This document shows positions 1 to 64,000 of a stretch of DNA of 64,000 nt, piece after piece. How positions within the stretch are numbered: position 1 is the first letter of the stretch; each line of letters begins with the position of its first letter. This DNA is from Microbacterium sp. Root61 (GTDB lineage Bacteria > Actinomycetota > Actinomycetes > Actinomycetales > Microbacteriaceae). A program made the position numbers and the translations under genes. Where the stretch lies: contig NZ_LMGU01000001.1 in NCBI RefSeq assembly GCF_001427525.1, forward strand, positions 1 through 64,000, read 5' to 3'. The notes below the pieces were generated by a model that was not told the DNA's origin, did no database searches, and saw only the letters and a list, made by a program, of their open reading frames with translations.

Positions 1-47
1 ATGGTACTGCAGGGGGGACCCTGTGGGAGAGTAGGACACCGCCGGAC
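1..47 (+). rRNA. rrf: 5S ribosomal RNA, 3' end (partial)
   Basis: The first 47 bases match the conserved 3' third of actinobacterial 5S rRNA: the GGTACTGC segment, then GGGAGAGTAGGACACCGCCG, ending in GGAC. The 5' part lies outside the window, so an rRNA operon ends here. A strong hairpin terminator follows at once. The 3' end could be 1-2 nt off. An open reading frame runs through this stretch from base 1, but it is only the upstream extension of nadK and is not coding here. Confidence 0.88.
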
Positions 48-57
48 TTCTTTCGAG

Positions 58-87
58 AAATGGCCACCCAACGCTGGGTGGCCATTT
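58..87 (+). terminator. rRNA operon terminator hairpin
   Basis: AAATGGCCACCCA (58-70) pairs perfectly with TGGGTGGCCATTT (75-87) around the 4-nt loop ACGC. The 13-bp stem sits 10 nt after the 5S rRNA end, the usual place for an intrinsic rRNA terminator. The T-tract is short (TTT followed by CGCG). Confidence 0.85.
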
Positions 88-252
88 CGCGTTAACACGC
101 GAAGTTGCGCCGCCCCGCGTCTGCGGGTGGCCTCCGGATTCGATCGCGCACGTCGATCTCGAATCCTTCGCATCGCCTGTGCACTTTCGGGCGTTGAGGG
201 GGATCGATCCGACAGAATGGTTGAGGACAACCAGCCGATCGACGGGAGAGCG

Positions 253-1200
253 ATGACGCACGAGCGCAACATCCTCGTGGTGGCGCACGCGCGCCGCGAC
301 GACACGGTCGAGGCGGCGCAGCGGGTCTTCGAGGCGCTGCGCGTCGCAGGGGCTCGTGCCGTAGTTCCTCCGGATGATCGCGAGGAGCTCATCGAGGTGC
401 TCGGCGAACTCCCCGATGTCCTTCGTCTCGGCATCGACGTGCCAGTCGACGCCATCGAGCTCGCGATCGTGCTCGGCGGTGACGGCACGATCCTGCGCGC
501 GGCCGAACTCGTGCGCGACGGCACGGCTCCCGTGCTGGGCATCAACATGGGGCACGTCGGCTTCCTCGCGGAGATCGAGCGCGACGACATGGATGACGCG
601 GTCCGCCGTGTGATCGACCGCGACTACACCGTCGAGGAACGTCTGGCGCTGCAGGTGCGGGTCAAGGACTCCGCCGACTCCGTCATCTACGAGACCTGGG
701 CGCTGAACGAGGCGACGGTCGAGAAGGCGAGCCGGGAGCGCATGCTCGAAGTCGTCATGGAGATCGACGGACGCCCGCTGTCCACCTTCGGCTGCGACGG
801 TGTCGTCGTGTCCACGCCCACCGGGTCCACTGCATACAACTTCTCCGCCGGCGGTCCGGTCATCTGGCCGACGGTCGAGGCCATCGCGGTCGTGCCGCTG
901 TCGGCGCATGCGCTGTTCGCCGAGCCCCTGGTGGTCGGTCCGGAAGCCTCGATCGCGATCGAGGTGCTCGAGCGCACCAACGGCACCGGCATCCTCTGGT
1001 GCGATGGTCGCCGCTCGCACGACCTGCCTCCGGGCGCTCGTGTGGTCGTCCGGCGCTCCGAGCGTCCCGTGCGTCTCGCACGGCTGCATCCCGCCGCCTT
1101 CACCGACCGTCTGGTGCGCAAGTTCCGCCTGCCCGTCGAGGGCTGGCGCGGCCCCGCCGCCATCACGGGCACCATCACCACGCGTTCGGCGACCTCGTGA
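253..1200 (+). CDS. nadK: NAD kinase
   Basis: ATP- (or polyphosphate-) dependent NAD kinase, which makes NADP from NAD in the cytoplasm; 315 aa, typical length. Visible motifs are GGDGT at about residues 75-79 (catalytic Asp77), NMGHVGFLAE, and the C-terminal TPTGSTAYNFSAGGP substrate loop. The ATG at 253 is chosen because GGGAG (244-248) lies 4 nt upstream and homology begins there; the frame is open to base 1 but runs through 5S rRNA. The next gene, recN, starts 13 nt after the stop, and nadK-recN is a conserved actinobacterial pair. tlyA, often upstream of nadK in this group, is not next to it here; an rRNA operon is. Confidence 0.96.
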   Translation: MTHERNILVVAHARRDDTVEAAQRVFEALRVAGARAVVPPDDREELIEVLGELPDVLRLGIDVPVDAIELAIVLGGDGTILRAAELVRDGTAPVLGINMGHVGFLAEIERDDMDDAVRRVIDRDYTVEERLALQVRVKDSADSVIYETWALNEATVEKASRERMLEVVMEIDGRPLSTFGCDGVVVSTPTGSTAYNFSAGGPVIWPTVEAIAVVPLSAHALFAEPLVVGPEASIAIEVLERTNGTGILWCDGRRSHDLPPGARVVVRRSERPVRLARLHPAAFTDRLVRKFRLPVEGWRGPAAITGTITTRSATS

Positions 1201-1213
1201 GCGAGGGCGCACT

Positions 1214-2908
1214 GTGATCGAGGAGATGCGGCTGCGCGACCTCGGCGTCATCGCAGAGGCGACACTGCCGATGGGGCCCGGATTCACCGCGATAACCGGC
1301 GAGACCGGCGCCGGCAAGACCATGGTCGTAACCGGTCTGGGGCTGCTCCTGGGCCAGCGCGCCGATTCCGGCGCGGTGCGTGCCGGTGCTCAACAGGCAT
1401 CCGTCGACGGAGTCTGGATCGTGTCCGAGCGCGGCGCGGTCGCCGACCGGGTGCGCGACGCCGGCGGCGAACTCGAACCGCTCGGCGATGGGCGGGCGGA
1501 GCTGTTCGTCGGCCGCACCATCTCCAGTGAGGGACGCAGCCGAGCCTCGGTGGGCGGCCGCGCGGCCCCCGCCGGTGTTCTGGCCGACCTGGCGGATGAA
1601 CTCGTCGTCGTGCACGGCCAGTCCGACCAGCTGCGGCTGCGCTCCGCCGTCGCCCAGCGCGATGCGCTCGACCGCTTCGGCGGTGTGCCGGTGGCCGAGG
1701 CCCTGGCCGCGTATCGTGCGACGTTCGATCACTGGCGCGAGACCGATCGCGAGCTCACCACGCTGCTCACCGACCGCGATGCGCGACGGGCCGAGGCTGC
1801 ACAGCTGCGCGAGGCCATCACCGAGATCGAAGCAGCCGACCCGCAGCCGGGGGAGGATCTCGAGCTCCATCAGCGCGCGGAGCGTCTGGCGAATGCCGAA
1901 GACCTCCGCGTGGCGGCCGCCACGGCCCACGACGCACTCTCCGGCGAGGACGACGCCCCGGATGTCGGGACGTTGCTCGCCGAGGCGCGCAGGGCGCTGG
2001 AGCGCGCTACGTCCAGCGACGCCGCGCTGGAGGCTCTGGCCGAGCAGGTGGCCGATCTGGGCTACCGTGCCGCCGATGCGGCCGCGGGCCTCGCCGGCTA
2101 CCTCGCCGACCTCGATGAGGGCGGCCCGCACGAACTGGCCACGGTCGAGGAGCGGCGCGCCGTCCTCGGTACGCTCATCCGCACCCACGGCACGCTGGAC
2201 GCCGCGATCGACCTGCTGCAGAGCGGGTCCGCGCGCCTGGCCGAGCTGGATGACGACGGCGACCGCATCGAGCGACTGACGACGGAACGGGATGCCGCGG
2301 CCACCGCGCTCGACGCCGCTGCCGGTCTGCTCACCGCGGCCCGGATCGAGGCCGCCGGTCGACTGGGCGACGCCGTCAGCGCGGAGCTGCGCGAGCTCGC
2401 CATGCCGGACGCCCGACTCTCGGTCGAAGTCACGGAGGGCGCGCTGTCCACTTCCGGACGCGACGACGTCGCGATCCTCCTCGCGCCGCACCCGGGCGCC
2501 GAACCCCGCCCCGTATCGCGCGGTGCCTCCGGCGGAGAGCTCAGCCGCGTCATGCTCGCGATCGAGGTCGTCATCGCCGGCACCGACCCGGTACCCACCT
2601 TCGTCTTCGACGAGGTCGACGCCGGCATCGGCGGTGCCGCCGCGATCGAGGTCGGGCGCCGGCTCGCCCGGCTCGCCGAGACCTCGCAGGTCATCGCCGT
2701 CACCCACCTGGCGCAGGTCGCCGCTTTCGCCGGCAACCACCTCACGGTGGTCAAGGCCAATGACGGCTCGGTCACCGCGTCCAGCGTGCGGCGGCTAGGC
2801 GGTGCCGACCGCGAGTCCGAGATGGCGCGGCTCCTGTCCGGACTGCCCGACTCCGATGCCGCCCTCACCCATGCGCGAGAACTGCTCGCGCTCGCTCACA
2901 ACCGCTGA
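1214..2908 (+). CDS. recN: DNA repair protein RecN
   Basis: SMC-like ATPase of recombinational double-strand-break repair; 564 aa. The N-terminus has Walker A GETGAGKT. A middle coiled-coil/charged section follows. The C-terminus has the ABC signature GGELSRVML and Walker B FVFDEVDAGIGG, the arrangement expected for RecN. The start is GTG 1214 (peptide VIEEMRLRDLGVI), with GAGGG at 1203-1207; an in-frame ATG at 1226 is a weaker alternative. It lies 13 nt behind nadK and is probably cotranscribed with it. The frame is open to about 800, but the added sequence overlaps nadK and is Arg/Ser/Pro-rich, so it is a shadow. Confidence 0.95.
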   Translation: MIEEMRLRDLGVIAEATLPMGPGFTAITGETGAGKTMVVTGLGLLLGQRADSGAVRAGAQQASVDGVWIVSERGAVADRVRDAGGELEPLGDGRAELFVGRTISSEGRSRASVGGRAAPAGVLADLADELVVVHGQSDQLRLRSAVAQRDALDRFGGVPVAEALAAYRATFDHWRETDRELTTLLTDRDARRAEAAQLREAITEIEAADPQPGEDLELHQRAERLANAEDLRVAAATAHDALSGEDDAPDVGTLLAEARRALERATSSDAALEALAEQVADLGYRAADAAAGLAGYLADLDEGGPHELATVEERRAVLGTLIRTHGTLDAAIDLLQSGSARLAELDDDGDRIERLTTERDAAATALDAAAGLLTAARIEAAGRLGDAVSAELRELAMPDARLSVEVTEGALSTSGRDDVAILLAPHPGAEPRPVSRGASGGELSRVMLAIEVVIAGTDPVPTFVFDEVDAGIGGAAAIEVGRRLARLAETSQVIAVTHLAQVAAFAGNHLTVVKANDGSVTASSVRRLGGADRESEMARLLSGLPDSDAALTHARELLALAHNR

Positions 2909-2966
2909 CGACGCATCGGCGCGGCCCGCCCGACGTGTTTCGCAGCTTCCTCCCGATAGCGACTGA

Positions 2967-5270
<2,304 letters not shown>

Positions 5271-5271
5271 C

Positions 5272-6195
5272 ATGCGGCTGGATCGGGCGGTGGACGCGTA
5301 CCTGCGCCATGTCTCGATCGAGCGCGGGCTGTCCGAGCACACGGTCTCGGCGTATCGGCGCGACCTGTCCGGGTACCTCGCCTGGCTGGCAGAGCGCGGC
5401 GTGGACGAATCGACACAGGTCACGCCCGCCCTCGTCGGCGAGTTCATCGCCGACAGGGCATCTGCACAGCCCGCACCCGCGGCATCCAGTCTCGCCCGCC
5501 TGCAGAGCTCCGTGCGCGGGCTGCACCGCTTCCTCGTACGCGAAGGGATCGAGGCTGAGGACCCGACCGGAAGGCTGCGCCCGCCGAAGGCTCCGCGGCG
5601 CCTGCCCAAGGCCCTCACGATCGAGCAGGTCGAGCGCCTGCTGGACGCCTCCGGACCCGCTCCGGCCGATGCGCCGGCGGGGGAGCTGATCGGCGTGCGC
5701 GACCGCGCGCTGCTCGAGCTGCTGTACGCCACCGGGGCCCGCGTGTCCGAGATCGTGCAGCTCGACGTAGACGACGTCGGGCACGGAGAGGCGCTCCGCG
5801 TACGTGGCAAGGGATCGAAGGAGCGCATCGTGCCGGTCGGGTCGTACGCCCGGGCGGCGATCGATGCGTACCTGACGCGGGTGCGCCCCGAACTCTCCCG
5901 CCGAGGACGCGCGACCCCGAAGCTCTTCCTCGGCGCCCGTGGCGCGCCGCTGTCGCGACAGAGCACATGGCTGATCATCCGGGATGCCGCGGCGCGCGCG
6001 GATCTCACCGCCCACGTCTCGCCGCACACGCTGCGCCACTCGTTCGCCACGCACCTGCTCCAGGGCGGCGCCGACGTGCGCGTCGTGCAGGAGATGCTCG
6101 GCCACGCCTCGGTGTCCACGACCCAGATCTACACGCACGTCACCGTCGACGCGCTGCGCGATGTCTACGCGACCTCTCACCCCCGCGCGCGCTGA
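5272..6195 (+). CDS. xerD: Tyrosine site-specific recombinase XerD
   Basis: Chromosome-dimer resolvase acting at dif with XerC; 307 aa, full length. Residues 1-90 form the SAM-like core-binding domain. The catalytic set is complete: Arg157 (TGARVSEI), Lys180 (RGKGSKER), His252-x-x-Arg255 (HTLRH), His278 (LGHAS) and Tyr287 (QIYTH). It begins 1 nt after the Nudix stop. The housekeeping context and complete active site favour XerD over a phage integrase. xerC is not in the window. Confidence 0.93.
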   Translation: MRLDRAVDAYLRHVSIERGLSEHTVSAYRRDLSGYLAWLAERGVDESTQVTPALVGEFIADRASAQPAPAASSLARLQSSVRGLHRFLVREGIEAEDPTGRLRPPKAPRRLPKALTIEQVERLLDASGPAPADAPAGELIGVRDRALLELLYATGARVSEIVQLDVDDVGHGEALRVRGKGSKERIVPVGSYARAAIDAYLTRVRPELSRRGRATPKLFLGARGAPLSRQSTWLIIRDAAARADLTAHVSPHTLRHSFATHLLQGGADVRVVQEMLGHASVSTTQIYTHVTVDALRDVYATSHPRAR

Positions 6196-6283
6196 AGCGA
6201 TTTGGCGTCTACCTGAGATCTTCGCCACACTGGGCGGTTGGCGCCGTCACTGGGGCGGCCTCAAGGATTCCCGGGGGGAACAC

Positions 6284-6799
6284 ATGAAGAACACACGCGC
6301 GCGCCTTGCCGCCGCTGCCATCGTGCTGACGGCCATGGTGACGCTGAGCGGCTGCTCGATGCTCGACCAGTTCCTGCCGTCGTCGCAGCCCGTCCGCGAC
6401 GCCGAGACCGGCGAGGTGACCGAGGAAGCCGGCAACGCCGACGTCTTCGCGGTCCAGGTGGGCGACTGCCTCAACACGGCCGGGATCGACACGGAAGAGG
6501 TCAGCAGCCTCCCGATCGTCCCGTGCACGGAGCCGCACGACGACGAGGTCTACTTCTCGTACCAGGTCGCGGACGGCGCCTTCCCGGGCGAGGAAGCGCT
6601 TATCGCCGATGCCCAGGAAGCCTGCGCGGTCGAGTTCACGACGTTCGTCGGTCTCGCCTACGAAGAGTCGGCGCTCGACCTCTGGCCCATGTACCCCACC
6701 GAGGGTTCGTGGGACTCGGGCGACCGCGAAGTGCTGTGCATCGCGTGGGATCCGTCCGGCGCGAAGCTCACCGGCACCCTCGCCGGCGCAGCGCGCTGA
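6284..6799 (+). CDS. Lipoprotein, septum-formation (DUF4190-linked) family
   Basis: 171 aa. The signal peptide ends in lipobox LSGC (lipidated Cys24). The body carries VGDCLNT, then PCTEPHDDEVYF, and later conserved Cys residues (EACAVEF, VLCIAW); this Cys pattern and the PHxxE segment characterise the actinobacterial septum-formation family. ATG 6284 has a strong upstream GGGGGGA; the longer open frame overlaps xerD and is spurious. It stands alone and is followed by a hairpin terminator. The exact role in the envelope is unknown. Confidence 0.8.
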   Translation: MKNTRARLAAAAIVLTAMVTLSGCSMLDQFLPSSQPVRDAETGEVTEEAGNADVFAVQVGDCLNTAGIDTEEVSSLPIVPCTEPHDDEVYFSYQVADGAFPGEEALIADAQEACAVEFTTFVGLAYEESALDLWPMYPTEGSWDSGDREVLCIAWDPSGAKLTGTLAGAAR

Positions 6800-6809
6800 G
6801 TCCGTGTTC

Positions 6810-6838
6810 GCGGCGCTTACCCCTCGGGTAGGCGCCGC
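6810..6838 (+). terminator. Hairpin terminator after the lipoprotein gene
   Basis: GCGGCGC (6810-6816) pairs with GCGCCGC (6832-6838) and TACCC (6818-6822) with GGGTA (6826-6830), with a T-G wobble between and a 3-nt loop. The stem is 13 bp. Only a weak T-run (GTTTCTG) follows. Confidence 0.65.
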
Positions 6839-6875
6839 GACGCCGTTTCTGCCCGTACGGAGGCCTGTTGCCGAC

Positions 6876-6917
6876 TACTATCGAGCGAGCATGAGGAAGC
6901 GAGACCACGGTGGCTGA
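6876..6917 (+). promoter_or_regulatory. parA promoter with possible leaderless 8-codon upstream ORF
   Basis: TACTAT (6876-6881) looks like a -10 box. Nine nt later an ATG (6891) opens an 8-codon frame, MRKRDHGG, that stops at 6915-6917 just inside parA. A leaderless short ORF overlapping the parA GTG would couple ParA translation to it. This rests on spacing alone. Confidence 0.35.
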
Positions 6918-7800
6918 GAGCAGAACGAAGACCAGGTCGACGAAGACCTCGGAGTCCGAAACCCCCATGGGGCCGACCGGGCGTCCGTACCACGGTTTCC
7001 CGACCCCTCCGAAGCTCAACGGGCACGGACCGGCTCGGATCATCGCCCTGTGCAACCAGAAGGGCGGGGTCGGCAAGACCACGACCACGATCAACCTGGC
7101 TGCCGCGCTCGCGCACTACGGCCGGCGGGTGCTCGCCGTCGACTTCGACCCGCAGGGCGCCCTCTCGGCGGGCCTCGGCGTGCAGACCCACGACGTCCCC
7201 ACGATCTACGACCTGCTGCTGGATACCAAGCGCAACGCCAAGGACGTCATCGTCCACACGGCGACCCCCGACCTGGACATCATCCCGGCGAACATCGACC
7301 TGTCCGCGGCCGAGGTGCACCTCGTCAACGAGGTCGCCCGCGAGACGATCCTGGCCCGCGTGCTGCGTCAGGTCGCACCGGACTACGACGTGATCCTGAT
7401 CGACTGCCAGCCGTCGCTCGGGCTGCTCACGGTCAACGCGCTCACGGCCAGCCACGGCGTCGTCATTCCGCTCGAGTGCGAGTTCTTCGCCCTGCGCGGC
7501 GTCGCCCTCCTCATCGAGACGATCGAGAAGGTCCGCGACCGCCTGAACCCGTCGATCACCATGGACGGGCTGCTCGCCACCATGTACGACCCGCGCACGC
7601 TGCACTCGCGCGAGGTGCTGGAGCGCGTTGTGGAGGCCTTCGGCGACGATGTGCTCGAGACGGTCATCGGTCGCACGGTCAAGTTCCCGGATGCCTCGGT
7701 GTCGGGCATGCCGATCACCGAGTTCGCGCCCGAGCATCCAGCCGCCCAGGCCTACCTGCGGCTGGCGCGGGAGCTGGTCGCTCGTGGCGCCGTCGCCTGA
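6910..7800 (+). CDS. parA: ParA/Soj-type chromosome-partitioning ATPase
   Basis: 296 aa. After a charged N-terminal tail of about 45 residues comes the deviant Walker A KGGVGKTTTT, then VDFDPQGALSAGLG and the LIDCQPSLGLL Walker B region, all ParA-family hallmarks. It starts at GTG 6910. It is followed directly by scpA and scpB, the standard arrangement of the second actinobacterial ParA-like ATPase, so a role with the SMC-ScpAB complex in chromosome segregation is likely. No parB or parS is visible here, so this is probably not the oriC-proximal parAB locus. Confidence 0.9.
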   Translation: MAESRTKTRSTKTSESETPMGPTGRPYHGFPTPPKLNGHGPARIIALCNQKGGVGKTTTTINLAAALAHYGRRVLAVDFDPQGALSAGLGVQTHDVPTIYDLLLDTKRNAKDVIVHTATPDLDIIPANIDLSAAEVHLVNEVARETILARVLRQVAPDYDVILIDCQPSLGLLTVNALTASHGVVIPLECEFFALRGVALLIETIEKVRDRLNPSITMDGLLATMYDPRTLHSREVLERVVEAFGDDVLETVIGRTVKFPDASVSGMPITEFAPEHPAAQAYLRLARELVARGAVA

Positions 7801-8638
7801 GGAGAGCCCCATCGACCCGGTCGCTGAGCGGACCGAACCGGACGAAGCCGCTGACAACGGCCGATTCCGCGTTTCGCTCAGCGTGTTCGACGGACCGTTC
7901 GACCTGCTCCTGACCCTCATCTCCAAGCACGAGCTCGACATCACCGAGATCGCGCTGAGCAAGGTGACGGACGAATTCATCGCGTACCTGCGCCAGCTCG
8001 ACTCCGACGACGACATGGACCAGGCATCCGAGTTCCTCGTCGTGGCCGCCACCCTGCTCGACATGAAGGTCGCCGGGCTCCTGCCGCAGGGCGAGCTCGT
8101 CGATGCGGAATCCGTCGCGCTGCTCGAAGCGCGCGACCTGCTGTTCGCGCGCCTGCTGCAGTACCGCGCGTTCAAGCAGGTCTCGACGTGGTTCTCCGCG
8201 CAGCTGCAGACCGAAGATCGCCGGCACGTGCGGGCCGTGCGTCTCGACGAGAAGTACCGCCGCGCCGCGCCCGAGCTGGTCTGGACGCTCAACGCCGACG
8301 ACTTCGCCGCGCTGGCGCTGCTCGCGATGACGCCGCGCGAGATCCCGCACGTCGGCCTGGACCACCTGCACGCGCCGCTGGTCAGCATCCGCGAGCAGGC
8401 CGCCGTCGTGGTCGCGCTGCTGCGCAACGCGGGCGCTCTGTCCTTCCGCGAACTGGTCGCCGGCGTCACGCAGCCCGGCGTGTTCGTGGCGCGCTTCCTG
8501 TCCGTGCTCGAGCTCTACCGCCACGCCGCGCTGTCGTTCGAGCAGCTCGAGCCGCTCGGCGAGCTGACCTTGCGCTGGACCGCCGAGCGGTGGTCCGAAG
8601 AGAACCTTGCGACCCTGGGGGCCGACTATGACCGATGA
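7784..8638 (+). CDS. scpA: Segregation and condensation protein A
   Basis: Kleisin subunit of the SMC-ScpAB condensin; 284 aa. The family N-terminus is clear (VFDGPFDLLLTLISKHELDI near residue 30), as is the C-terminal winged-helix part that binds the SMC head. GTG 7784 is preferred because GGGAG (7769-7773) precedes it and no other start codon lies before the conserved N-terminus. It overlaps parA by 17 nt and scpB by 11 nt, so the three genes are coupled. Confidence 0.92.
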   Translation: MAPSPEESPIDPVAERTEPDEAADNGRFRVSLSVFDGPFDLLLTLISKHELDITEIALSKVTDEFIAYLRQLDSDDDMDQASEFLVVAATLLDMKVAGLLPQGELVDAESVALLEARDLLFARLLQYRAFKQVSTWFSAQLQTEDRRHVRAVRLDEKYRRAAPELVWTLNADDFAALALLAMTPREIPHVGLDHLHAPLVSIREQAAVVVALLRNAGALSFRELVAGVTQPGVFVARFLSVLELYRHAALSFEQLEPLGELTLRWTAERWSEENLATLGADYDR

Positions 8639-9269
8639 GCCGACTGAGCAGACGATGCGCGAGACGGATGCCGCGGCATCCGAGTCGTCCGAAGCCCCTG
8701 CGCGCCCGCACGACGTGGTTTCCGTCGCCCGCCGGCTCGAGGCCATACTGCTCGTGATCGAGGAGCCCCAGAGCCTCGTGAGCCTCGCTGCGGCGGTCTC
8801 TGCTCCGGTCCCGGCCGTGCGACAGGCGATCGAGGGTCTCGTCGAGGACTACGACGGCCTCGCCGGCGGACCGCGACGCGGGTTCGAGCTGCGCGAGGTC
8901 GGCGGCGGCTGGCGGCTCTACGTGCGCGAGGAGCACGACGACGTGGTGTCGGAGTTCGTCAACACGCAGGCGCCGTCGCGGTTGTCGCAGGCGGCCCTGG
9001 AGACGCTCGCCGTGATCGCCTACAAGCAGCCGGTCTCGCGCAGCCAGGTCGCATCGATCCGGGCGGTCAATGTCGACTCCGTGGTCCGGACGCTGCTGGC
9101 GCGCGGGCTCATCACCGAAGTGTTCACAGACGCGGAGACGGGGGCCATCAACTACGGCACCACCGACGCGCTCCTGGTGAACCTCGGGATCAACTCGCTC
9201 GACGAGTTGCCGCACATTTCACCGCTCCTGGACGACGGCGCGGACGGATTCGACGAGGTGGGACGATGA
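8628..9269 (+). CDS. scpB: Segregation and condensation protein B
   Basis: 213 aa. Two winged-helix domains bind the ScpA kleisin. Recognisable segments are ARRLEAILLVIEEP, the RGFELREVGGGWRLY strand region and QAALETLAVIAYKQPVSR, the ScpB signature. ATG 8628 lies inside the end of scpA. The stop overlaps the rluB start (ATGA), the usual scpB-rluB coupling. Confidence 0.93.
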   Translation: MTDEPTEQTMRETDAAASESSEAPARPHDVVSVARRLEAILLVIEEPQSLVSLAAAVSAPVPAVRQAIEGLVEDYDGLAGGPRRGFELREVGGGWRLYVREEHDDVVSEFVNTQAPSRLSQAALETLAVIAYKQPVSRSQVASIRAVNVDSVVRTLLARGLITEVFTDAETGAINYGTTDALLVNLGINSLDELPHISPLLDDGADGFDEVGR

Positions 9270-10045
9270 ACGACGATTCGACAGACCGGCCGACAGAGGG
9301 CGTGCGGCTGCAGAAGGTCCTCGCGAACGCGGGCGTCGCCTCGCGCCGTGTGGCCGAAGAGATGATCGTGGACGGTCGCGTGCGCGTGAACGGCGAGGTC
9401 GTGACCGAGCTCGGCAACCGCATCGATCCCGAGGTCGACCTCGTGGACGTGGACGGCACGGCGATCCAGCTCGACCAGTCCAAGCGCTACGTGATCCTGA
9501 ACAAGCCGACCGGGGTCGTGAGCTCGATGCTCGACGACCGTGGCCGGCGCGATCTGCGCGAGTTCACGGCGGACTGGGACGAGCGGCTCTACAACGTCGG
9601 GCGTCTGGATGCCGACACCAGCGGTCTGCTCGTGCTCACCAACGACGGCGATCTGGCACACGTGCTCGCGCACCCGTCGTTCGGCGTCACCAAGGTCTAC
9701 ATCGCCAAGGTCGAAGGCCGCGTGACGCCGCAGGTCATCGCGACGCTGACGCGCGGCATCGAGCTGGAGGACGGCCACATCGCCGCCGACAAGGCGCGGC
9801 TGCTGTCGTCCTCGGCCGAGGGAGAGGGCTCGCTGGTCGAGCTGACCCTGCACTCCGGACGCAATCGCATCGTGCGGCGCATGATGGCGGCGGTCGGTCA
9901 CCCGGTCCTCGAGCTGGTCCGACGTCAGTTCGGCCCGCTCCACCTGGGAAGCCTCCCAGTGGGGAAGGCCCGCGAGTTGACTAAAGTAGAACGTGGCGCG
10001 CTATTGACCCTGTCGCGCGCAGCGCCGGGGGACCAGGAGAAGTAG
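9266..10045 (+). CDS. rluB: Pseudouridine synthase, RsuA/RluB family
   Basis: 259 aa. An N-terminal S4 RNA-binding domain (VRLQKVLANAGVASRR, residues about 14-60) is followed by the catalytic domain with the active-site Asp in GRLDADTSGLLVLTNDG. Position after scpB fits the large-subunit 23S rRNA pseudouridine synthase RluB; RsuA or RluE specificity cannot be excluded from sequence alone. It overlaps scpB by 4 nt and ends 2 nt before tyrA. Confidence 0.9.
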   Translation: MNDDSTDRPTEGVRLQKVLANAGVASRRVAEEMIVDGRVRVNGEVVTELGNRIDPEVDLVDVDGTAIQLDQSKRYVILNKPTGVVSSMLDDRGRRDLREFTADWDERLYNVGRLDADTSGLLVLTNDGDLAHVLAHPSFGVTKVYIAKVEGRVTPQVIATLTRGIELEDGHIAADKARLLSSSAEGEGSLVELTLHSGRNRIVRRMMAAVGHPVLELVRRQFGPLHLGSLPVGKARELTKVERGALLTLSRAAPGDQEK

Positions 10046-10047
10046 CC

Positions 10048-11175
10048 GTGAGCGAATCGAACGCAGCATCCGTGCGCGCGCGCGTCGCCGCACGGGTCGG
10101 CGGCACGGTCCGCATCGTCGGTGCCGGCCTGCTCGGCTCGAGCATCGGTCACGCGCTGACCGCCCTCGGCGTCGACGTGGTCCTCGCCGACTCCTCGCCG
10201 TCGCAGCTGCGTCTCGCGATCGACTACGGCGCGGGTCGCGCCGCGGCTGAGACCGATGCCCCGTCGCTGGTGGTCGTGGCGGTTCCGCCCGATGTCACCG
10301 CCGACGTGATCGCCCGCGAACTGGCCGCCTATCCCGACGCCGTCGTGACGGATGTCGCCAGCGTCAAGCTCGAGCCGCTGCACGCGCTCCGGGCCCGTGG
10401 TGTCGACCTCACCCGCTACATCGGCTCGCACCCGCTCGCCGGCCGTGAGCGCGGCGGGGCGATCTCCGCCCGCGCCGACATCTTCGTCGGGCGCCCCTGG
10501 GTCGTCTGCCGCGATGAAGAGACCTCCGCCGCCGACCTCGCGCTGGTCGAAGGGCTCGCGCTCGACCTCGGCGCGACGCCGATCGAGATGACCCCGGAGG
10601 AGCACGACCGTTCGGTCGCGCTCGTCTCGCACGTCCCGCAGCTCGTCGCGAGCCTGCTCGCCGGACGCTTCGTCGACGCGCCGGACGGCTCGCTGCGCCT
10701 GGCCGGACAGGGTGTGCGCGACACGACGCGGATCGCGGCGTCCGCCCCCGAACTGTGGGTGCAGATCCTCGGCGCCAACGCGGCACCGGTCGTCGACGTT
10801 CTCGACGCACTGGCCGCCGACCTGACCTCCGTCGCCGATGCCCTGCGCGCCCCTGATGCGCCGGGCGCCCGTCGCTCGGTGGCCGATACGATCCGCCGCG
10901 GCAACGAAGGCGTCGAACGACTGCCCGGCAAGCACGGCCAGAACCGCCGCTTCGAGTCCATCGTCGTGATGGTCGACGACACCGCCGGTCAGCTCGGACG
11001 CCTGTTCGGCGAGCTCGGCGAGCTCGACGTCAACGTCGAGGACCTCCGCCTGGAGCACTCGCCGGGCGCCCAGTTCGGCCTCGCCGAGATCAGCGTCGAG
11101 CCGAGCGCGGTGCGCCGGGCCGTCGAGGGTCTCGAAGCCCGCGGCTGGAAGATTGCGAGCACCTCCAATGACTGA
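10048..11175 (+). CDS. tyrA: Prephenate dehydrogenase
   Basis: NAD-dependent conversion of prephenate to 4-hydroxyphenylpyruvate for tyrosine synthesis; 375 aa. The N-terminal Rossmann domain carries [17 protein letters not shown] (GxGxxG-type). The middle helical domain includes the [12 protein letters not shown] active-site segment. The C-terminal ACT domain (from about residue 300: [17 protein letters not shown]) suggests feedback control by tyrosine. It starts at GTG 10048, 2 nt after rluB, and overlaps cmk by 8 nt. The rluB-tyrA-cmk-der order is typical of actinobacteria. Confidence 0.93.
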
Positions 11176-11860
11176 CTTCTCGACATCGCACGAGGCTCCG
11201 GCGATCATCGCGATCGACGGACCCGCCGGCAGCGGCAAGTCCAGCGTCTCCAAGCAGGTCGCCCGTCGCCTCGGCTACGGCTACCTCGACACCGGCGCCG
11301 CCTACCGGGCGCTGGCGTGGCTCGCGATCCAGCGGGGCGTCGACACGTCGGACGCGTCATCCGTCCTGGACGTCTCCGGCGACTTCGACTACGCCATCTC
11401 GCTCGACCCCGATGACTACTGGGTGCGCGTCGGCGAGACCGACGTCACCGCCGCCATCCGCGAGCCCGAGGTGTCCGACGCCGTCAGCGGCGTCGCACGC
11501 GTTCCCCCCGTGCGCGAGGGCATCAACCACCTGTTCCGTGCCCTCGTGGCCGGCTCCGGCCTGCCCGGTGTCATCGTCGAAGGACGCGACATCACCACAG
11601 TGGTGGCTCCGGACGCGCCCGTGCGCGTCCTGCTCACCGCATCGCCGGAGGTGCGTGCGGCCCGCCGCAGCGCCGAGGTGACGACCCAGGATGCCGCGAC
11701 CGTGGCAGCCGCATTGCACCGTCGCGATGCATCCGACTCGACCGTCGTCGACTTCCTGACCGCCGCCCCCGGCGTCGTCGTGGTCGATTCGACGGATTTG
11801 GATTTCGACCAGACCGTGGATGCCGTGCTGAACGTCATCGGCACGGGCATCACTCGCTGA
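11168..11860 (+). CDS. cmk: Cytidylate kinase
   Basis: 230 aa. Phosphorylates CMP and dCMP with ATP. The P-loop [14 protein letters not shown] lies at about residues 15-28, followed by [14 protein letters not shown] and [12 protein letters not shown], all diagnostic of Cmk. ATG 11168 overlaps the tyrA stop; a GTG 15 nt upstream is possible but lies deeper in tyrA. The der start follows after 15 nt. Confidence 0.94.
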
Positions 11861-11875
11861 AGACAGGAGCGCACA

Positions 11876-13399
11876 ATGGGCGCTGAAGACGAATACGAAG
11901 GCGGCCCCGACCGCCTCGCCGAGAAGCTCGCCGCGATCGACGAGGAGCTCGCCGAGATCCGTGCGGCGACCCTCCGCGCGAGCCTCGCCGACTACGAGCT
12001 CGACGAGACCGACGCGCAGATCCTCGACTCCGGCACCCGCGGCGTCGACGGCATCGAGATCCTGCCGGCGCTGCCGGTGGTCGCGATCGTCGGTCGCCCG
12101 AACGTGGGCAAGTCCGCGTTGGTGAACCGCATCCTCGGTCGCCGCGAGGCCGTCGTGGAGGACACCCCCGGTGTCACCCGTGACCGTGTCACGTACAAGG
12201 CCGAGTGGATGGACCGCCGCTTCTCGCTGGTGGACACCGGCGGGTGGGAGCCCGACGCCCGCGGTATCGACCTCGCGGTCGCCGCGCAGGCCGAGGTCGC
12301 GATCGACCTGTGCGACATCGTCATCTTCGTGGTCGACGCCATGGTCGGCGCCACCTCGACGGATGAGGCAGTCGTCAAGATGCTGCGCCGCAGCGGCAAG
12401 CCCGTCTTCCTCGTCGCGAACAAGATCGACGACGCCCGCCAGGAGCCCGAAGCGGCTGCCCTGTGGAACCTCGGACTCGGCGAGCCCTACCCGGTCTCGG
12501 CCATCCACGGCCGCGGTGTCGCGGATCTCCTCGACGAGATCATGAAGGTGCTGCCGGAGATCTCCGCCGTCGCCAAGCACGAGATCGGCGGCCCGCGCCG
12601 CGTCGCGATCCTCGGTCGCCCGAACGTCGGGAAGTCGTCGCTGCTGAACAAGGCTGCCGGCGAAGAGCGCGTCGTCGTGAACGAACTGGCCGGCACCACG
12701 CGTGACCCGGTCGATGAGATCGTCGAGCTCGGCGGAAAGCTGTGGCGTCTCGTCGACACCGCCGGCATCCGTCGTCGTGTGCACCTGCAGCAGGGCGCCG
12801 ACTTCTACGCGTCGCTGCGCACCTCGGCCGCGCTCGAGAAGGCCGAAGTCGCCGTCGTCGTGCTGGACGTGAGCCAGCCGATCAGCGAGCAGGACATCCG
12901 CATCATCGACATGGTGATCGAGTCGGGCCGTGCGCTCGTGCTCGCGTTCAACAAGTGGGACCGTCTCAGCGACGACGACCTGGAGAACGCCGACCGCCGC
13001 CGCTACCTCGAGCGTGAGATCGAGCAGGACCTGGCACACGTCGCCTGGGCCCCGCGCGTGAACATCTCGGCGCGCACCGGACGCCACCTCGAGAAGCTCG
13101 TCCCCGCGCTGGAGACCGCGCTCGAGTCGTGGGATCAGCGCATCCCGACCGGCAAGTTCAACGCGTTCCTCTCCGAGCTCGTCGCCGAGCACCCGCACCC
13201 GTTGCGCGGTGGCAAGCAGCCGAGGATCCTCTTCGGCACGCAGGCCGCGAGCCGTCCGCCGACATTCGTGCTGTTCACGACCGGTTTCCTTGACCCGGGC
13301 TACCGCCGCTTCGTGCAGCGTCGTCTGCGCGAGATCTACGGCTTCGAGGGCACGCCGATCGTCGTCAACATGCGGGTGCGCGAGAAGCGCACGCGCTGA
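11876..13399 (+). CDS. der: Ribosome-associated GTPase Der (EngA)
   Basis: 507 aa. Essential GTPase of 50S subunit assembly with tandem G domains: [14 protein letters not shown] plus DTGGWE and NKID in the first, [14 protein letters not shown] plus DTAGIRRR and NKWD in the second. A C-terminal KH-like domain follows (PPTFVLFT, then [20 protein letters not shown]). An N-terminal extension of about 60 acidic residues is usual for actinobacterial Der. An AGGAG-type RBS precedes ATG 11876. The gene ends against the convergent GNAT gene with no spacer: the stops form TGATCA within the palindrome GCGCTGATCAGCGC (13393-13406). Confidence 0.96.
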
Positions 13400-13819
13400 T
13401 CAGCGCTTCGCTGCTCCCGATGGACGGACCATGGCCGTCTCATCGGGAGCGGCGAACCCGAAGCCCTCGTAGAGGGTGTGGGCGTCCTTCGTGAAGAGCG
13501 TCCAGCGGAAGTCCCGCCCGGGGCCCTCGTCGATCATCAGGCTGAGCAGCCGTTTGCCGAGCCCCTGGGCCTGGTGAGCCTCGAGGACGAACACGTCCGC
13601 GAGGTAGGCGAACCCGACCCCGTCCGAGGCGGCACGGGCGAACCCGACCTGGGCGCCGGTTGCGGCGTCGTAGGCACCGACCACGCGCCAGGCGCTGTCC
13701 AGCTGCGCCTCGATGTCGGCGCGCGAGCGCCAGCGGCCCCAATAGGCGTCGGTCGAAAGCCACTCCCACACGAGATCGCGCTGGATGCGGCTCGGGTCGT
13801 CGTCGAGCACATAGTCCAT
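13400..13819 (-). CDS. GNAT family N-acetyltransferase
   Basis: 139 aa. A compact GNAT fold: LADVFVLEAHQAQGLGKRLL contains the acetyl-CoA-binding Q-x-x-G-x-G/K motif, and TKDAHTLYEGFGF is the C-terminal GNAT strand. ATG at 13819 begins the conserved protein; 6 nt before it (reading the minus strand) is CAGACT, a plausible leaderless -10. The open frame extends much further upstream without homology. Substrate unknown. Stops directly against der. Confidence 0.82.
   Translation of the reverse strand: MDYVLDDDPSRIQRDLVWEWLSTDAYWGRWRSRADIEAQLDSAWRVVGAYDAATGAQVGFARAASDGVGFAYLADVFVLEAHQAQGLGKRLLSLMIDEGPGRDFRWTLFTKDAHTLYEGFGFAAPDETAMVRPSGAAKR
13413..13450 (+). terminator. Hairpin inside the 3' end of the convergent GNAT gene
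   Basis: GCTCCCGATG (13413-13422) pairs with CATCGGGAGC (13441-13450) and GACGG (13423-13427) with CCGTC (13435-13439), with one bulged base. This 15-bp stem follows the der stop by 14 nt but is wholly within the opposite-strand coding sequence. It may end transcription of der. There is no T-tract. Confidence 0.45.
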
Positions 13820-13914
13820 CGCCCCAGTCTGCCGGGACCGGCCGAATCCGGGCCGCGGCCAATCCGGGACACGTGGCCCCTGGCTGCGTCCACGGATGGT
13901 GTGGGCCGGGCCGC

Positions 13915-14060
13915 TGTCTCGCGAGCTCACAAAAGTGGCACGCTCCCGGCGGCTCCAGCGCGCCGTTTCTGCGAGCTCGCGAGACCGGGAACGCCGCCCG
14001 CGCGCGAGCTCACGAAAGCTGCGGGCTGGTTTGTGAGCTCGCGAGCCGGGGGTCGGCGCT
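13915..14060. repeat. Two tandem inverted-repeat units built on GCGAGCTC
   Basis: Four copies of a GCGAGCTC core occur in about 130 bp of non-coding DNA. The first and third carry a downstream CAC(A/G)AAA tail. The second and fourth are in opposite orientation, with an upstream TTTC or TTTG tail. Each neighbouring pair can fold into a long hairpin: 13915-13985 with near-identical 19-nt arms, and about 14005-14050. The segment occupies most of the 271-nt gap between the leftward GNAT and the rightward Nudix gene. No IS-like ORF is present. Confidence 0.7.
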
Positions 14061-14090
14061 GGGCGAAGGCGGATATGACAAGGTGGAGAG

Positions 14091-14990
14091 GTGACGATCG
14101 AACCCCCTCGGCCCGGTGAGCCGCGCCGACCACTCGGTCCGCGTGACCCCGGCGATGCCTGGGTCGTGGCCGAGTCGGGTGAGCGGTTCTGGGGCAGATT
14201 CGGCGCCGCGGGACTCCTGGCCCTCGACCCCGAGCGCGGCGTGCTGCTGCAGCACCGCGTCTCGTGGAGCCACTTCGGCGACACGTGGGCGCTGCCCGGT
14301 GGCGCGCGGCACGAGCACGAGTCCGCGCGCGACGGTGCCCTCCGCGAAGCCGCCGAAGAGGCCGGCGTACCGCCGACGGCGATCGTGTCGCGCTTCTCCA
14401 GCGTCCTCGATCTCGACGTCTGGACGTACGCCACGCTGGTCGGCGACGTGGTCACCCCGTTCGAGCCGGTGATCAGCGACCCCGAGAGCCACGCCCTGGC
14501 GTGGGTGCCGATCGACGAGATCGACGCGCTGCCGCTGCATCCCGGATTCGCCGCCTCCTGGGTCGGCCTCAGACCCGCGCTCGCGCTGCGACCGGCCGTG
14601 GTGGTCGATGTGGCGAACGTGGTGGGGTCGGTGCCCGACGGCTGGTGGAAGGACCGCGCGGGTGCGGCCGAGCGCCTCATCGCGCGGATCGAGACGCTCG
14701 CGGAGACGGGGATGGATGCCGCGTCCCTCGACCTTCCTGCCACGACCTGGTTCCCCGAGTTCGTCGCCGTCGTCGAGGGTCAAGCGCGCAGCGCCGCCAC
14801 GGCGACCGGCACGGTCCGCGTGGTCGCGGCCGAGGCATCCGGCGATGACGAGATCGTCGCGCAGACTGCTGCACTCCTCGCCGCCGGACGCACGGTGACC
14901 GTCGTCACCAGCGACCGCGGCCTCTCGGAACGCGTCGCCGCACTCGGCGCGCGCGTCCAGTCGGTCTCGTGGCTGCGCGACCGGCTCTGA
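14091..14990 (+). CDS. Nudix hydrolase with C-terminal NYN/PIN-like domain
   Basis: 299 aa. The N-terminal half is a Nudix domain with a canonical box (GARHEHE then REAAEEAGV, near residues 68-90). After about residue 165 a second domain begins with VVVDVANVVGS and continues with GDDEIV and VVTSDRGLSERV. These spaced acidic residues (VDxxN, DD, SD) resemble NYN/PIN-type nucleases. The GTG at 14091 is preceded by GGTGGAGAG. The combination suggests nucleotide sanitation linked to nucleic-acid handling, but no substrate can be given. The C-terminal domain call is by motif only. It overlaps the next gene by 22 nt. Confidence 0.78.
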   Translation: MTIEPPRPGEPRRPLGPRDPGDAWVVAESGERFWGRFGAAGLLALDPERGVLLQHRVSWSHFGDTWALPGGARHEHESARDGALREAAEEAGVPPTAIVSRFSSVLDLDVWTYATLVGDVVTPFEPVISDPESHALAWVPIDEIDALPLHPGFAASWVGLRPALALRPAVVVDVANVVGSVPDGWWKDRAGAAERLIARIETLAETGMDAASLDLPATTWFPEFVAVVEGQARSAATATGTVRVVAAEASGDDEIVAQTAALLAAGRTVTVVTSDRGLSERVAALGARVQSVSWLRDRL

Positions 14991-15388
14991 GCGGCGCGGC
15001 GGCGTCGAAGCTCCGCATCGTGGCCGGTGTCGTGCTCGCGCTCGTGATCGTCGCGGGCCTCGCGGTGCACCGGGTACTGCCCGAGTCGACGTTCGCCGAC
15101 ATCGCGGGTGATGCGCTGTACGTCGCCGCGGTCTACGCCGCCCTCGTGCTGGTCGCGCCCCGACTCCGGTCGTGGATCGTGGGGCTGATCACCCTGGTCT
15201 GGTGCATGGGGATCGAGCTGTTCCAGCTGACGGGCATCCCGCAGCAGGTCGGCGCGGTCTTCCCTCCCGCGATGCTCGTGCTGGGCACGGTCTTCGACGG
15301 ACGCGACCTGGTGGTCTACGCCCTGACGGCCGTTGCGCTCCTGCTGATCGATACGGCGATCCTGCGGCGTACGACGTCCCGGGCCTAG
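14969..15388 (+). CDS. DUF2809 family small membrane protein
   Basis: 139 aa with four hydrophobic segments (about residues 15-35, 45-65, 67-90 and 100-130). The central WCMGIELFQLTGIP stretch is the DUF2809 hallmark (ELxQ). Function unknown. GTG 14969 lies within the end of the Nudix gene; a shorter start is possible. Its TAG stop shares the tetranucleotide CTAG with the stop of the convergent S4 gene. Confidence 0.75.
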   Translation: MAARPALSGAAASKLRIVAGVVLALVIVAGLAVHRVLPESTFADIAGDALYVAAVYAALVLVAPRLRSWIVGLITLVWCMGIELFQLTGIPQQVGAVFPPAMLVLGTVFDGRDLVVYALTAVALLLIDTAILRRTTSRA

Positions 15389-15753
15389 TAGCCGCGCAGC
15401 TTGTCGATGTCGCGACGCTCGCGCTTGGTCGGGCGTCCGGTTCCGCGGTCGCGCACCGGCACGGCGGCGACCTCTTCGCGCGGCGGCGGCGGGGGAGTGC
15501 GGTCCTCCATGGCGGTGGCGACGACTGCGGCGCCGACGCGCTTGGAGATCGGCGTGCGCACGACCAGCTGCCGGTCGAACCCGGCGATCCGCACGCGGAT
15601 CTCATCGCCCGGTCGCACGGGCTGCGCCGCCTTCACCCGTTCGCCGTTGACGCGCACATGACCGGCCCGGCACGCGGTGGTCGCGGCGGAGCGCGTCTTG
15701 TAGATCCGCACCGCCCACAGCCAGGCGTCGACGCGGGCCGAGGCATCCGTCAT
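15385..15753 (-). CDS. S4-domain RNA-binding protein, HslR (Hsp15)-like
   Basis: 122 aa. The S4 domain fills residues 5-65 (VDAWLWAVRIYKTRSAAT, then GHVRVNGERVKAAQPVRPGDEI). A basic/proline-rich tail ends in RERRDIDKLRGY. Family members bind stalled 50S-nascent-chain complexes in heat-shock recovery; that role is assumed, not shown. Starts ATG 15753, overlapping the stop of the upstream minus-strand gene by 4 nt (ATGA). Stop codons with DUF2809 overlap 4 nt. Confidence 0.85.
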   Translation of the reverse strand: MTDASARVDAWLWAVRIYKTRSAATTACRAGHVRVNGERVKAAQPVRPGDEIRVRIAGFDRQLVVRTPISKRVGAAVVATAMEDRTPPPPPREEVAAVPVRDRGTGRPTKRERRDIDKLRGY

Positions 15754-16457
15754 TCCGTGGCGACCTTCCCGCTACGCGTCGCGACGATCACTCCGGCGGC
15801 GATCAGACCCTGCCCGAGGCAGTAGGTGAACATGACCGCCGGGCTCGTCCAATCGGGCATCGCGTCGGGCATGAAGAGGCGGAAAGCCAGGATCGTGTCC
15901 GAGCTGAGGAAGAACGCCCCGCCCCACACGATGAGCGGATGACAGCGGGATGCCGCGGCCGCGGTGCCGCCCAGCACGAGGCCGTACACGGCGACGGCGA
16001 TCGCGAGAGCGCCGAGGAACGGCCACAAGACGGCGACCAGGACACCCCACCACAGGGCGTACACGATCGACCAGGCCGGCAGTCGGCGTACGGCGAGGCG
16101 TCGCCAGAACAGCCAGATGTAGCAGAGGTGCGCCAGCCCGAAGCAGAGCAGCATCATCGGCAGGGTGGGTGCGAACGGGAAGAACGTGGCCGCGCCATCA
16201 CCGAGCCACGACAGCGCGATCGCGGTGAACAGCAGCGCGAAGGGCGTGCCCCACGTCGAACCGCGCCCGCCCCAGAACACGGCGACGGCCAGCAGCGGCA
16301 TGAGCGCGAGCTTGGTCGGGGCGGCCAAGGCATCGGCGTCTGCGGCCAGCGCGGCGACATGCACGATCGATACGAGCACGAAGGGCACGAAACCCCACCA
16401 CCAGGAGCCGGGGAGAGCGGATGCCGCGCTACGGCGCGCGATGGAGGGTGAGGTCAC
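15750..16457 (-). CDS. YhhN family protein (lysoplasmalogenase-like)
   Basis: 235 aa, about eight hydrophobic segments. The family pattern is visible: ALMPLLAVAVFWGG, then ALSWLGDGAATFF (conserved LxxxGD), FGLAHLCYIW and FFLSSDTILAF. Related proteins hydrolyse lysoplasmalogens. GTG 16457 is chosen: TACGAT on the minus strand lies 6 nt before it, giving a leaderless start, and the upstream frame has no homology. Likely cotranscribed with the S4 gene. Confidence 0.8.
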   Translation of the reverse strand: MTSPSIARRSAASALPGSWWWGFVPFVLVSIVHVAALAADADALAAPTKLALMPLLAVAVFWGGRGSTWGTPFALLFTAIALSWLGDGAATFFPFAPTLPMMLLCFGLAHLCYIWLFWRRLAVRRLPAWSIVYALWWGVLVAVLWPFLGALAIAVAVYGLVLGGTAAAASRCHPLIVWGGAFFLSSDTILAFRLFMPDAMPDWTSPAVMFTYCLGQGLIAAGVIVATRSGKVATE

Positions 16458-16482
16458 CGCCCCATCGTATTCGCGCGCCCGC

Positions 16483-17064
16483 TCAGTCGAGGGCGAGTGC
16501 GACGATCGCACGGTCGGGGCGTGGACGGGCGACCTCGCGGAAACCGGCATCCTGGAACACCGACAGGATCCCGCGGAACAGGTCGTTCGCGCGCTTCGGT
16601 CCGGCTGAGACGTCGATCGGATACCCCTCGATCACGCGCGCGCCGTGATCGCGCGCGAAGTCGACGGCCGCGTCCAGCAGGCGGGAGTTCAGCCCGGTCG
16701 CGCGGTGCTCCTTGCGTACGACGAAGCACGTGACCGCCCACACGCTCGGATCGTCGAAGGGCTCGGGGGAGTTGGTCGCGAATTCGCGTGTGCGCGCGAG
16801 GCGCGGCTGTGCGGTGCGGGGACCGACGCGCACCCACCCCGCCGCTTCGCCGTCCACGTAGGCGATCAGCGCGGGTGGCGGATCGGACGCCATCTCGTCG
16901 CGCAGCAACCCGGCGCGCTCGTCCTGGGTGGTGTTCTGGAACTGGGCGTTCGTGATCGTCCACCACTGGCATTGGCAGCTGCGGCCGTCACCGCCGCCCG
17001 ACAGTGCGTACTCGGCATCCGCCACGCGGTCTGACGTCGCGGGTGCGATGAGGATCTCACTCAT
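16483..17064 (-). CDS. GNAT family acetyltransferase with CQCQWW motif
   Basis: 193 aa. A N-terminal DGRSCQCQWWTI motif is followed by GEAAGWVRVGPR, VWAVTCFVVRKEHRATGLNSRLL (acetyl-CoA-binding motif A) and a C-terminal GFREVARPRPDRAIV strand. The Cys-rich CQCQWW signature defines a small actinobacterial GNAT subgroup with no assigned substrate. ATG 17064 is chosen: TACCGT lies 6 nt upstream on the minus strand (leaderless), and the longer frame would run into the tRNA region. Confidence 0.8.
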   Translation of the reverse strand: MSEILIAPATSDRVADAEYALSGGGDGRSCQCQWWTITNAQFQNTTQDERAGLLRDEMASDPPPALIAYVDGEAAGWVRVGPRTAQPRLARTREFATNSPEPFDDPSVWAVTCFVVRKEHRATGLNSRLLDAAVDFARDHGARVIEGYPIDVSAGPKRANDLFRGILSVFQDAGFREVARPRPDRAIVALALD

Positions 17065-17136
17065 GTTCCGACGGTAATGGCGGGCTCGGACACCGACAAG
17101 GGACCGTGTGGGTTCGCGGGCGCTCCGCGGACCCGG

Positions 17137-17142
17137 TAGGAT
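17137..17142 (+). promoter_or_regulatory. tRNA-Pro -10 box
   Basis: TAGGAT lies 31 nt before the mature 5' end of tRNA-Pro and fits a housekeeping sigma -10 element. No convincing -35 was identified. Confidence 0.5.
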
Positions 17143-17173
17143 AGGGGAGTTGTCTGCGCGAGAGCGCGGGCCT

Positions 17174-17247
17174 CGGGATGTGGCGCAGCTTGGTAGCGCA
17201 CCTGACTGGGGGTCAGGGGGTCGCAGGTTCAAATCCTGTCATCCCGA
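17174..17247 (+). tRNA. tRNA-Pro (anticodon GGG)
   Basis: A 74-nt cloverleaf: acceptor CGGGATG/CATCCCG, D arm GCGC..GCGC, anticodon stem CCTGA/TCAGG around loop CTGGGGG (anticodon GGG), T arm with GGTTCAAATCC, discriminator A. CCA is not encoded. A terminator follows 10 nt later. Confidence 0.95.
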
Positions 17248-17257
17248 CAGAAATGAC

Positions 17258-17293
17258 GAAGAGCCGGCCTTTGGGTCGGCTCTTCGTCTTTTG
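17258..17293 (+). terminator. Terminator after tRNA-Pro
   Basis: GAAGAGCCG (17258-17266) pairs with CGGCTCTTC (17277-17285), extended by a partial GCC/GGT pairing, followed by GTCTTTT. A classic intrinsic terminator. Confidence 0.85.
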
Positions 17294-17445
17294 CGTTGCG
17301 CTGAAGTATGGATGAACCGGGTTTCACGGGGGCCCGCGCCGCTCGAGGGCTCGGCACGCGGCGCGGCCTCACGCCGAGCGACCTGATCGCGCGGGTGCTT
17401 GCGTGAGTGGGCCGATGCGGTACCCCGGAGAATTTCCCCGGCCGA

Positions 17446-17500
17446 TGTCGAGATCGCCGGGTCGGTTCCGTCTCCTATCTGAAGCGGCCAGAATGGCCGC
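17446..17500 (+). promoter_or_regulatory. Candidate ECF42-type promoter and adjacent inverted repeat
   Basis: TGTCGA (17446-17451) and CGTC (17469-17472) are separated by 17 nt. This matches the -35 TGTCGA / -10 CG(A/T)C pattern that I recall being described for ECF42 sigma factors. The downstream operon encodes an ECF42-type sigma, so autoregulation is plausible. Just downstream, GCGGCCA (17484-17490) and TGGCCGC (17494-17500) form a perfect 7-bp inverted repeat around GAA. The rest of the 17294-17445 gap shows nothing recognisable. Confidence 0.55.
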
Positions 17501-17518
17501 ACAGAATGGGAGGCTGTC

Positions 17519-17926
17519 ATGGCCAAGTATCTGATGCTCAAGCACTACCGGGGCGGTCGCCCCGCGGCGAATGCGGTCCCGATGGATCAGCTCACGCCGG
17601 ATGAGTGGGCCGCGCACGTGCAGTACATGCTGGACATGGAGGAGCGGCTGCTCGCGTCGGGAGAACTGGTCTCGTCGGAGGGACTCTCGATGGGAGGCGC
17701 GTGGGTCCGTTTCGATGGCGAGGGGCGCCCGCCCGTCGTCGACGGTCCGTTCGCCGAGACGAAGGATCTCATCGCGGGTTGGATGCTCATCGAAGTCGAC
17801 TCCTACCAGCGGGCGCTCGACCTCGCCTCTGAGCTGTCGGCTGCGCCGTGGGCAGGCGGCACCCCTCTCGGCGAGTGGCTGGAACTGCGCGAGGTGATGA
17901 GCGCTCCACCGGCCGAGGTCGGATGA
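17519..17926 (+). CDS. YCII-related (DGPF) protein, ECF42 partner
   Basis: 135 aa. Family signature VVDGPFAETKDLIAGWMLIEV near residues 75-95 and the N-terminal MAKYLMLKHY strand. DGPF-domain proteins are the regular genomic neighbours of ECF42 sigma factors; their biochemical role is unsettled. GGGAGG precedes ATG 17519. The stop overlaps the sigma gene start (ATGA), so they are coupled. Confidence 0.88.
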   Translation: MAKYLMLKHYRGGRPAANAVPMDQLTPDEWAAHVQYMLDMEERLLASGELVSSEGLSMGGAWVRFDGEGRPPVVDGPFAETKDLIAGWMLIEVDSYQRALDLASELSAAPWAGGTPLGEWLELREVMSAPPAEVG

Positions 17927-19149
17927 CGTCGGTGGTCCCCACGCCCCCTCCAGATGCCGCTGGCGCGTCATCCGGAGCCTCCGGGCGCGTGGGCCCAGCC
18001 ACGGCACTGCGCCGTGCGATTCCAGAGGTCGTCGGCATCCTCGTCCGGCGCGGCGCGGACTTCGCGTCGGCCGAGGATGCCGTGCAGACCGCTCTGGTGC
18101 GAGCGCTCGAGCGACCGATCCTCGGGGGAGTGCGCGACGTCCGCGCGTGGCTCGTCACGGTGGCGTGGCGTGCGTTCCTCGATCAGGTGCGCAGCGATAC
18201 GGCGCGCGCCGCCCGGGAGGAGAGACTCGCGCAAGAACCCGAACGTGGCCTCGTGCCGCAGCATGACGACACGCTCGGGCTCTACTTCTTGTGCACACAT
18301 CCGGTCCTCACCTCGACGTCGGCGATCGCACTCACATTGCGTGCGGTCGCCGGCCTCACGACGCGGCAGATCGCGGATGCCTTCCTGGTGCCGGAGGCGA
18401 CCATGGCCCAGCGCATCAGCCGCGCGAAGCAGCGACTCGTCGGCATCCCGCTCGATCAGCCGGGCGATCTGTCCCGTGTGGTGCGCGTTCTCTATCTCCT
18501 GTTCAACGAGGGGTACTCGGGCGAGATCGACATCGCTGCTGAGGCTGTTCGCGTGACGCGCCAGCTCGCCGCGCTCACCGACGAGCCTGAAGTCGCCGGG
18601 CTCCTCGCGCTCATGCTGCTGCACCATGCGAGGCGGCCGGCCCGTGTCATAGGTGGCCGGCTCGTGCCGCTCGCCGAGCAGGATCGTTCCCTGTGGGACG
18701 TGGATGCGATCACCGAAGGCGTCGCCATCCTGCAGTCGGCGCTGGCACGGGACCGGCTGGGGCAGTACCAGGCGCAAGCCGCGATCGCGGCGTTGCACGC
18801 GGATGCGCCGACTGCCGCCGAGACCGACTGGGTCCAGATCGTGGAATGGTACGACGAGCTTCTCGTGTTCGGGGACTCGCCCGTCATCCGACTCGGCCGC
18901 GCGGTCGCGATCGGCGAGGCGGACGGGCCGCGCGCGGGCCTGGCCGCCCTCGACCTCGTGGGCGATGATGTGCCGCGGTACCACGCCGCGCTCGCGTACC
19001 TCCAGGAGCGGAGCGGTGCCACGGATGCAGCTGCCGCCGAGTACGCGGAGGCCGCACGCCTAGCGACCAGCATCCTCGAACAGGAGCACCTGCTGCGCCA
19101 GGCGCAGCGCCTCAGCCAGAGTCGGGACACGATCGCCGACGATCGCTGA
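17923..19149 (+). CDS. ECF sigma factor, ECF42 group (SigJ/DUF6596-type C-terminal extension)
   Basis: 408 aa, about twice the length of a plain ECF sigma. Region 2 (FASAEDAVQTALVRALERP, then RDVRAWLVTVAWRAFLDQ) and region 4 (AVAGLTTRQIADAFLVPEATMAQRI) lie in the first 190 residues. The remaining 220 are helical with TPR-like features and conserved LYLLFNEGYSG, VRVTRQLAAL and LDLVGDDVPRYHAALAYL, typical of ECF42. No anti-sigma gene is adjacent, as expected because activity is thought to be controlled through the C-terminal extension. ATG 17923 overlaps the YCII stop. Confidence 0.88.
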   Translation: MTSVVPTPPPDAAGASSGASGRVGPATALRRAIPEVVGILVRRGADFASAEDAVQTALVRALERPILGGVRDVRAWLVTVAWRAFLDQVRSDTARAAREERLAQEPERGLVPQHDDTLGLYFLCTHPVLTSTSAIALTLRAVAGLTTRQIADAFLVPEATMAQRISRAKQRLVGIPLDQPGDLSRVVRVLYLLFNEGYSGEIDIAAEAVRVTRQLAALTDEPEVAGLLALMLLHHARRPARVIGGRLVPLAEQDRSLWDVDAITEGVAILQSALARDRLGQYQAQAAIAALHADAPTAAETDWVQIVEWYDELLVFGDSPVIRLGRAVAIGEADGPRAGLAALDLVGDDVPRYHAALAYLQERSGATDAAAAEYAEAARLATSILEQEHLLRQAQRLSQSRDTIADDR

Positions 19150-19232
19150 TCAAGGCCATGGATCCGCGTGCGCGGCAACCAGCATCCACCTGGGGCCGCC
19201 TCCGGCCGCGCGGGTGTCGCGGTCGTCGACCG

Positions 19233-19538
19233 CTAGGAGAACACGGGAGAGAGGAACCGGCGCTCGTAGCGACGGATGCAGCCGGTCGCACGTGCGAACT
19301 CGAACGCCTCCTGGCACTCCGGATCCGTCTTCGAAGCGTTCCGGTAGATCTCATATTCGGCCAGCGACGGGAAGGTGAACAACGCGAACGCCTCGTCGCT
19401 GTCGCCCTCGCTGGGCATGAAGTAGCCGTGGTGGGTGCCCCCGAGCCTGTTCACGAGTCGGATCCACGTGCGGCCGTACTGGGTGAAGTCGTCGAGCTTG
19501 TCGGGATCGATCTCATAGCGAAGATGAACAGTGATCAT
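19233..19538 (-). CDS. NIPSNAP family protein
   Basis: 101 aa. MITVHLRYEIDPDKLDDFTQYGRTW at the N-terminus and GGTHHGYFMPSEGDSDEAFALFTF in the middle are NIPSNAP/ferredoxin-like dimeric fold features. Function unknown. AAAGGA precedes ATG 19538 on the minus strand. It stands alone. Confidence 0.8.
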   Translation of the reverse strand: MITVHLRYEIDPDKLDDFTQYGRTWIRLVNRLGGTHHGYFMPSEGDSDEAFALFTFPSLAEYEIYRNASKTDPECQEAFEFARATGCIRRYERRFLSPVFS

Positions 19539-19865
19539 CGAGGTTCCTTTGTGATCAGGCGTACCCGCGGAGTCTCGCCGACGCGAAGTCGGCGCGACGA
19601 GCTTCACGGTACAACGCTCGAAGTATGGCGGAGAAAGCTCGGAAACCTGGCAGAGCGCGTCTGTAGACCAGTCGCAATGCGGGCGTGGAGCCCCGGATCT
19701 GATCGAATCGGCGAACCAACTACGACGCGACCAAGCTGCCGCTCGTTGCCGCGAGTTACGGTATCTCTGCTGAGAACTGGGCTCTCGCCCCTCGGCCGCC
19801 CCGGCGAGCCGGCTCTGAGCGTCGTGTGCTGCGGAGGTCCGTCCTCTGCGCATCGCGCCATCGGC
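19539..19865. other. Non-coding gap, 327 nt
   Basis: Between the NIPSNAP gene (leftward, starts at 19538) and the stop of the SRPBCC gene (19866). Short open frames here lack family motifs and ribosome-binding sites. The sequence is less GC-rich than its neighbours in places (for example around 19680-19760). No terminator, RNA gene or repeat was recognised. The NIPSNAP promoter must lie in the left part. Confidence 0.5.
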
Positions 19866-20342
19866 TCAGCGGTAGAAACCTTCGCGCACGTTGATGCCGT
19901 GCTCCACCCAGACCTTGAGCGCAGTCAGCATCATCGTCCAGCCTTCGCAATTGCCGAACGCCGCGGTCGCTCCTTCGGGGGTCGGCAGCCACGATGATTC
20001 AGTGATCGTCACCAGGGTCCGTGAGCCGTCGTCGATCGGCTCAAACTCGAAGGTGACCCGAGTGGCGCCGTTCTCCCGGGCGGATGCCTTGCCGTCCCAT
20101 TCGACGACGATCCTGCGGGGCGCGTCGGCTTCGACCACCGTGACGGGGAACGCGCCGGGGAAGTCGGCGAAGTCCCATGCGACCTTCGTGCCGGACTCCA
20201 GCCTGCCTTGCGCCCCACCCGTCGTGAAGTAGCGCGAGAGTTGTGCGGGGTCGGCGACGGCCTCATACACCTCCTCCGGCGTGCGGGCGACTCGCCCGGA
20301 GACGGAGAAGGAGAGTTCGGTGAGGTTCATTTCGTCATTCAT
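19866..20342 (-). CDS. SRPBCC (START/AHSA1-like) domain protein
   Basis: 158 aa. RVARTPEEVYEAVADPAQLSRYFT at the N-terminus, WDFADFPG and FEFEPIDDGSRTLVTITESSW are typical of the AHSA1 branch, which forms a ligand-binding cavity. The C-terminal GWTMMLTALKVWVEHG helix completes the fold. Starts at ATG 20342, 16 bp from the divergent ArsR start; ATG 20330 (MNLTEL) is an alternative. ArsR/AHSA1 pairs are common and the regulator probably controls this gene. Confidence 0.85.
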   Translation of the reverse strand: MNDEMNLTELSFSVSGRVARTPEEVYEAVADPAQLSRYFTTGGAQGRLESGTKVAWDFADFPGAFPVTVVEADAPRRIVVEWDGKASARENGATRVTFEFEPIDDGSRTLVTITESSWLPTPEGATAAFGNCEGWTMMLTALKVWVEHGINVREGFYR

Positions 20343-20362
20343 GTTATATTTATACAACATGA
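20339..20362. promoter_or_regulatory. Divergent operator-promoter palindrome between SRPBCC and arsR genes
   Basis: CATGTTATA (20339-20347) and TACAACATG (20354-20362) form an inverted repeat (8 of 9 matching) with an AT-rich centre. Both start codons lie in the arms. TATATT (20345-20350) lies 8 nt before the arsR ATG; on the other strand TATAAA lies 6 nt before the SRPBCC ATG. Both transcripts would be leaderless and both covered by one ArsR-type operator. Confidence 0.6.
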
Positions 20363-20685
20363 ATGAGGCGACGGACAAGGATGCCGACGATGACCGCGTG
20401 TTCAAGGCGCTGGCGTCGCCGGTGCGTCGCCGCATGCTGGACGCGCTGAAGGGCTCATCCCACACCACGGGGTCGTTGTGCGCGCTGTTCCCCGAGCTGG
20501 ACCGCACTACGGTGCTTCAGCATCTGCGCGTGCTGGAGGGGGCTGAACTCGTCATCGGTCGAAAGGTGGGTCGCGAGCGGCACCTCGCGCTGGCGCCGCT
20601 TCCGATCAAGCGCATCCACGACCGCTGGATCAGCGAGTACATGCACGCCGCGGTCGATCTGCTCGACGAGCTGGACGCGGAGTGA
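20359..20685 (+). CDS. ArsR family transcriptional regulator
   Basis: 108 aa winged-helix repressor. VFKALASPVRRRMLDALKG, then LCALFPELDRTTVLQHLRVLEGAELV is the ArsR helix-turn-helix. No Cys cluster for metal sensing is visible (single Cys), so this is the non-metal ArsR/PadR-like type usually paired with AHSA1-domain proteins. ATG 20359 follows the shared AT-rich palindrome. Ends before a bidirectional terminator. Confidence 0.9.
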   Translation: MNEATDKDADDDRVFKALASPVRRRMLDALKGSSHTTGSLCALFPELDRTTVLQHLRVLEGAELVIGRKVGRERHLALAPLPIKRIHDRWISEYMHAAVDLLDELDAE

Positions 20686-20722
20686 CGGCGAGCGCACTCG
20701 ATTCGGCCTCCAGAGCCGAAGA

Positions 20723-20756
20723 CGAGCGGCCCCACCCGGAGGGGTGAGGCCGCTCG
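20723..20756. terminator. Bidirectional hairpin terminator
   Basis: CGAGCGGCC (20723-20731) pairs with GGCCGCTCG (20748-20756); inner CCACC and GGGTG extend the stem. It lies between the convergent arsR (+) and SDR (-) genes. Confidence 0.7.
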
Positions 20757-20773
20757 AATGGTGCGGGGCGGTT

Positions 20774-21532
20774 TCAGAAGATGCTGTCCCCGCGGACCGT
20801 CGCGTCGGCTCCGCCGTCCAGGAAGATGACCTGACCCGTCACGTGCGAGTTCTCCTCGCTCACCAACCACGCGAGCAGTCGGGCGGGAACCTCAGGCTCG
20901 GCCGGTCCGTTGAGGGGCGCCGGCACCATGCCGAGGAGCATCGCGTGCCCTTCCGGAGTGGAGAGGATCTCTTCGGTCATCGGCGTGCGGATGACTCCGG
21001 GCGCCACGGCATTGATCGGGATGCCTGCACCCGCCCACTCGGCGGTGATCGATTGACGACGTACCCAGAGCGATACCGCGCGCTTCGACGTCGCGTAGAG
21101 GAACTGCTCGCGCCCATCCTTCGCCGCAGCCGCCGACTCCTCGGCGATGACGGTTTCGTCGCCGCTCAGATACGCCTCGAGCAGGGCCTCATCGACCTCG
21201 AGCGCGGCGGCGAAGGACGACACCGCCACCGCCCGGGGAGCGGGCGAATCAGCCAGCAGCGGTCGCAGTCCGTCGAGGGTCGCGACAGCGCCGAGATAGT
21301 TGACCTCCGCGGGCCCGCCGGCGATCGCGAGGATGCCATCGATCCCGCCCGGCGAGAGCGCGTGCACCTTCTCGACGAGCGAATCCCGCGCGGACTTGAG
21401 CGACAGATCGGCGATGATCTCGGCATCGCGCAGGTCGATTCCGATGACCTTGTGGCCCGCCGCTCGCAGGAGCGACGCTGTTGCCTTGCCGATTCCCGAT
21501 GCTGAGCCGGTCATGGCGTAAGTTCTGACCAC
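20774..21532 (-). CDS. Short-chain dehydrogenase/reductase
   Basis: 252 aa. NAD(P)-binding motif TGSASGIGKA at residues 8-17, IDLRD after the second strand (an acidic residue, suggesting NAD preference), catalytic YATSK and a downstream PGVIRTPM. The C-terminus FLDGGADA is standard. GTG 21532 is chosen because AAGGAGG (minus strand) lies 9 nt upstream; ATG within the motif would truncate the first strand. Gene order suggests an operon with the esterase gene upstream, under the divergent TetR regulator. Substrate unknown (hydroxysteroid-dehydrogenase-like). Confidence 0.85.
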   Translation of the reverse strand: MVRTYAMTGSASGIGKATASLLRAAGHKVIGIDLRDAEIIADLSLKSARDSLVEKVHALSPGGIDGILAIAGGPAEVNYLGAVATLDGLRPLLADSPAPRAVAVSSFAAALEVDEALLEAYLSGDETVIAEESAAAAKDGREQFLYATSKRAVSLWVRRQSITAEWAGAGIPINAVAPGVIRTPMTEEILSTPEGHAMLLGMVPAPLNGPAEPEVPARLLAWLVSEENSHVTGQVIFLDGGADATVRGDSIF

Positions 21533-21570
21533 GTTGTGAGTCCTCCTTGGGTGCTGGGGTGGTGGTATGG

Positions 21571-22533
21571 CTAGAGCGCGGCGAGGACGCGGCACCTGTC
21601 CGCGAACGAGCGGCGCGACACATCGATGTCGACGCTGACGCGGTCGTGCCCGTGCGTGACGCCGGGGAGCACGTGCAGTTCGCACGAGATCCCGGCGGCG
21701 TGGAGGCGTTGGGCGTAAGAGATCGACTCGTTGCGGAAGATGTCGAGCTCGCCGACCTCGATGTACGCCGGCGCAAGGCCGCTGAAGTCGCGGAGGCGCG
21801 CGGGCGCAGCGATCGGCGAGACGTCGTCGCCGGCGATGTCGTCTCCCAGTACGGCGGTCCAGCACGTCCAGTTGGAGTCCCAGTCCCACGCCGCGTAGGG
21901 GGCGATGGAGGGATCGGGAGTGATCGTGCGGTCATCCAGCATCGGGTACACGAGGATCTGCTTCGCGAGCGCGACGCCCCGATCGCGAGCGAGGATCGCC
22001 GCACCCGCGGCCACGCCGCCGCCGCCGCTGTCGCCCATCACGGCGATCCGCTGGGGATCGATCCACAGCTCGGCGGCTCGCGCGATCAGCCAGTCGATCG
22101 CGTCCGCCGCATCCGTCGCCATCCCCGTACCCGGGTTCTCCGGGGCGAGACGGTAGTCGACCGAGGCGAACGGCACACCGGACTGCTGCACGTAGTACTT
22201 GACCAGATCGTCGTAGTACTCCGCCTTGCCGGCCACCATGCCGCCGCCGTGCAGATAGACCACGGCGGGGCCCGCCGTGTCGGTCGCCAGGTTCTCAGGC
22301 GTGAACCATCGGACTTCGAACTGCCCCTCGTTCGAGGACGCGACCATATGTTGTGTGAGGCTCACACCCGTGGACGGGGGTGCGGGACATGCGGGCATCG
22401 ACGCGTCGATCATCGTGCGCAGTGCCTGGACATCGCCGCGAGCCGGGGGAGTGAAGTCGCCGAACGACTGGAGGGTCTCGGCCATGGCCGTGTAGATCGC
22501 GGTGATCTGTGGATCGAGCATCATCTTTGACAT
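21571..22533 (-). CDS. Alpha/beta hydrolase, HSL-type esterase
   Basis: 320 aa. Oxyanion motif YLHGGGMV, nucleophile elbow GDSGGGG, and a late GELDIF Asp with THGHD His complete the hormone-sensitive-lipase triad. GAAAGGAAG precedes ATG 22533 on the minus strand. First gene of a leftward esterase-SDR unit; the divergent tetR and a CGGACA/TGTCCG palindrome at 22572-22585 lie in front of it. Confidence 0.9.
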   Translation of the reverse strand: MSKMMLDPQITAIYTAMAETLQSFGDFTPPARGDVQALRTMIDASMPACPAPPSTGVSLTQHMVASSNEGQFEVRWFTPENLATDTAGPAVVYLHGGGMVAGKAEYYDDLVKYYVQQSGVPFASVDYRLAPENPGTGMATDAADAIDWLIARAAELWIDPQRIAVMGDSGGGGVAAGAAILARDRGVALAKQILVYPMLDDRTITPDPSIAPYAAWDWDSNWTCWTAVLGDDIAGDDVSPIAAPARLRDFSGLAPAYIEVGELDIFRNESISYAQRLHAAGISCELHVLPGVTHGHDRVSVDIDVSRRSFADRCRVLAAL

Positions 22534-22571
22534 CTCGACTTCCTTTCGGTGGAGGTTGGAGAACACACTAA

Positions 22572-22585
22572 CGGACATCTGTCCG
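22572..22585. promoter_or_regulatory. Candidate TetR operator
   Basis: Perfect inverted repeat CGGACA-TC-TGTCCG in the 89-bp divergent region between the esterase and tetR genes. A further TGTCC lies 7 nt downstream of it. It is well placed to repress both directions. Confidence 0.65.
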
Positions 22586-22622
22586 ATTGTTGTCCACTAC
22601 TCTCAAAGTGAGGAGGTGACCG

Positions 22623-23276
22623 ATGGGATTGACCGGAATTCCGCCCGCGGCGTTCATGCGTGAGGGCGACCCCACCGATCCGCGATCGATGCGGACGCGC
22701 AGCCAGTTGCTCGCGGCCTACGAGCAGCTCCTCGAATCGGGCAGCACGCCGACGGTCGCGGAGCTCGTGCGCGTGGCCGGCGTGAGCAGAAGCTCGTTCT
22801 ACACGCACTTCGCGGGCATCGAGGACGTGGGTGTCGCGGCGCTCCGTTCGGTTCTCGACGCGTTCGACCCGCCCCAGGAGGAGAGGGAGCCCGGCCGGCC
22901 TGTCGGGCCGACGGCCGCGAGCTTCCGCGATCTGTTCGGCCACCTCGCCGAGCACCGGGATCTGTGCGTGGCGGTCCTCGTCCTGGACGGGCAGATGCCG
23001 GCGCTCGCCGAACTGCACGGGGCGTTGGTGGCGCACCTCGTCGCCGCGATCGAGCAGGCGCCCGCCAAGCCCGTCGGATTCGACGTGCAGCGTGGTGCGC
23101 GGTTCCTCGTCGGAGGGATACTCGCACTGCTGCACGCGGACCTGCAGGCGGCGGAGTCCGATGTCGACGATGTCGCCCAGACGATCGCGGCCATGCTCCC
23201 GGACTGGCTGGCGCGGGACAACCTTCTCGACGCGCCGCTGTCGGTCTCTCCCAGCGCTGGGGCAGCGGGCCGATGA
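22623..23276 (+). CDS. TetR family transcriptional regulator
   Basis: 217 aa. The N-terminal helix-turn-helix spans about residues 25-65 (TRSQLLAAYEQLLESGSTPTV then ELVRVAGVSRSSFYTHF). The helical C-terminal ligand domain ends with an unconserved tail. AGGAGG precedes ATG 22623. Divergent from the esterase-SDR unit it probably regulates. Confidence 0.88.
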   Translation: MGLTGIPPAAFMREGDPTDPRSMRTRSQLLAAYEQLLESGSTPTVAELVRVAGVSRSSFYTHFAGIEDVGVAALRSVLDAFDPPQEEREPGRPVGPTAASFRDLFGHLAEHRDLCVAVLVLDGQMPALAELHGALVAHLVAAIEQAPAKPVGFDVQRGARFLVGGILALLHADLQAAESDVDDVAQTIAAMLPDWLARDNLLDAPLSVSPSAGAAGR

Positions 23277-23691
23277 GCCGTCGCGCCTCGGGGTGAGGAA
23301 CGACATCTCGGGCGGGCGCCCGCGCCCGGGCGCGACAGGCCCCGCCGACCCCTTTTGTCACCAATTGTGATCATCAGTTTGTCTGAATGCTCGGCGGCTC
23401 GATACGTTGGTCACGCACCGCCGCCTCAGGGCGCCGCTGCTCGGAATCGACCATCCGCAGGCCCTGCCTCCGTATGACCTCCGATAGGTCAACGGCGACG
23501 GCGAACGATTTGTGATCCTCCCCAGCGATACCCCCACTGGAGAGGATGCGGATGCGTGACGTGATCGGGTGCACAACATCCCCGGCGTCCTCATTCCCAG
23601 ACGTGTTTCGCAGTCGCTCGTGCGCGCGTGCCGTCACCCGGCTGTCGCCTTGCGCGACGTCCGACAGCTCCATCTAACAGAGAGATCGCGA
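23277..23691. other. Long 5' region of the opp operon, 415 nt
   Basis: No credible gene. TTGTCT (23379-23384) and TACGTT (23403-23408), 18 nt apart, are a possible promoter, which would leave a leader of about 277 nt. TCACCAATTGTGA (23359-23371) upstream is nearly symmetric and could bind a regulator. No riboswitch motif was recognised. A 99-codon minus-strand frame (23374-23673) lacks motifs. Confidence 0.35.
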
Positions 23692-25302
23692 ATGATCCGG
23701 AACACCCGTCGTGCGGGCGCTGCAGCAGCCACCGCAGGCTTCATCATCGTGCTGGCCGGCTGCGCGGGTCCCGCGACCAGCGACGCCGACACGTTCGTCT
23801 TCCTGAGCGACCTCGAGCCGGTGTGCTTCGACACCGGTGGCTACCGCAACCTCGCCAACTACAGTGTCGCGCGTCAGATCTTCGACCCGCTCGTGCGCCA
23901 GGCGGCAGACGGAAGCTACTCGCCGGGCCTTGCCGACGAATGGTCCGTCGCCGAAGACGGCATCACCTGGACGCTGCACATCCGCGAGGGGATCACCTTC
24001 CACGACGGCACGACACTCGACGCGAACGACGTCCAGGCCAGCGCCGATCGCTTCACCGCCGAAGACACCACGCTGCTGAACATCGACTGGCTCGAGAGCT
24101 CGCGCGTCATCGACGACAACACCTGGGAGGCCACCCTCCCCAATCCGCAGGCCAACCTCCTGCAGCAGCTGTCGACCCCCGACTTCCCGGTGCTCTCCAG
24201 CGAGTCCATCGAGAAGTTCTCCGATGCCGACCGCTGCGCCGATCCGACCAACCTCGTCGGCACCGGGCCGTTCATCCCCGTCGAGTACGTGCACGGCGAG
24301 TCGCTGAAGCTCGAACGCAACGAGGACTACGAGTGGGGACCGGAGTACGCGACCCACACCGGACCGGCGAACGTGGAGAAGGTCGAGATCCGGTTCGTTC
24401 CCGAGACCCAGGCGCGCATCGGCGCGCTGCAGTCCGGTCAGGCCGACGCGGCATCCGCTGTTCCTCCGCTGAACGCGGCGCAGCTGGAATCCGCGGGCTT
24501 CCTGACGGTGGATGCCCCGGCCGCCGGCGTGCCGTTCGTCGCCATGCTCAACACGGCCACCGGCCCGACCAGCGACATCGCCGTGCGTGACGCGCTGTTC
24601 TCCGCTGCGGACCTCGACGGCATCGTCGAGAACATCTACGCCGGCCGCTACGACCGGGCCTGGACCACCCTCGCACCCACGACGGCCCCGGCCGGTTCGT
24701 ACAACGAGGACGTCGTCGAGAGCTACGCCTACGACCCGGCCCGCACCGAGGAGCTGCTCGTCGCGGCGGGCTATACCGAGGTGAACGAGGACGGCATCCG
24801 CGTCAACGCCACGGGGGAGCCGCTCGTGCTGCGCTGGGTGTTCGACAGCGGTGACATCCGCGACCAGCGCGATGTGCTCGCCGAGGCCATCCAGGCCGAT
24901 GTGCTCAAGAGCGGCATCGACATCCAGATCGAGAAGCTCGACACCGCGAGCTACCTGTCTCGCATCAAGGACGGCGACTTCGAGATCGCGGCAGAGTCGT
25001 GGGGCCAGTCGGATGCCTACATCATGCTGACCGTCGCCGGTCCGATCGTGAACTACCCGAAGTACGAAGACGACGAGGTCACCGGCTGGCTGTTCGAAGC
25101 CTGGGAGACCCTCGACGACGACGCGCACCGCGCCGAGCTGTACCGCAGCATCCAGGAGCGTCTGAGCGATCAGCGCGTCGTGATGCCGCTGTACGTGCAG
25201 AACTTCATCGTCGCGACGGCGGATGACATCAGCGGGATCGAGTTCGACCCGGTGGGCTACCCGACCGCGTTCTACGGCGTGCAAAAGGGTTCCGCTCAGT
25301 GA
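23692..25302 (+). CDS. ABC transporter substrate-binding lipoprotein, peptide/nickel (SBP family 5)
   Basis: 536 aa. Signal peptide with lipobox LAGC (Cys24). WTLHIREGITFHDGTTLDANDV, then GTGPFIPVEYVHGESLKLERNEDY and the C-terminal ERLSDQRVVMPLYVQNF are SBP_bac_5 features. Located outside the membrane, it delivers the ligand to the permeases encoded next. ATG 23692 has AGAGAG upstream. The stop overlaps the permease GTG (GTGA). The ligand (oligopeptide, sugar or other) cannot be deduced. Confidence 0.92.
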   Translation: MIRNTRRAGAAAATAGFIIVLAGCAGPATSDADTFVFLSDLEPVCFDTGGYRNLANYSVARQIFDPLVRQAADGSYSPGLADEWSVAEDGITWTLHIREGITFHDGTTLDANDVQASADRFTAEDTTLLNIDWLESSRVIDDNTWEATLPNPQANLLQQLSTPDFPVLSSESIEKFSDADRCADPTNLVGTGPFIPVEYVHGESLKLERNEDYEWGPEYATHTGPANVEKVEIRFVPETQARIGALQSGQADAASAVPPLNAAQLESAGFLTVDAPAAGVPFVAMLNTATGPTSDIAVRDALFSAADLDGIVENIYAGRYDRAWTTLAPTTAPAGSYNEDVVESYAYDPARTEELLVAAGYTEVNEDGIRVNATGEPLVLRWVFDSGDIRDQRDVLAEAIQADVLKSGIDIQIEKLDTASYLSRIKDGDFEIAAESWGQSDAYIMLTVAGPIVNYPKYEDDEVTGWLFEAWETLDDDAHRAELYRSIQERLSDQRVVMPLYVQNFIVATADDISGIEFDPVGYPTAFYGVQKGSAQ

Positions 25303-26324
25303 CGACGCCGGTTCGGCTCGACGGGGTGGGTGGCGCGATCGTGCCGCCCGCCCCGTCGGCGAACCTCCGCGCCCGCGCCATCGGGCGGGTGGCGCTGCGC
25401 AAGCTCATCGACATCGTCGTGGTCATGCTCGTCGCGGCGACGTTCGTCTTCCTCATGCTGCAGCTCATGCCGGGGGACCCCGCCGACGTGCTACTGAAGG
25501 GCGTCTTCGAGATCACGCCCGGTCTGCGCGCCGAAGTGATCGCGAACTACGGCCTGGATCGCCCGGTGTGGGAGCAGTACTGGCAGTTCATGACGGGCAT
25601 GTTCCGCGGTGACCTCGGGCAGAGTTACCTGCTGCGCCAGCCGGTCACCGAGATCATCGCGGCCAATATCGGCCCGACCGCGGCGCTCGCGGCATCCGCT
25701 CTGATCCTGGCGATCGTGCTCTCCGTCGTGGGTGCCACGCTGTCCTCTGGTCGCGGCCCGATCGCCCTGCTGCTGACGCAGACGTTCGAGCTGCTGGCGA
25801 TCTCGGTGCCGTCCTTCTGGATCGGCCTGCTGCTGCTGACCGCCTTCTCCTTCATGATCCCGATCTTCCCCTCCAGCGGTGCGGGCAGCTTCAGCGCTCT
25901 CGTCCTGCCCGCGATCACCCTCGCTATCCCCGTGACCGGCGTGCTCGCGCAGATCCTGCGGGAGCGGATGGAGGAGGCGCTGGACCAGCCCTTCGTCGTC
26001 ACCTCGCGCACCCGCGGCGCAGGGGACATGCGCATCCGCATCGTGCACGCCCTGCGTCACGCGGTGCTGCCCGCGCTGACCTACGCCGGCGCCGTGCTCG
26101 GCTCGCTGCTGATCGGCACCGCGGTCATCGAGACATTGTTCGCCCGCCCCGGCCTCGGCCGCGTGCTGCTGACCGCGGTGATCGCCAACGACATGCCGCT
26201 GATCATGGGCATCATCATCTTCGGCGCCCTCGTATTCGTCATCGTCAACTCGATCATCGACGTCCTCTCGGCGGCGATCGATCCGCGCACCCGCATCGAC
26301 TCGGGGGTGCGATCGGCATGGTGA
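25299..26324 (+). CDS. ABC transporter permease, OppB/DppB type
   Basis: 341 aa. After a 35-residue cytoplasmic stretch come six hydrophobic segments. LMPGDPADVLLKG is the typical DppB N-terminal loop, and RTRGAGDMRIRIVHALRHAVLP is the EAA-like loop contacting the ATPase. It starts at GTG 25299 overlapping the SBP stop and overlaps oppC by 7 nt. Confidence 0.92.
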   Translation: MTTPVRLDGVGGAIVPPAPSANLRARAIGRVALRKLIDIVVVMLVAATFVFLMLQLMPGDPADVLLKGVFEITPGLRAEVIANYGLDRPVWEQYWQFMTGMFRGDLGQSYLLRQPVTEIIAANIGPTAALAASALILAIVLSVVGATLSSGRGPIALLLTQTFELLAISVPSFWIGLLLLTAFSFMIPIFPSSGAGSFSALVLPAITLAIPVTGVLAQILRERMEEALDQPFVVTSRTRGAGDMRIRIVHALRHAVLPALTYAGAVLGSLLIGTAVIETLFARPGLGRVLLTAVIANDMPLIMGIIIFGALVFVIVNSIIDVLSAAIDPRTRIDSGVRSAW

Positions 26325-27184
26325 TCTCCAGCGCTGCGCTCGAAACGAGCATCAACCGCCCGCGTCGGGCGGTCACCGGGCACACGGTCGTCGCGATCCT
26401 CGCCGGGATCGTACTGCTCGGCGTGGTCATCATGGCGCTCTTCCCGTCGGTGTTCGCCCCCTACGACCCGTTGCTGGCGGATGCCGGCAACGCCCTGCAG
26501 CCGCCGAGCCCGGAGCATCTGCTCGGCACCGACCAGCTCGGTCGCGACGTCTACTCGCGCGTCATCTACGGCGCTCGTACGAGCCTGCTGCTCGGCCTCG
26601 GCGCCGTCGCCGTGGCCCTCGTCGGCGGTATCGTGATCGGCGTGCTCGCGGGCATGTCGCGCGGGGTCGTGGATCGCGTGCTCTCGCGCATCCTCGACAT
26701 CCTCTTCGCCTTCCCCGACCTGCTCATCGCGATCGTGCTCGTCGCGATCCTCGGGGTCAGCCTCCCCACCCTGCTCATCGCTATCGGCATCGGCGCGATC
26801 CCCGGCTACGCCCGCATCCTGCGCAGCCAGGTGCAGCTGGTCCGGTCGTCGGGCTACGTCGAATCGGCCACCGGGCTGGGCGTGCCGGGCGTACTCGTGG
26901 CGATCCGCCACATCATCCCGAACTCCATCGGTCCGCTGCTCGTGCTCGCCACGATCGGCATCGGCACCGCGATCATCGCCGGTTCCGCGCTGAGCTTCGT
27001 CGGACTCGGCGCCCAGCCACCGACGCCGGAGTGGGGCCTGATGCTGTCCGAGAGCCGCAACTACCTCGCCCTCGCGCCGTGGCTCGGCGTCTGGCCGGGA
27101 GTGTTCCTGGCCGTCACCGTGGTGTCGATCAACCTGGTCGGCCGGTGGCTGCAGCGCCGCTTCGTCTCGGGGGTGACGCGATGA
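26318..27184 (+). CDS. ABC transporter permease, OppC/DppC type
   Basis: 288 aa. PPSPEHLLGTDQLGRDVYSRVIYGARTSL is the strongly conserved OppC entry motif. Six membrane segments; ATGLGVPGVLVAIRHIIPNSIGPLLV is the EAA loop; GLGAQPPTPEWGLML near the C-terminus is typical. Overlaps both neighbours. Confidence 0.93.
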   Translation: MVISSAALETSINRPRRAVTGHTVVAILAGIVLLGVVIMALFPSVFAPYDPLLADAGNALQPPSPEHLLGTDQLGRDVYSRVIYGARTSLLLGLGAVAVALVGGIVIGVLAGMSRGVVDRVLSRILDILFAFPDLLIAIVLVAILGVSLPTLLIAIGIGAIPGYARILRSQVQLVRSSGYVESATGLGVPGVLVAIRHIIPNSIGPLLVLATIGIGTAIIAGSALSFVGLGAQPPTPEWGLMLSESRNYLALAPWLGVWPGVFLAVTVVSINLVGRWLQRRFVSGVTR

Positions 27185-28812
27185 CGGATGCCTCGATCCT
27201 CTCCGTCGAGAACCTTTCGGTGAGCTTCGACGGCGGCGCCTCGACCGTCGTGCGCGGGATCTCGTTCTCGCTCGCGCCGGGAGAGTGCGTGGCGCTGGTC
27301 GGCGAGTCCGGCTCGGGCAAGTCCGTCACGGCGCGCGCCCTGCTCGGCGTCTCCGGTCGCAACGCCACGGTCACCGCGACCGAGCTGCGCTGGCGCGACA
27401 CCGACCTGACTCTGCTCGACGAGCGGGCATGGCGACAGGTGCGCGGGCGCGGCATCGGGCTCGTGCTGCAGGACGCGCTGGGCTCGCTCGACCCGCTCCG
27501 CCGCGTCGGCGCCGAGGTCGGCGAGACACTCGCCGTGCACGACATGGGGTCACGCTCCGAGCGTGCCGAGCGCGTCCGCGAGCTGCTGACCGAGGTCGGC
27601 ATCCCCGAACCGGAGCTGCGCGCCCGCCAACTGCCGCACGAGCTGTCCGGTGGCCTCCGCCAGCGCGCCCTCATCGCGTCCGCGATCGCCGGCTCGCCCG
27701 AGATCGTCATCGCCGACGAGCCGACGACCGCCCTCGACGTCACCGTCCAGGCGCGGATCCTCGACCTGCTCGGCGCGCTCAAGGCCCAGGGCACCGGCCT
27801 CGTGCTGATCTCGCACGACCTCGCGGTCGTCGGGCGCCTCGCCGATCGGGTGATCGTGATGCGCCACGGCGAGGTCGTCGAAGAAGGCGACGCCCGCGAC
27901 GTGCTCACCGCGCCGCGCACCGACTACGCGCGTGAGCTCATCCGCGCCGTCCCGACACCGGATGCCCGCGGCCGGTCGCTGATCACCGGCGAATCACTGC
28001 CTGAAGCACCCCCGATCGATCCGGATGCCGCCCCGGTCGTGTCGGTGCGGGACGTCGTCAAGAGATACCGCACCGGCGCGCGCGGCGAGTTCACCGCCCT
28101 CGATGGGGTGTCGTTCGACCTGGCCCGCGGCGAGGTGCTCGGCGTCGTCGGCGAGTCCGGTTCCGGCAAGTCCACGCTGGGCCGCATCGTCCTCGGTCTC
28201 GTCGCGCCCGACGCAGGCGAGGTGCGCGTGCACGGCGAGCAGTGGGCAGGCGTCCGCGGTGCTCAGCGCCGGGCGCTGCGCCGCCGCATCCAGACCGTCT
28301 CGCAGGATCCGCTCGGCTCGTTCGACCCGCGCTACACCGTCGCCCGCATCATCGGCGAGGCACTTCCGGCGCTGAGCCGTGCGCAACGCCGCACCCGCAC
28401 GATCGACTTGCTGCGCTCGGTCGGGCTGGGGGAGGAGCACCTCGAGCGACGGCCCCGCACGCTGTCCGGCGGGCAGCGCCAGCGCGTCGCGATCGCCCGG
28501 GCGCTGGCTCCCGAGCCCGACGTGATCGTGTGCGACGAAGCCGTGTCGGCGCTCGATGTCACCGTCCAGGCGCAGGTGCTCGAGCTTCTCGGCCGCCTGC
28601 GCGTGACCACCGGCGTCGCAATCGTCTTCATCTCGCACGACCTCGGGGTCGTGCACCATATCGCCGATCGGGTGCTGGTCATGCGGGATGGCGCGGTCGT
28701 CGAGTCCGGCGAGGTGCACGACGTGTTCACCGCACCCCGATCCGAGTACACGAAGTCTCTGCTCGCCGCGATCCCGGCGCTGCCGGAACCCGTCGCGCCG
28801 GCGCAGGCGTGA
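27181..28812 (+). CDS. ABC transporter ATP-binding protein, fused OppD-OppF
   Basis: 543 aa with two complete nucleotide-binding domains. The first has Walker A GESGSGKS, signature LSGGLRQR and Walker B IVIADEPTTALD; the second has GESGSGKS, LSGGQRQR and VIVCDEAVSALD. In the second Walker B segment Ala follows the Glu (DEA) where DEP is usual, a common variant. One polypeptide replaces separate OppD and OppF. ATG 27181 overlaps oppC by 4 nt. Confidence 0.93.
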   Translation: MTDASILSVENLSVSFDGGASTVVRGISFSLAPGECVALVGESGSGKSVTARALLGVSGRNATVTATELRWRDTDLTLLDERAWRQVRGRGIGLVLQDALGSLDPLRRVGAEVGETLAVHDMGSRSERAERVRELLTEVGIPEPELRARQLPHELSGGLRQRALIASAIAGSPEIVIADEPTTALDVTVQARILDLLGALKAQGTGLVLISHDLAVVGRLADRVIVMRHGEVVEEGDARDVLTAPRTDYARELIRAVPTPDARGRSLITGESLPEAPPIDPDAAPVVSVRDVVKRYRTGARGEFTALDGVSFDLARGEVLGVVGESGSGKSTLGRIVLGLVAPDAGEVRVHGEQWAGVRGAQRRALRRRIQTVSQDPLGSFDPRYTVARIIGEALPALSRAQRRTRTIDLLRSVGLGEEHLERRPRTLSGGQRQRVAIARALAPEPDVIVCDEAVSALDVTVQAQVLELLGRLRVTTGVAIVFISHDLGVVHHIADRVLVMRDGAVVESGEVHDVFTAPRSEYTKSLLAAIPALPEPVAPAQA

Positions 28813-28821
28813 GGAGTGACC

Positions 28822-29790
28822 ATGCCCGGTGAATCCGTTCCCACCGACGAGGTCGTCGCGCGGCTGCGCGTTGCGCTGGCCGGATTCGGCGGCGACGCCG
28901 AAGACCGTGACACGGCCCTTCTGTGGCTCCTCACCGCCGAGCTGCTCGGTCAGCCACGGTTCGGGATCGGGATGCTGCGCGCAGAGCTCGAGCGCCTCCA
29001 GGCATCGACCGATCGCACCGGTACGGCGGCCTTCGCGGCGGTGGGCGCCGTCGCGAACCTCGACGCGCTCGGCCTGCCGGGCATCGTCGCGCTGGCCGAA
29101 GCATCGCGGCGAGCCGGGGAGATGGTCGACGCGCACGGCGCCGCGGTCATCGGTCTGCGCAACGTCGGAGCCACCGGCATCCTCGGCTGCGTCGCGCGGA
29201 GTCTCGCCGAGCAGGGCCTGATCGCCCTGGTGCTGGCCGAGTCGGCACCGATGGTCGCGCCCTGGGGCGGGACCGCCGCCGCGATCGGCACGAACCCGAT
29301 CGCCTTCGCCGCGCCGCGTGCCGGCGACGTGCCGCTCGTCGTCGACTTCGCGACGGCGCCGATGACGCTCGCCGCCCTGCGTGGGCACCGCGAGACGGGC
29401 GAGCCGCTGGCCGAGGGTGTCGGGATCGACGCCGACGGCGCACTCACCACCGACGCGAGTGCGCTGGCCGCCTTCCTCCCCGCGACCAAGATGTCATCGC
29501 TCGTCGGACTGCTCGTGCAGATGCTCGCCGGCGTCGCGACCGGCAGCACCAGCGGCACCGCGGGCGGCGGCCCGCACGCCCTGCGCGGCGTGACCGTCAT
29601 CGCGTTCCGGCCCCCGTCCGACGAGGCGGCGCAGGGGAGTGTCGACCTCCTGCAGCGCTGGGAAGCCGCGGGTGGTCACGTCCCCGGTCGCCTCGACCTG
29701 CTGCCCTCGCGACTCGCCGATCTTCCGGCGACGCTCACCATCGACGAACGGATGCTGCCCGCCCTGCCCGGCGACGCGGCATCCGCCTGA
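28822..29790 (+). CDS. Ldh2 (malate/L-lactate dehydrogenase)-fold protein lacking the catalytic His
   Basis: 322 aa. The NAD-binding part is well kept (PWGGTAAAIGTNPIAFAAP, then VVDFATAPMTLAAL), so the family call is sound. However, the usual SHG motif that carries the catalytic His (His44 in YiaK) is RFG here (LLGQPRFGIGML), and the NSxHxG motif is LRNVGATG. Both conserved His residues are missing, so ordinary 2-keto-acid reductase chemistry is doubtful. GAGGAG precedes ATG 28822; GTG 28816 is too close to it. Fifth gene of the opp operon. Confidence 0.8.
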   Translation: MPGESVPTDEVVARLRVALAGFGGDAEDRDTALLWLLTAELLGQPRFGIGMLRAELERLQASTDRTGTAAFAAVGAVANLDALGLPGIVALAEASRRAGEMVDAHGAAVIGLRNVGATGILGCVARSLAEQGLIALVLAESAPMVAPWGGTAAAIGTNPIAFAAPRAGDVPLVVDFATAPMTLAALRGHRETGEPLAEGVGIDADGALTTDASALAAFLPATKMSSLVGLLVQMLAGVATGSTSGTAGGGPHALRGVTVIAFRPPSDEAAQGSVDLLQRWEAAGGHVPGRLDLLPSRLADLPATLTIDERMLPALPGDAASA

Positions 29791-29817
29791 TCCACCTCAC
29801 TGAAAGGAACACTGCGC

Positions 29818-30690
29818 ATGCCAGTGAAAGAGCACCTCGAAGGTCAGTGGCGCGAATGGCGCCACGCGCGCGTCGCCGAGCTGTCGCGGCCGTACGGATG
29901 GACGTCGCTGGTCGCCCAGTACTGGCTGCACGAAGGCGAAGAGCCGAAGGCCCTCGAAGACCTCCCCGGCCAGTGGCAGGTCATCGACGGACAGGTGACC
30001 TTCCTTCCGCCCGTCGAGGGCCCCACGCTGTCGGTCGATGGTGAGCACCCCAGCGCGCCGGTCGCGATCGTCCCCGGTCGCAACCAGACCTACGGCCACG
30101 GCAAGAGCGTCCCGGTGTACTTCGGCGACCGCGAGATCGAGACCATCGTGCGCACCAACGATGCCGACGAGCGCATCTTCGCCGTCCGTGTGCGCGACCC
30201 GAAGGTGTCGGCCGCCAAGGACTTCTCGAACCTCGAGTCCTACGAGTACGACCTCGCCTGGCGACTGCCGGCCACGTTCACCCCGACTGCGGCGCTCGAC
30301 GTCGAGCAGGCCACCGTCGAGACCGGCGTCCGTGAGACCACCACTCGCATCGGCACGCTGCGCGTCGAGCTCGGCGGCAAGCCGTACGACCTGGTCGTCA
30401 TCGGCAAGGAGACCGCCACCGGCATCCAGCCCGTGGTGCACCTGCGCGACCAGACGAGCGGCCGCACGACGTACGGCGCCGGCCGCGTGGTCGAGTTGGG
30501 GCTTCCCGGAGAAGCGCCCGAGTCGATCGAGTCGATCGACCTGAACTACCTCACGCCGCTGCCGTGCGCCTTCACGAACTTCGTGACGTGCCCGATCCCG
30601 CCGCGCGAGAACTCGGTCGAGATCGAAATCCTCGCGGGCGAGCGCAAGCCCGTCGAGTCGATCGAAAGGGTTCTCACGTACAACGGATGA
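29818..30690 (+). CDS. DUF1684 domain protein
   Basis: 290 aa. The C-terminal signature is evident: DLNYLTPLPCAFTNFVTCPI followed by PPRENSVEIEILAGER, and RTTYGAGRVVEL before it. No signal peptide, so cytoplasmic. DUF1684 proteins are uncharacterised and often encoded beside transport or sugar-catabolism genes. Last gene of the operon, 27 nt after the Ldh2-like gene, and followed by a strong terminator. Confidence 0.87.
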   Translation: MPVKEHLEGQWREWRHARVAELSRPYGWTSLVAQYWLHEGEEPKALEDLPGQWQVIDGQVTFLPPVEGPTLSVDGEHPSAPVAIVPGRNQTYGHGKSVPVYFGDREIETIVRTNDADERIFAVRVRDPKVSAAKDFSNLESYEYDLAWRLPATFTPTAALDVEQATVETGVRETTTRIGTLRVELGGKPYDLVVIGKETATGIQPVVHLRDQTSGRTTYGAGRVVELGLPGEAPESIESIDLNYLTPLPCAFTNFVTCPIPPRENSVEIEILAGERKPVESIERVLTYNG

Positions 30691-30724
30691 CGCCGCGGCG
30701 CTGACGCGAATCGCTCACACGAAA

Positions 30725-30758
30725 AAGCCCTGGAGACTCGACGGAGTCGCCAGGGCTT
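30725..30758 (+). terminator. Terminator of the opp operon
   Basis: AAGCCCTGG (30725-30733) pairs with CCAGGGCTT (30750-30758); inner GACTC/GAGTC lengthens the stem. An A-run precedes it and TTCTCCGTT follows. Downstream, ATGTGATCGTAAACAT (30790-30805) in the gap before the glycosidase gene is a weak operator-like inverted repeat. Confidence 0.85.
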
Positions 30759-30891
30759 CTCCGTTGATGTGGACGAGCGATGCGATGTAATGTGATCGTA
30801 AACATAAGCACCGTTTGGGATTGACCTCCCTCCAGCCTCATGGAAGGTCATCCGGACGGTCCCGCACACATCTTTGCCACGACGGAGTGAC

Positions 30892-33234
30892 ATGAATTCG
30901 GTACGACGTCCCACCGTCGCGCTCATCGCGATGGTCCTGCTCGTCATCATCCAGGCGGTCGCCGATCCGACGGGATTGCTGGCGCTGGTCGGCTGGTCCG
31001 GCGCGGACCTGCGCTTCGATCTCGGGCTGTGGCCGCTCGCTCCGTATGTGATCTTCGTGCCGGTGCTGCTCGGCATGACGTGGTGGGTCACTCTGCGTGC
31101 CGGGGACCGCTACTGGACCCTGGTGCCCGGTCTGGTGCTCGCGGTGCTGCTGGCGCAGGCGGCCGCGTGCTTCGCTATGACGTGGAACCTCGCCGTGGCG
31201 GGCTACGCCGCCGGATTCATTGCGGCGAAGGCCGTGCCGGCGGCACTGATCGTGGCGGCGTTCGCCCGCTGGTTCGGCGGTGCGTCCACCCGCGTGCGGC
31301 GCGAGCGCGGGGCGGTGTGGCTACCGGCCATCCTGTTCGGCGTCGTTGCTCCGCTCCTTGCGGGCATGTGGTGGACCGGCGCGGTGTATGCCCCCGGCAT
31401 CCCGGCTCCGCGTCTGGACCGCGGTCCGCTGTCGATGATCTTGGCCATGCTGCTGATCGTCGGCGCCACACTGCTGTCCCTGCGCTGGATGCGTGCGCGC
31501 GTACCCGGCGTGCTGGGCGGCTGGCTGGCCGCGGTCGTCGCGGGCGGCATGGTCGGGCTGATCCAGGCATTGGTCGGCCTCGTCGTGGACGGCGGATTCC
31601 GCGGCGACATCTGGCCGCTGATGGTGGCCTACATCGCCGTCGCGGACGGGATCGCCTTCGCCGCGTGCGTCGGCTGGATCGTCGGCGTGAGCGCCGTCAT
31701 CGTCGACCGCGTGCGCGCGGGACGCTCGGCCCGCGTGCCCGAGGTGGTCGCGGCATCCGTCGCTCTGATCGCCGTGGTGGCGGCCCTCGGGCTGGTGCCG
31801 ACCGGGTCCGCATCGGCGACGTCGGCGGCCGAGTCGAAGGAGGCCGTGCCGGCCGGGTTCCTCCGCGCCGACGGCGACATCATCTCCGACGGCAACGGCA
31901 ACCAGGTGCTGTTGCGCGGCGTCAACGTGAACCAGCTCGTCGACTTCTACCAGGCGCGCCCCGACGTGCCGGTGAACCGACCGCTGACCGAGGACGACTA
32001 CGCCGGGATGGCGGAGCAAGGCTTCAACGTCGTGCGCCTGAACATCTCGTGGTCGGCGCTCGAGCCGGAGCGCGGCACGCTGGACCCCGAGTATCTGGGC
32101 AAGATCACGCAGGCCGTGGAGTGGGCGAAGGACTACGGCATCTACACGGTGCTCGACATGCACCAGGACGGCTGGTGGAACGGCGCCACCGCCGACGGCA
32201 CGGTCTGCCGGCCCGGCACCGACCCGATGTGGGGCTTCGACGGCGCACCCGAGTGGGCGACGATCACCGACAACGCCCCGCGTTGCCAGTTCCAGGGGCG
32301 AGACATCTCGCCGGCCGGCGACCGGGCCTTCCAGCACTTCTACTTCGATACCGACGGCATCCAGACGGCGCTCGCCGAGACATGGGGAAAGCTGGCGGCG
32401 GAGTTCGCCGACGAGCAGATGGTCGCCGGATTCGACCTGCTCAACGAACCCGGCTTCGGCGAGACCGCGCCGGTCACGACAGCCCACCTCCTCGGCGGGT
32501 TCTACGACAAGGCGATCACCGAGATCCGGGATGCCGGAGCACCGCAGATCGTGTTCGTGGAGCCGAGCATCCTGTGGTCGGGGCTCGGGTTCGACACCGG
32601 TCCGACCCCCGGATTCACCGACGACGAGAACATCGTGTTCTCGCCGCACCTGTACGCGGAGTCGATCACCATGGACCGCGACCTCGGGATTCCGCCGATC
32701 GTCAGCCTGGAGCGGCAGTTCACGCTCGCGCAGCGCGTGGCCGACGAATACGACGCGCCACTATGGTCGGGGGAGTACGGGTACTGGGGTGAGGATGCCG
32801 ATGTGCTCGCACGCCTGAACCGCTACGCCGATGAAGAGGACGCGCAGATCCTGGGCAGTGCGTACTGGGTATGGAAGCAGGCCTGCGGCGACCCGCAGAA
32901 CGGCATCCAGCCGATCGGTGACGGCCTGATGGTGCAGGACTGCGAGACGGGTGGGGATGCCCCGCCCAAGACCGCGATCCTCGAGATCCTGAGCCGTGCC
33001 TACCCGCGCGTGGCGCCCGGGCATCTCACGGCGCTCGACGGCGAGGGCGCGAACCTCACGTTCTCCGGCATGACGCCGGAACGCGGGTGCGACCTCGAGG
33101 TGTGGATCCCGGGTGACGCCGCGACCAACGTCGAGGTCGACGGCATCACGAAGCTCACGACCACACAGGTGCCCGGCGGTTGGCTGATCGGCGGCTGTGC
33201 GGACGGCGACTACTCGCTGACGGCGGGCGAGTAG
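30892..33234 (+). CDS. Membrane-anchored glycoside hydrolase family 5 (endoglycoceramidase-like)
   Basis: 780 aa. Residues 1-300 hold about eight hydrophobic segments. A short Ala/Ser linker leads to a GH5 domain from about residue 320 (QVLLRGVNVNQL). The acid/base Glu519 is in FDLLNEPG and the nucleophile Glu628 in LWSGEYGYW; VLDMHQDGWW is typical of the endoglycoceramidase-like GH5 branch. A small C-terminal beta domain (from about 700) ends the protein. The catalytic part should face outside. CGGAG precedes ATG 30892. Monocistronic, followed by a long palindrome. The substrate (glycolipid or beta-glycan) is open. Fusion to a polytopic membrane domain is unusual for GH5. Confidence 0.85.
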   Translation: MNSVRRPTVALIAMVLLVIIQAVADPTGLLALVGWSGADLRFDLGLWPLAPYVIFVPVLLGMTWWVTLRAGDRYWTLVPGLVLAVLLAQAAACFAMTWNLAVAGYAAGFIAAKAVPAALIVAAFARWFGGASTRVRRERGAVWLPAILFGVVAPLLAGMWWTGAVYAPGIPAPRLDRGPLSMILAMLLIVGATLLSLRWMRARVPGVLGGWLAAVVAGGMVGLIQALVGLVVDGGFRGDIWPLMVAYIAVADGIAFAACVGWIVGVSAVIVDRVRAGRSARVPEVVAASVALIAVVAALGLVPTGSASATSAAESKEAVPAGFLRADGDIISDGNGNQVLLRGVNVNQLVDFYQARPDVPVNRPLTEDDYAGMAEQGFNVVRLNISWSALEPERGTLDPEYLGKITQAVEWAKDYGIYTVLDMHQDGWWNGATADGTVCRPGTDPMWGFDGAPEWATITDNAPRCQFQGRDISPAGDRAFQHFYFDTDGIQTALAETWGKLAAEFADEQMVAGFDLLNEPGFGETAPVTTAHLLGGFYDKAITEIRDAGAPQIVFVEPSILWSGLGFDTGPTPGFTDDENIVFSPHLYAESITMDRDLGIPPIVSLERQFTLAQRVADEYDAPLWSGEYGYWGEDADVLARLNRYADEEDAQILGSAYWVWKQACGDPQNGIQPIGDGLMVQDCETGGDAPPKTAILEILSRAYPRVAPGHLTALDGEGANLTFSGMTPERGCDLEVWIPGDAATNVEVDGITKLTTTQVPGGWLIGGCADGDYSLTAGE

Positions 33235-33267
33235 CCGGCGCGCCTCTGCCCGGTCGGCCGCCGCGCC

Positions 33268-33350
33268 GCACAGCTTCGGGCCAAGACCGCGACACGCCGG
33301 TGGATGCCATCGCACCACCGGCGTGTCGAGCGGATGCCCCGAAGCTGTGC
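33268..33350. repeat. Long two-part palindrome, copy 1
   Basis: Outer arms GCACAGCTTCGGG (33268-33280) / CCCGAAGCTGTGC (33338-33350) and inner arms CGACACGCCGGTGG (33290-33303) / CCACCGGCGTGTCG (33315-33328) are perfect complements. They sit between convergent genes and may act as a bidirectional terminator. Related copies occur at 38879-38953 and, as a half copy, at 49487-49505. Confidence 0.8.
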
Positions 33351-33361
33351 CGCGGAAGGAC

Positions 33362-34552
33362 CTAGGTGCTGAGCGCCGCCGTGGGGGAGGTGCGTGCGGC
33401 GCGCACCGCCGGGAGGAGCCCGGCGACAGCTCCGACGACCACGGTGACCGCGACGGCGATGACCAGCACTTCGGGCGGGATCGCGACGACCCAGCCGTTC
33501 GCCTTGGCGGCGATGGCCGTGATGATCCAGCCGAGTGCGACTCCGGCGATCCCGCCATATGCCGACAGCAGCATGGCCTCGAAGAGAAACTGCTGGCGCA
33601 CGTGGCGCTTGGTCGCCCCGAGGGAACGGCGCAGGCCGATCTCGCGTCGGCGCTCGAGCACCGAGATGACCATGGTGTTGGCCACGCCGATGCCGCCGAC
33701 CAGCAGTGCGATCGAACCGACGCCGATGAGCAGCCCGGTGAACGCCTGGTCGACGGTGTTCTTCGCCGCGAGCGCGTCCGAGGGTCGACTGACCTTCACC
33801 TCGGTCGGTGCCTGCGGGCTGATGGTGGGAGGCAGGAGTTTGCGGACCTCGGCCACGCGGTCCTCCTCGGACCGCTCGTAGATCATCGTGGGATTGCCCT
33901 TGTAGCCGAACGCCTGGCGGGCGATCGGCTCGCCGATGAAGGCGACCGAGTCCAGCTCGGGCACGAGCGGTGACGAATCCAGGATGCCGATGACGGTGAA
34001 CTGACGCTCGCCGAGCCACACGAGCGAACCCTCATTCAGGATGCCGAGTCTTTCGGCGGCGGTCCGCCCGAGCACGACGGTCGGGAACTGCGCCGTGGCT
34101 TCGTTGAACCACACACCGGTGAGCATCGTGGTGCCGGTCGCGGCCAGCAGGTCCAGATCCGCCGCCGCGACGGACAGCCCGCCGGTGCGGGTACGCTCGA
34201 TCTCCGCGTTGCGGTAGATGTTGACCTTGTCCAGCGTGCTGGTCGAGCTCGCGTGGAGCACGCCGGGGATCCGCCTTACCTGGGCCACGGCATCCTCGGG
34301 GAGAGGCGCCGGTGCACCGAGCATGTCGGTGCCGCCGGTCACGGTGAGCAGGTTGGTGCCCAGCGCGGCCAGCTTGTCCTTGATGAGCGCCTGGCTCGAT
34401 GTCGAGATGCCGATGACGGCGATCATCGCCGCGATGCCGATCGCGATGCCGAGCGAGGACAGCACTGCGCGGAGCGGCCGTGCCCGCAGCCCGTGGAACC
34501 CGAGCGAGAACAGGTCGGCGGGGCGGAGACGGGAACGTCGGTCGATGCTCAT
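33362..34552 (-). CDS. ABC transporter permease, MacB/FtsX type
   Basis: 396 aa. An N-terminal membrane helix (LRAVLSSLGIAIGIAAMIAVIGIS), a large extracytoplasmic domain (about residues 60-270), then three helices with GVANTMVISVLERRREIGLRRSLGATKRHVRQQFLFEA, the FtsX/MacB signature. Such permeases work mechanically on periplasmic partners rather than by simple channel transport. Last gene of a four-gene leftward operon; ATG overlaps the ATPase stop (ATGA). Confidence 0.92.
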   Translation of the reverse strand: MSIDRRSRLRPADLFSLGFHGLRARPLRAVLSSLGIAIGIAAMIAVIGISTSSQALIKDKLAALGTNLLTVTGGTDMLGAPAPLPEDAVAQVRRIPGVLHASSTSTLDKVNIYRNAEIERTRTGGLSVAAADLDLLAATGTTMLTGVWFNEATAQFPTVVLGRTAAERLGILNEGSLVWLGERQFTVIGILDSSPLVPELDSVAFIGEPIARQAFGYKGNPTMIYERSEEDRVAEVRKLLPPTISPQAPTEVKVSRPSDALAAKNTVDQAFTGLLIGVGSIALLVGGIGVANTMVISVLERRREIGLRRSLGATKRHVRQQFLFEAMLLSAYGGIAGVALGWIITAIAAKANGWVVAIPPEVLVIAVAVTVVVGAVAGLLPAVRAARTSPTAALST

Positions 34553-35238
34553 GCCGCCTCCTCCCGCTCGTCGGCCACGATCTCGCCGTCGCTGATGTGG
34601 ACGCGCCGGGGCATGCCCGCCGCGACACCCTGGTCGTGCGTGATGACGACGACGGTGGTGCCTGCGTCGTGCAGCTCGCGGAGGATCTGCATCACTCCGG
34701 CTCCGGACTTCGTGTCGAGGCTGCCGGTCGGTTCGTCCGCGAGGAGCAGCTTGGGCTCACCCACGACCGCGCGGGCGATGGCGACGCGCTGGCGCTCGCC
34801 GCCGGACAGTTGGCGCGGATGGTGGTGCAGGCGATCGCCCAGGCCGACACGCTCCAGGGCGATCGCGGCCCGGCGGCGGCGCTCACGCGGAGGCATGCCG
34901 GTGTAGAGCAGGCCGGTGGCGACGTTGTCGAGTGCGGTGACGCCGTCCGAGAGGTGGAACTGCTGGAAGACGAACCCGATGGTGAAGGCGCGCAGCGCGG
35001 AGAGCTCGTTGTCGCTCATGCTCATGACATCCTGACCGGCGATCTCGGTGCTCCCGGCGGACGCGCGGTCGAGCGAGCCGATGATGTTGAGCATCGTCGA
35101 CTTGCCCGAACCGCTGGGCCCGACGATCGCGAGCATCTCGCCCTCCTCGATCGTCAGGTCGACGCCGTTGAGAGCCACGGTGGGCGGAGAGCCGTAGCTG
35201 CGGGTGACGCCCCGCAGCTGCACGATCGGGGCGCTCAT
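34549..35238 (-). CDS. ABC transporter ATP-binding protein, MacB/LolD type
   Basis: 229 aa. Walker A GPSGSGKST, Q-loop FQQFHL, signature LSGGERQRVAIARA, Walker B LLLADEPTGSLD and switch His (THD). Length and sequence match the LolD/MacB subfamily paired with MacB-type permeases. Overlaps both neighbours by 4 nt. Confidence 0.95.
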   Translation of the reverse strand: MSAPIVQLRGVTRSYGSPPTVALNGVDLTIEEGEMLAIVGPSGSGKSTMLNIIGSLDRASAGSTEIAGQDVMSMSDNELSALRAFTIGFVFQQFHLSDGVTALDNVATGLLYTGMPPRERRRRAAIALERVGLGDRLHHHPRQLSGGERQRVAIARAVVGEPKLLLADEPTGSLDTKSGAGVMQILRELHDAGTTVVVITHDQGVAAGMPRRVHISDGEIVADEREEAA

Positions 35239-36323
35239 TTGGCCACCACGACCTTGTCGCCCTCCGCGAGGTCACCACCCGTGACGGCCACCAGGCCGCT
35301 GGCGAAGGCGCCGAGTTCGACGGGGACGAGCTTCGTCTTGCCCGATTTGCCCGTCATCACCTCGACGGCGAATCCTCCGCCGGGCTGAGCCAGCAGTGCC
35401 GTGACGGGAGCGAGGAGCAGGTCGGTGCCCTTGCTCTGGGTGAGCAGGATGCTCACCGTCACATTGTCGAGGTCCGCCCCGACGGCGGGGTCATCGAGGG
35501 TCAGCGTCACCGGGACCTTCAGCGTCTTGCCGTTGGTGCCGTCGCGCTCGACCGGCGCGCCGACGGTCACGATGGTGCCTGTGGTCTCCACGCCGCCGGG
35601 CAGCACGACGGTCACGCTCTTGCCCGCCGGGGCGATGGCCTGGTCGGGGGTGTCGATGTACACCAGGACCTCCTTGGAGGTGCCGGTGACCGAGACGATG
35701 GCCGCGCTCGCGGCGTCGCCGACGGAGGCCTTTGCGGACTGGATGCGCACATCGGTGGGGGAGAACACGATCCGGCCGTCTTCGATCATCCCGGTCTGCT
35801 CGAGTCCGAGCGACTTCTGCCACTTCTTGATGGCGTCGATCGTGTGCCACGTGAACTGCGCGTCCGGCGTGCGACCGAAGAAGCCGAGCGCGGCGAGGTT
35901 CGACTCGAGCTGCAGGACATCCGCGCCGTTGGTCATCCCCTCGGTGAACGCGCGCCAGACGGGGAGGTTGCCGTGCATCAGGATGACGGGGGAGTCGTTG
36001 ATGCGGAAGAGCTCCTGTCCGGCGGTGACGACGGTGCCGCCGGCCGGAACGCCGGTGACGATGCCCGACAGCGTCGAGCCGATGTCGCGGGGCGAGGAGA
36101 ACCCGAGCGTGCCCTGTGCGCGCAGTTGTTCGGTCAATTCGCCGCGGGTGATGATGACGGTCTCCACCGAGACCTTGTCAACCTTCGGCTCGGCCGAGGA
36201 CGGCCGCTGCACGAGCACGACGGCAGCGACGATCGCCGCGACGACGAGCACGCCGAGGCCGGTCAGCAGCAGCGCGCGCTTACGCCGGGGACGCGGGGTG
36301 GTCGGTGTGGTGTCCGTGCTCAT
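35235..36323 (-). CDS. Membrane-fusion/adaptor protein with peptidoglycan-binding domain
   Basis: 362 aa. One N-terminal membrane helix (about residues 20-42). The extracytoplasmic part contains a PG_binding_1-like segment (VLQLESNLAALGFF to GLEQTGMI, about residues 120-170), inserted where HlyD/MacA adaptors carry their hairpin. Beta-barrel and membrane-proximal elements follow. In a cell without an outer membrane, such an adaptor would link the transporter to the wall. ATG 36323 overlaps the lipoprotein stop. Confidence 0.85.
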   Translation of the reverse strand: MSTDTTPTTPRPRRKRALLLTGLGVLVVAAIVAAVVLVQRPSSAEPKVDKVSVETVIITRGELTEQLRAQGTLGFSSPRDIGSTLSGIVTGVPAGGTVVTAGQELFRINDSPVILMHGNLPVWRAFTEGMTNGADVLQLESNLAALGFFGRTPDAQFTWHTIDAIKKWQKSLGLEQTGMIEDGRIVFSPTDVRIQSAKASVGDAASAAIVSVTGTSKEVLVYIDTPDQAIAPAGKSVTVVLPGGVETTGTIVTVGAPVERDGTNGKTLKVPVTLTLDDPAVGADLDNVTVSILLTQSKGTDLLLAPVTALLAQPGGGFAVEVMTGKSGKTKLVPVELGAFASGLVAVTGGDLAEGDKVVVAK

Positions 36324-36841
36324 TTGGACCCCACCGGCTGGTTGGCCTTCTCGGTGCAGGTGTCGACGTCGTCGCCGTTGGTCTCCGGACCGAACGCCTG
36401 TCCCATGCCGCCCGAGCCCTTGACCGGGTCCGGGTAGTCGTAGCCGAACTCGCGCATGCACTTCGCGAACACGAGCTGCGACTCGAAGAGCTCGTCCTCG
36501 CTGGGCAGGCTGTCATCGACGGGCGCCTCGCCGACCTCGGCGGTGCACGAGGCGTACGCCTTGTCGAATTCGTTCATGTCCCACTGCGAGGTGTCGATGG
36601 AGTCGGAGGGGCTGCCGTCCGCGGACGTCTGTGCCAGGTCGAAGCCGGCCTTCAGCATGCAGTCGTCCATCGCCTGGCGCCATTCGACGATCGAGGTCTG
36701 CAGATCGCCGGACTTGAGCTCGGGATCGGCGCCTCCTGCCGGTGCGCAGGCGGACAACCCGAGGGCGAGCACCGCGCCGGTGGCGAGGGCGAGGACGCCG
36801 GTGGTCGCGCGGCGGCTGCGGGTGGTGGTGAAGAATCTCAT
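36320..36841 (-). CDS. Cys-containing lipoprotein of the MacAB-like operon
   Basis: 173 aa. Signal peptide with lipobox LSAC (Cys32). The mature part has paired Cys motifs (DDCMLKAGF, YASCTAEV, FAKCMREFGYDYPDP, DTCTEKAN). The CMREFGYDYPDP segment recurs in actinobacterial lipoproteins found with this transporter type. Function unknown; a substrate- or signal-binding role is likely. First gene of the leftward operon, divergent from the response regulator. Confidence 0.8.
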   Translation of the reverse strand: MRFFTTTRSRRATTGVLALATGAVLALGLSACAPAGGADPELKSGDLQTSIVEWRQAMDDCMLKAGFDLAQTSADGSPSDSIDTSQWDMNEFDKAYASCTAEVGEAPVDDSLPSEDELFESQLVFAKCMREFGYDYPDPVKGSGGMGQAFGPETNGDDVDTCTEKANQPVGSK

Positions 36842-36919
36842 GTGTTTGCTCCTTGCGACATCTGGCCAGGCTCTGGCGACCTGGCAGATTCCACCTCACC
36901 AAAGCGGCGGTTGCGAGAC

Positions 36920-36939
36920 GGTAAAGCGTCCCTTTTACC
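36920..36939. promoter_or_regulatory. GGTAAA/TTTACC inverted repeat in divergent control region
   Basis: GGTAAA (36920-36925) and TTTACC (36934-36939) are separated by 8 nt in the 158-bp region between the export operon and the response-regulator gene. This spacing suits an OmpR-family dimer site, so it is the best candidate for the regulator's target. Confidence 0.5.
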
Positions 36940-36999
36940 TTTCTCCAACCCGCGGTCTGCTTGACTCGGTGCGGACATCACCGACCGGAGGGGGAGCGC

Positions 37000-37665
37000 A
37001 TGCGCGTGCTGATCGTGGAGGACGAAGAGTTCCTCGCCGACGCCATCCGCACCCGGCTCGAGATGGAGTCGATCGCGGCGGACATCGTGGGGGACGGGGA
37101 TGCCGCACTCGCCGCGGTGGAGATCAACGACTACGACGTGGTGCTCCTGGACCGCGACATCCCGGGTGTGCACGGTGACGATGTCTGCCGCACCCTGGCC
37201 GCCGACCCCAGCAGTCCCGCTGTTCTCATGCTGACCGCGGCCGGTGCCCTGGACGACCGCGTGGGTGGGCTCGAGCTCGGCGCCGACGACTACCTGACGA
37301 AGCCGTTCCAGTTCCCCGAGCTGATCGCCCGGCTGCGCGCACTGAACCGTCGCACGTTCACCGCGCTCCCGCCCGTGCTGGAGAAGCGCGGGGTGCGTCT
37401 GGATCCGTTCCGCCGCGAGGTCACCCGGGACGGCAGGTTCGTGCAGCTCACGCGCAAGGAGTTCTCCGTGCTCGAGCTGCTCCTGCGGGCGGACGGCGGA
37501 GTTGTGAGCGCGGAGACGATCCTGGAAAAGGCATGGGACGAGAACGCCAATCCATTCACCGCGACGGTCAAAGTCACCATCAGCAACCTGCGTCGCAAGC
37601 TCGGCGAGCACAGCATCATCACCACGGTCCCGGGGGTCGGCTATGCCATCACAGACCACGACTGA
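37000..37665 (+). CDS. Two-component response regulator, OmpR/PhoB family
   Basis: 221 aa. Receiver domain with phospho-acceptor Asp51 (LLDRDIPG), acidic pair EDEE near the N-terminus and Lys in TKPFQF. The C-terminal winged helix runs from about residue 130 (VQLTRKEFSVLELLL to VKVTISNLRRKLG). GGAGGGGG precedes ATG 37000. It overlaps the kinase gene by 23 nt and is divergent from the export operon. Confidence 0.94.
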   Translation: MRVLIVEDEEFLADAIRTRLEMESIAADIVGDGDAALAAVEINDYDVVLLDRDIPGVHGDDVCRTLAADPSSPAVLMLTAAGALDDRVGGLELGADDYLTKPFQFPELIARLRALNRRTFTALPPVLEKRGVRLDPFRREVTRDGRFVQLTRKEFSVLELLLRADGGVVSAETILEKAWDENANPFTATVKVTISNLRRKLGEHSIITTVPGVGYAITDHD

Positions 37666-38860
37666 GCCGCAGACCCGGCGCTATCGTGCCACCGTGCGCA
37701 CGCGCCTGGCGCTGACCTACTCCGCCCTGCTCACGGGTGCCGGCCTCGTGATGCTCACGATCGTCTACGTGTTCATGCGATTCGTGCCCACCTACGACCT
37801 CGTGCCATCCGATTCCTTCCCGACGGAACCGATGGAGCCGGGCATCTCGACGCCGATGCCCGAGGTCACGGGCGGCACCACCCCCGCGTCGACGACCACC
37901 CCTGCCTCCGAGATCGTGATCACTTCGACCGAGCAGCTGCTGAACCTGCTGCTGATCGTCTCCCTCATCGTGCTCATCGTGCTCGCCCTCGTGGGCATCG
38001 CGGTCGGCTGGGCTGTCGCCGGGCGCATGCTGCGGCCGCTGCAGTACATCAACGGCGCCGCCCGCAAGGCCGCGCACGGCGACCTTGCGCAGCGGATCCG
38101 CCTCGAGGGGCCGCGCGACGAGATCTCCGAGCTGGCGGCGAACTTCGATGACATGCTCGCGCAGCTCGAGCGCTCCTTCGCCGCGTCGAAGCGGTTCGCC
38201 TCGAACGCGTCGCACGAGCTGCTCACCCCGTTGGCCACCACCCGGGCGATGCTCGATGTCGCGATCGCCCAGCGCGATGATCCTGCCGAGCGCGCGCTCT
38301 TCGACCGACTGCGGGCGATGAACGAGCGCAGCATCGAGACGGCAGAAGCACTGCTCGGCCTGGCGCAGATCGAAGGGTCGACGGTCACCGGCGAGCGCAT
38401 CGACCTGGCGAGAGTCGCGGCGGAGGTCGCGGAGTTCTGCGCCGACGAAGCGGTCGAAGCGGGGGTCACAGTGGCGCTCGATCTGCAGCCCGCGCCCTTC
38501 GACGGCGAACCCGTGCTGGCGCGTCAACTGGTCACCAACCTCGTGCAGAACGCGATCCGGCACAACGCGGCATCCGACGGTTTCCTCACGATCGTCACCC
38601 GCACGGCCCCCGACGGATCCGCGGTGATCGAGGTCGAGAACAGCGGCGCGATCCTCGAAGCGGATGCCGTCACCGCCCTGGCGGAGCCGTTCACCCGCGC
38701 GGCGGGACGCCGGTCCACGTCGGCCAAGGGGCACGGCCTCGGGCTCTCGATCGTGTCGGCCATCGTCACCCGCTTCCACGGCGCCCTGGAGCTCACGGTC
38801 CGCCCCACCGGCGGACTGCGCGTGATCGTGACCTTCCCCGCGGAGCCCGCACCGAAGTAG
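37643..38860 (+). CDS. Sensor histidine kinase
   Basis: 405 aa. Two membrane helices (about residues 25-48 and 95-130) flank a short Pro/Thr-rich extracytoplasmic loop of about 45 residues. A HAMP domain follows, then the H-box SNASHELLTPLATT with His191 (Leu replaces the usual Arg of HELRTPLA), N-box NLVQNAIRHN and G-box KGHGLGLSIV. The short loop suggests sensing within or near the membrane, as in kinases that work with ABC transporters. Confidence 0.93.
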   Translation: MPSQTTTEPQTRRYRATVRTRLALTYSALLTGAGLVMLTIVYVFMRFVPTYDLVPSDSFPTEPMEPGISTPMPEVTGGTTPASTTTPASEIVITSTEQLLNLLLIVSLIVLIVLALVGIAVGWAVAGRMLRPLQYINGAARKAAHGDLAQRIRLEGPRDEISELAANFDDMLAQLERSFAASKRFASNASHELLTPLATTRAMLDVAIAQRDDPAERALFDRLRAMNERSIETAEALLGLAQIEGSTVTGERIDLARVAAEVAEFCADEAVEAGVTVALDLQPAPFDGEPVLARQLVTNLVQNAIRHNAASDGFLTIVTRTAPDGSAVIEVENSGAILEADAVTALAEPFTRAAGRRSTSAKGHGLGLSIVSAIVTRFHGALELTVRPTGGLRVIVTFPAEPAPK

Positions 38861-38878
38861 GTACGCCCCGGCGTGCCG

Positions 38879-38953
38879 AACTGCGGAGGTTCGGGCCGAC
38901 GCGCCGGTTGTGCGGCCCGTAGCGGCGGCGTGTCGAGCGGACGTCCCGCAGTT
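38879..38953. repeat. Two-part palindrome, copy 2
   Basis: AACTGCGG (38879-38886) / CCGCAGTT (38946-38953) outside and CGACGCGCCG (38897-38906) / CGGCGTGTCG (38926-38935) inside. The right half, including GGCGTGTCGAGCGGA, is nearly identical to that of copy 1 (33321-33335). It lies 18 nt after the kinase stop. Confidence 0.72.
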
Positions 38954-39027
38954 GTGCCCGGCGGCGTGCCGAGGCCGATCCTGCGGTGACACGCGACGCG
39001 AGAACCTCGTACCCCTATGCTGGCCGC

Positions 39028-42000
39028 GTGGACGCCGTCTGGGTGGGCCTGGGAATTGCCGTCTTGGGACTGACCCTCCTGGACGTCTTTCTCACTGCGC
39101 TCAACTATGACGAGGCGGGCTTCTTCGCCGGGCGTCTCGCCTCGTGGCAGTGGAGCCTGATCCGGCAGATCACGCGCCGTCTCTCCCGTCGCTGGCGGCC
39201 GGTCGTGCTGCGCCAGGTGACCGGCCTGCAGATCATGGTGACGGTGCTGGCGTGGATCGGCGGGGTGATCCTCGGTTTCGGCCTGATCTACCTCGGTCTG
39301 ATGCAGGGCAAGAGCTTCCTCTACGACGGGGTGCACGCCGACCTGTTCGGCGCGATCTACTTCAGCGCGGCGCAGCTGGCCACGGTCGGCACGTCGCAGC
39401 TGACGCCGAACACCGACGTGCTCCGGGTGCTCTCCATCGCCGAGACCCTGACCGGGGTGGTACTGGTCTCGCTGATCCTCACGTTCCTGCTCGGCATCTA
39501 CGACGTCATCAGCTCGCTGCGCAGCCTCTCGTCTCAGTTCTTCAGCGCGGGACGCGGGGTGGGCGAGCCGATCGCGAGCCTGAAGCCGTACTTCCCGGAG
39601 GGCAGGTCGCGCGGACTGGACGGGCACTTGGACTCGATCTCGGACAGCTTCGGCTCGTACACCGACGGCGTGCGGCTGCACCACGCCGCGTACTACTTCC
39701 AGAGCGGACGCGACACGTTCTCACTGCCGTACTCGGTCCGCATGCTCAGCGGCGTGATCGCGGGGCTGCGCTGGGGGCTGCCGGCCTCGAACCCCGTCAC
39801 GCAGGAGCCGACGCTGCTGCCCCTCACCGAGCAGTTCGACAAGTTCCAGGCGTACATGCACCCGCTGCTGAACTGGAAGAGCACGGATGTGCCCGAGGCG
39901 CTGTCGCGTGCGGACTTCGACCGGCTGATCGAGGCCGACCGCAAGCTGCACGGTTCGATGAACCGCCGGCGTGCGGCGAAGCTGGCGGATGCCGGTGACC
40001 CGTGGGTGACGCGATTCGCCGGGGTCAACCGCGACATGGGCGAGCTCGTGCAGGAGGCCCCTTTCGTCGACCTCGAGGAGGCCTACGCTCGGTACCTCCA
40101 GTGGCTGCCGTTCGCGTATCACGCGCGGCAGTTCACCATCGCGGTGAGCAAGGATCTCGACTACCAGCCGGTCTATTCGAACGGCACCGATCAGGTCGAG
40201 GATGCGGTGCTGATCCCGCCGTCTCCGAAGAAGCTCCCGTCCCGCATCCGATCGTTCTTCCACCGCCGCATGACGCTGATCGACCCGGGGTTGTCGAGGG
40301 CCATCGATGCGCTGCGGGTGCTGGGTGCGGCCATCTTCACGGTCGTCGTAGTGGTCGGCGTGGGGTTCGCCGCGACCGGATCGGCGCCGATGCAGATCGC
40401 CATCTTCGGCGGCATGATCACGATGTTCGCGGCCTCCGCGGCCGGCGCCGGCCGCGGACGATCCGGCTGGGGCAGGTTCGCCGGGGTGGTCGTGATCATT
40501 CCGGTGCTCGCGGCAATCGGCCTCGACGCGATCGTGCCCGCGGGACCGCTGATCTCCGCCATCGTGCTGGTGCTCCTGGCGTTCGTCGGGATGATCCTGG
40601 CCGGATTCGGTCCGATGTGGGGCGGGTTCGGTCAGCTCGCGTTCGTGACGTTCTACTTCATCCTGCTGCTGCGCCTGAGTCCGAGGGAGTGGCTGCTCTA
40701 TGCCCTCACCGCGACCCTCAGCGTCATCGTCGCCGTCCTGATCCAGGCGATCCCGAACCGCAACGCGCATGCCCGCGTCGTGGTGGGCGGCGTGAATGCG
40801 CTCGAGCTGCGCATCGCTCGCGTGATGGACCCGCTGATCGACACCGTCTCGGCCGCGCGGTGGGATCCGGACCTGCGCCGCCGCGTCCACGCCGAACTGA
40901 AGCAGCTGCACCACGCCGCATCCTTCCTGAGCGGGCAGCTGGTGGAGCCGGACTCCGAGCTCGGCCTCACGCCGGGGCAGCTGGACGCCCTGCGCATGCG
41001 CGTGTTCGACGTCGAGCTCGCGGTCGTCAACCTGGCGACGGCGGCCCGATCGGCCACCGGGCTGCGGGTGCCGGTGCCGATCCGGGCGCTCCTCGCCGGC
41101 GAGCTGGAGCATGTGCAGAAGCACGTGCGGGAATACCCGGAGCGCCCGACGTGGGCGACCTCCGGCGACGACTCCTCGGCAGCCGTCCACCCCGCCCTCG
41201 CGTTCCGCGACCCGCCCGTCGATTGGCCCCCGCAGGCCCGGCAGGTCCACCGTGCCCTGTACGAGCTGGTGACCGCCACGGATGCGCTGCACACCGCGGG
41301 CAGCGCTGAGCTCGGCAGCAACGTGACGGCGACCGATGACCAGGAGGAGCCGGCGGATGCGACCGCGGCGTGGGGGGCCCCACCGGCCGCGGATGCCACG
41401 TCGGAGGGGACGGCGTCGCCCACGGACGCGACGGAGGATCCCGCATCCGAGGGAGAAGCGGAGACGGATGCCGCCGCCGCAGCCGGTCCGGCCGGTGCGA
41501 CGTCGCCCACGTCGGATGCCGATGCGTCGCCGTTCGCCGCCCCGCTGAGACGCGCCGTTCAGGCCGCGCTGTCGACCGGGCTCGCGCTGTGGGTCGGGTC
41601 GCTGATCTCGACGAGCTACCAGTACTGGGCTGTGATGCCCGCGCACCAGGTGCTGGGCGAGACCGACGGGGAGACCTACCGCAAGGGGACGCAGCGGATC
41701 CTCGCCACCGTCGCAGGCGCCACCGTGGGCTTCGGGCTCGCCATCACCGTCGGCAGCAATCCCGCCGTGCTGCTGCCGGCGCTCGCGCTGACCTTTTTCG
41801 CCTCCACCTACTTCCGGGCGGTGTCGGCGCCGCTGTCGACCTTCTGGCAGACGATGATGTTCGCGATGCTCTACGAGTACCTCGGCAAGCTCGACACCGA
41901 GACGATCGAGCTGCGCATCCTGGAGACCGTCGTCGGCGCCGTCATCGCCCTCGTGGTGGCCGCCCTCATCCTGCCGACCCGCACCCGTACCCGCCTGAAC

Positions 42001-42561
42001 ACCGACACGATGCGCCTCGTCCGCACGGTGAAGGACGTCACCGAGCGGTGCCTGCAGCGGCTGAGCAACGACCCCGCCGCAGCCGGATTCGACAGGAAGT
42101 CCTTCGCGCACGAAGAACTGCAGATGACCGCCCAGCTGCGCCGCGTGCAGGCGACCGCGGCACCGCTGCGACGCGCGTCCGGCGCTCTGGACGTCCACGG
42201 CATCGAGGGGCAGCTGACGGCGCTGTGGGCGCTGCTGCTGTACACACGGCACCTGATCGCCGCCACAGACGCGCTGGCACCCGCCGAGAACACGCTGACG
42301 GCCGACGAGTGGGACCAGGTGCGCACCGTGTGCGAGGACGACTTCGACGTGCTGCTCACGGTGCTCGACGGGCGGCTGCCGGCTGCGCTGCAGGAAGACA
42401 TCCCGCTCGCCGATCGCGACGACTCCGGTGACAGCAGGACGCTGGAGGCCGTGCTGAGCTCGATCGCGCGCATCGATCAGACGCTCGCCGTGATGATCGA
42501 CAACGCCCAGCCCGACACCGGCCGATTCGCGCGCATCCGTTCCGCGCTCGCGTCGAAGTAG
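39028..42561 (+). CDS. Large membrane protein: ion-channel-like pore module plus FUSC domains
   Basis: 1177 aa. The N-terminus (to about residue 190) has hydrophobic segments around a pore-loop-like FGAIYFSAAQLATVGTSQLTP, resembling two-helix K+ channels but with TVGTS for TVGYG. A soluble region of about 240 residues is followed by a first block of about six helices (430-580), a helical region, a 70-residue Ala/Glu/Thr-rich linker (about 770-835) and a second block of FUSC-type helices (855-985) with a cytoplasmic tail. FUSC proteins are linked to aromatic-acid efflux. The start GTG 39028 follows TATGCT by 6 nt (leaderless); GTG 38986 would add 14 residues. Confidence 0.8.
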   Translation: MDAVWVGLGIAVLGLTLLDVFLTALNYDEAGFFAGRLASWQWSLIRQITRRLSRRWRPVVLRQVTGLQIMVTVLAWIGGVILGFGLIYLGLMQGKSFLYDGVHADLFGAIYFSAAQLATVGTSQLTPNTDVLRVLSIAETLTGVVLVSLILTFLLGIYDVISSLRSLSSQFFSAGRGVGEPIASLKPYFPEGRSRGLDGHLDSISDSFGSYTDGVRLHHAAYYFQSGRDTFSLPYSVRMLSGVIAGLRWGLPASNPVTQEPTLLPLTEQFDKFQAYMHPLLNWKSTDVPEALSRADFDRLIEADRKLHGSMNRRRAAKLADAGDPWVTRFAGVNRDMGELVQEAPFVDLEEAYARYLQWLPFAYHARQFTIAVSKDLDYQPVYSNGTDQVEDAVLIPPSPKKLPSRIRSFFHRRMTLIDPGLSRAIDALRVLGAAIFTVVVVVGVGFAATGSAPMQIAIFGGMITMFAASAAGAGRGRSGWGRFAGVVVIIPVLAAIGLDAIVPAGPLISAIVLVLLAFVGMILAGFGPMWGGFGQLAFVTFYFILLLRLSPREWLLYALTATLSVIVAVLIQAIPNRNAHARVVVGGVNALELRIARVMDPLIDTVSAARWDPDLRRRVHAELKQLHHAASFLSGQLVEPDSELGLTPGQLDALRMRVFDVELAVVNLATAARSATGLRVPVPIRALLAGELEHVQKHVREYPERPTWATSGDDSSAAVHPALAFRDPPVDWPPQARQVHRALYELVTATDALHTAGSAELGSNVTATDDQEEPADATAAWGAPPAADATSEGTASPTDATEDPASEGEAETDAAAAAGPAGATSPTSDADASPFAAPLRRAVQAALSTGLALWVGSLISTSYQYWAVMPAHQVLGETDGETYRKGTQRILATVAGATVGFGLAITVGSNPAVLLPALALTFFASTYFRAVSAPLSTFWQTMMFAMLYEYLGKLDTETIELRILETVVGAVIALVVAALILPTRTRTRLNTDTMRLVRTVKDVTERCLQRLSNDPAAAGFDRKSFAHEELQMTAQLRRVQATAAPLRRASGALDVHGIEGQLTALWALLLYTRHLIAATDALAPAENTLTADEWDQVRTVCEDDFDVLLTVLDGRLPAALQEDIPLADRDDSGDSRTLEAVLSSIARIDQTLAVMIDNAQPDTGRFARIRSALASK

Positions 42562-42637
42562 CCCGATACCCCGCGCGGCATGAGCCTCGCGCGACCGCTC
42601 GCGCGTCCGGATGAACTTCTCGCAGACCAGTAGCCAA

Positions 42638-42653
42638 GCCCCTGAGGAGGGGC
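42638..42653. terminator. Short GC hairpin before the urease operon
   Basis: GCCCCT-GAGG-AGGGGC, a 6-bp stem in the 174-nt gap between the FUSC gene and ureA, without a T-tract. TAGGGT (42655-42660) right after it is a candidate -10 for the urease operon, leaving about 70 nt of leader. Confidence 0.35.
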
Positions 42654-42735
42654 GTAGGGTCGCGGATGACGGGCCTGGCTCGGAGCCTGGCGCGGGAGTA
42701 TCGACTCGATCACGACGGCGAATGGCGGGGAAGAA

Positions 42736-43041
42736 ATGAACCTCACTCCACGGGAAATCGACAAGCTCTACGTGTACCAAGTGGCGGAACTCGCCCGGCG
42801 CCGACGCGAGCGAGGCACGAAGCTCAACGTCAGCGAGGCCATCGCCCTCATCTCGGAGGCCATCCTCGAGGGGGCCCGCGACGGACGATCCGTCGCCGAG
42901 GTGATGGAGCTCGGCAAGACGATCGTCTCCGAGAAGGACTGCATGGACGGGGTGCGCGAGCGCCTGCCGCTGCTGCAGGTGGAGGCGACCTTCGTCGACG
43001 GCAGCAAGCTCGTCTCCTGCCACGATCCGATCGGGGTATGA
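42736..43041 (+). CDS. ureA: Urease gamma subunit
   Basis: 101 aa, standard size. [23 protein letters not shown], then [21 protein letters not shown] and [19 protein letters not shown] are highly conserved. Structural subunit of the nickel urease trimer. GGGGAAG lies before ATG 42736. First gene of the operon; the next gene starts 1 nt after its stop. Confidence 0.97.
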
Positions 43042-43042
43042 C

Positions 43043-43906
43043 GTGACGCAGCCCGCCGCGCCGAGTGCGACGGTGGTGCTGGTGGGGGGACACGAGAGCG
43101 CGAACGGCGCCGATCTGCTGTACCTCACCGACCTCGTGCCGCACTCGATCGTGACCCCCGCCGGGCGGCCGCTGCACAACCTGATCACCCGGTTGATCGC
43201 CGCAGATGACGCACCCATCGTCGTCATTCCGATGACGTTCGGTCGCAACCCGACGTTCGTCGCGGACACCGCCAAGACGTTGAAGTGGCTGGCCGGCAGC
43301 GCGCACGGCCGGCTCGCACTGGCCGACTCGTTCGGCACCGACGATCACCTCACGGCGTGGCTGCGCACTGCCGCCGGCGCGGTGCACCGCACCGCACCCG
43401 ATGCCGCCTTGGCGGTCTGGGCGGCGGCCGCGAATCCGTTCGACGACGCGGAGCTGTACCGGATCGCGCACCTCGTCCGCACGCACGGCGCCGGCAACGT
43501 CGTCGAGGTCGCCATCACGGATGGGGATGCCGGCATGATCGAGGCCCTGAGCCGGCTTCGGATGCTCGGCAGCACGAGCGCGGTCGTCGTGCCCGCGGGC
43601 TTCGGGCGCGAGTCGCCGATCCCCGCGGACGAGCGCGGGTACGCCGAGTTCTTCGGGCCGCTGATGAGTGAATCCGCGGTGGTCCGCGTCATCCAGGAGC
43701 GTGTCCGGGATGCCCTGCACGAACTCGGGCACGGCCGCACCGGCATCGAGGCGGGGCTGCAGGCCGACCACGGGCACGGATACGCGCATTCGCATGCGTT
43801 CGAGGAATCGACCGGCCACACCCACTCCCACGGTGGACACTCGCACAGCCACGGCGGCGGCGAGACCCACTCCCACTCACAGGGCGAGCACGTCCACGCA
43901 CACTGA
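43043..43906 (+). CDS. CbiX/SirB-like chelatase-family protein with His-rich tail, in the urease operon
   Basis: 287 aa. Residues 1-235 resemble a two-domain class II chelatase (CbiX/SirB): an N-terminal LVGGHES with His17, VIPMTFGRNPTFVADT, and in the second half VVVPAGFGRESPIP. From about residue 240 the tail is repeated His-Ser/Gly, with about 15 His in the last 46 residues, a metal-binding composition. It lies between ureA and ureB, and no ureE is present in the operon, so a nickel-delivery or storage role in place of UreE is a reasonable inference. It starts at GTG 43043. The His-rich reading continues in the +1 frame past the stop (43899-43940). Confidence 0.82.
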   Translation: MTQPAAPSATVVLVGGHESANGADLLYLTDLVPHSIVTPAGRPLHNLITRLIAADDAPIVVIPMTFGRNPTFVADTAKTLKWLAGSAHGRLALADSFGTDDHLTAWLRTAAGAVHRTAPDAALAVWAAAANPFDDAELYRIAHLVRTHGAGNVVEVAITDGDAGMIEALSRLRMLGSTSAVVVPAGFGRESPIPADERGYAEFFGPLMSESAVVRVIQERVRDALHELGHGRTGIEAGLQADHGHGYAHSHAFEESTGHTHSHGGHSHSHGGGETHSHSQGEHVHAH

Positions 43907-43965
43907 CGGACGACATACGCACAGCGACATGAAGCACTGAACCTCTTCGAGGGAAGGAAAAGATC

Positions 43966-44403
43966 ATGCTAGGCAGTCCCAAGTACCACCACCGCACCGA
44001 CGACATCGAGATCAACGCCGGGCGCCCGAGCGTGACGCTGCTGGTCAGCAACACCGGCGACCGCGCCGTCCAGATCGGGTCGCACTTCCACTTCTTCGAG
44101 GTCAACAAGGCCCTGCTGTTCGAGCGCGAGCTCGCGTACGGCATGCATCTGGACATGCCCGCCGGCACAGGTGTGCGCTTCGAAGCCGGCGACACGAAGG
44201 AAGTGACGCTGACGGCGTATGCGGGCAACCGGCACATCATCGGCTTCAACGGTCTCGTCAACGGCGGGCTGGATGCCGCCTCCACCAAGGTGCGCGCGAT
44301 GGCGCTGATGACCGAGCTCGGGTTCAAGAACGGCAAGCCGACTGCGCGCAAGAGCTCCAGCCGCGCCAAAAGCACCACCACGGCGAAGAAGGGGACGAAG
44401 TAA
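43966..44403 (+). CDS. ureB: Urease beta subunit
   Basis: 145 aa. The conserved core ([32 protein letters not shown], then RLDIPAGT-like [13 protein letters not shown] and [14 protein letters not shown]) covers residues 15-105. A Lys/Ser/Thr-rich tail of about 30 residues extends beyond typical UreB. GGGAAGG precedes ATG 43966. The TAATG junction overlaps ureC by 1 nt. Confidence 0.96.
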
Positions 44404-46127
44404 TGGCCATCATCTCGCGCAAGCAGTACACCGACCTGTTCGGCCCCACGGTCGGCGACCGGGTGCAGCTGGCCGACACCAACCTCGTGATCGAGATCGA
44501 GAAGGACTTCAACGAGGGGCACTACGGCGACGAGGTCGTCTACGGCGGTGGCAAAACCGCCCGCGACGGCATGGCCGCGGACCCGCAGGCCACCAACGAC
44601 CAGATGGTGCTGGATCTGGTGATCACCAACGCGATCATCCTGGATCCGATCCTGGGCGTCGTGAAGGGCGACATCGGCATCCGCGACGGAAAGATCGCGG
44701 GCATCGGCAAGTCCGGCAACCCGCACACGCAGAGCGGCGTCGACCCCCGGCTGGTCGTCGGGACGGGCACCGAGATCCTGGCCGGCGAGCACCTCATCGC
44801 CACCGCGGGCGGCATCGACAGCCACGTGCACTACATCTCTCCCCAGCAGGCCTATGCCGCACTCTCCAACGGGATCACGACGCTGTTCGGCGGTGGCACC
44901 GGGCCGACGGATGCCACGAACGGCGTGACCACGACGCCGGGCGTGTGGAACCTCGCCCGACTCCTCGAGTCCGCCGAGGCGATGCCGGTGAACATGGGCT
45001 TCCACGGCAAGGGCAACGGATCGTTGCCGGAGGCGCTCATCGAGCAGATCGAGGCCGGCGCAGCCGGACTCAAGGTGCACGAGGACTTCGGTGCCACACC
45101 TGCCGCACTGAGCATGGCCCTGAACGTCGCCGACCGGTTCGACGTGCAGGTGTCGCTGCACTCGGACAGCCTCAACGAAGCCGGGTACGTCGAGGACACC
45201 CTCGACGCGATCGACGGCCGCACCATCCACACGTTCCACACCGAAGGTGCGGGCGGCGGGCACGCGCCGGACATCATCAAGGTCGCGGGGCATCCCAACG
45301 TGCTCCCGTCCTCGACCAACCCGACGCTGCCGTACACGGTGAACTCGGTCGACGAGCTGCTCGACATGGTCATGGTCTGCCACCACCTCTCGCACGACAT
45401 CCCGGAGGACGTCTCGTTCGCCGACTCGCGCGTGCGTGCGGAGACGATCTCGGCCGAGACGGTCTTCCACGATGAGGGCATCATCTCGATGGTGTCGTCC
45501 GACTCGCAGGCGATGGGCCGCGTGGGGGAGTCGTTCATGCGTACCTTCCAGGTTGCGCACCACTGCAAGGACCAGCGCGGCAAGCTGCCGGAGGACGCGG
45601 AGGACAACGACAACTTCCGCGTGCTGCGCTACCTGGCCAAGATCACGATCAACCCCGCGATCACGCAGGGCGTCTCGGACTACATCGGGTCGCTCGAAGT
45701 GGGCAAGATCGCCGACATCGTGCTGTGGCCGGTGGACTCGTTCGCGGCGAAGCCCAAGCTGATCGTCAAGGGCGGCCTGATCAACTGGGCGCTGATGGGT
45801 GACCCGAACGCATCGCTGCCGACGCCGCAGCCGGTGTACTTCCGGCCGATGTTCGGGGCGCAGGGGCGCGCGCTGCAATCCACGCGCGTAACCTTCATGT
45901 CGCAGGCGGCCATCGACAAGGGCATTCCGGAGAAGCTGTCGCTGGAGAGCCAGGTGCTGCCGGTGCACAAGTGCCGCACGGTCGGCAAGGAGCACATGGT
46001 GCGCAACAGCGCGACACCGGTCATCGAGGTGGACCCGGAGACGTACGTCGTGACGTACGACGGCAAGGTCGCCACCATCGACCCGGCGCAGTCGCTGCCG
46101 CTCACCCAGCTGTTCTTCCTCGCGTAA
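44403..46127 (+). CDS. ureC: Urease alpha (catalytic) subunit
   Basis: 574 aa. Hydrolyses urea to ammonia and carbamate at a di-nickel centre. Metal ligands are in [19 protein letters not shown] and [12 protein letters not shown]; the carbamylated bridging Lys is Lys224 (GLKVHED); the mobile flap has Cys326-His-His (MVCHHLSHD). All key residues are present, so it should be active. Starts at ATG 44403. Confidence 0.98.
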
Positions 46128-46135
46128 GGGGCGGC

Positions 46136-46831
46136 ATGGCGAACTCGGATGTGCGTCAGCTGCTCTCGAGCCTGCAGTTCTCCGACTCGGCGTTCCCGAG
46201 CGGCTTCTACACGATGTCCCACGGACTGGAGGGGTATGCGCAGGCCCGTCTCGTGGAGCGCGGCGACGTGCAGGAGCTGCTCGCGGAGCTGCTGACGCAT
46301 TCGGTGGGGCCGGGGGATGCCACCGCGCTCGCCGCCGCGCACCGTGCGGCTCTCGCCGCGGACTGGGGGCTGGTGCAGGAGGTCGATCAGCGGCTGTTCG
46401 CGTCCAAACTGAACGCCGAGATGCGCCGGGCATCGGTGCGCAGCGGCCATCAGCTCACCGATCTCGCGGGAGAGGTGATCGGCGGACCGGCGCTCGCCGA
46501 GTACGGGCGACGCGTCACGGCCGGCACGACACCGGGCTGCCAACCCGTCGCGACGGCCATGGTCTACGCGGACAGCGGGGTCGAGACGGAGCAGGCCGTG
46601 GCATCCGATCTGTTCGCCTTCGCGGTGAGCTTCGTCGGCGCCGCGCTGCGTCTGCGACTGACCGATCACCGGCACGCGCAGGTGATGCTGCACGGCACCG
46701 GCGCGGTCATCGAGCAGGTGGCGGCGGATGCCGTGGCTCGGGATCTCGCGGATCTCGGCGGCTGCGCGCCCGTCGCCGACATCATGTCCGCCCAGCACGA
46801 GAGAGCCGAGGCGCGCCTGTTCGCCAGCTGA
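46136..46831 (+). CDS. ureF: Urease accessory protein UreF
   Basis: 231 aa, all-helical. LLSSLQFSDSAFPSGFYTMSHGLE at the N-terminus is the UreF signature. Part of the UreF-UreD(H)-UreG activation complex that inserts nickel. ATG 46136 lies 8 nt after ureC; the open frame reaching 45971 overlaps ureC and is spurious. Confidence 0.93.
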   Translation: MANSDVRQLLSSLQFSDSAFPSGFYTMSHGLEGYAQARLVERGDVQELLAELLTHSVGPGDATALAAAHRAALAADWGLVQEVDQRLFASKLNAEMRRASVRSGHQLTDLAGEVIGGPALAEYGRRVTAGTTPGCQPVATAMVYADSGVETEQAVASDLFAFAVSFVGAALRLRLTDHRHAQVMLHGTGAVIEQVAADAVARDLADLGGCAPVADIMSAQHERAEARLFAS

Positions 46832-46875
46832 GCTTCACCACGATTCACCCGCACGACAGAGGGAAAGAGGAGACC

Positions 46876-47511
46876 ATGAGCGAGAACGTCCTGAGGATCG
46901 GCATCGGGGGCCCTGTCGGGTCCGGCAAGACCGCACTCACCGAGGCGCTGGTGCCGCTGCTGATCGCGGCGGGGCGCACGCCCGGCGTCATCACCAACGA
47001 CATCTACACGCAGGAGGACGCGCAGCACGTGCGGCGCGAGCTCGCCGGCATCCTGGATCCCGAACGCGTCGTCGGCGTCGAGACCGGCGCCTGCCCGCAT
47101 ACCGCGGTGCGGGATGACCCGACGATGAACCTCGCCGCCGGTGCCGAGATGCTGCAGCGGTTCCCCGACATCGACACGCTCATCTACGAGTCCGGCGGAG
47201 ACAACCTGACGCTCACCTTCTCGCCGGCGCTCGCCGACGTGTTCGTGTTCGTGCTCGACACGGCCGAGGGGGAGAAGATGCCCCGCAAGCGGGGTCCGGG
47301 CATCACCGAGAGCGACATCCTGGTGATCAACAAGATCGACATCGCGCAGTACGTGCGCACCAACCTCGATGTGATGCACAGCGACGCCCTCCGGGTGCGC
47401 GATGACAAGCCCGTGGTGCTGACCAACTCGCTCACCGGCGAGGGCCTGGCGCAGCTGCACGAGCAGATCATGTCGCACTGGGCGCAGTCCCGAGCCGAAC
47501 TGGTCGGATGA
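46876..47511 (+). CDS. ureG: Urease accessory GTPase UreG
   Basis: 211 aa. P-loop GIGGPVGSGKTALTE, the nickel-binding ETGACPHTAVRDD (Cys-Pro-His), ESGGDNLTLTFSP and the NKID guanine motif. It couples GTP hydrolysis to nickel delivery. ATG 46876 has GAGGAGA upstream; ureD overlaps the stop by 4 nt. Confidence 0.97.
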   Translation: MSENVLRIGIGGPVGSGKTALTEALVPLLIAAGRTPGVITNDIYTQEDAQHVRRELAGILDPERVVGVETGACPHTAVRDDPTMNLAAGAEMLQRFPDIDTLIYESGGDNLTLTFSPALADVFVFVLDTAEGEKMPRKRGPGITESDILVINKIDIAQYVRTNLDVMHSDALRVRDDKPVVLTNSLTGEGLAQLHEQIMSHWAQSRAELVG

Positions 47512-48542
47512 CGGCCCCCACCGCTGTGGCGGCGGAGATCGACACCGACGAGCCCGCCGAGCAACTCGCGCCGGTGGTGCCGCTGCGCGCGCCGAACGCG
47601 GGCGGGTACCGTCTGCAGCCCGAGTACTACGAACCGAAACGGGTGCCGATCGAAGTGCAGCGGCACGCCGGGTCGCAGCCGATCCTGCCGGTCGGCAGCC
47701 CCGGCAAGGTGGGCATCCTGCAGCTCGGTTTCGCGCAGAACCGCGGCCGCACCGAGCTGGTGCAGCACTACCAGAAGTCCCCGCTGCAGATCATGCACCC
47801 GCTGTACTTCAACCCCGAGCGCCCCGACATGGCATACACGTACCTGATGTCGACGGGTGGGGGGATCGTGCAGGGCGACCGGCTGCGCACCGACCTGGCC
47901 TTCGGTCCCGGCACATCGGCGTACGTGACCACTCAGGCGCACACGCGGGCGTACCGGATGGAGCACGACTACGCGGTCTCGCTCATGAACATCACCGTGG
48001 AGGCGGATGCGTACGTCGAGTACCTGCCGGAGCCGGTCGTGCCGTTCGCGCAGTCGCGGCTGTACCAGCAGACCGAGGTCGTGCTCGACGAGTCCGCGAC
48101 CCTGCTGCTCGGCGAGATCGTGTACGCCGGGCGCCTGGCGCGCGGAGAACGGCACGAGTACGACGTGTACGCATCCGATCTCGAGGTGCGCCGCCCCGAT
48201 GGGCGCCTCGTCGCGCTGGACCGGGTGCGGCTCTGCCCCGGCGATGAGGGCGGGGTCGAGGGGCTCGGCGTGCTCGCCGACCACGACATCCTCGCGATGC
48301 TCTACGTGTTCACGTCCCGTGTGCCGGTGGCGGCGCTCGCCGACTGCCTGCACGCCGCGCTCGCCGACGAGTACGACGACGACCTGATGTTCGGGGTCAG
48401 CGCGCTGCCCGGCGACGCCGGTGTCTGGGTGCGACTGGTCGGCAACGACCCGGTGGCGATGGCGCGCGCGAACACCGCCGCGACCGCCGCGGCCCACGAG
48501 CTTCTGACCGGTGCGCCGGCGCCGATCATCCGCAAGAGCTAG
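47508..48542 (+). CDS. ureD: Urease accessory protein UreD (UreH)
   Basis: 344 aa. GKVGILQLGFAQNRGRTELVQ, then YLMSTGGGIVQGDRL, TTQAHTRAYRM and EYLPEPVVPFAQSR are standard UreD motifs. A 50-residue N-terminal extension precedes the conserved part. Scaffold of the activation complex and nickel tunnel. ATG 47508 overlaps ureG. The transporter follows after 10 nt. Confidence 0.94.
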   Translation: MTAPTAVAAEIDTDEPAEQLAPVVPLRAPNAGGYRLQPEYYEPKRVPIEVQRHAGSQPILPVGSPGKVGILQLGFAQNRGRTELVQHYQKSPLQIMHPLYFNPERPDMAYTYLMSTGGGIVQGDRLRTDLAFGPGTSAYVTTQAHTRAYRMEHDYAVSLMNITVEADAYVEYLPEPVVPFAQSRLYQQTEVVLDESATLLLGEIVYAGRLARGERHEYDVYASDLEVRRPDGRLVALDRVRLCPGDEGGVEGLGVLADHDILAMLYVFTSRVPVAALADCLHAALADEYDDDLMFGVSALPGDAGVWVRLVGNDPVAMARANTAATAAAHELLTGAPAPIIRKS

Positions 48543-48552
48543 GAGGACCGAC

Positions 48553-49479
48553 ATGAGCCAGGCCGCGACAGCGAACTCGGTGGGGTCGTTCCGGGCGTGG
48601 CTGCTCGGGTTCGGCCGCGGGTTCTCGCAGATCTACTTCCAGGTCAACATCATCACGGCGCTGCTGATCATCGCGGCGTTCGTCGTGGCGGATTGGCGTA
48701 TGGCGATCCTGGCCGTTCTCGGCTGTGTCGCGGCGACGCTGGCGGGACGGATGCTGGGCGCCAAGGCATCCGACATCACCGCAGGTCTGCAGGGCTTCTG
48801 CGGCGCGCTCGTCGGCGCTGCCACGTTCGCCGCGATCGGGGGCGAGCAGTGGCCCGCCTACCCGATCGCCGTCGTCGGCGGAGCCCTGTGCGCACCAGTG
48901 GCGTGGCTCGTGGTGGCACTGTTCACCAAGACCCCGCTCAAGGTCTTCCAGCTGCCGTCCACGACGGCGCCGTTCTGCATCGTCGCGACCGGTGTGCTGG
49001 TGAGCACCCAGGCGCTTCATGTGACCGCCGCGGCGTCACCGACGGTCGACTCCGTGCCGCTCGCCTTCGCACGGTCGCTCCTGACGAACGTGTCGCAGGT
49101 GGTGCTGATCGACAACCTCTGGGCGGGTGCACTGATCCTCCTCGGACTGTTCGTCGCGAGCTGGAAGGTCGGCCTCGCCGCGATCATGGGCAGTGCCGTC
49201 GGCAGCGTCTGCGCGCTGCTGATGGGAGAGACCCTCACCGAGACCGCGAACGGGCTGGCCGGCTACTCCGGCGTGCTGACCGCGATCGCACTGGCGGTTG
49301 TGTTTCTCAAGAGCAGCCCGACGTCCTGGATCCTCGCGGTCATCGGCACCATCGTCACCGCGTTCGTCACCCTGTTCATGCATCAACTGTCCGGCCCGAC
49401 CTACACCTGGCCGTACATCCTGACCACGTGGGTGTTCCTGATCATCGCCCACTACATCCCGTCGGCCAAGCGCACCTGA
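48553..49479 (+). CDS. Urea transporter (UT/Yut family)
   Basis: 308 aa, about ten hydrophobic segments in two similar halves. FGRGFSQIYFQVNIITALLI, then GLQGFCGALVGAA (selectivity region), LPSTTAPFC, and in the second half NGLAGYSGVLTAIAL are UT-family motifs. It supplies urea to the urease encoded upstream. AGGAGG lies before ATG 48553. Last gene of the operon. Confidence 0.92.
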   Translation: MSQAATANSVGSFRAWLLGFGRGFSQIYFQVNIITALLIIAAFVVADWRMAILAVLGCVAATLAGRMLGAKASDITAGLQGFCGALVGAATFAAIGGEQWPAYPIAVVGGALCAPVAWLVVALFTKTPLKVFQLPSTTAPFCIVATGVLVSTQALHVTAAASPTVDSVPLAFARSLLTNVSQVVLIDNLWAGALILLGLFVASWKVGLAAIMGSAVGSVCALLMGETLTETANGLAGYSGVLTAIALAVVFLKSSPTSWILAVIGTIVTAFVTLFMHQLSGPTYTWPYILTTWVFLIIAHYIPSAKRT

Positions 49480-49486
49480 CCTGCCC

Positions 49487-49505
49487 GAGTTGCGGCATCC
49501 GCTCG
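49487..49505. repeat. Half copy of the two-part palindrome
   Basis: GAGTTGCGGCATCCGCTCG after the urea transporter matches the right arm of copy 1 (reverse complement ...GGGGCATCCGCTCG), sharing GCATCCGCTCG. The partner arm is missing. Confidence 0.45.
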
Positions 49506-49524
49506 CGGGGCCGACCATGGGGTG

Positions 49525-50484
49525 ATGGGGGATGAGGCGCCGCACGACGCGTCCGCGACGACGGATGCGGCATCCGTCGCGCCTGCCCGGCGACGGTCGA
49601 CTCGGGTGTGGCTGATCATCGCCCTGGTCGTGGTGCTGATCGCGGCCGGGACGACGGCGTGGATGCTGCGCCCCGCGGCGGCGCCGGCCGCAGCGCCGAC
49701 CCCCTCGGCCACACCGACGGCGACCCGCACGCCGACGCCCACACCCACCCCGACGCCGACTCCGACCGGGTTCCCGGCGAACACGACGGGCTACGGCCTC
49801 AGCGAGCTTACGCAGATCAACGTCTTCACGGTGCTCGGGAGCCTGCCCGTCGACGACGATCCGTATGGCGCCTTCACCGGCCTCGCCGCGCGGCCGATCG
49901 ACTGGGGAGCGCCGGTGTTCGCCGACCCGACCGGGCAGCCGATCGCCTATCTGCCGCGGGAGTTCCCGTTCGACGGCACCACCGTGCCGGTGATCGAGCA
50001 GCAGGAGAACTGGGTCAAGGTGCTCCTGGTCGGGCGCGAGGCGGTGCCGTCACAGGGCAACCCCGCGCAGGTGACCGGGTGGCTGCGGATGCAGGACGTC
50101 GAGCTGACCCCCCTCGACGCGACCGTCGAGGTCAGCATCTCGGCGCGGACGATCGACATCGTGCGGGCCGGTGTGCCCGAGCGCATCGCGACCGACTTCG
50201 GCTGGGGCGCCGACGGGACGCCCACTCCGGTGGGGCGCGCGTTCGTCATGACGATCCGCACCGAACCGTCGTTCTGGTACACCCGCGGGCATCCGCTCGT
50301 GTACCTCTCCGTGCAGTCGCCGACCCTCGACGGGTTCGGCGGGGCGGAGGCCGCGGTGACCGCCTTCCACTACCACGACGACCGTTCCGGCAACATCTCC
50401 AACGGATGCCTCCGCGTCGACCCCGACGCGATCACCCGGCTCGCCCAGCTTCCGCTCGGCACACCCGTGATCATCCGGCCGTAG
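49525..50484 (+). CDS. L,D-transpeptidase (YkuD domain), membrane-anchored
   Basis: 319 aa. N-terminal anchor helix (about residues 30-47), then a Thr-Pro repeat spacer to about residue 80. The YkuD catalytic domain occupies the C-terminal half: RPVGR-like TPTPVGRAFVM and FHYHDDRSGNISNGCLRVDPDAI. The active-site motif reads SNGCLR, with Asn for the usual His of SHGC(I/L)R; the catalytic Cys and Arg are present. Expected to form 3-3 peptidoglycan crosslinks or attach proteins outside the cell. GTG 49522 is an alternative start one codon earlier. Confidence 0.85.
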   Translation: MGDEAPHDASATTDAASVAPARRRSTRVWLIIALVVVLIAAGTTAWMLRPAAAPAAAPTPSATPTATRTPTPTPTPTPTPTGFPANTTGYGLSELTQINVFTVLGSLPVDDDPYGAFTGLAARPIDWGAPVFADPTGQPIAYLPREFPFDGTTVPVIEQQENWVKVLLVGREAVPSQGNPAQVTGWLRMQDVELTPLDATVEVSISARTIDIVRAGVPERIATDFGWGADGTPTPVGRAFVMTIRTEPSFWYTRGHPLVYLSVQSPTLDGFGGAEAAVTAFHYHDDRSGNISNGCLRVDPDAITRLAQLPLGTPVIIRP

Positions 50485-50496
50485 GGCTGCCGCGCT

Positions 50497-50946
50497 TCAG
50501 CCGAACAGCGCGCCGATGTCCCAGATCGCCTGTCGGGCCAGCACGATGACCCCGATCAGGACCAGGATGTTGCCGACGACGCTCGTCCAGAACGCCCGGC
50601 GGAACGAGCGTTTCCGGGTCTTGTGGCGGAACAGCTGCTGAGCGATGAGTGCGCCCGGCCATCCGCCCACCCAGCCGAGCAGCAGCAGCGTCTGCTCGGA
50701 GACCCGCGACCACCCGCGCTTGGCCGCGGCCTTGTCGATGCCGTAGGTCGCGAAGGCGAGGACGCTGAGGACGCCGTAGATCGCGGGGAGCCACAGCGGC
50801 AGCGGCACGAGCACGACGGCAGCGGCGAATGCGGCGACGAACAGCAGCACGACCGACCAGCTCAGCGCGGCGGGCAGCGGTCGCGACAGGTCGCGGTCGG
50901 GGCGGACCGGGGGAGCGGCGGTGCGACGCGGCGACGGGGACGACAT
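50497..50946 (-). CDS. DUF1294 family membrane protein
   Basis: 149 aa. Two hydrophobic segments near residues 30-65, then the family core YGIDKAAAKRGWSRVSEQTLLLLGWVGGWPGALIAQQLFRHKTRK and a last helix. Function unknown. TAGGAT (minus strand) sits 7 nt before ATG 50946, giving a leaderless start. Convergent with the L,D-transpeptidase. Confidence 0.85.
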   Translation of the reverse strand: MSSPSPRRTAAPPVRPDRDLSRPLPAALSWSVVLLFVAAFAAAVVLVPLPLWLPAIYGVLSVLAFATYGIDKAAAKRGWSRVSEQTLLLLGWVGGWPGALIAQQLFRHKTRKRSFRRAFWTSVVGNILVLIGVIVLARQAIWDIGALFG

Positions 50947-50988
50947 GCGCTCGATCCTAGGGTGCCGACGTACCCCGCCCGGCTGCGG

Positions 50989-52152
50989 TCAGCTCAGCTC
51001 GGCGTACGCGGCCCGCTCGAAGGCGTCCACACCGGCGGCGCACGCCGGGTCGAAGAAGGGCAGCATCTGTGCCGCCCAGACGCCGGCGAGACCCGAGGTT
51101 CGGTCGATCCAGTAGTGCACGTTGGCCAGGCCCGCCCACGACAGTGTGCCGGCGCGACGGGCGTCGGGCACGTCGTCCTCCGTCACGAGGAACGAGTAGG
51201 CCCACGATTTGCGCGAGCCGGGGAAGAAGTCCGCGTCGCGGGTCAAGGCCGGGATCGCGGAGGGGAGCGGCGTGACCTCGAGCCCCGGCATCCCGCGCGC
51301 CGCCCACTCGATCGTCTCGGGGCGCAGCAGGCGTCCGCCCGGGGCGGAGCCGTCGCCCAGCCACACCCGCAGCAGTGCGAGCATGTCGGGCACGGTCGAG
51401 TACAGCCCCTGGCCCCCCATGTCGAGTTCGGGGGTATCGGGCACCTCGGCCGTGGACGGCACGAGCGACCCGTCGCGCGTGCGGCGGAACAGGGTCGCGA
51501 GCCGCGGGCGCATGTCGGGGCGCATGTCGAACGAGGTCGACGTCATGCCGCACGGTGCGCAGATGCGCTCCTGCACGACCGTGTCGAGGCGCTGCCCGCG
51601 CACGGCGGCGACGACGAGCCCGAGCCAATCCATCGAGATGCCGTACGTCCAGCGTTCGCCCGGGTCGTGCAGCAACGGCGAGAACAGCGAGTCCCGCATC
51701 GGCGTGGGGGAGGGATGGCTCATCCGCTGCCGCGCGAGCACGGCGTAGCGGGGGTCGAACATCTCGTACGCGAGTCCGGACGTGTGCAGCAGCAGCATGC
51801 GCGCCGTGATGTCGCGGCTGGGCGGGCGGGTGCGCACCGAGCCGTCGGCACCCAGCTCCTCCAGCACCCGCAGATCGCCGATCTCGGGCAGATACTCGCG
51901 GGCCGGGGCGTCCAGGTCGAGCAGGCCGTCCTCGACGCACTGGAGGGCCGCGGTCGCGGTGAACGCCTTGGTCGCCGAGAACAGTGCGAGGACGGTGTCG
52001 GATGCCGCGGCATCCCCGTCCGCGGTGCGTCGGCCTGCGGGGTGGAGATAGCGGGTCTCGCTCGTGTCGGTCAGTCCTGCGATGATCAGAGGCACGCCCG
52101 ATCCGATCGCCGCATCGACGGATTCGTCCAATACCCGCGTCGTCGCATCCAC
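50989..52152 (-). CDS. Serine hydrolase, beta-lactamase (class C/EstB-like) family
   Basis: 387 aa. SxxK motif SATK (Ser59, Lys62), YGIS as the second-motif Tyr, LLLHTSGL and GGQGLYSTVPDMLALL are typical of beta-lactamase-like esterases and DD-peptidases. No signal peptide, so probably a cytoplasmic esterase rather than a drug-resistance enzyme. GTG 52152 is preceded on the minus strand by TAGGCT at 6 nt (leaderless). Confidence 0.87.
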   Translation of the reverse strand: MDATTRVLDESVDAAIGSGVPLIIAGLTDTSETRYLHPAGRRTADGDAAASDTVLALFSATKAFTATAALQCVEDGLLDLDAPAREYLPEIGDLRVLEELGADGSVRTRPPSRDITARMLLLHTSGLAYEMFDPRYAVLARQRMSHPSPTPMRDSLFSPLLHDPGERWTYGISMDWLGLVVAAVRGQRLDTVVQERICAPCGMTSTSFDMRPDMRPRLATLFRRTRDGSLVPSTAEVPDTPELDMGGQGLYSTVPDMLALLRVWLGDGSAPGGRLLRPETIEWAARGMPGLEVTPLPSAIPALTRDADFFPGSRKSWAYSFLVTEDDVPDARRAGTLSWAGLANVHYWIDRTSGLAGVWAAQMLPFFDPACAAGVDAFERAAYAELS

Positions 52153-52158
52153 GGTCTG

Positions 52159-52174
52159 AGCCTACGAGTAGGGT
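52159..52174. promoter_or_regulatory. Back-to-back leaderless promoters
   Basis: In the 29-bp region between divergent starts, AGCCTA (52159-52164; TAGGCT on the minus strand) and TAGGGT (52169-52174, plus) are 4 bp apart. Each is 6-7 nt before a GTG (52152 minus; 52182 plus). The two promoters must overlap and probably exclude each other. Confidence 0.55.
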
Positions 52175-52181
52175 GACTTTC

Positions 52182-52997
52182 GTGTCGCTCCCACCCCGCG
52201 TGACCGTCGTCATCCCGTGCCGCAACGATGCCGAGTTCCTCGAGGCCTGCCTGCAGGCACTGGCCCTGCAGACGCATCAGGCCGACCGGATCGTGGTGAT
52301 CGACAACGCGAGTACGGATGCCTCGGCCGAGGTCGCACGTCGATTCGGCGCCGAGGTGTTCCCGGAGCCGGAGGTCGGGATCTGGCCCGCCGCGGCGCGC
52401 GGATACGACGAGGCGATGGGGTCGGCCGACATCATCGCGCGGATCGACGCGGACTCACGTCCGCATGACGACTGGATCGCCCGGCTGGTGCGCGCGTTCG
52501 TGTCGGACCCCGGGCTCGGGGTGCTGACCGGCGGTGCGGAGTTCTACGGCGCGACGCCGCTCGTCCACTATCTCGGTGAGCACTGGTACATCGGCGGTGG
52601 GCACTACTGGATCAAGAAGTGGCTGGGGCATCCGCTGGTTTTCGGCTCGAACTTCGCGATGCGCGCGTCGGTGTGGGAGCGCGTGCGCGACCGCGTGGAT
52701 CGCAGCAACGCGAAGATCCACGATGACCTCGACCTGACGATCCAGTTGCGGCCGTCCGACGGCATCCGGTACGACCCGACACTGCGGATGCCGGTGTCTT
52801 CGCGCCCGCTCACCTCGCAGCGCGGGCTGTGGCGACGGGTGTGGCGCGTGGTCCCGACCTTCGCCGCCAGCTGGCCCGAGGGTGCCGCGTGGCGCCGGCG
52901 CAGCGAGCTGGCGGATGCGCGCCGCGTGACCATCGTCGACGGCGAAGACCCGTGGTCGCCCACCGACGAGGACTGGGCCCCCGGCTTCGGCCGCTGA
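52182..52997 (+). CDS. Glycosyltransferase family 2
   Basis: 271 aa. GT-A fold: VTVVIPCRNDAEFLEACLQALALQ, then IVVIDNASTDAS (nucleotide site) and IARIDADSRPHDDWI with the DxD-type IDADS. A later HDDLDLTIQL may carry the catalytic base. No membrane segment. GTG 52182 is chosen because TAGGGT lies 7 nt before it; GTG 52173 would overlap that box. Donor and acceptor unknown. Confidence 0.88.
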   Translation: MSLPPRVTVVIPCRNDAEFLEACLQALALQTHQADRIVVIDNASTDASAEVARRFGAEVFPEPEVGIWPAAARGYDEAMGSADIIARIDADSRPHDDWIARLVRAFVSDPGLGVLTGGAEFYGATPLVHYLGEHWYIGGGHYWIKKWLGHPLVFGSNFAMRASVWERVRDRVDRSNAKIHDDLDLTIQLRPSDGIRYDPTLRMPVSSRPLTSQRGLWRRVWRVVPTFAASWPEGAAWRRRSELADARRVTIVDGEDPWSPTDEDWAPGFGR

Positions 52998-53003
52998 CCT
53001 GTC

Positions 53004-53160
53004 CCGGTTGTTGAGCGAGGGAGCGAAGCGACCGAGACGAAGCGCCCGCCGACGTACGTCCACCCCCGGTCGCTGAGCGAGCGCAGCGAGACGAAGCGCC
53101 CGCCCCTGCCCGCCCCGGTTGTTGAGCGAGGGAGCGAAGCGACCGAGGCGACATGCCCGC
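53004..53160. repeat. Three tandem GAGCGA-type intergenic repeats
   Basis: Three diverged copies of CCGGTTGTTGAGCGAGGGAG or CCGGTCGCTGAGCGAGCGCA followed by CGAAGCG/CGAGACGAAGCGCCC start at 53004, 53066 and 53115. Each contains short self-complementary stretches (CGCTGAGCGAGCGCAGCG). They resemble dispersed intergenic repeats of Microbacteriaceae. The rest of the 365-nt gap to 53362 holds the flanking repeat at 53205 and no gene. Confidence 0.75.
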
Positions 53161-53204
53161 GCGTGCACTCCCGGGGTGCCCTCTACGCCTCTCGTTCGCC
53201 GAGC

Positions 53205-53242
53205 CTGTCGAAGCATCGTCGGCCCTGGTGTCGGGCTCAGGA
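53205..53242. repeat. Left flanking repeat of the DUF222/HNH gene
   Basis: Begins CTGTCGAAGCATCGTCGGCC and ends GGCTCAGGA. A related copy in the same orientation, CTGTCGAAGCGTCGTCGCC...CCTCAGGA, lies at 54822-54854 on the other side of the HNH gene. Confidence 0.6.
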
Positions 53243-53362
53243 ACAGCCGTGCGACGGCTCCTCCCCAAGCGGCTCCAGAGCGGAGATATCAACAGGAAAT
53301 TAGTGTGCTGATCTGCTGTTTTCTAGGTCAGGAATGTCGGAGGCCTTCGGCAGAATAGGGGT

Positions 53363-54787
53363 ATGGAAGACCTCGTCGCCACCCTCGCAACACTTGATGC
53401 TGCGCTCGGCGGTGCGGTCGATGAGGCTCTCACCGATCACGGGCTGCGGGTAGCGACGGACGAGAGTCTGCTCGAGGTGATGGCGGTGGCTGCGCGCGTG
53501 GCCCGCCGGGCTGAGGCGCTGATGATCGAGGGGGCCGCGCAGATCGACTACCGCTCGAGCGTGCCCGTGCGCGACGAGCGGATGAGTACCAGGTTCGGAT
53601 GCCGATCGGCGGGGGAGCTCGTGCAGCGGGTCACGCAGGTTTCGTCCCGTTCGGCGGCCGACCTGGTGAAGGCGGGGCGCGCGGTCATCCGCGAGACGGC
53701 GCCGAGCTCGGGTGAGGTGCTGCCGGCGGACTACCCGGCGATGCGCGCGGCACTGGCAGCCGGACACATCGGGGTCGACGGCGTGCTCGCGGTCACCGTC
53801 CCGCTGTCAGGGGTCGCTTCGACGGCGGGTCATGCCGCGCTCCTCGCGGCTGATCACGAACTGGCCGCGGCCTCCCGGGGTGAGGGTGTGGATGGAGCCC
53901 CCGCGGCGTGCGCCGACGATCTGCGGGCGCTCGCGACCGTGTGGGCGATGTACCTCGATCAAGACGGCGCCGAGCCGCGCGAGCGAGTGGCGCTGCGCAG
54001 GCGTGGAGTGACGTTCGGTGTCTGCCGCGACGGGGTCGTGCCCTTTCACGGCAACTTGCTCGCGGACGTCGCGGCGCAGTTTGAGCTGGTCGCCGACAGC
54101 ATCCTCAATCCCAAGGTCGACCAAGCGCCGACACCCACGGGGCCATGGTTCACCGAAGAACCCGACACCGAAGCCGAGACGTTTGCTGATCGTCGCACCC
54201 GTGCACAGAAGCTGCACGATGTGTTCGCCATGGTGCTGGAACGGGTCGCCGGGTCGGGCGTACTGCCGACGCTCGGTGGCGCCGCGCCCACCCTCGTCGT
54301 GTCGGTGCGTGCCGAAGACCTTCAGAACGGCTCCGGATACGCGCACCTCCACGGGTGCGACGAGCCGGTATCGGTGGGCGCGGCGCGGCAGATTGCGTGC
54401 TGCCGCGCGGTGCAACGAGTGACCTCCGACGACCGAGGGCGGATCGTGTCGATCGAGACCTCCGATCGGGTGTTCAACCACCGCCAGCGACTCGCGATCG
54501 CGCTGCGCGACGGCGGATGTGTCATCCCGGGCTGCCATGTCGATGCGAGCTGGTGTGAAATCCACCATGTGCACGAACATGCGCGAGGTGGACCGACGCA
54601 TACCGACAACGGGGTGCTGCTGTGCTGGCACCACCATCGCACCCTCGACACAGGCGGCTGGAAAGTCCGGATGCGTGACGGCATCCCGGAAGTCCGCGGG
54701 CCCACGTGGTGGGACGGGTCGGGGCAATGGCGCCCGATCACGAAATCGCCGGTGCGGATGCGAGAACGATTCGCCCTCCGAACATGA
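53363..54787 (+). CDS. DUF222 / HNH endonuclease (13E12-type)
   Basis: 474 aa. DUF222 fills about residues 20-350. The C-terminal HNH domain reads CVIPGCHVDASWCEIHHVHEHARGG then NGVLLCWHHHRTLDTGGW: two Cys pairs for zinc and the catalytic HH..N..H. These genes are multi-copy in actinobacteria and thought to be mobile, but targets are unknown. CAGAAT lies 6 nt before ATG 53363 (leaderless). The gene is bracketed by similar repeats at 53205-53242 and 54822-54854. Confidence 0.9.
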   Translation: MEDLVATLATLDAALGGAVDEALTDHGLRVATDESLLEVMAVAARVARRAEALMIEGAAQIDYRSSVPVRDERMSTRFGCRSAGELVQRVTQVSSRSAADLVKAGRAVIRETAPSSGEVLPADYPAMRAALAAGHIGVDGVLAVTVPLSGVASTAGHAALLAADHELAAASRGEGVDGAPAACADDLRALATVWAMYLDQDGAEPRERVALRRRGVTFGVCRDGVVPFHGNLLADVAAQFELVADSILNPKVDQAPTPTGPWFTEEPDTEAETFADRRTRAQKLHDVFAMVLERVAGSGVLPTLGGAAPTLVVSVRAEDLQNGSGYAHLHGCDEPVSVGAARQIACCRAVQRVTSDDRGRIVSIETSDRVFNHRQRLAIALRDGGCVIPGCHVDASWCEIHHVHEHARGGPTHTDNGVLLCWHHHRTLDTGGWKVRMRDGIPEVRGPTWWDGSGQWRPITKSPVRMRERFALRT

Positions 54788-54821
54788 CCCCCGGACCCTG
54801 AACCCACCCCGATGATTGAAT

Positions 54822-54854
54822 CTGTCGAAGCGTCGTCGCCGGCCCGCCTCAGGA
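54822..54854. repeat. Right flanking repeat of the DUF222/HNH gene
   Basis: CTGTCGAAGCGTCGTCGCC to CCTCAGGA, in direct orientation relative to the copy at 53205-53242. The ends match; the centre differs and is 5 nt shorter. The rest of the 54788-54985 gap shows no gene. Confidence 0.55.
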
Positions 54855-54985
54855 CGCGATCCGACTGTGTCGACCGGTTGTACCAACCATCGAGTTCGTC
54901 ATCGAGGGTTTCTGCTCGCGGGCACATCGTTCGATGGCGAGCCGTCGTGGAGCAGCGCACCGAGGTCACCGGCTACCCTCGACGG

Positions 54986-55567
54986 ATGGCCGACAAGGAT
55001 CCTTTCGTCGTGACGGATGCCGCCGCCTGGCGGGTGTGGCTGGACGCGAACGAAGACACTTCGGAGGGCGTTTGGCTCGTGCTCGCCAAGAAGGGGGCGA
55101 CCGCGCCTACGACGCTTACCTACGCCGAGGCACTTGAGCACGCACTCTGCAGTGGGTGGATCGACGGCCAGAAGGCGAGTATGGATGCTGCGACCTTTCT
55201 GCAGCGGTTCACTCCGCGGCGCAAGGCCTCGCTGTGGTCGAAGCGGAACGTCGAAATCGTCGGCAGGCTCGTCGACGAGGGCCGGATGCGTCCGCGGGGA
55301 CAGGCGGAGATCGACCGCGCGAAGGGAGACGGACGCTGGGATCGCGCCTACTCCGGTGCGTCGACTGCGCAGGTGCCCGACGACCTTGCGGCGGCGCTCG
55401 CGGCCGAACCCGCGGCATCCGCTCTGTTCGCACAGCTCGATGCGACGAACCGGTACGCCGTGCTCCATCGCGTGATGACCGCCCCCACTGCCGTGACGAG
55501 AGCGAATCGCGTCGCGCGTCTTGTCGACATGCTCGCGCGCGGGGAGACGCCGCATCCCCGGCCGTGA
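54986..55567 (+). CDS. YdeI/OmpD-associated family protein
   Basis: 193 aa. DAAAWRVWLDANEDTSEGVWLVLAKKG, then LTYAEALEHALCSGWIDGQKASMD and RRKASLWSKRNVEIVGRLVDEGRM are characteristic of the YdeI/OmdA family, soluble proteins of unknown function. TACCCT lies 6 nt before ATG 54986 (leaderless); upstream sequence in the frame has no homology. Confidence 0.87.
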   Translation: MADKDPFVVTDAAAWRVWLDANEDTSEGVWLVLAKKGATAPTTLTYAEALEHALCSGWIDGQKASMDAATFLQRFTPRRKASLWSKRNVEIVGRLVDEGRMRPRGQAEIDRAKGDGRWDRAYSGASTAQVPDDLAAALAAEPAASALFAQLDATNRYAVLHRVMTAPTAVTRANRVARLVDMLARGETPHPRP

Positions 55568-55630
55568 GCGAGCCGCATCGCGTGAAGGCCCATTCGCCGC
55601 CTGTCACATCCCCTCGCTACTGTGCAAAGC

Positions 55631-55930
55631 ATGATCATCGAGTTCGAGGGTGACGTGTTCCAGTGGGCTGCCCGCACCGACTCGTCTTGGTACTTCACCG
55701 CGCTCCCGCTCGAGCTGGCTGAAATGGTCCGTGAAATCCCGCGTCCTTACCGCGGATTCGGATCCGTCCGTGTGCGTGCGCGGGTGGGAAAGTCCGAGTG
55801 GGTGACGTCGATCTTTCCGGACAGCGACACCGGCAGCTACGTCCTGCCACTGAAAAAAGCGGTGCGGGATGCCGAGTCCCTCGTCGACGGCGGACCAGTT
55901 TCGGTGCGCCTCGAGGTCCTCGACGGCTAG
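55631..55930 (+). CDS. DUF1905 domain protein
   Basis: 99 aa. FEGDVFQWAARTDSSWYFTALP, then GFGSVRVRARVGKSEWVTSIFP and YVLPLKKAVRDAESL match the DUF1905 beta-barrel. Often found near or fused to YdeI-type domains, which fits the neighbouring gene. TACTGT lies 7 nt before ATG 55631 (leaderless); an in-frame GTG at 55622 overlaps that box. Confidence 0.85.
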   Translation: MIIEFEGDVFQWAARTDSSWYFTALPLELAEMVREIPRPYRGFGSVRVRARVGKSEWVTSIFPDSDTGSYVLPLKKAVRDAESLVDGGPVSVRLEVLDG

Positions 55931-55978
55931 ATTCCGGGCTTCAGGCACCCTGCGTTACTCAAACGTGAGAATTGGGGT

Positions 55979-56012
55979 TTGACTAATCATGAGAAGCCTC
56001 TCATTATTAGTC
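55979..56012 (+). promoter_or_regulatory. Pilus operon promoter within a 32-bp palindrome
   Basis: TTGACT (55979-55984) and CATTAT (56002-56007) are 17 nt apart, a near-consensus promoter. Both lie in a palindrome, GACTAATCATGAGA (55981-55994) / TCTCATTATTAGTC (55999-56012), with one mismatch and loop AGCC. The AT-rich arms stand out in this GC-rich genome. Transcription should start near 56014, so the palindrome is probably a DNA operator and not an RNA hairpin. Confidence 0.6.
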
Positions 56013-56013
56013 C

Positions 56014-56135
56014 CGGGGAAGGCGTCGCTATGGGGGCGACGTCAGACACCAGCTCTGGGGAGACTGGGAATCTGGGGATTCCGTTGCGCGATCCAGGGCG
56101 TTCTGTCAACGCATCTAACTGGGGAGTACTTCGTC
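56014..56135 (+). other. Structured 5' leader of the pilin mRNA
   Basis: About 122 nt of untranslated leader, if the start is near 56014. Possible hairpins are CGTCGC (56023-56028) / GCGACG (56036-56041) and GGAATC (56067-56072) / GATTCC (56077-56082). It contains many GGGG runs and ends with GGGGAG before the pilin ATG. It does not match c-di-GMP-I or other riboswitch motifs known to me. Confidence 0.4.
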
Positions 56136-56516
56136 ATGCGCACAATTCACAACTACCTCGAGACCGCCAAGCAGCGACGCGAAGACGGTGAGGCGGGCTT
56201 CTCGCTCATCGAGCTCATCGTCGTCGTGGCGATTCTCGGAATCCTCGTCGCCATCGCCATTCCGGTGTTCGGTGCCATCCAGCAGTCAGCCAAGGACAAC
56301 TCGCTCAAGAACGCGGCCGCCTCTGGGGCAACCGTAGTTGCCGCAGAGATCGCTCGTGGCGCTGATGGCGATCCCGAAGCGCAGTTGGCTCTGAGCGAGA
56401 CCGCGGACTACACATTTGAGCTCGCGGGTGACACGCTCACGACTTTCTGTGTGACGGCGACCGGGGCCGGCGCGCTCGATGGCGCCGCAGAGGCCGAGGC
56501 TGGCCCCTGCCCGTAA
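56136..56516 (+). CDS. Type IV pilin (major pilin candidate)
   Basis: 126 aa. Class III signal: cleavage expected after Gly21 in GEAG|FSLIELIVVVAILGILVAIAIP, with Glu26 as the conserved +5 residue. Two Cys near the C-terminus (FCVTATG and a terminal GPCP) may form the D-loop disulfide. GGGGAG lies before ATG 56136. Its own promoter and a following hairpin suggest higher expression than the genes behind it. Confidence 0.9.
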   Translation: MRTIHNYLETAKQRREDGEAGFSLIELIVVVAILGILVAIAIPVFGAIQQSAKDNSLKNAAASGATVVAAEIARGADGDPEAQLALSETADYTFELAGDTLTTFCVTATGAGALDGAAEAEAGPCP

Positions 56517-56527
56517 CCAATCTCGTT

Positions 56528-56558
56528 GAGGCCGGCGCGCACTACTCGCGCCGGCCTC
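56528..56558 (+). terminator. Hairpin between the pilin and minor-pilin genes
   Basis: GAGGCCGGCGCG (56528-56539) pairs perfectly with CGCGCCGGCCTC (56547-56558) around a 7-nt loop. No T-tract. Either a partial terminator or an mRNA-stabilising structure that favours the pilin message. Confidence 0.7.
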
Positions 56559-56605
56559 GACGCCACCACGGAGCCATCCGTACACCGCTGACTTTGGGGA
56601 ATGTC

Positions 56606-57019
56606 ATGACGCGTGCATCCGATACGAACGACGACGGCTTCGGCCTCGTCGAGGTAATCGTCGCGATCTTCATCCTCGGGCTCCTCGCCGTCGCGATTCT
56701 TCCGTTGATCTGGACGGGCCTTCGAGTGGCGACCGAGCAGAGCGCCGTCGCCGGCGCCACGCACGCCACGTCGGGTTTCATCGACGAAGTCCGCTCACGC
56801 GCGGACGGCGGATGCAGCGCACTGAACGGTACGAGCAGCTTCACCACCGATCGTGGTGACGACATCCTCATCACCGGTGTCGTCGATGCGGCGTGCAACG
56901 ACACGTTGCGTCCTCTCGCGGTCAAGTACACGGCGACGGCGACCAACGGCGACGGAGACGTCCTCGCCGCCGTCGAGACGTTGATCTTCCTGCCGAAGCC
57001 TCCGGGCGAGACCCCGTGA
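56606..57019 (+). CDS. Minor pilin, PilV-like
   Basis: 137 aa. Prepilin signal NDDG|FGLVEVIVAIFILGLLAVAIL with Glu at +5 (Glu16). The rest is short and variable with a Cys pair (GGCSALNG, DAACND). GGGGA precedes ATG 56606. The GTGA junction couples it to the next gene. Confidence 0.8.
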   Translation: MTRASDTNDDGFGLVEVIVAIFILGLLAVAILPLIWTGLRVATEQSAVAGATHATSGFIDEVRSRADGGCSALNGTSSFTTDRGDDILITGVVDAACNDTLRPLAVKYTATATNGDGDVLAAVETLIFLPKPPGETP

Positions 57020-57618
57020 CCGCCTCGCTCCGAGAGCGTGTCGGTTCTGACGAATCCGGGCTCACCCTCATCGAGCTCGTCATCTATATGACCCTCGCCG
57101 TCGTCGTCGGCACGATCGTCGTATCGATGTTCATCGGCACCCTCAAGGGGCAGGACCAGGTGACCTCCACCACGCAGGCCACCACCAAAGGCCAGCTCGC
57201 GGCCACAACCATCGAGAGAGCCATGCGCAACGCCACCGCCTTCGCCATCGCCGACGGCGGCAAGACGCTCACGGTGCTCACGACGCTGGACAAACCTTGC
57301 CAGCAGTTCACGCTCCAGCGCAACGCGGCGGCGAGTACAGGCAGTCGCGACGTCTACGATCTGTTCCTCTACCAGGGCGCCAAGCTGCCCGTGGGCACGT
57401 GGCCGACAGCGTCGACGGGAGCCCTCACTTCGGGTGTGGTGCTGGTCGACGCCGACCATCACACCAGCATCCCCTTCGTCCTTGACGGCAAATCCTTGGA
57501 CTACACCCTCTGGTTCGCCACAGACGTGAAGGCATCCGCGCCTGACAGCCCCAACGTCGACTTTCGCGGAACCATCACCCCGCGCGGCACGGGAGGAGTC
57601 ATCGCCTCATGTTCGTGA
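57016..57618 (+). CDS. Minor pilin, PilW-like
   Basis: 200 aa. Prepilin signal DESG|LTLIELVIYMTLAVVVGTIVVSMF, with Glu20 at +5. An extended soluble domain has Cys in KPCQQF and a terminal ASCS. GTG 57016 overlaps the PilV-like stop; the gene overlaps the next by 10 nt. Confidence 0.8.
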   Translation: MTASLRERVGSDESGLTLIELVIYMTLAVVVGTIVVSMFIGTLKGQDQVTSTTQATTKGQLAATTIERAMRNATAFAIADGGKTLTVLTTLDKPCQQFTLQRNAAASTGSRDVYDLFLYQGAKLPVGTWPTASTGALTSGVVLVDADHHTSIPFVLDGKSLDYTLWFATDVKASAPDSPNVDFRGTITPRGTGGVIASCS

Positions 57619-60600
57619 AAACCGACATAGTCCTCGCCCGCGTGCGTGATCGCCTCCGCACCACCACCCGCGACGACTCCGGCGCCACGCTCGTCGCCGT
57701 ACTCACTCTCATGGCAGTGGGCTTCATCGCGTCCGCCATCATCGCCGCCGCGTGCATGTTCACGATCGCGCAGACCGCTCAGGGCAGGACGGATGCGCAG
57801 AGCTTTGCCGCCGCCGAAGCCGGCCGCGACGCCGTCGTTTCTGTGCTCTCGCAAGAGACGGCTTCCGCGCTGTGCACGAACAGCGCGGCCGGTATCGGCC
57901 ATTTCACGTCAGCCGTCGGCCAGACCCCCGTCTATCAGGCGTGGGTTCAGGCCATCGACAGCGGCACCCCGCCGACCTCATGGCAGGGGTCAGTGGGAGC
58001 CGACGACGTTCCCGCGGTGCCGAGCTGCCCCACGGACGGCACGAAGTACATCGTCGTGCGCTCGATCGGAAGCAGCGCCGGTGGCGGCACAGAGGTCATC
58101 GACGCCGTGTACAAGTGGCAACTCGGCAAGGAGACCGTCGCGGGCGGCGGCCTGGGCTATCAGGGTGTGTCGTACGCTGCGACGGCGAGCACGATCAAGG
58201 GCGACATGATCGTCAAGAACGGCAACCTCGAGTGCAATTACGGCACCGTCTTCGATGGCAGCGTCTATGTGCTCAACGGCAACGTCAACGTCGGTGCCGA
58301 CGCCTTCTTCGGATGGGGTGGCGACGCCTGCACGATCAATGGTGAGCTCGTCGTGGCCGGAACAATCAACTTCGAGCGCAAGTGCACTGCGTGGTTCATC
58401 GTGTGCATCAGCTACGCGTTCGGCACGATGTCGGTCGGCGGCCCTGCTCACGTGCAGGGCAGCATCGAGGCAGCCGACGGCGGCACGCTCAACGTCGGCA
58501 CCGACCCCATCGCCGACAACCCGAGCATCAACGATGTCGAAGACACCTACACGACGCGCGATCTCACCCTCGCGGGCCATATCGCCACGGGCAGCGGTGG
58601 TCCCACGATCACGACCTCCAACGGCGGGTCCATCGAAGCCGTGGACTACATCACCGCGGGCAAGGCACTGACAGCGGCGGGTGGGATCGCCACCGGCGGC
58701 AATCTCACCGCAACCGCGGCCGTCACCGCGAACGGCGGCGACATCTCCGTCGTCGGCAAGATCCTCGGCGCCAACGGCGTGACTGCTTCGGCATCGATCC
58801 TCGCCGGAGGCGATATCCAAGACTCGGGCGCGCGCACGGCCACCTCAGGCAACATCACCACCGCGGGTTCGATCCTCGGCTCCGGCATCGTCACAGCGGG
58901 TCTGGGCATCACAGTGAAGGGCAGCATCGGCGGCTCGCGCGTCGTCAAGGCGAACGGCGGTCCGATCACCGTCGGTGTCGACATCGCCAACTCCGGCGGC
59001 ACCACCGCATTGGGCGACATCTCGGTCGCTGGGGCGATCACGACCGCATCGGGAGCCGTCACAGCAGGCGGTGCGGTCAAGGTTCTGGGCAACATCGTGA
59101 CTGCCAGCAAGGTGGACGCCAACGGCGGACATCTGCAGACGGGCGGCACGCTCGACGGCGGTGTTCGCGAAGCCAGTGGCAGCATCACCACCACGCAGCC
59201 GATCAATACAGCAAGCGCCGTCACAGCCGGGGAGAACCTCATCACCAACGGCGCTCTCGCCGGCAACGGCCCGCGCACCGCGACCGGAGGCACGATGTCG
59301 GTCAAGGGCGACCTGGGCGGCACCGGTGCGAAGAATGCCACCGACTTCATCGTCACCGGCAACCTCGGTGGCGGAGATGCGCTGGCCACCGGCAACCTCA
59401 CCGTCAACGGCACCATCTCCGGCGACGGCGCGCGGCAAGCCTTGGGCGGTGCGCTGTGGGGAGACAACTCCGGCAACCTCTCGGGCAGCGGCCGAAAGTC
59501 GGCGAAGTACATCTTCGTGAACGGCAACCTGGCCAGCGGCAATTCCGTCACCGCTACGGAGAACCTCATCGTGGTCGGCAACGTCACGAACAATGTGGCG
59601 GTGACGGCGACGAACGGCACCCTCTCGATCAAGGGTGCGCCCGGCAGCGGTGCGAAGACCGGGGGGACTGTCCTCATTCAAGGAGACGTGAGCGGGGGAG
59701 CCGTGAACGCCACGGCCGGCAATCTCGAGATCACCGGCAGCGTCACAGGCAGCGGCGGCCTGGCCGCCGTCAACGGGCGCATCGCGGTGAGCCAGAACAT
59801 CGGTTCGGCATCCGCGCCTGCCACCGGAGCGGTGAGCTCGAAGACCGGCATCCTCGTCGGCGGACTGATCAACCTCAACACGAGCGGCGGCACTGCGGGC
59901 CTCACCACGACCGCGCCCACGGCGAGCGTGACTGCCGTGGGCGACATCAAGACGACGCAATCGACCGCGTGCTCCGTCACGGGAGACTTCCGTGCCGGCG
60001 GGATCCTGACGCTTCCGCAGGCGGGCAACTCGTGGAACGCGAACACGACCGCTTACCCGTACTGCACGATCGGCGGCAAGCTGCAGTCGGCCAGCACATC
60101 GAAGTCGATATTCGCAGGAAGCAACTGGCGTGTGCGCGTCGGCACGACCTCGGCTTCCACAGTCGAATCCGCTGCCAACTCGGTGGCCAACGGCTGGGGC
60201 ATCCCCAGCGGATCGGGCAACGCGCGCTACCTCAAGGGCACGGCTTCGACGACTCCGGCGAACGGAACGACGAACGTGGGGTCACCGACGGTGAACTCCA
60301 ACACCACGACGAATCCGAAGCCGGCAGCCCCCACCGTTGTTCCGGCGTTCACCGCGCCGGTGAGCGGGACGATGACCTTGACCTCGACCGATGGAACCGC
60401 GCTCACCGCCATCGCACCCGTCGTCGGCGTGCCGGATGTGACGCCGCCATCCGCCCCGCCCTTCGTGCTCAATGAGCGCACGGTGAAGACGTGGTCCGAC
60501 ATCGACGACCTCCAGCTGCGCACGACGTGGCTCGACCTCGGCACCTACACGGACTGGGGTCCGGACTACTTCAAGGTCACTCTCTCGGGCACGCGCTGCA

Positions 60601-61235
60601 CATCGTGGCTGGGATTGAGTGGCCAATTGACGAGAATCCTCAACACCGCCGGAGAGGTCCGCGAAACCGCGACCGGCGCAGTCCTGGTGCCCGGCGATGC
60701 GAAGAACATCGTCATCGATGCGACAGGGTGCACCAACACCATCACCATGTCGTGGGCGGCAACGAACCTGAAGCGCGACGCCGTCATCCTGGTGAACAAC
60801 GCGAGCTTCGATCTCGCATCCATGGGATCGCAGAGCGCGACGCGCCAGCTCTTCGTCGTCCAGGTAGACAAAGACCAAAGCCCGCAACGCTCGCCGCGCG
60901 GGGTGGTGGAGGCGGTGCCCAACTGCAGCCCAGGTCAGAACAGGATCTCGATCAGCGGCGATGGCATCTTCGGCGATGGCGCCTTCAAGGCGAACGTGCT
61001 GCTCTACACTCCGTGCGGCGTGTCGGGCGGATGGCTCAACAACTGGCAGGGGCACATCTACGCGAACGGCAGCGCGTCCGTCGACACGAACGTTCTCTCC
61101 AAGTACAGCTGCGTCGACATGAGCATCCCGGGAATCCTCTCCCTGCCCTGCGACATCGACACGATCACCGACACGGGACACATGAATATCGCGGCATACG
61201 CGATCGGCGACCGACTCACGCAGACGGAGCCGTGA
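57609..61235 (+). CDS. Giant PilX-like pilus protein with repetitive domain
   Basis: 1208 aa. The N-terminus DDSG|ATLVAVLTLMAVGFIASAI is a prepilin-like helix with Ala rather than Glu at +5, as in PilX-type proteins. After about residue 185, and to about 800, the sequence is low-complexity repeats of 18-25 residues of the form GGxIxxxGxITAxGxVxAGG, consistent with a long beta-solenoid. A Ser/Thr/Pro-rich hinge (about 870-930) precedes a C-terminal domain with six or more Cys. Probably a pilus-tip or surface adhesin exported by the encoded machine. ATG 57609 overlaps the PilW-like gene. Confidence 0.8.
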   Translation: MFVKTDIVLARVRDRLRTTTRDDSGATLVAVLTLMAVGFIASAIIAAACMFTIAQTAQGRTDAQSFAAAEAGRDAVVSVLSQETASALCTNSAAGIGHFTSAVGQTPVYQAWVQAIDSGTPPTSWQGSVGADDVPAVPSCPTDGTKYIVVRSIGSSAGGGTEVIDAVYKWQLGKETVAGGGLGYQGVSYAATASTIKGDMIVKNGNLECNYGTVFDGSVYVLNGNVNVGADAFFGWGGDACTINGELVVAGTINFERKCTAWFIVCISYAFGTMSVGGPAHVQGSIEAADGGTLNVGTDPIADNPSINDVEDTYTTRDLTLAGHIATGSGGPTITTSNGGSIEAVDYITAGKALTAAGGIATGGNLTATAAVTANGGDISVVGKILGANGVTASASILAGGDIQDSGARTATSGNITTAGSILGSGIVTAGLGITVKGSIGGSRVVKANGGPITVGVDIANSGGTTALGDISVAGAITTASGAVTAGGAVKVLGNIVTASKVDANGGHLQTGGTLDGGVREASGSITTTQPINTASAVTAGENLITNGALAGNGPRTATGGTMSVKGDLGGTGAKNATDFIVTGNLGGGDALATGNLTVNGTISGDGARQALGGALWGDNSGNLSGSGRKSAKYIFVNGNLASGNSVTATENLIVVGNVTNNVAVTATNGTLSIKGAPGSGAKTGGTVLIQGDVSGGAVNATAGNLEITGSVTGSGGLAAVNGRIAVSQNIGSASAPATGAVSSKTGILVGGLINLNTSGGTAGLTTTAPTASVTAVGDIKTTQSTACSVTGDFRAGGILTLPQAGNSWNANTTAYPYCTIGGKLQSASTSKSIFAGSNWRVRVGTTSASTVESAANSVANGWGIPSGSGNARYLKGTASTTPANGTTNVGSPTVNSNTTTNPKPAAPTVVPAFTAPVSGTMTLTSTDGTALTAIAPVVGVPDVTPPSAPPFVLNERTVKTWSDIDDLQLRTTWLDLGTYTDWGPDYFKVTLSGTRCTSWLGLSGQLTRILNTAGEVRETATGAVLVPGDAKNIVIDATGCTNTITMSWAATNLKRDAVILVNNASFDLASMGSQSATRQLFVVQVDKDQSPQRSPRGVVEAVPNCSPGQNRISISGDGIFGDGAFKANVLLYTPCGVSGGWLNNWQGHIYANGSASVDTNVLSKYSCVDMSIPGILSLPCDIDTITDTGHMNIAAYAIGDRLTQTEP

Positions 61236-62077
61236 CCGTGTCGACCGCTCTTCTCGTCTACCTCGTCGTCGTCGCGGGCCTGTTCGGCCTCGTGATCGGC
61301 TCGTTCCTCAACGTCGTCGTGTACCGCGTGCCGGCCGGTATTCCGCTCACACGTGAGAGCCGCTGCCCGCACTGCGACACGGCCGTGCGCTGGTGGCAGA
61401 ACGTGCCGGTGGTGTCGTGGATCGTGCTGCGCGGGAAATGCGCGAACTGCTCCGCTCCGATCTCACCGCGGTATCCGCTCGTCGAGGCCTTCACCGGGTT
61501 CGCGTTCGCGGGGATCGCGTGGTGGGTGCTTGCGACGGACGTTTCGTCTCACGTCGTTTCCTCGACGTCGATGAGCGCGACCGTTGTCGTGCTCGTCGCC
61601 TTCTTGTACTTCGCGGCGATCAGCATCGCGTTGACGCTCATCGACCTCGACACCCACCGGCTGCCCAACGCCATCGTGCTGCCCAGCTACCTCGTCGCGA
61701 TCGTACTCTTCACCATCGCCTGCCTGCTCGGCGCCGATTGGTGGGCGTTGGGCCGAGCCGGCATCGGCATGGCCGCGCTCTACGCCTTCTACTTCCTTCT
61801 GCGGCTGGTGCAGCCTCGGGCCATGGGCGGCGGAGACGTGAAGCTTGCCGGCGTTGTGGGACTGTACCTCGGCTGGCTCGGCTGGTCGACTCTGATCGTG
61901 GGCGCCTTCGCCGCGTTCCTGCTCGGCGGGGTTTTCGGCATCATCCTGCTCGCCACCCGTAAGGCCGGCCGCCGCACCGCGATCCCCTTCGGGCCGTGGA
62001 TGATCGCGGGCGCCTGGACCGGAATCTTCGCCGGCGAGATCGTCGGCAGGCTCTACGGAGGACTCTATGTGTCGTGA
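61232..62077 (+). CDS. pilD: Prepilin peptidase (PilD-type)
   Basis: 281 aa, about seven membrane helices. N-terminal methylase-like part with GSFLNVVVYRVP and zinc Cys pairs CPHC and CANC. The aspartic-protease residues are in LIDLDTHRLPN and MGGGDVKL. Cleaves and N-methylates the pilins encoded upstream. GTG 61232 overlaps the preceding stop; GTG 61238 is an alternative. Confidence 0.93.
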   Translation: MTVSTALLVYLVVVAGLFGLVIGSFLNVVVYRVPAGIPLTRESRCPHCDTAVRWWQNVPVVSWIVLRGKCANCSAPISPRYPLVEAFTGFAFAGIAWWVLATDVSSHVVSSTSMSATVVVLVAFLYFAAISIALTLIDLDTHRLPNAIVLPSYLVAIVLFTIACLLGADWWALGRAGIGMAALYAFYFLLRLVQPRAMGGGDVKLAGVVGLYLGWLGWSTLIVGAFAAFLLGGVFGIILLATRKAGRRTAIPFGPWMIAGAWTGIFAGEIVGRLYGGLYVS

Positions 62078-62130
62078 CATCACATCGTGCGAGTGGGTAC
62101 TCGCTCGGCATCTAAGGGAGAGTGACTGAA

Positions 62131-63171
62131 ATGGCAGCGAGAACTGTCGTCGGTCTCGAGATCACGGAGGAGAGCGTCCGCGCTGCCGAAGTGACGACGG
62201 GTCCATCGCCCACGCTGGTGGCTTTCGGCGAGGTGCCGCTTCCCGATGGCGCAGCCAAAGACTCTGAGATCGTGGACCGGGACGCTGTCGCGGTCGCGCT
62301 GCAGCGACTATGGGCGCAGTCCGGCATCAAGTCGCGCAATGTGGTGCTCGGTGTCGGCAGCCGCCGGATCCTGGTGCGCGAGTATGCCACCCCGCTGATG
62401 AGTCTCGAACTCATCAGGCAGGCGCTGCCCTTCCAGGTGCAGGATCTGCTGCCGGTGCCCGTCGATCAAGCCGTTCTCGATTTCTACCCGGTGTCGGAAG
62501 AGGGCGGAAACGTCCACGGTCTTCTCATCGCAGCGGTGTCCGAGACGATCGAGGATCTCGTCGAGACGGTGACAAAGGCGAAGCTGCATGTCGAGCGGGT
62601 CGATTTGGCGCCCTTCGGACTCGCTCGTGTCGCCAAGGTCGTCGGCCAGGCGAACGAGGCCGTCGTGATGATCCACATCGGTGACCACACGACGTACGTC
62701 GTCGTGGCCGTCGACGGTGTGCCTCGCTTTGTCCGCATCATCCCGGCCGAGATCGCCACGGGGGCTACGGCGCGGCGCAACACCGTCGAGATCCTCGAGG
62801 AGGAGCCGGTCGAGGTCGCCGTCGTCACCGACCGCCGCGGGCGTGCCAGCATGCGCGTGCAGTCCGGAGAAGCGGCCGCGATCGCCGTCACGACGGAGGC
62901 TGCAGCATCCGTCACCGATCTCGCCCATCGCCTGCGCAACACGATTGACTTCTACGCCTCGCGCGCGGGGACCGACAGGGTAACGGGGGTCTTCGTCAGC
63001 GGCGCCGGCGCGGCCAACCCGGCCGTCCTGCCCGCGCTGCAGTCGGCGTTGGACTATCCGGTGCGCGCTGTCGACCTCGCCGCGGTGCTCGGCACGAAGG
63101 CCGCGATCGACGGCGAAGTCGCGTTCAGCTTGGTCGGCACGATCGGCATCGTGCTGGGAGAGGACAAATGA
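62131..63171 (+). CDS. pilM: Type IV pilus assembly protein PilM
   Basis: 346 aa. Actin-like ATPase fold: VVGLEITEESVRAAEV (phosphate-1), VVLGVGSRRILVREYATPLM, FQVQDLLPVPVDQAVLDFYP and VMIHIGDHTTYVVV (phosphate-2). Cytoplasmic partner of PilN. ATG 62131 is chosen, with GGGAG 10 nt upstream; GTG 62122 is too close to that RBS. Overlaps pilN by 4 nt. Confidence 0.9.
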   Translation: MAARTVVGLEITEESVRAAEVTTGPSPTLVAFGEVPLPDGAAKDSEIVDRDAVAVALQRLWAQSGIKSRNVVLGVGSRRILVREYATPLMSLELIRQALPFQVQDLLPVPVDQAVLDFYPVSEEGGNVHGLLIAAVSETIEDLVETVTKAKLHVERVDLAPFGLARVAKVVGQANEAVVMIHIGDHTTYVVVAVDGVPRFVRIIPAEIATGATARRNTVEILEEEPVEVAVVTDRRGRASMRVQSGEAAAIAVTTEAAASVTDLAHRLRNTIDFYASRAGTDRVTGVFVSGAGAANPAVLPALQSALDYPVRAVDLAAVLGTKAAIDGEVAFSLVGTIGIVLGEDK

Positions 63172-63812
63172 TGGCCGCCAAGAAACCTGTGCTGGCGCTT
63201 GCGGGAGTGCCGCGCGTCAACCTGATGCCTCGCGCTGAGACGGATCGACGTGAGCGCATTTCGCTGACTCGTACGTGGTCGCTGCTTGCCGTTGCCGCGC
63301 TCGTGGTCGGTGTGCTCACCATCGGAGGCGCATTTGCACTGAAGCTCCTGGCCGACCAGCACCTCGCCGCAGAGCAGGCACGCACCACCGGCCTGCTCAC
63401 CGAACTGCAGAGCTACTCGGACGTGTCGGCGGCTATTGCGACGCAACGCGGACTGGAGGAGTTCCGCACCAGCGCCATGGGCACCGATACGGATTGGACG
63501 GCCATGCTGCATCTCGTTACCAGCGCGATTCCCGCTGAGGTGACGATGCTCGAGTTCAGTCTCAACCCGGCCGCCAGCGTCCTTGAAGACCCAACTTCCG
63601 GCGCCGGCTACAGCGGACTACTGACCTTCTCCGCGGCCAGCGCTGACGCGCAGGCAGCCACTGTGCAAGCGCTGCGTCTCGTGCCAGGGATCCTCGCCGT
63701 CGATGCCGCCACCCTCTATCAGGGCGGCGAAGCGGGCTTCGAGTTCACCGTCACGATTTCGTTCGATCAGTCGGTGTTCACCGGCGCGCACACGAAGGGC
63801 TCGGGGAACTGA
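63168..63812 (+). CDS. pilN: Type IV pilus assembly protein PilN
   Basis: 214 aa. The N-terminal cytoplasmic RVNLMPR motif binds PilM (NLxP), followed by one membrane helix (about residues 36-60) and a ferredoxin-like extracytoplasmic domain. Start ATG 63168 overlaps the pilM stop; ATG 63171 is next. The stop and the pilO start share TGATG. Confidence 0.85.
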   Translation: MMAAKKPVLALAGVPRVNLMPRAETDRRERISLTRTWSLLAVAALVVGVLTIGGAFALKLLADQHLAAEQARTTGLLTELQSYSDVSAAIATQRGLEEFRTSAMGTDTDWTAMLHLVTSAIPAEVTMLEFSLNPAASVLEDPTSGAGYSGLLTFSAASADAQAATVQALRLVPGILAVDAATLYQGGEAGFEFTVTISFDQSVFTGAHTKGSGN

Positions 63813-64000
63813 TGCCCAAGCAACTCATCAACACCGTCGGACTGCTGCTCGTGCTCGGTATCATCGCCGCGGCCACGTTCTTGGTCGCGTTGCCGATCTA
63901 CCTCCAGTCGGTCGGTGCCGATGCAGACAGCCGCGCTGTCGCCTCGCAGAACGCGAACACGCAGGCCTCGATCGACGCCCTCGCTGCGCAGAACGTCGGC
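63812..64000 (+). CDS. pilO: Type IV pilus assembly protein PilO (partial, cut by window end)
   Basis: The first 63 codons are visible: MPKQLINTVG, then a membrane helix (LLLVLGIIAAATFLVALPIY) and the start of a coiled-coil rich in Ala/Gln (ASQNANTQASIDAL). The position after PilM-PilN and this topology fit PilO. The rest lies beyond the window. Confidence 0.75.
   Translation, partial: MPKQLINTVGLLLVLGIIAAATFLVALPIYLQSVGADADSRAVASQNANTQASIDALAAQNVG

Follow-up and report, generated by a model that had tools for sequence, protein, structure and literature searches.

Which protein supplies nickel to the urease of Microbacterium sp. Root61, an actinobacterium whose urease operon carries, between ureA and ureB, a gene for a His-rich protein resembling tetrapyrrole chelatases? 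We approached this question in a window of 64,000 nucleotides (NZ_LMGU01000001.1, positions 1 to 64,000), the window being the whole stretch of DNA that was analyzed. Based on the ORF list and Pfam, the operon has the order ureA-X-ureB-ureC-ureF-ureG-ureD-urea transporter with all genes on one strand (Table 1). Here, X is used as a label for the inserted ORF product, which begins with a GTG start codon. A preliminary description, made from the letters of the sequence, had already named the six ure genes and the transporter, and all of them were identified by Pfam (ureG also by TIGR00101).

Table 1 Features of the urease locus, with the domains of X and a nickel transporter gene found at related loci.
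Feature	Position	Strand	Basis or remark
ureA, urease gamma subunit	42736..43041	+	Pfam PF00547, 4.6e-41
X, His-rich class II chelatase-like protein, 287 aa	43043..43906	+	ORF, homologues, alignment A1, fold
X residues 10-229, two-lobed chelatase-like core	43070..43729	+	alignment A1, predicted fold
X residues 230-287, end of helix to ~242, then His-rich tail	43730..43903	+	pLDDT, His counts
X residues 241-251, motif ADHGHGYAHSH	43763..43795	+	motif counts in homologues and loci
ureB, urease beta subunit	43966..44403	+	Pfam PF00699, 1.3e-39
ureC, urease alpha subunit	44403..46127	+	Pfam PF00449, 3.9e-48; TIGR01792 above cut-off
ureF	46136..46831	+	Pfam PF01730, 6.2e-32
ureG, CPH present, without His-rich end	46876..47511	+	TIGR00101 above cut-off
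ureD	47508..48542	+	Pfam PF01774, 2.4e-53
urea transporter	48553..49479	+	Pfam PF03253, 2.6e-63
NicO-type nickel transporter gene near urease genes	L003 14646-15839		also in nine other X loci

Operon place and sequence of X

The start codon of X lies one base past the stop codon of ureA, and a gap of 59 nt separates the end of X from the start of ureB. A scan of the urease operon for promoters and terminators found none. Directly upstream, at 38986-42561, lies a 1191-aa ORF with an apparent ion-channel part and a membrane transporter part, as judged from reading its sequence.

The place of the ORF and the roughly 15 His residues previously counted in its last 46 positions were confirmed: X contains 25 His in total, 15 of them within this C-terminal stretch. 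Given a His frequency of 49/1606 in the other Ure proteins of the operon (six in number), the probability of finding at least 15 His among 46 residues is 4e-12. There is no Cys in the X of the window, and the 120 listed homologues contain 0-3 Cys per protein. These homologues stem from a protein search that scored 8000 candidates and yielded 271 relatives at an E value of 1e-3 or better, of which 120 were listed; the few that bear names are annotated as hypothetical protein, CbiX, sirohydrochlorin chelatase or cobaltochelatase.

For alignment A1, X from the window was combined with 37 of the 120 listed homologues, and nine positions (H17, E18, G41, R68, D75, H102, R108, D134 and R140) are invariant in all 38 rows. 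Across 34 X loci, which extend to more distant members, conservation is complete for R68, R108 and R140 (34/34), followed by H102 (33/34), E18 (32/34), D134 (31/34) and H17, which is not strict in the most distant members (30/34). The tail motif ADHGHGYAHSH is present in exact form in 107/120 listed homologues and 26/34 loci and in a relaxed form in 119/120 and 32/34, respectively. Beyond the motif, length and sequence of the tail are highly variable among homologues, and the pLDDT of the X model falls from 97 (residues 231-240) to 66 (residues 241-250) and about 50 thereafter.

A chelatase fold with replaced metal ligands

The model of X has a predicted class II chelatase fold with two alpha/beta lobes (pLDDT 88.5, pTM 0.81), and PDB searches with this model returned SirB, CbiK and ferrochelatases at the top. 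In addition, profile comparison of X without its tail (hhalign) gave a similarity to CbiX-type proteins (98.5%). The likeness to CbiX/SirB given in the preliminary description is thus supported by predicted fold and tail-less profile comparison, though Pfam assigned no family to the whole protein at E 1 or to residues 1-230 at E 10, and NCBIfam assigned none to X. Likewise, X is not among the two matches of the genome-wide search with PF01903 (CbiX), and a sequence search of the PDB with A1 gave chance matches only (E 0.17 or worse). The same genome encodes another two-domain CbiX protein at C1:2157910-2158443.

The metal ligands of SirB are His10, Glu43 and His76 according to the accessible text of PMC11301274, and we confirmed these positions on the SirB sequence. 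In the hhalign register, His76 stands opposite T71 of X, a position occupied by T, S, V, R or G in 38/38 rows and never by His, and Glu43 stands opposite V37, which is never Glu in the 38 rows. His10 corresponds to a short gap just before G16-H17 of X, and H17 may stand in for it. By this alignment, X lacks two or more of the three metal ligands known from SirB and is therefore unlikely to function as a working sirohydrochlorin chelatase.

The His-rich tail had also been described as a hallmark of nickel stores such as UreE and HypB. This reading proved too narrow, as true CbiX cobaltochelatases have such a tail as well: CbiX-long is described in the available part of PMC7689651 as a cobalamin enzyme with a C-terminal Fe-S motif and a His-rich region. 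In our dataset, the actinobacterial CbiX-type proteins of L036 (Pfam-checked) and L037 likewise combine CxxC with a His-rich tail. Since CbiX-type proteins share this feature, the tail of X may have been inherited from an ancestor of the L036/L037 type.

Urease context, UreE and the His-rich ends of UreG

The distribution of X was analyzed by scanning genome_contigs, in which each of 84,980 species is represented by a single genome, with A1, requiring one of two short peptides. Out of 254 pattern matches, 29 encode a relative, and all of these (29/29) are located between ureA and ureB; the peptide requirement may miss distant relatives, and urease genes were the only ones looked for in the flanks. 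The same arrangement is found in the window and in L186, L190, L193, L210 and L191, the latter being the same genome as L011. The preliminary description had considered that homologues might usually sit in cobalamin clusters without a link to urease, or that a ureE might be found elsewhere in the genome. No UreE was matched elsewhere in the genome, and all 29 relatives of the scan lie in urease operons, which supports the tie of X to urease. An assignment of X to cobalamin or siroheme synthesis was rejected based on its place in urease operons and the replaced ligands.

The insertion is visible in the spacing of ureA and ureB, which amounts to 823-1060 nt in 35 X stretches (counting both L011 and L191), 3-93 nt in 26 stretches with UreE and 15-336 nt in 108 others. 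A gap of more than 150 nt (169-336 nt) was observed in 19 X-less stretches, of which five were read: four contain an N-terminal extension of UreB, while L203 has a short spacer only. Where the gap measures 314-336 nt (L143, L170 and L181, which were read, and others), this UreB extension comprises about 100 residues.

X is rare, with three strong matches in 296 genomes of the class and two in 296 genomes of the phylum, both inside the class (evenly drawn samples). The remaining 27 matches of the class sample are weak (best E 3e-8), and the two of them that were checked are CbiX. We found no description of X in the open-access literature, most subscription journals lying outside this scope, and no mention of it in the accessible parts of PMC12113805, PMC2770081, PMC2667541, PMC11301274 and PMC7689651.

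The lack of a recognisable ureE, pointed out in the preliminary description, extends to the entire genome (4.02 Mb, 99.9% complete), in which neither the N-terminal (PF02814) nor the C-terminal (PF05194) UreE domain was matched; on X itself, Pfam and NCBIfam detected no UreE domain. Both domains were also without a match in the 32 X genome records searched (0/32 each), a set in which L033 is apparently the same genome as L016 and which does not comprise the genomes of L186, L190 and L193. In the class sample of 296 genomes, UreC was found in 142 (141 above cut-off) and the N-terminal UreE domain in 7 (6 above cut-off), so that the absence of UreE is the rule among ureases of this class (UreE in 6/141 urease genomes). 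UreE being mostly absent, its absence alone is no sign of a replacement. The initial view that X simply stands in place of ureE is correct regarding the missing UreE but too simple overall, since UreE is rare in the class and its exclusivity with X falls short of significance among the order stretches (see below). What stands out is that a His-rich UreG end, present in most operons lacking UreE, is missing as well.

To compare operons, we compiled 169 stretches. In the order sample, UreC was matched in 111/396 genomes at 136 places; 100 of the 135 non-window places were taken, the omitted ones being two near-copies, three additional good matches and otherwise second copies and weak matches. 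To these were added 40 hand-chosen places of the class (including four UreE genomes and one X genome), the 29 scan loci and the window, without L011. X is present in 34 stretches, 28 of which came from searching for X, UreE in 26, neither in 109 and both in none; some stretches stop at a contig end, where a gene may be missed. The proposed mutual exclusivity of X and ureE is matched by the count (0/169 with both), but it does not reach significance in the order sample, whose 101 stretches including the window comprise 5 with X, 22 with UreE and 74 with neither (UreE in 0/5 with X versus 22/96 without, p = 0.58). Over all 169 stretches, p = 0.003 was obtained with selection for X stretches.

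The accessible text of Haas et al. (2009, PMC2770081) reports that genomes with ureG and without ureE carry a His stretch on UreG in all but two cases, and its table marks at least one such stretch as C-terminal. We called a UreG His-ended if 30 residues at its N- or C-terminus contained 4 or more His. Among the stretches in which UreG was found (all except 10, one with X and nine with neither), this state occurs in 0/33 operons with X, 1/26 with UreE and 84/100 with neither. Taking the nearer start codon gives 0/26 for UreE and 77/100 for neither, and in the order sample alone the values are 0/5, 1/22 and 65/69 for X, UreE and neither, respectively. A stricter His motif (gaps up to 4) is satisfied in 41/100 operons with neither but misses visible C-terminal stretches. 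The CPH motif is kept in all 159 UreGs, including 33/33 of the X type. For this pattern over all stretches, Fisher's test gives p <= 1e-16, which is overstated: X forms a single clade, and its association with plain UreG is effectively one evolutionary event.

Altogether, X was found together with UreE in 0/169 stretches and with a His-ended UreG in 0/33, and UreE with a His-ended UreG in 1/26. These counts suggest a three-way pattern in actinobacterial urease operons, in which X, UreE and a His-ended UreG are alternatives that rarely occur in pairs. The unusual feature of X operons is that UreE and the His-rich UreG end are both absent. Judged by their encoded proteins, X operons resemble UreE operons in placing the His-rich module on a separate protein, off UreG. 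Given that 16/100 operons with neither protein fall below the 4-His rule, a rich His stretch may not necessarily be obligatory where UreE and X are absent; 12 of these 16 keep 2-3 His, and the UreGs of L141, L148 and L216 would have a His stretch if the start lay further upstream.

Two observations were made alongside. In 72/100 operons with neither protein (order and class stretches), UreG has a His-rich C-terminal tail, often starting with DPGPMAPHxHA. In L194-L198 and L215, ureA and ureB are accompanied by a divergent ureC (42-47% identity to that of the window), and no UreG was found in the stretch.

The phylogenetic relationship of the ureases was analyzed using a UreC tree with 168 rows, L025 being left out as too short. 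All 33 X rows form one clade that requires one change (SH-aLRT 100), with L192 as its sister (support 94), a locus without X and UreE whose UreG has a His-rich N-terminus. UreE requires two changes; a FastTree run gave the same counts for X and UreE, and about 14 changes for the His-ended state of UreG. The X clade spans Micrococcaceae, Microbacteriaceae, Cellulomonadaceae, Sanguibacteraceae, Nocardioidaceae, Nocardiaceae, Corynebacteriaceae and Catenulisporaceae. These families are mixed within the clade, with Rhodococcus placed near Arthrobacter and the window, which suggests a transfer of whole operons carrying X-type ureases. Distances of the X core and of UreC co-vary (r = 0.87, 33 taxa), a value reached in 0/2000 permutations. 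The simplest reading would be that X was gained once and then stayed with its urease; as most X rows stem from the search for X, members of the clade that have lost it would largely have escaped notice.

Candidate role of X in nickel supply

In some soil actinobacteria, X is probably a nickel accessory protein of urease built on a new scaffold. Specifically, we consider it likely that X stores nickel and acts as a metallochaperone dedicated to urease, using a class II chelatase fold that has lost the site for metallating tetrapyrroles. Nickel would be held by the His-rich tail and by its strict motif ADHGHGYAHSH, and the folded core with its near-invariant H17, E18, R68, H102 and R108 would dock X to the maturation machinery, i.e. 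UreG or the UreGFD complex. From X, nickel would then pass to the CPH site on UreG, and UreG would load apo-urease together with UreF and UreD. In this way, X would fill the role played in other urease operons by UreE or the His-rich end of UreG. The computed basis for this role comprises the fold, the loss of ligands, the motif, the operon place, the single clade, the co-divergence with UreC and the absence of both UreE and a His-rich UreG end. Nickel binding, docking, transfer to UreG and a requirement for X in urease activity are what we infer from the motif, the place of the gene and the complementary pattern. The link to urease nickel proposed at the outset is well supported by the comparison across operons and genomes. 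A more specific version of this role, plausible but decidedly tentative, assigns the transfer to the chelatase cleft: with H17, E18, R68, H102 and R108 as its own conserved set, it would take nickel from the protein's own His-rich tail and pass it to UreG or the UreGFD-apo-urease complex, making X a protein-directed nickel inserter.

Among the alternatives, a protein that only stores or buffers nickel comes first, in the manner of the His-rich Hpn proteins of Helicobacter. Here, the tail would sequester nickel with no specific handover complex with UreG, a scenario in line with the low-confidence prediction of the tail and its variability beyond the motif. We regard it as unlikely in view of the conservation of the core (H17, E18, R68, H102 and R108 invariant in the 38 rows), the strictness of a motif that is more than just His-rich and the occurrence of all 29 scan relatives in a urease operon. 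Even less probable is a main function in urease-subunit assembly or folding, the place between ureA and ureB then reflecting co-translational assembly, or as a nickel-responsive regulator. The invariable position in every X stretch, in the window one base past the ureA stop codon, would fit assembly, but X matches no family and thus no DNA-binding or chaperone family, and both the His/Asp tail motif and the complementarity with His-rich UreG ends point to a metal.

Some database names imply a working sirohydrochlorin chelatase for Ni, Co or Fe, which we consider very improbable: fold and tail-less profile similarity agree with it, but T71 and V37 replace His76 and Glu43, His10 falls into the gap beside H17, and the genome already has its other two-domain CbiX. 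Finally, X might have no function in urease and persist in a single urease lineage as a chance passenger, in line with the one gain on the UreC tree. This is hardly credible in view of its presence with a strict motif in all 33 rows of a multi-family clade, though most rows were found via the X search.

A role as a protein-directed nickel inserter would make X, to our knowledge, the earliest known case of a class II chelatase relative serving a protein rather than a tetrapyrrole. Helicobacter Hpn and HypB/HypA are examples of His-rich nickel handling linked to urease, but X matches none of these families and HypA is absent from the genome of the window. With UreE, X shares the urease-operon gene, the His-rich C-terminus and a UreG without His-rich end; however, ureE follows ureC in most of the 26 UreE stretches, whereas X lies between ureA and ureB and has no UreE family match. 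SirB, CbiX and CfbA (PF01903) share the fold with X, which differs by the missing Pfam match, the replaced His76 and Glu43 and strong relatives that were found in urease operons only. CbiX-long also has a chelatase core followed by a His-rich tail, but carries an MxCxxC Fe-S motif, whereas X of the window has no Cys, its own ADHGHGYAHSH and a degenerate metal site. The His-stretch UreG of mycobacteria, streptomycetes and plants provides, like X, a putative nickel-binding His module in operons without UreE; according to the accessible text of PMC2770081, this stretch is part of the GTPase, whereas X operons have it on a separate protein.

For ureases lacking UreE, the main explanation of nickel supply so far has been the His stretch of UreG (PMC2770081, accessible text). 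What is new here is a urease lineage with neither UreE nor a His-ended UreG, together with X as a named candidate supplier. If the proposed role is true, a tetrapyrrole chelatase would have been recruited as a metallochaperone for a protein, and urease would have a third route of nickel supply next to UreE and the His-ended UreG. In that case, the names 'CbiX' and 'sirohydrochlorin chelatase' on some X homologues would need correcting.

Other nickel suppliers were considered as well. HypA is absent in 29/32 X genome records, including the genome of the window, and present in the other 3; based on this, HypA/HypB were rejected as general nickel suppliers. The genome of the window gave a single match to NicO (PF03824), below cut-off, which was judged spurious as a nickel transporter because the ORFs of L239, as judged from reading them, resemble a sensor kinase and a response regulator. 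Within the fetched stretches, a NicO transporter was seen in 10/34 with X, 16/26 with UreE and 9/109 others, the gene being Pfam-checked in L003 only. Since NicO also lies near UreE and other operons, it says nothing special about X. In all six Arthrobacter X loci, NicO is located between ureD and the urea transporter.
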